Shown here in pieces: positions 1 to 11,234 of a DNA stretch of 11,234 nt (positions within the stretch are counted from its first letter, which is position 1; every line of letters starts with the position of its first letter). Both the position numbers and the translations under genes were made by a program. Location of the stretch: assembly GCA_023441125.1 (NCBI GenBank), contig JAEZQV010000302.1:1-11234 (forward strand). Direction: 5' to 3'. Under the pieces are notes generated by a model. The model did not search any database. It was not told the DNA's origin and was given only the letters and a program-made list of their open reading frames with translations. This stretch comes from Bacillota bacterium (GTDB taxonomy: Bacteria; Bacillota_C; Negativicutes; Sporomusales; Sporomusaceae).

Positions 1-1
1 G

Positions 2-496
2 CGCTACAGTGCCGGCGCACTTTTGAAAGCGGCCGGGGCCGAGCTGATTACCGGCTACGCCGGAGCTGCGCCGGACGAAGTGACGGCGTATGTGGCGAAA
101 GTCGAAGCAGATATTGATTATCTGCCGCAGACGCCAACCGAAGCCCGGATTGAGATTGCCATGGGCAAAGCGTGTGTCCGGCTCAGCGCAGACCGCCATG
201 TTGGCCAATTGGTCACTTATTTCACGCCAATGGGCACCAGTTATGTGCAAAACGGCAAAGACCTGACCAAGGTTACCACGGTAATTGGCACCGGCGGGGT
301 GATTGTCAATAATCCCGAACCGGAAGCCATTCTGGCCGGCATAGTGTTTGATGAAACCAACCCGCAGATCCTGAAACCGCAACACGCAGATTATTTGATT
401 GATAAAGATTACATTATGTCGGCCATGGGCCTTTTAGGTGAAGAATACCCGGAAGTGGCTGTACGCATGATGAGAAAATACATTGTTAAGAAATAG
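2..496 (+). CDS. glmL: Glutamate mutase reactivating factor GlmL/MutL, C-terminal part (5' end outside window)
   Basis: This is the last 164 codons of an ASKHA-type (actin/Hsp70-like) ATPase of the MutL/GlmL family. The family is known to reactivate adenosylcobalamin-dependent glutamate mutase by exchanging damaged cofactor. The reading frame stays open to the window edge and begins in RYSAGALLK, so the TTG at 23 is an internal codon and not the start. Family members are roughly 460 residues, so about the C-terminal third is present. Visible family-like segments are the glycine-rich VIGTGGVIVNN and the terminal IMSAMGLLGEEYPEVAVRMM. Assignment rests on this and on the glutamate mutase gene 26 bases downstream. 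The nucleotide-binding motifs of the N-terminal half cannot be checked here. A glmS gene (B12-binding sigma subunit) is expected further upstream by analogy with clostridial clusters. Confidence 0.9.
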   Translation, partial: RYSAGALLKAAGAELITGYAGAAPDEVTAYVAKVEADIDYLPQTPTEARIEIAMGKACVRLSADRHVGQLVTYFTPMGTSYVQNGKDLTKVTTVIGTGGVIVNNPEPEAILAGIVFDETNPQILKPQHADYLIDKDYIMSAMGLLGEEYPEVAVRMMRKYIVKK

Positions 497-522
497 AGAA
501 TATTTGAGGAGGCTTTTGCCAC

Positions 523-1974
523 ATGGAACTTAAAAATAAAAAGTGGACTCATGACGAGTTTTATGCCATCCGCCAAGAAGTCCTGACTCATTGGCCGACC
601 GGTAAAGATGTAAACTTTGAAGAAGCCGTAAAATACCATGAAAATATTCCGGCTAAACGCCATTTTGCCAAACGGCTGGTCAAGGCTAAGAAAAACGGTG
701 AAACGCTGACTCAGCCCCGGGCCGGTGTTGCTCTTATTGACGAGCATATCAACCTTTTAAACTTCCTGAAAACCGAAGGTGAAGCCGACCTGCTGCCGAC
801 AACGATTGACAGCTATACGCGCCAGAATCAATATAAAGAAGCCCAAAACGGCATTGAAGAAAGCCTTAAAGCCGGCCGCTCCCTCCTTAATGGCTTCCCG
901 GCCGTTAATCACGGGGTAGCCGGCGTACGCCGGGTCGTTGAGAGCGTAGATGCGCCGCTGCAGGTGCGTCACGGTACCCCTGACGCCCGCCTGCTGGGGG
1001 AAATTACCATGGCTGCCGGTTATTCTTCCTACGAGGGCGGCGGTATTTCCTACAACATTCCCTACGCAAAAAGCGTTTCCTTGGAAAAAACCATTTATGA
1101 CTGGCAGTATTGCGACCGCATGATCGGCATCTACGCCGAGCATGGCATCGAAATTAACCGTGAGCCGTTTGGCCCGCTGACCGGTACGCTGGTACCGCCC
1201 AGTGTTTCCCATGCTGTCGCTGTAATTGAGGGGATCCTCGCCGCCGAACAAGGTGTTAAGAATATTACCTTAGGGTATGGCCAGTGCGGTAACCTGATTC
1301 AGGATATTGCCGCGATCAAGGCGCTGGAACAGCTGGCCGAAGAATATATGGTCAAGCATGGCTATAACGATTGCATTCTCACTACGGTGTTCCATCAGTG
1401 GATGGGCGGTTTCCCGCAAGATGAAGCCAAAGCCTTTGGCGTTATTTCCTGGGGTGCGGCGACAGCTGCGCTGGCAAAAGCCACCAAGGTCATTGTCAAG
1501 ACCCCGCACGAAGCACTGGGAATTCCCACGAAAGAGGCTAATGCCCAGGGCTTAAGAACAACCCGGCAAATGATCAACATGCTTAAGGATCAGGCCTTCC
1601 CGCTGACCAAAGAACTGGAAGCTGAAATTAACATTATTAAAGCTGAGACCCGCTGCATCCTGGATAAAGTATTTGAACTTGGCGGCAGTGACTACGCCAT
1701 TGGCTCAGTCCGCGCCTTTGAAGCCGGTGTGCTTGATGTGCCGTTTGCTCCCAGCAAATTCAGCCTGAATAAAATCCTGCCGGCCCGGGACAACAACGGG
1801 GCTGTCCGTCTGTTCGATGTAGGCAACCTGCCGTTTACGCCGGATCTCATTGCATTCCATAAAGACAAAATCGCGGAGCGCGCCAAGGCAGAAGGCCGCG
1901 AACCGAGTTTCCAGATGGTAATTGACGATATTTACGCCATCTCCAAAGGTAACCTGGTAGGACGTCCGCGCTAA
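523..1974 (+). CDS. glmE: Glutamate mutase epsilon subunit (methylaspartate mutase E)
   Basis: This is the catalytic subunit of adenosylcobalamin-dependent glutamate mutase, a cytoplasmic TIM-barrel enzyme that converts L-glutamate to (2S,3S)-3-methylaspartate with GlmS. The 483-residue length is standard. The residues known from Clostridium cochlearium GlmE occur at the same numbers: the substrate-binding arginine claw R66, R100 and R149, plus E171, Y177 and Y181 in the [11 protein letters not shown] segment. The long runs [20 protein letters not shown] and [20 protein letters not shown] are also typical of the family. The ATG at 523 is preceded by GAGGAGG at 506-512. It follows glmL by 26 bases and is followed by a 157-base gap with RNA-like structure before mal, the next pathway enzyme. 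All key residues are intact, so an active enzyme is expected if GlmS is encoded nearby. Confidence 0.98.
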
Positions 1975-2005
1975 TTTAGCAATTAGAAAATACTCAAGCA
2001 ATAAA

Positions 2006-2094
2006 GAAACGGAGGTGGGCTTGCTTGCTGGTGTCGCCGATAGCCAACTGGCAAGAAATCGCCAGGCGCCAGAGCTTAAGTCCGCTTCCGTTTC
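2006..2094 (+). promoter_or_regulatory. Structured intergenic RNA element between glmE and mal
   Basis: Bases 2006-2022 pair with 2078-2094 over 17 uninterrupted base pairs. Three of these are G-U wobbles (2014/2086, 2016/2084, 2019/2081), and a further G-U is possible at 2023/2077. The wobbles pair only in a plus-strand transcript, which points to RNA structure in the operon message rather than a DNA-level inverted repeat. Inside, 2024-2032 can pair with 2047-2055 (9 bp, two G-U). Alternatively, 2028-2031 and 2035-2038 can pair with 2069-2072 and 2065-2068, extending the outer stem. No T-tract directly follows, so it is not a standard intrinsic terminator. I do not recognise it as a known riboswitch. 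It may affect mRNA processing, stability or relative expression of glmE and mal. Confidence 0.6.
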
Positions 2095-2131
2095 CTGTTT
2101 ACGATTTTAAAGCATAAAGGAGAGTAATATA

Positions 2132-3379
2132 ATGAAAATTGTTGATGTAGTTTGTTCCAAAGGACGTACCGGTTTTTATTTTGATGATCAACGGGCGATT
2201 AAGGCCGGCGCCGCCCATGACGGTTTTACCTATATCGGCCAGCCTATTACCGACGGGTTCAAAGCCGTGCGTCAGGCCGGGGAAGCCGTATCGGTCATGA
2301 TTATTCTGGAAGACGGCCAAATCGCCTATGGTGACTGCGCCGCCGTTCAGTACAGCGGTGCCGGCGGCCGGGACCCGCTGTTTTTGGCTGAAGACTTTAT
2401 TCCGGTTATTGAAAAAATGATCAAGCCCCGTCTGGTAGGCCGTGAACTTAATTCCTTCAAGCAGCTGGCCGAAGAAGTGGATCATCTCAGCGACGAAACC
2501 GGCAAACGCATTCATACCGCCCTGCGCTATGGCGTAACCCAGGCCATTTTAGACGCAGTGGCCAAAGCGAAAAAACAGCTGATGTGCGAAGTGATCGCCG
2601 CTGAATACAATACCCAGGTCAGCGAGCGTGAAATAGCCATCTTTACCCAATCAGGCGATGACCGTTATAATAATGTAGATAAGATGATTATCAAGCATGC
2701 GGAGGTGTTACCGCATGGCCTGATCAACAATGTTAAGGAGAAACTGGGCGAAAACGGCGAATTGCTGGTTGAATACGTGGGCTGGCTGCGGGAACGGGTA
2801 GCTAAACTCAAAACCACCGCCGACTATGCGCCGGTGCTGCATATTGACGTTTACGGCACCATTGGCCTGGCCTTCAACAATGACGTGGACCGCATCGTTG
2901 CATACTTCCGCCAGCTGGAAAAGGCAGCCGCGCCGCTTACGCTCCGTATTGAGGGCCCGGTAGATGTGGAAGACCGCGAGAAGCAGATTGAAGTACTGGC
3001 CGAAATTACGTCCCGCCTGCACCAAGAAAATATCAAGGTTGAAATTGTGGCCGACGAATGGTGCAATACCTTTGAAGATATCAAAGACTTTGCCGACAGA
3101 GGCGCCGGCGATATGCTGCAGATTAAAACGCCGGACCTGGGCGGTATCAATAATATTATTGAAGCCGTACTGTATTGCAAGCAAAAAGGGGTTGGCGCCT
3201 ATCAGGGCGGCACCTGCAACGAAACCAACCGTTCGGCTGAAGTGTGCGTCCATGTCGCCATGGCCACCCAGCCGGTGCAAATGCTGGCTAAACCAGGCAT
3301 GGGTGTGGACGAAGGCTACATGATTGTTTATAATGAAATGCAGCGTATTTTAGCAGTACGCAAAGCCCGTAAACATTAA
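2132..3379 (+). CDS. mal: Methylaspartate ammonia-lyase
   Basis: This enolase-superfamily enzyme removes ammonia from L-threo-3-methylaspartate to give mesaconate, the second step of the glutamate pathway. The 415-residue length fits the family (413 in Clostridium tetanomorphum). Catalytic residues described for that enzyme are present with a +1 offset: H195; the Mg ligands D239, E274 and D308; the base K332 in the LQIKTPDLGG segment; and T361-C362 in YQGGTCNE. The ATG at 2132 has AAGGAGA at 2117-2123. The gene follows glmE after a 157-base structured spacer and precedes an uncharacterised P-loop gene by 84 bases. No truncation or missing key residue is seen. Confidence 0.98.
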   Translation: MKIVDVVCSKGRTGFYFDDQRAIKAGAAHDGFTYIGQPITDGFKAVRQAGEAVSVMIILEDGQIAYGDCAAVQYSGAGGRDPLFLAEDFIPVIEKMIKPRLVGRELNSFKQLAEEVDHLSDETGKRIHTALRYGVTQAILDAVAKAKKQLMCEVIAAEYNTQVSEREIAIFTQSGDDRYNNVDKMIIKHAEVLPHGLINNVKEKLGENGELLVEYVGWLRERVAKLKTTADYAPVLHIDVYGTIGLAFNNDVDRIVAYFRQLEKAAAPLTLRIEGPVDVEDREKQIEVLAEITSRLHQENIKVEIVADEWCNTFEDIKDFADRGAGDMLQIKTPDLGGINNIIEAVLYCKQKGVGAYQGGTCNETNRSAEVCVHVAMATQPVQMLAKPGMGVDEGYMIVYNEMQRILAVRKARKH

Positions 3380-3463
3380 TTTGAACCTGACAGCAAGTCC
3401 TGGGTGCGTTTTTCGGAAGATCGCCGCTGGGCTTCATGGCAGGAGTCTAAGGAGGACCCGTTT

Positions 3464-4405
3464 ATGAAGTCGACCGTTACGCTTGGTCTTGGCGACCAGC
3501 TTATGTATTCCAGCTACTTTGCGCCGCGCGGGCGCAACCGGATGTATATTCTGGGGCAGCAGCTCAGCGAGCGCTACTTGTCGCCGCTGGACCGCCTGAT
3601 CGGCATTATCGGTGATGCCGGCGCCGGCAAGTCGTCCCTGGTGAAAGGCATGTTTCCCGGCCTGGAACTTACCAATGACGATGACGGCGTGAATATCAGG
3701 CCGCTGCCGCTCTTAAAGAATATTGACCGCGGCTTTTTTTCCAGCCATACCTATCATGTGGATATTCGGTTTGAACTGGCGTTTACGCAAATACATGTTT
3801 TGGCCGAAGCCGTCACCCAGGCGCTGGCTCATGGCAAACGGGTCATCGTTGAACATTTTGATCTGTTGTTTCCTTTACTCAAAACCAATGCCGATGTTCT
3901 CATCGGCGTTGGCGGCGAGGTCATTGTAGTGAGGCCGACGGTATTCGGTCCGGTGCCCCAGGAAATACGCGATGTTGTCGTCAGGACGCTGCAGTTCCGC
4001 AAAATGGCCCATACGGCCGAAGACCTTACCAACCGCATTCTGGTCAATGACTATGGCGCTATTTTGGAGTTTCGTCACCGCGATGTGCATCATGGCTTTG
4101 TGCTTGAATATCCGCTCGAATTGTCGGCGGAATTAAAAGATGTGGAGCGCAAGGTGAAGCGTCTCATCGACGACGGCGTCAACATCAGTTATTGCGACGA
4201 GGGCCATATTAAAATTGGCGATTTGAGCTGGGCCTGCTCGGGTCCCCGGACACATGTGCGCAATACCGAAGACATTGAAAATTTCCGGCTTATCCCGGAA
4301 TATAAATACGATCCCAAGACCCGTACCTATCTCATTATCGGGCTTGTCGGACCCAAGTCGGATACCCTTGACGGCTTTAACCTGTTAAATACCGTCAATT
4401 GTTAA
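3464..4405 (+). CDS. Uncharacterised P-loop protein with alanyl-tRNA synthetase second-additional-domain (SAD)-like C-terminus
   Basis: Function is unknown. The protein has 313 residues if it starts at the ATG at 3464, which has GGAGG at 3451-3455. An in-frame GTG at 3404 lacks such a site. The N-terminal half carries a Walker A motif, GDAGAGKS (residues 50-57), and a hydrophobic strand ending in an acid, RVIVEHFD (about 126-133), that could serve as Walker B. The C-terminal half resembles the AlaRS editing/SAD domain. It has HTAED (183-187) where AlaRS has HxxxH, a helix-rich segment around 220-236, then C258-x5-H264 followed by VRNTEDIENFRL, recalling CGGTHVxNT-x-EIGxF. One His is replaced by Asp, and the Cys-His spacing is two residues longer, so a metal site is possible but altered. 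It has no predicted signal peptide or obvious membrane segment. Its position between mal and citD suggests a role tied to the pathway. That role is an inference and could be regulatory, maturational or enzymatic. Confidence 0.75.
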   Translation: MKSTVTLGLGDQLMYSSYFAPRGRNRMYILGQQLSERYLSPLDRLIGIIGDAGAGKSSLVKGMFPGLELTNDDDGVNIRPLPLLKNIDRGFFSSHTYHVDIRFELAFTQIHVLAEAVTQALAHGKRVIVEHFDLLFPLLKTNADVLIGVGGEVIVVRPTVFGPVPQEIRDVVVRTLQFRKMAHTAEDLTNRILVNDYGAILEFRHRDVHHGFVLEYPLELSAELKDVERKVKRLIDDGVNISYCDEGHIKIGDLSWACSGPRTHVRNTEDIENFRLIPEYKYDPKTRTYLIIGLVGPKSDTLDGFNLLNTVNC

Positions 4406-4425
4406 CGGCTTGTTAGGAGGTTAGT

Positions 4426-4716
4426 ATGAATGAACTCAAACCGGCTCAGGCCGGCACGCTGGAATCGAACGATATTATGATCACTGTGGCGCCCGGCGCA
4501 AAAGGCAGCGGCGTCGTTCTTGAACTGGAAAGCATTGTGCTTGCTCAATACGGCCAGGCCATTAAGGCGACAATTGCCGCGGTCCTTGCCGGGCAAAATG
4601 TTACCGATATATATATTAAAGCGGTCGACAGAGGGGCGCTCGACTGCACCATTCAGGCCCGGACCCTGGCGGCTTTGGCCCGGGCCGGCATTATTCTCCG
4701 GGAGGAGCTGATCTAA
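4426..4716 (+). CDS. citD: Citrate/citramalate lyase acyl carrier protein (gamma subunit)
   Basis: This small acyl carrier protein of the citrate lyase complex has 96 residues, the usual family length. Its serine carries the 2'-(5''-triphosphoribosyl)-3'-dephospho-CoA group, which is acetylated in the active enzyme. The attachment serine is S14 in AGTLES, matching the position known in Klebsiella CitD. The region VVLELESIVLAQYGQAI and the end LARAGIILREELI are also family-like. The SD TAGGAGG (4414-4420) lies 5 bases before the ATG. The gene follows the P-loop gene by 20 bases, and its stop overlaps the citE start by one base (TAATG), indicating coupled translation. Because it sits behind glm and mal, the complex probably acts on citramalate. 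The sequence alone does not separate the two substrates. Confidence 0.95.
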   Translation: MNELKPAQAGTLESNDIMITVAPGAKGSGVVLELESIVLAQYGQAIKATIAAVLAGQNVTDIYIKAVDRGALDCTIQARTLAALARAGIILREELI

Positions 4717-5585
4717 TGGACTTACGCCGGACGATGTTGTTTATGCCGGGAAATAATCCGGGCATGTTGCAAAACGGCGGTGTGTTTGGCGCCGATGCGC
4801 TTATCCTTGATCTGGAAGATGCCGTTGCCCCCCAGGAAAAGGATGCCGCCCGTCTCCTGGTAGCCCAGGCGCTGAAAACAGTGGATTATGGTACAAGTGA
4901 AAAAGTGGTGCGCATTAATCCGCTGGACACGTTTGCCTGCCAGGATATTAAGGCCATTGTGCCCTGCCGCCCGGATGCGCTGCTGGTACCCAAAGTGGAG
5001 CGGCCGGAGGATATCGCCGAGGTAGCCCGCCAGGTTGCCGCTGCCGAGCAACCGGGGCAAACGCCTGTTAAACTTATTGCTTTGCTGGAAACTCCCGCCG
5101 GTATCGCCGAGTCATACCGGATTGCCAAGGCTGATGGCCGGGTGGTTGCGCTGGCGTTTGGCGCAGAAGACTATACCGCAGCGCTTGGTGCCAAACGGAC
5201 CAAAGAAGGCACTGAGATTTTCAGCGCCCGGACAACCGTGGTCAACAGCGCCGCCGCTGCCGGTATCCAGTCAGTCGATACCCCGTTTACCGATGTCAAT
5301 GACCGGGCGGGCCTGCTGGCCGATACCGAACTGGCCAAGCGGCTGGGGTTCAAGGGCAAATTATCGATAAATCCGCGTCAGCTTGACGACATACATAAGG
5401 TATTTAACCCTTCCAGCCAGGATATTGCGTGGGCGGCGCGGGTCATTAAAGCCATCCGTAAAGCGGAGGCCGAAGGCTCGGGCGTAGCTTCACTGGACGG
5501 TAAAATGGTCGATGCGCCGATTGTCGCCAGGGCGGAGCGCATCTTGTATCTGGCCCGCTTGCTGGGTCTGGCAGAGGAGGCTTAA
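4716..5585 (+). CDS. citE: Citrate/citramalate lyase beta subunit (CitE)
   Basis: CitE is the lyase subunit. It cleaves the (3S)-citryl- or citramalyl-ACP thioester to acetyl-ACP plus oxaloacetate or pyruvate. It belongs to the HpcH/HpaI aldolase/CitE TIM-barrel family and has the expected length (289 residues). Visible motifs are the N-terminal RRTMLFMPGNNPGML, DLEDAV (32-37), VVRINPLD with the substrate-binding arginine R67, ALLETPAGI with the metal-binding E125, and FGAEDYTA containing D152, the likely second metal ligand. The ATG overlaps the citD stop, with GGAGGAG at 4701-4707 inside citD as SD. citF starts one base after its stop. In this cluster citramalate to acetate plus pyruvate is the more likely reaction, which is inferred from neighbours. 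Confidence 0.96.
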   Translation: MDLRRTMLFMPGNNPGMLQNGGVFGADALILDLEDAVAPQEKDAARLLVAQALKTVDYGTSEKVVRINPLDTFACQDIKAIVPCRPDALLVPKVERPEDIAEVARQVAAAEQPGQTPVKLIALLETPAGIAESYRIAKADGRVVALAFGAEDYTAALGAKRTKEGTEIFSARTTVVNSAAAAGIQSVDTPFTDVNDRAGLLADTELAKRLGFKGKLSINPRQLDDIHKVFNPSSQDIAWAARVIKAIRKAEAEGSGVASLDGKMVDAPIVARAERILYLARLLGLAEEA

Positions 5586-5586
5586 C

Positions 5587-7134
5587 ATGAAGCAATTAAC
5601 AAATTCCCTGGGCCGCAGCCTGCCTGAATACATTGAAGGATATGGACAGGTAAGGCCTTTTGGCGGCGCATTTGCCACCGCGCCCGCTATGCTGCGCCAG
5701 GCTCCGGGGGTTAAACGGATTTTACCCGGTGAACAAAAACTGGTGGCAGATTTGGCAACCGTGTTTAAACGCATTCCAGTCTCCGACGGCATGACCTTGT
5801 CGTTTCATCATCATTTACGCAATGGTGACGATGTTGTCAATATGGTACTGGCGGTTGCCGCCAAACTGGGCATAAAAGATCTCACCGTGGCCTTAAGCTC
5901 GGTGTTTCCGGTGCATGCCCCCCTGGTGGAGCATGTAAAAGCCGGTGTGGTAACCGGGCTCGACACCAACTATATGTCCGGGCCGGTGGCGGAAGCCGTG
6001 TCGCACGGCGTATTTCCCAAACCGGTTGTGCTGAGAACTCACGGCGGCCGGGCCAGGGCGATCGAGTGCGGCCAGTTGAAGATCGATGTTGCCTTTATTG
6101 CCGCGCCAACAGCCGACGATTACGGCAACCTGAACGGTGTGGACGGTCCGGCGGCCTGCGGCTCGCTGGGATATGCCATACCGGACGCGCAATATGCCCA
6201 GCATGTAGTGGCTATTACCGATCACCTGGTGCCGTATCCGCTTTCACCCATATCGATCCCCCAGACCAGGGTGGACTATATTGTTAAAGTGGACTCCATT
6301 GGCGATCCAAAGGGTATTGTCTCTGGTACAACCAAGATAACCCGCGATCCCGTCGGGCTAAAAATTGCCGAAATCACAGCCAAGACCATTCAGGCGGCCG
6401 GCCTTATTAAAGACGGCTTCTCTTTCCAGACCGGGGCCGGCGGCGCATCTTTGGCTGCGGCCCACTACGTCCGGCAGATGATGGCCGAGGCCGGCGTTGC
6501 CGGCAGCTTTGCGCTAGGCGGCATCACCGGCTATATGGTGGAAATGCTGGAAGCCGGGCTGTTTAAAAAGCTGATTGACGTGCAGGGGTTTGACCTGGAG
6601 GCTGTGCGTTCGCTGGCTGCCAACCCCAATCACCTGGAGGTGGGTGCCGACTTCTATGCCAGCCCCTTTAATCTGGGTGCAGCCGTCAATAAACTGGATG
6701 TAGTGGTATTGGGCGCTACTGAAATTGATACCGATTTTAATGTGAATGTCGTTACCGGCTCAAGCGGGGTGATTATGGGCGGTTCGGGCGGCCACAGTGA
6801 TGCGGCTGCCGGCGCTAAGGTTACCATTGTAGTAGCCAATCTGCTGCGCGGCCGGCTGCCGATTATCATGGATAAGGTTCTCACGGCCACCACTCCGGGC
6901 GAGACGGTGGATGTGCTGGTAACCGAACGGGGCGTGGCTGTCAATCCGCGCCGGACCGACTTATATGAGCAATTCAAGGCGGCGGGATTGCCGCTTAAGA
7001 GTGTGGCCGAGTTAAAAGAACTGGCTGAAAAGATAGCCGGTGTGCCGGCGAGGATCACGACCCAGGACAAGATTGTCGCGGTCGTTGAATATCGTGACGG
7101 CACCGTGATTGATGTGGTAAGGCAGGTAGGATAG
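5587..7134 (+). CDS. citF: Citrate/citramalate lyase alpha subunit (acyl-CoA/ACP transferase, CitF)
   Basis: CitF is the transferase subunit. It exchanges acetate on the acyl carrier CitD for the incoming hydroxy acid (citrate or citramalate), making the thioester that CitE cleaves. The preferred start is the ATG at 5587 (MKQLTNSLGRSLPEY), with GAGGAGG at 5574-5580. An earlier in-frame ATG at 5512 lies inside citE and would overlap it needlessly. This gives 515 residues, the normal family size. Recognisable segments are PFGGAFATAPAM near residue 25, LSFHHHLRNGDDVVNMV, SFQTGAGGASLA in the middle and MGGSGGHSDAAAGAKVTIV towards the C-terminus, all typical of citrate lyase alpha chains. A 124-base gap with a long hairpin follows before citC. 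Confidence 0.96.
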   Translation: MKQLTNSLGRSLPEYIEGYGQVRPFGGAFATAPAMLRQAPGVKRILPGEQKLVADLATVFKRIPVSDGMTLSFHHHLRNGDDVVNMVLAVAAKLGIKDLTVALSSVFPVHAPLVEHVKAGVVTGLDTNYMSGPVAEAVSHGVFPKPVVLRTHGGRARAIECGQLKIDVAFIAAPTADDYGNLNGVDGPAACGSLGYAIPDAQYAQHVVAITDHLVPYPLSPISIPQTRVDYIVKVDSIGDPKGIVSGTTKITRDPVGLKIAEITAKTIQAAGLIKDGFSFQTGAGGASLAAAHYVRQMMAEAGVAGSFALGGITGYMVEMLEAGLFKKLIDVQGFDLEAVRSLAANPNHLEVGADFYASPFNLGAAVNKLDVVVLGATEIDTDFNVNVVTGSSGVIMGGSGGHSDAAAGAKVTIVVANLLRGRLPIIMDKVLTATTPGETVDVLVTERGVAVNPRRTDLYEQFKAAGLPLKSVAELKELAEKIAGVPARITTQDKIVAVVEYRDGTVIDVVRQVG

Positions 7135-7141
7135 ACGAAAT

Positions 7142-7224
7142 AAGAGATTGTTCACCGCCGGTTACTGTAGATTCACAGGGGATGCCCCTTTGTGCCTGCG
7201 GCTACCGCGTGACAATCTCTTTTT
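7142..7224 (+). terminator. Long imperfect hairpin with T-tract between citF and citC (possible attenuator or partial terminator)
   Basis: Bases 7142-7151 pair perfectly with 7212-7221, and 7153-7155 continue with 7209-7211. After small bulges, 7160-7162 pair with 7204-7206, 7165-7170 pair with 7196-7201 (two G-U), and the tip CACAGGGG (7174-7181) pairs with CCCC and TGTG (7185-7188, 7191-7194). The result is an almost continuous 80-base rod. It ends in a T-run, 7220-7224, which fits a plus-strand intrinsic terminator. The base of the stem is A/T-rich, so termination may be only partial, setting citC below citDEF. It could instead be a mobile palindromic repeat or a stability element. Confidence 0.5.
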
Positions 7225-7258
7225 ACAATCAGTATCGGCGTAAACAGGAGGCATGGGT

Positions 7259-8305
7259 ATGTGGGGCAACTATGAAATAAGAGAGATCAATCTGGACAGC
7301 AGCCGGGAAGTGGCGGCTGTCAGGCAGTTTCTCGCCGGCTTCGAGCTGACTTTTGACGGGGCTGTTGACTATACCGTAGCCTTTTATCAGGCTGAGGAGA
7401 TCATCGCCACCGGTTCGCTGGCCGGCGAAGTGTTGCGCAATATTGCCGTTTCGCCCCGCTTGCAGGGGGAAGGGCTGACGGCCAATGTGGTCAGTCAGCT
7501 TATGCAGCAGGCTGGCCAGCGCGGTATTTACCATTATTTTATTTACACAAAACCCACCGCCGCCCCCATGTTTACCGCCCTGGGCTTCAGGGAAATCGCC
7601 CGGGCCGAACCCCATGCCGTTCTCCTGGAAGCCGGCCTTGGTTCGATTGAGGAATATTGCCGGGAAATAGCCGGGCAGGCCGGAGTGCTGCCACCAGGGC
7701 CAAGAGCGGCCCTGGTGGTTAACTGCAACCCTTTTACGTTGGGGCACAAAGCCGTCATTGCCAAAGCCAGTGCTGAAAACGCGGCGGTTGTGGTGCTGGT
7801 TGTCAGTGAGGAACGGTCCCTGTTTCCGTTTGCGGTGCGCATTCGGCTTGTGCGCCAGGGGCTGGCGGAATTTAAAAACCTGCTGATCCTGCCGGCCGGG
7901 AAGTATATTATCTCCACCGCCACCTTTCCAGCCTACTTTACCAAGGGCGAGGCCGCTATTCAGGCGCAGACGCAGCTTGACGCCGGTATTTTTGCCCGCT
8001 ATATTGCCCCCGCGCTTGGCATTAACCGCCGCTATGTCGGTGAAGAGCCTTATTGCGCCACGACCTTAAAGTATAATGAAGCATTGGCTGAAATACTGCC
8101 CCCGCATGGCATTGCTTTGGAAGTTATGCCGCGTCTGGCGGTGAACGGCCAGATTATCAGTGCTTCGCAGGTACGGGAATTCATTCGCCAGGATAACTGG
8201 GAAGCTGTAAAGGCGCTGGTTCCGCCAACCACCTACCAGTACCTCTGTTCGTCGGCAGCAGAGCCGGTAATTGCCAGCATCAAGGCCAGTGCTTCCCGGC
8301 ATTAG
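7259..8305 (+). CDS. citC: [Citrate (pro-3S)-lyase] ligase (acetate:ACP ligase, CitC)
   Basis: CitC uses ATP and acetate to acetylate the thiol of the prosthetic group on CitD, switching the lyase complex on. Domain order matches the family: an N-terminal acetyltransferase-like (GNAT) fold with NIAVSPRLQGEGL (61-73), then a nucleotidyltransferase domain with NCNPFTLGH (155-163, the HxGH-type signature) and ISASQVR (300-306). The ATG at 7259 lies 7 bases after AGGAGG (7246-7251) and is preferred. The in-frame ATG at 7253 lies only one base from it. This gives 348 residues. citC more often precedes citD, but here it follows citF after a hairpin-bearing gap. The prosthetic-group genes citX and citG are not in the window. 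Confidence 0.95.
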   Translation: MWGNYEIREINLDSSREVAAVRQFLAGFELTFDGAVDYTVAFYQAEEIIATGSLAGEVLRNIAVSPRLQGEGLTANVVSQLMQQAGQRGIYHYFIYTKPTAAPMFTALGFREIARAEPHAVLLEAGLGSIEEYCREIAGQAGVLPPGPRAALVVNCNPFTLGHKAVIAKASAENAAVVVLVVSEERSLFPFAVRIRLVRQGLAEFKNLLILPAGKYIISTATFPAYFTKGEAAIQAQTQLDAGIFARYIAPALGINRRYVGEEPYCATTLKYNEALAEILPPHGIALEVMPRLAVNGQIISASQVREFIRQDNWEAVKALVPPTTYQYLCSSAAEPVIASIKASASRH

Positions 8306-8373
8306 CAGCTGACAAGCTGTAGCAGGTATTTCTGACGCGCCGGCGTAGCATATAAAGGGCGTAATCGGCTTAC

Positions 8374-8402
8374 TCTATTAGGTAGCAAGTGCAACTAATA
8401 GA
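8374..8402 (+). promoter_or_regulatory. Small hairpin just upstream of the malic enzyme SD
   Basis: TCTATTAG at 8374-8381 is the exact reverse complement of CTAATAGA at 8395-8402, giving an 8-bp stem with a 13-base loop. It ends four bases before the AGGGGG (8406-8411) that serves the malic enzyme start, so it could modulate ribosome access or mark a processed 5' end. The stem is A/T-rich and modest, and chance cannot be excluded. The rest of the citC-malic enzyme gap (8306-8418) shows only a weak 5-bp hairpin at 8306-8319 and no convincing promoter. Confidence 0.35.
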
Positions 8403-8418
8403 TCTAGGGGGATATAGC

Positions 8419-9648
8419 ATGGATATACGTGAAGCAGCTTTGAAACTACATCGGGATCATCAGGGAAAACTGGCGGTAGCCGCGAAAGTTCCGTTATCGT
8501 CCCGCCATGACCTGAGTTTGGCCTATACACCCGGCGTTGCCGAGCCATGCAAAGATATCAAGCATAACAAAGACTTATCCTTCGAACTGACCTGCCGGGG
8601 CAACATGATTGCCGTCGTATCCGACGGTACCCGCGTGCTGGGCCTCGGCGATATCGGCCCGGAAGCCGCCATGCCGGTAATGGAAGGAAAAGCCGCGCTG
8701 TTTAAGGTGTTTGGTGACGTCGATGCCGTACCTATTTGCCTGGATACCAAAGAGCCTGACAAAATCATTGAAACCGTCAAATTGCTGCAGCCTACCTTTG
8801 CCGGTATCAATTTGGAGGATTTCTCTTCCCCCAAGTGCTATGATATTGAAGATGCCCTGAAAGAACAAATGGCTATTCCGGTCTTCCATGATGATCAGCA
8901 CGGTACCGCGATCGCTGCCGTGTCGGCGCTTCTCGGCGCCCTGCGGTTTGTAAAAAAAGAGCTGGCGGCTGCGAAAATTATTGTCAATGGGGTGGGGGCT
9001 GCCGGCACGGCCATTGGCCGCCTGCTGGTCAGCGCCGGCGCGAAAAATGTAATTATGGCAGATGTCCATGGTGCCCTGTACAAAGGACTGCCGGGGCTGA
9101 ACCGGATACAGACCGAACTGGCCAAGGTCACCAATCTTACCAAGCTGGAAGGAGATCTGGCCTTTGTCGCCAAATATGCCGACGCGTTAATCGGGGTATC
9201 GGCCCCCGGCGCGTTTACCAAAGAAATGATTAAAAATATGAACCCGGATCCAATCATTATTGCCATGGCCAATCCTGTGCCGGAAATAAGCTATGAAGAA
9301 GCCAAGGCCGCAGGGGCCCGGGTAGCCGGAACAGGGCGTTCGGATGCGCCTAATCAGGTTAATAACGTAACTGTATTTCCCGGATTGTTCCGGGGGGCCC
9401 TGGACGTTAGGGCCCGCCAAATTAATGAAGCAATGAAGCTTGCCGCTGTGTATGCGATCGCCAATCTGATTCCGGAGAGCGAACTTAAAGAAGACCACGT
9501 GGTTCCCGATGTCTTTGACCCCAGAGTGGCGCCGGCCGTGGCGGCCGCTGTGGCCAAGGCGGCCATGGAGACCGGTGTGGCCCGGATTAAGGTCGACCCG
9601 GAGGAAATCAGGCGAAAAACGGCTGAACGGGTGGCTCGCAATCGCTAG
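8419..9648 (+). CDS. Malic enzyme (malate dehydrogenase, oxaloacetate-decarboxylating), probably NAD-dependent
   Basis: This cytoplasmic enzyme oxidatively decarboxylates L-malate to pyruvate and CO2 with reduction of NAD(P). The ATG at 8419 (MDIREAALKLHRDHQGK) is preceded by AGGGGG at 8406-8411. An in-frame GTG at 8389 lies in the hairpin loop and lacks an SD. The 409-residue length is that of the short bacterial malic enzymes without a phosphotransacetylase domain. Catalytic Y36 (LAYTPGVAEPCK) and K91 (MEGKAALF), metal ligands E133-D134 (NLEDF) and D158-D159 (FHDDQHGT), and the Rossmann motif GVGAAG (191-196) are visible. D215 after the second strand hints at NAD preference. It is followed 11 bases later by the class I hydro-lyase genes. 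It may link pyruvate from citramalate cleavage to malate and fumarate. Confidence 0.94.
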   Translation: MDIREAALKLHRDHQGKLAVAAKVPLSSRHDLSLAYTPGVAEPCKDIKHNKDLSFELTCRGNMIAVVSDGTRVLGLGDIGPEAAMPVMEGKAALFKVFGDVDAVPICLDTKEPDKIIETVKLLQPTFAGINLEDFSSPKCYDIEDALKEQMAIPVFHDDQHGTAIAAVSALLGALRFVKKELAAAKIIVNGVGAAGTAIGRLLVSAGAKNVIMADVHGALYKGLPGLNRIQTELAKVTNLTKLEGDLAFVAKYADALIGVSAPGAFTKEMIKNMNPDPIIIAMANPVPEISYEEAKAAGARVAGTGRSDAPNQVNNVTVFPGLFRGALDVRARQINEAMKLAAVYAIANLIPESELKEDHVVPDVFDPRVAPAVAAAVAKAAMETGVARIKVDPEEIRRKTAERVARNR

Positions 9649-9659
9649 AAGGAGGAAAA

Positions 9660-10505
9660 ATGCGTACCATAGAAGTTTCCCAGATTACGGCTGCTGTCGC
9701 CAAGCTGGCTGTCGATGCAAATTACTATTTGTCGGATGATATCCGCCAAGCGCTGGAGGCTGGCCGGGAACGGGAGGAGTCCCCGCTGGGCAGGGCCATT
9801 CTTGGCCAATTAGTGGAGAATGCCTGTATTGCCCGGGATGAACAAGTGCCGATTTGCCAGGATACCGGTATGGCTGTTATTTTTATGGAAGTCGGCCAGG
9901 ATGTACACTTTACCGGCGGCAGTCTGGAAGAAGCCGTTAATGCCGGTGTAGCGCAAGGCTATACCGAGGGATATTTACGGAAATCGGTGGTGGCCGAACC
10001 GTTGTTTAACCGCAAAAATACCGGCGATAATACGCCGGCAGTGCTGCACACGACCATTGTGCCTGGTGATAAGGTGAAGATCACGCTGGCGCCTAAAGGC
10101 TTTGGCAGTGAAAATATGAGTGCCCTGAAGATGTTTAAACCGGCTGACGGTCTGCCGGCCATCAAGAAATTTGTCGTCGACACCATTTTTAACGCCGGTT
10201 CCAATCCCTGTCCGCCGATTGTTGTGGGGATTGGCATTGGCGGCACCATGGAAAAGGCCGCGCTGTTGGCCAAACGGTCCCTCCTGCGCCCGATAAATCA
10301 GCGCAGTTCCCAGCCTGAATACGCCAAGCTGGAACAGGAACTGCTGGAACTGGTGAATAAGACCGGTGTCGGTCCGCAGGGACTGGGCGGCCGGATAACC
10401 GCCCTGGCTGTTAATGTCGAGTATTACCCAACCCATATTGCCGGACTGCCGGTGGCCATCAACATTAATTGTCATGCCACCCGTCATGCCGAAGTGGAAT
10501 TGTAG
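9660..10505 (+). CDS. Class I fumarase/mesaconase alpha subunit (Fe-S hydro-lyase)
   Basis: This is the alpha subunit of a two-subunit, [4Fe-4S]-dependent, oxygen-sensitive hydro-lyase of the fumarase class I/L-tartrate dehydratase family. The 281 residues fit the alpha half. Three cysteines in conserved contexts are the likely cluster ligands: C66 in PICQDTGMAV, C184 in GSNPCPPIVVGIGIGGTME and C271 in NINCHATRHA. The SD AAGGAGG (9649-9655) lies 4 bases before the ATG, and the gap to the malic enzyme is 11 bases. Known class I fumarases accept both fumarate and mesaconate. In this cluster hydration of mesaconate to (S)-citramalate fills the one missing step, so mesaconase is the favoured role. 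Ordinary fumarase activity beside malic enzyme remains possible, and both may occur. Confidence 0.93.
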   Translation: MRTIEVSQITAAVAKLAVDANYYLSDDIRQALEAGREREESPLGRAILGQLVENACIARDEQVPICQDTGMAVIFMEVGQDVHFTGGSLEEAVNAGVAQGYTEGYLRKSVVAEPLFNRKNTGDNTPAVLHTTIVPGDKVKITLAPKGFGSENMSALKMFKPADGLPAIKKFVVDTIFNAGSNPCPPIVVGIGIGGTMEKAALLAKRSLLRPINQRSSQPEYAKLEQELLELVNKTGVGPQGLGGRITALAVNVEYYPTHIAGLPVAININCHATRHAEVEL

Positions 10506-10517
10506 GGGGGACTGGCA

Positions 10518-11075
10518 ATGGAAGAAATGATTAAGATTGTTACTCCGCTCACTGCGGACAAAGCCCGCAACCTTAAAGCCGGCGATTTTGTCCTTATCAG
10601 CGGGACTATTTATACGGCCCGGGATGCCGCCCATAAACGCATGGTAGAGGCTTTAGCAGCCGGCGAGAAACTGCCTGTTGATTTCCAGGATCAAATCATT
10701 TACTATGTCGGTCCGACGCCGGCCAAGCCCGGACATGCCATCGGTTCCGCCGGCCCTACCACCAGCGGCCGTATGGATGCCTATGCGCCGCGGCTGCTTG
10801 AGCAAGGCGTACGCGGGATGATTGGCAAAGGCTATCGTTCAGCCGAGGTAGTCGAGTCCATGAAAAAGCATGATGCTGTCTATTTCGCCGCCACCGGCGG
10901 AGCGGCGGCGCTGATTGCCAAAGCAATTAAGAAATATGAGGTCATAGCCTACGAAGATCTGGGGTCGGAAGCGCTGGCCCGCCTGACGGTGGAAGACTTC
11001 CCGGCCATTGTCGTTATCGACAGTGAAGGCCGGAACTTCTATATGGAAGGTCAGGCTAAATACCGCGAAATATAG
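10518..11075 (+). CDS. Class I fumarase/mesaconase beta subunit
   Basis: This is the smaller beta subunit of the Fe-S hydro-lyase, a swivelling domain that completes the active site with the alpha chain. The 185 residues match the family. Visible family segments are YVGPTPAKPGHAIGSAGPTT, then SGRMDAYAPRLLEQGVRGMI, a KGY turn, FAATGGAAALIAKAI, and AYEDLGSEALARLTVEDFPA. The ATG at 10518 has AGGGGGG at 10504-10510. A second ATG at 10527 is in frame but too far from it. It is 12 bases behind the alpha gene, so the two are surely co-translated. It is the last gene of the cluster, followed by a 12-bp perfect hairpin and a tRNA promoter. Confidence 0.94.
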   Translation: MEEMIKIVTPLTADKARNLKAGDFVLISGTIYTARDAAHKRMVEALAAGEKLPVDFQDQIIYYVGPTPAKPGHAIGSAGPTTSGRMDAYAPRLLEQGVRGMIGKGYRSAEVVESMKKHDAVYFAATGGAAALIAKAIKKYEVIAYEDLGSEALARLTVEDFPAIVVIDSEGRNFYMEGQAKYREI

Positions 11076-11084
11076 GAAAATACA

Positions 11085-11122
11085 TACTGCTGCCAGCGTC
11101 GTCTGGCCAGCTGGCAGCAGTA
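11085..11122 (+). terminator. 12-bp perfect hairpin at the 3' end of the cluster
   Basis: TACTGCTGCCAG (11085-11096) is the exact reverse complement of CTGGCAGCAGTA (11111-11122), with a 14-base loop. It begins 9 bases after the last stop codon, the expected place for the operon's 3' end. The stem is strong and GC-rich, but an A-run and not a T-run follows on the plus strand (11122-11127). It is therefore not a textbook plus-strand intrinsic terminator. It may be a weak or factor-assisted terminator or an mRNA-protecting hairpin. Confidence 0.55.
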
Positions 11123-11144
11123 AAAAATACCTGAAAGTACTTGC

Positions 11145-11173
11145 TTGACAAACAATTAAAATATCAGTATAAT
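11145..11173 (+). promoter_or_regulatory. Consensus housekeeping promoter for tRNA-Pro
   Basis: TTGACA (11145-11150) and TATAAT (11168-11173) are both exact sigma-70/sigma-A consensus hexamers with the optimal 17-base spacer. The tRNA gene begins 15 bases after the -10 box, so a short leader of about 7-8 bases is expected. It is the only textbook promoter seen in the window and it separates the tRNA unit from the metabolic cluster. Confidence 0.93.
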
Positions 11174-11187
11174 ATATTTTGTGACTA

Positions 11188-11234
11188 CGGGGCGTGGCTC
11201 AGTTTGGTAGAGTACCTGGCTTGGGACCAGGGGG
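11188..11234 (+). tRNA. tRNA-Pro (anticodon UGG), 3' part cut by window end
   Basis: The acceptor 5' strand CGGGGCG is followed by TG, a D-arm (GCTC, loop with TTTGGTA, GAGT) and an anticodon arm CCTGG-CTTGGGA-CCAGG. The loop places TGG at 11222-11224, the anticodon for proline codons CCA and other CCN by wobble. An acceptor strand opening with C is typical of bacterial tRNA-Pro. The variable loop, T-arm, 3' acceptor strand and CCA lie beyond the window. Confidence 0.95.

Follow-up and report, generated by a model that had tools for sequence, protein, structure and literature searches.

A predicted fusion of a TsaE-like ATPase with an AlaX-type SAD domain co-occurs with the GlmE family of glutamate mutase

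The gene at positions 3464 to 4405 of the DNA analysed here (a stretch of 11,234 nucleotides, called the window) raises the question of what a protein combining an ATPase-type lobe with a tRNA-editing-type lobe does among genes of glutamate catabolism. For its 313-aa product we use the working name SADP; L-numbers and G-numbers denote loci and genomes of this analysis, respectively. The ORF lies on the forward strand and starts with an ATG, which was preferred over a GTG at 3404 because a Shine-Dalgarno-like AGGAGG is present at 3450-3455.

Operon and family

The initial annotation had placed the gene between methylaspartate ammonia-lyase and citrate-type lyase genes, and the profile matches agree with this. 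The gene order in the window is as follows, the Shine-Dalgarno-like sequence being included:

2..496, + strand, 3' part of GlmL/MutL, truncated by the window edge (PF13941, NF040745)
523..1974, + strand, GlmE, glutamate mutase epsilon subunit (TIGR01503, 795.5 bits; solved relatives 6h9e and 1cb7)
2132..3379, + strand, methylaspartate ammonia-lyase (TIGR01502, 609 bits)
3450..3455, + strand, AGGAGG, Shine-Dalgarno-like, read from the sequence, 8 bases 5' of the ATG
3464..4405, + strand, SADP, predicted fusion of a TsaE-like ATPase and an AlaX-type SAD domain (AF2 model, structure comparison)
4426..4716, + strand, CitD-type acyl carrier protein (profile matches)
4716..5585, + strand, CitE-type lyase beta subunit (TIGR01588, 313.8 bits, below the cut-off of 443.4)
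5587..7134, + strand, CitF-type lyase alpha subunit (profile matches)
7253..8305, + strand, CitC, lyase ligase (TIGR00124, 291.4 bits, cut-off 262.1)

A malic enzyme is encoded downstream of CitC, as are two putative fumarase-type subunits, named by their similarity to other loci. The CitE-type subunit presumably belongs to a citramalate lyase, its role in the pathway being likewise presumed. In the excerpt cited, the 3-methylaspartate pathway of glutamate fermentation comprises glutamate mutase, methylaspartase, mesaconase and citramalate lyase (PMC8473912), and the operon in the window is that of this pathway. A promoter scan of the window gave one match against 1.3 expected, and six terminator-like sites were seen against 2.0 expected, none of which was used.

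The SADP family comprised 3548 proteins at E <= 1e-3, of which the best 120 were inspected; the nearest named relatives among the matches listed were from Sporomusa, at 92% identity. Many of the best 120 of 3548 bear the NCBI name 'alanine-tRNA synthetase second additional domain-containing protein', which denotes the same family and carries no function, and other members are recorded as lantibiotic ABC transporter, TsaE, GTPase SAR1 or alanyl-tRNA editing protein. Every Pfam and NCBIfam match to the SADP of the window stayed under threshold. The family is known as a name without a function: in the open-access literature of PubMed Central, no study was found of this conserved neighbour of glutamate mutase, a classic B12 enzyme. 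Both folds are already known; their combination and the link to GlmE are undescribed in the open-access literature found.

ATPase lobe and SAD lobe

The AF2 model used here was built on 100 sequences and replaced an earlier one from 28 sequences, for which one of five models was confident (81.2 vs 57.5-61.6). Conservation was read from 314 SADP sequences, a redundant set of database matches and locus copies. The features of the two lobes are:

3497..3952, + strand, TsaE-like ATPase lobe, about residues 12-163 (AF2 model, structure comparison)
3611..3634, + strand, Walker A motif GDAGAGKS, residues 50-57 (K56 and S57 in 314/314)
3665..3688, + strand, ELTNDDDG, residues 68-75, hallmark stretch that follows the P-loop (D73 in 314/314)
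3755..3775, + strand, HVDIRFE, residues 98-104, aligned with HxDxYR of TsaE (hhalign; H98, D100 and E104 in 314/314)
3851..3856, + strand, E130-H131 (both in 314/314)
3983..4363, + strand, SAD (tRNA-editing-type) lobe, about residues 174-300 (AF2 model, structure comparison)
4010..4024, + strand, HTAED, residues 183-187, with putative metal ligands H183 and D187 at the HxxxH position (motif, conservation, hhalign)
4235..4255, + strand, CSGPRTH, residues 258-264, with putative metal ligands C258 and H264 (motif, conservation, hhalign)

The Walker A motif that the initial annotation had pointed out spans G50 to S57, and the ATP-binding module it had proposed is present and can be refined to a specifically TsaE-like lobe, the TsaE fold having been found in the predicted structure. 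By hhalign, the SADP family matched the TsaE profile with an E-value of 1.2e-5 and a probability of 81%, whereas eight reversed or shuffled controls gave E-values of 0.2-0.63; all these E-values are those of single comparisons, with templates built from few sequences. A profile scan matched TsaE in 22 of 28 SADP members, and the SADP of the window itself scored under the curated cut-offs (14.0 bits against 26.6 for Pfam, 16.1 against 60.1 for TIGR00150). With TsaE (YjeE), the t6A tRNA modification ATPase, SADP has in common the fold, at residues 13-163, the Walker A motif, the HxD, in which D100 aligns with the D of HxDxYR, and an acidic residue read as Mg-binding; it differs in its TsaE scores, its SAD lobe and the extra NDDD segment, ELTNDDDG being nearly invariant across the family. 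In TsaE, Mg is bound by Glu108, with Trp109 and Tyr82 acting as switch residues, according to the cited part of PMC4330362. E130 may, with low confidence, be the counterpart of Glu108, a column reached only through an alignment forced past residue 101. As a separate TsaE scored over cut-off in all seven genomes checked, SADP is not the t6A TsaE of its genome.

The SAD fold expected at residues 180-290 appears in the model at about residues 174-300. The landmarks read from the sequence earlier are there as well, HTAED being followed by C-x5-H and, directly after it, VRNTEDIENF (residues 265-274), with the ligands kept in at least 309 of 314 sequences. H183, E186, C258 and H264 are each present in 313 of 314, the remaining row being a gap, and D187 in 309 of 314 (N in three, E in one, a gap in one); R262 is found in 311 of 313 sequences and R179 is invariant in the 100-sequence alignment. 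By hhalign, the family matched the AlaRS SAD (E-value 1.2e-4, probability 55%), the ThrRS SAD (7e-7, 92%) and two AlaX-type SAD profiles (1.8e-5 and 3.9e-6, 78% and 87%). Conservation and these matches, compared with the controls, argue that the SAD-like order of landmarks is not due to chance. PF07973 scored 15.9 bits on the SADP of the window, under the cut-off of 24, and 21.4 on the best SADP across six genomes, and NCBIfam AlaXM weakly matched 11 of 28 members (best E 0.00079).

SADP resembles the AlaX, AlaRS and ThrRS editing domain in the fold of residues ~174-300 and in how the four ligand positions are ordered, but in a column-by-column alignment HxxxD and Cx5H replace HxxxH and CxxxH, and the scores stay under the Pfam cut-off. 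AlaX carries an N-terminal domain, and in its place SADP has the ATPase lobe. In E. coli AlaRS, HXXH-type (printed so) and CXXXH motifs are thought to hold zinc, as stated in the section cited (PMC8857464). Judged from the alignment, the metal site of SADP is altered and then held by selection, not decaying, and the description of the domain as 'degenerate' was therefore abandoned. Because the altered site is held by selection, loss of function cannot be read from it, and the altered zinc ligands do not serve as the argument against deacylation that they had been taken for. The net charge of the SAD lobe (median -7 over 314 SADP sequences) did not decide on tRNA binding either: comparable segments carry 0 to +6 in five AlaRS, -1 to -8 in six ThrRS and +3, -2 and -5 in three AlaX-type proteins, so that all six ThrRS and two of the three AlaX-type segments are also negative. 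Foldseek also matched PLP enzymes over the whole length, with carbon-sulfoxide lyase ranked 3-5 (E 2.5e-4), ahead of AlaX, and SufS among the others; the rmsd was 12.6-16.7, and these matches were read as spurious.

An AlaX-like protein of Pelosinus (L114, G001) has HFAAE at the HxxxH position, which is another changed ligand set.

Gene neighbourhoods and tree

The context of the best 80 of 445 homologue loci was searched by tblastn within the fetched flanks, some of which were short. GlmE was found in 50 of these 80 loci, GlmS in 49, ammonia-lyase in 49, GlmL in 45, the FumA type in 41, CitF in 39, GntR in 32, AtuA in 16 and RNase PH in 15. In 42 kept loci the flank reached 8 kb or more on either side, and 34 of these had GlmE; the eight without it were L030, L054, L056, L057, L064, L067, L071 and L078, and GlmE lay elsewhere in all seven of their genomes that were searched (those of all but L064). 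GlmE was present somewhere in the genome in 20 of 20 genomes checked. The linkage to a glutamate operon is thus borne out, the homologues not lying mostly away from glm/mal genes.

Of the 15 RNase PH matches in the 80 loci, 14 are 0.9-1.5 kb downstream of SADP and one is 8 kb off. Here glm genes would have invaded what looks like a housekeeping cluster (amidase, GerM-type, MurI, rph). The tree of SADP, made by a quick method from 88 sequences (L002 and L086 being too short for inclusion), in which several branches are long or weakly supported, splits broadly into rph-side and glm-side groups, whose forks have support values of 83 and 81. Both contexts occur in five rows (L029, L031, L033, L036 and L045), which fall on the rph side, and 46 of the 88 rows have a glm context without rph. 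The tree, taken as unrooted, suits an old glm link with later loss of mutase genes.

Some loci show peculiarities of their own. L100 (G136) has tandem SADP genes (7174-8079 and 8190-9089) before RNase PH, its glm operon being on another contig. An AtuA-type/DUF4387 gene pair is found in L034 (8259-9942) and 15 other loci, mostly between ammonia-lyase and SADP; these loci are without CitF in the fetched flank, and the pair is possibly an alternative next pathway step. In L091 (8756-14397, G099) the ammonia-lyase gene is split by two copies of a two-gene insertion, which from the look of its proteins we take to be IS21-like. The apparent 1372-aa ORF of the Merdimmobilis hominis GlmE (L062, 5779-9897) was rejected as a run of N with a repeated edge, i.e., an assembly gap; no tandem repeat was found at this GlmE, and because of the gap the absence of GlmS and MutL in this genome (G005) was not used.

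Co-occurrence with GlmE across genomes

Two samples were searched, one of 249 genomes from one phylum and one of 82 genomes from the class of G003. They overlap (e.g., G023, G143, G174 and G250) and, with genomes related by descent, the counts are not independent; Fisher values computed from them are to be taken as descriptive. In the first sample, SADP was found in 52 and the GlmE family in 62 of the 249 genomes, and all 52 SADP genomes had GlmE, in five of them under the curated cut-off (G041, G072, G085, G124 and G262). The 52 were taken from 55 genomes matched, after exclusion of G036 and G064 (25 and 21 bits) and the broken G025 (47 bits), and include partial copies in G088, G111 and G190; the 62 were taken from 64, after exclusion of G075 and G202 (19 and 20 bits). 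The SADP rows of G002, G030, G110, G148 and G262 were flagged as having stops inside, and those of G002 (L025) and G262 (L085) are full ORFs. Ten of the 52 SADP-GlmE pairs were split between contigs or separated by over 10 kb.

Ten of the 62 GlmE carriers had no SADP. GlmE with neither SADP nor a GlmS over cut-off was seen in G058, G100, G101 and G135. The full set of GlmS, MutL, GlmE and ammonia-lyase occurred without SADP in six genomes (G044, G099, G152, G220, G232 and G246), so the mutase does not need SADP everywhere, and SADP is not required wherever glutamate mutase occurs.

In the second sample, GlmE was found in 35 of 38 SADP genomes, and six genomes had GlmE only; here G301 (20 bits) was excluded, the 38 include the broken G288, and G316, G317 and G323, out of 41 GlmE genomes, are below cut-off. 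Since only two of the 35 pairs lay within 10 kb (12 were on different contigs), co-occurrence is not explained by adjacency alone. The three SADP genomes without a GlmE match were G288, with a broken SADP, and G292 and G293, with an apparently intact one; their contig numbers (C424, C65 and C486) point to fragmented assemblies. SADP in broken pieces was seen in G025 (contig C12) and G288 (contig C424), neither with a GlmE match. SADP thus occurs nearly always with GlmE and GlmE sometimes without SADP, which is the pattern expected of an accessory.

None of the other candidates, be it an active mutase, GlmL, the ammonia-lyase or citramalate lyase, is linked to SADP as tightly as the GlmE family. 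Among the 52 SADP genomes of the first sample, ammonia-lyase scored over cut-off in 44, MutL in 46 (counting G230, which has only a fragment) and GlmS in 43. Accordingly, three other partners were rejected: GlmL/MutL, which was considered by comparison with TsaE and its ASKHA partner TsaD and discarded as a general rule, is missing over cut-off in 6 of 52 SADP genomes, methylaspartate ammonia-lyase in 8 of 52, and CitF, for citramalate lyase, was found in 39 of 80 loci.

SADP in genomes without a detected mutase

In G041, G085, G124 and G262 (L081 and L083-L085), SADP forms a group next to RNase PH with GntR and with a divergent GlmE, here called GlmE2; RdgB is also at the site in L083 and L084. 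No GlmS, MutL or ammonia-lyase scored over cut-off in these four genomes. The GlmE2 proteins are encoded at:

L081, 9314-10618
L083, 8291-9508
L084, 6815-8113
L085, 1428-2945

The substrate-binding residues of glutamate mutase are R66, R100, R149 and E171, according to the excerpt cited (PMC10947579). In all four GlmE2 proteins R149 is replaced by E or Q and E171 by R or Q, and none retains K322, K326 or E330. R66 and R100, each retained in two of four, lie in a poorly aligned region, as the profile match starts near residue 116 (L084). Because GlmE2 is without these residues, SADP is unlikely to serve glutamate mutase chemistry in L081 and L083-L085. The pN/pS ratio was 0.34-0.45 for GlmE2 (three pairs) and 0.20-0.22 for SADP (two pairs), with synonymous sites near saturation; by this measure GlmE2 is under purifying selection. 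The SADP of L081 keeps the P-loop, HTAED and Cx5H, and those of L083-L085 are among the 314 conservation rows. In L087 and L088, again with no GlmS over cut-off, the GlmE paralogues keep most of these residues.

In Natranaerofaba carboxydovora (G111; L086, 10493-10990), SADP consists of the ATPase lobe only, with 165 aa (157 on record) and the motifs GDPKIGKS, NDDE, HMD and EHFD. It ends 90 bases before the RNase PH frame and therefore has no SAD lobe. One further protein is 89% identical to it and of the same length. This genome has a GlmE paralogue and no GlmS or ammonia-lyase over cut-off. The ATPase lobe can therefore outlive the SAD lobe, as seen in a single lineage.

Possible function

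SADP is probably a helper of glutamate mutase rather than an ordinary tRNA-editing protein. More specifically, it may be a dedicated TsaE-like, ATP-driven accessory of the GlmE family, a reading that we favour tentatively. The proposed mechanism draws on TsaE, which reactivates TsaDB through ATP hydrolysis, as stated in the cited part of PMC11648230. By analogy, the TsaE-like lobe would bind and hydrolyse ATP, cycling on and off a GlmE-type TIM barrel and changing its state, as TsaE does with TsaDB. The SAD lobe, with its putative metal site (H183, D187, C258 and H264) and with R179 and R262 close in sequence, would bind or hydrolyse an acidic amino-acid or aminoacyl ligand and thereby tie the ATPase to the substrate state. 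In this scheme we infer that the two proteins touch, that SADP is an active ATPase and binds a metal, and what its ligand and its effect are.

In favour of such an accessory are the established parts, namely the two folds, as predicted, the conserved sites and the observed co-occurrence with GlmE, together with the profile matches with their controls, the poorer fit of the other partners, the broken SADP of G025 and G288, both without a GlmE match, and the lone ATPase lobe. Against it stand the six full-set genomes without SADP, GlmE2 without the key residues, and G292 and G293; the analogy also has to bridge the difference between GlmE, a TIM barrel, and TsaD, the TsaE partner, which is an ASKHA protein. 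Maturation of the mutase was the best of the roles suggested initially, but with GlmE paralogues that have lost the substrate site it would not be simple maturation. As for known systems, GlmL/MutL and MeaB/MMAA are helpers or presumed helpers of B12 mutases and, like SADP, known or presumed NTPases whose genes lie next to that of such a mutase; GlmL is a different protein, encoded in the window together with SADP, and MeaB is a G3E GTPase. Less likely is the wider proposal that SADP founds a new class, in which a fused TsaE-AlaX protein acts as an ATP-driven helper binding the GlmE TIM barrel, and several lineages would have lost the mutase and the substrate-binding residues and kept the SADP-GlmE pair (with GntR) for a new regulatory or quality-control task.

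It is also possible, though on the doubtful side, that SADP is an ATP-gated trans-editing deacylase which removes acidic non-protein amino acids wrongly attached to tRNA, chiefly the 3-methylaspartate made by glutamate mutase, and so protects translation during glutamate fermentation. The AlaX/AlaRS/ThrRS fold with four conserved ligand positions and the weak AlaXM matches speak for this, R179 and R262, invariant or near-invariant, would suit an acidic side chain, and the operon in the window makes 3-methylaspartate. However, SADP also occurs in genomes where GlmS is missing over cut-off and 3-methylaspartate is presumably not made by this route, six genomes with the full set do without SADP, and one lineage kept the ATPase lobe and not the SAD lobe; the acidic SAD lobe, compared with AlaRS, also speaks against it, a weak point, as the ThrRS and two of the three AlaX-type segments are negative too. 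Trans-editing accounts better for the SAD lobe than the accessory reading does, and worse for the mutase-less genomes. A further reading, distinctly unlikely in our view, is a regulatory complex with GlmE or its substrate-site-less paralogue as binding scaffold, SADP as sensor of both nucleotide and ligand, and the GntR-type protein encoded nearby as output. For it, GntR, GlmE2 and SADP stand together in L081, L083, L084 and L085 without GlmS, MutL and ammonia-lyase, GlmE2 is under purifying selection by its pN/pS, and GntR was found in 32 of 80 homologue loci. Against it, GntR was not found in the other 48, some of them short, and none was seen in L029, L031, L033 and L036.

General tRNA or nucleotide quality control tied to rph-rdgB, with the glm link as an accident of gene order, would agree with the RNase PH neighbours and with the tRNA-related relatives of both folds. 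A tRNA role was nevertheless not deduced from these neighbours, as their site looks like a conserved housekeeping locus, apparently with inserted glm genes; the tree rows with glm and no rph, the five rows with both, and the fact that SADP rarely lacks GlmE, also where their genes lie at a distance, make such a role hardly probable. Similarly improbable is a small-molecule kinase, with the NDDD segment as substrate binder, comparable to uridine kinases, and the SAD lobe limited to ligand binding. The near-invariance of ELTNDDDG and weak kinase-family matches in 5 and 4 of 28 members are in line with it, but TsaE, an ATPase, fits better both by sequence (22/28 members) and by fold. A uridine-kinase-type protein with a ThrRS-like part does exist, a TGS/uridine-kinase-type protein of Petroclostridium (L137, 793-2574), and the joining of a P-loop and a SAD-like region in one protein, correctly recognised in the initial annotation, is also seen there, outside the SADP family. 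Unlike SADP, this protein has the opposite domain order and a PRK/uridine-kinase P-loop (PF00485); its TGS domain scored 20.3 bits against 22.2, and its SAD part is under the Pfam threshold (12.4 bits), with no CGGTH-like motif seen by eye.

If SADP is a helper of the GlmE family, it would be a TsaE-type ATPase serving a metabolic enzyme, of which we know no earlier case, and a tRNA-editing fold would have been re-used outside translation or in a new corner of it. The GlmE paralogues without the B12 subunit raise a second question. Such paralogues, from genomes without GlmS over cut-off, are encoded in L087 (9323-10774), L090 (7608-9059), L092 (4666-6114) and L094 (8838-10280), where they adjoin a glutamate racemase-type gene (a Pfam assignment for L087 only). 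The same loci carry a 2-hydroxyacyl-CoA dehydratase-like subunit and activase of the HgdB/HgdC type, and raise the question of whether the GlmE barrel works there without B12.
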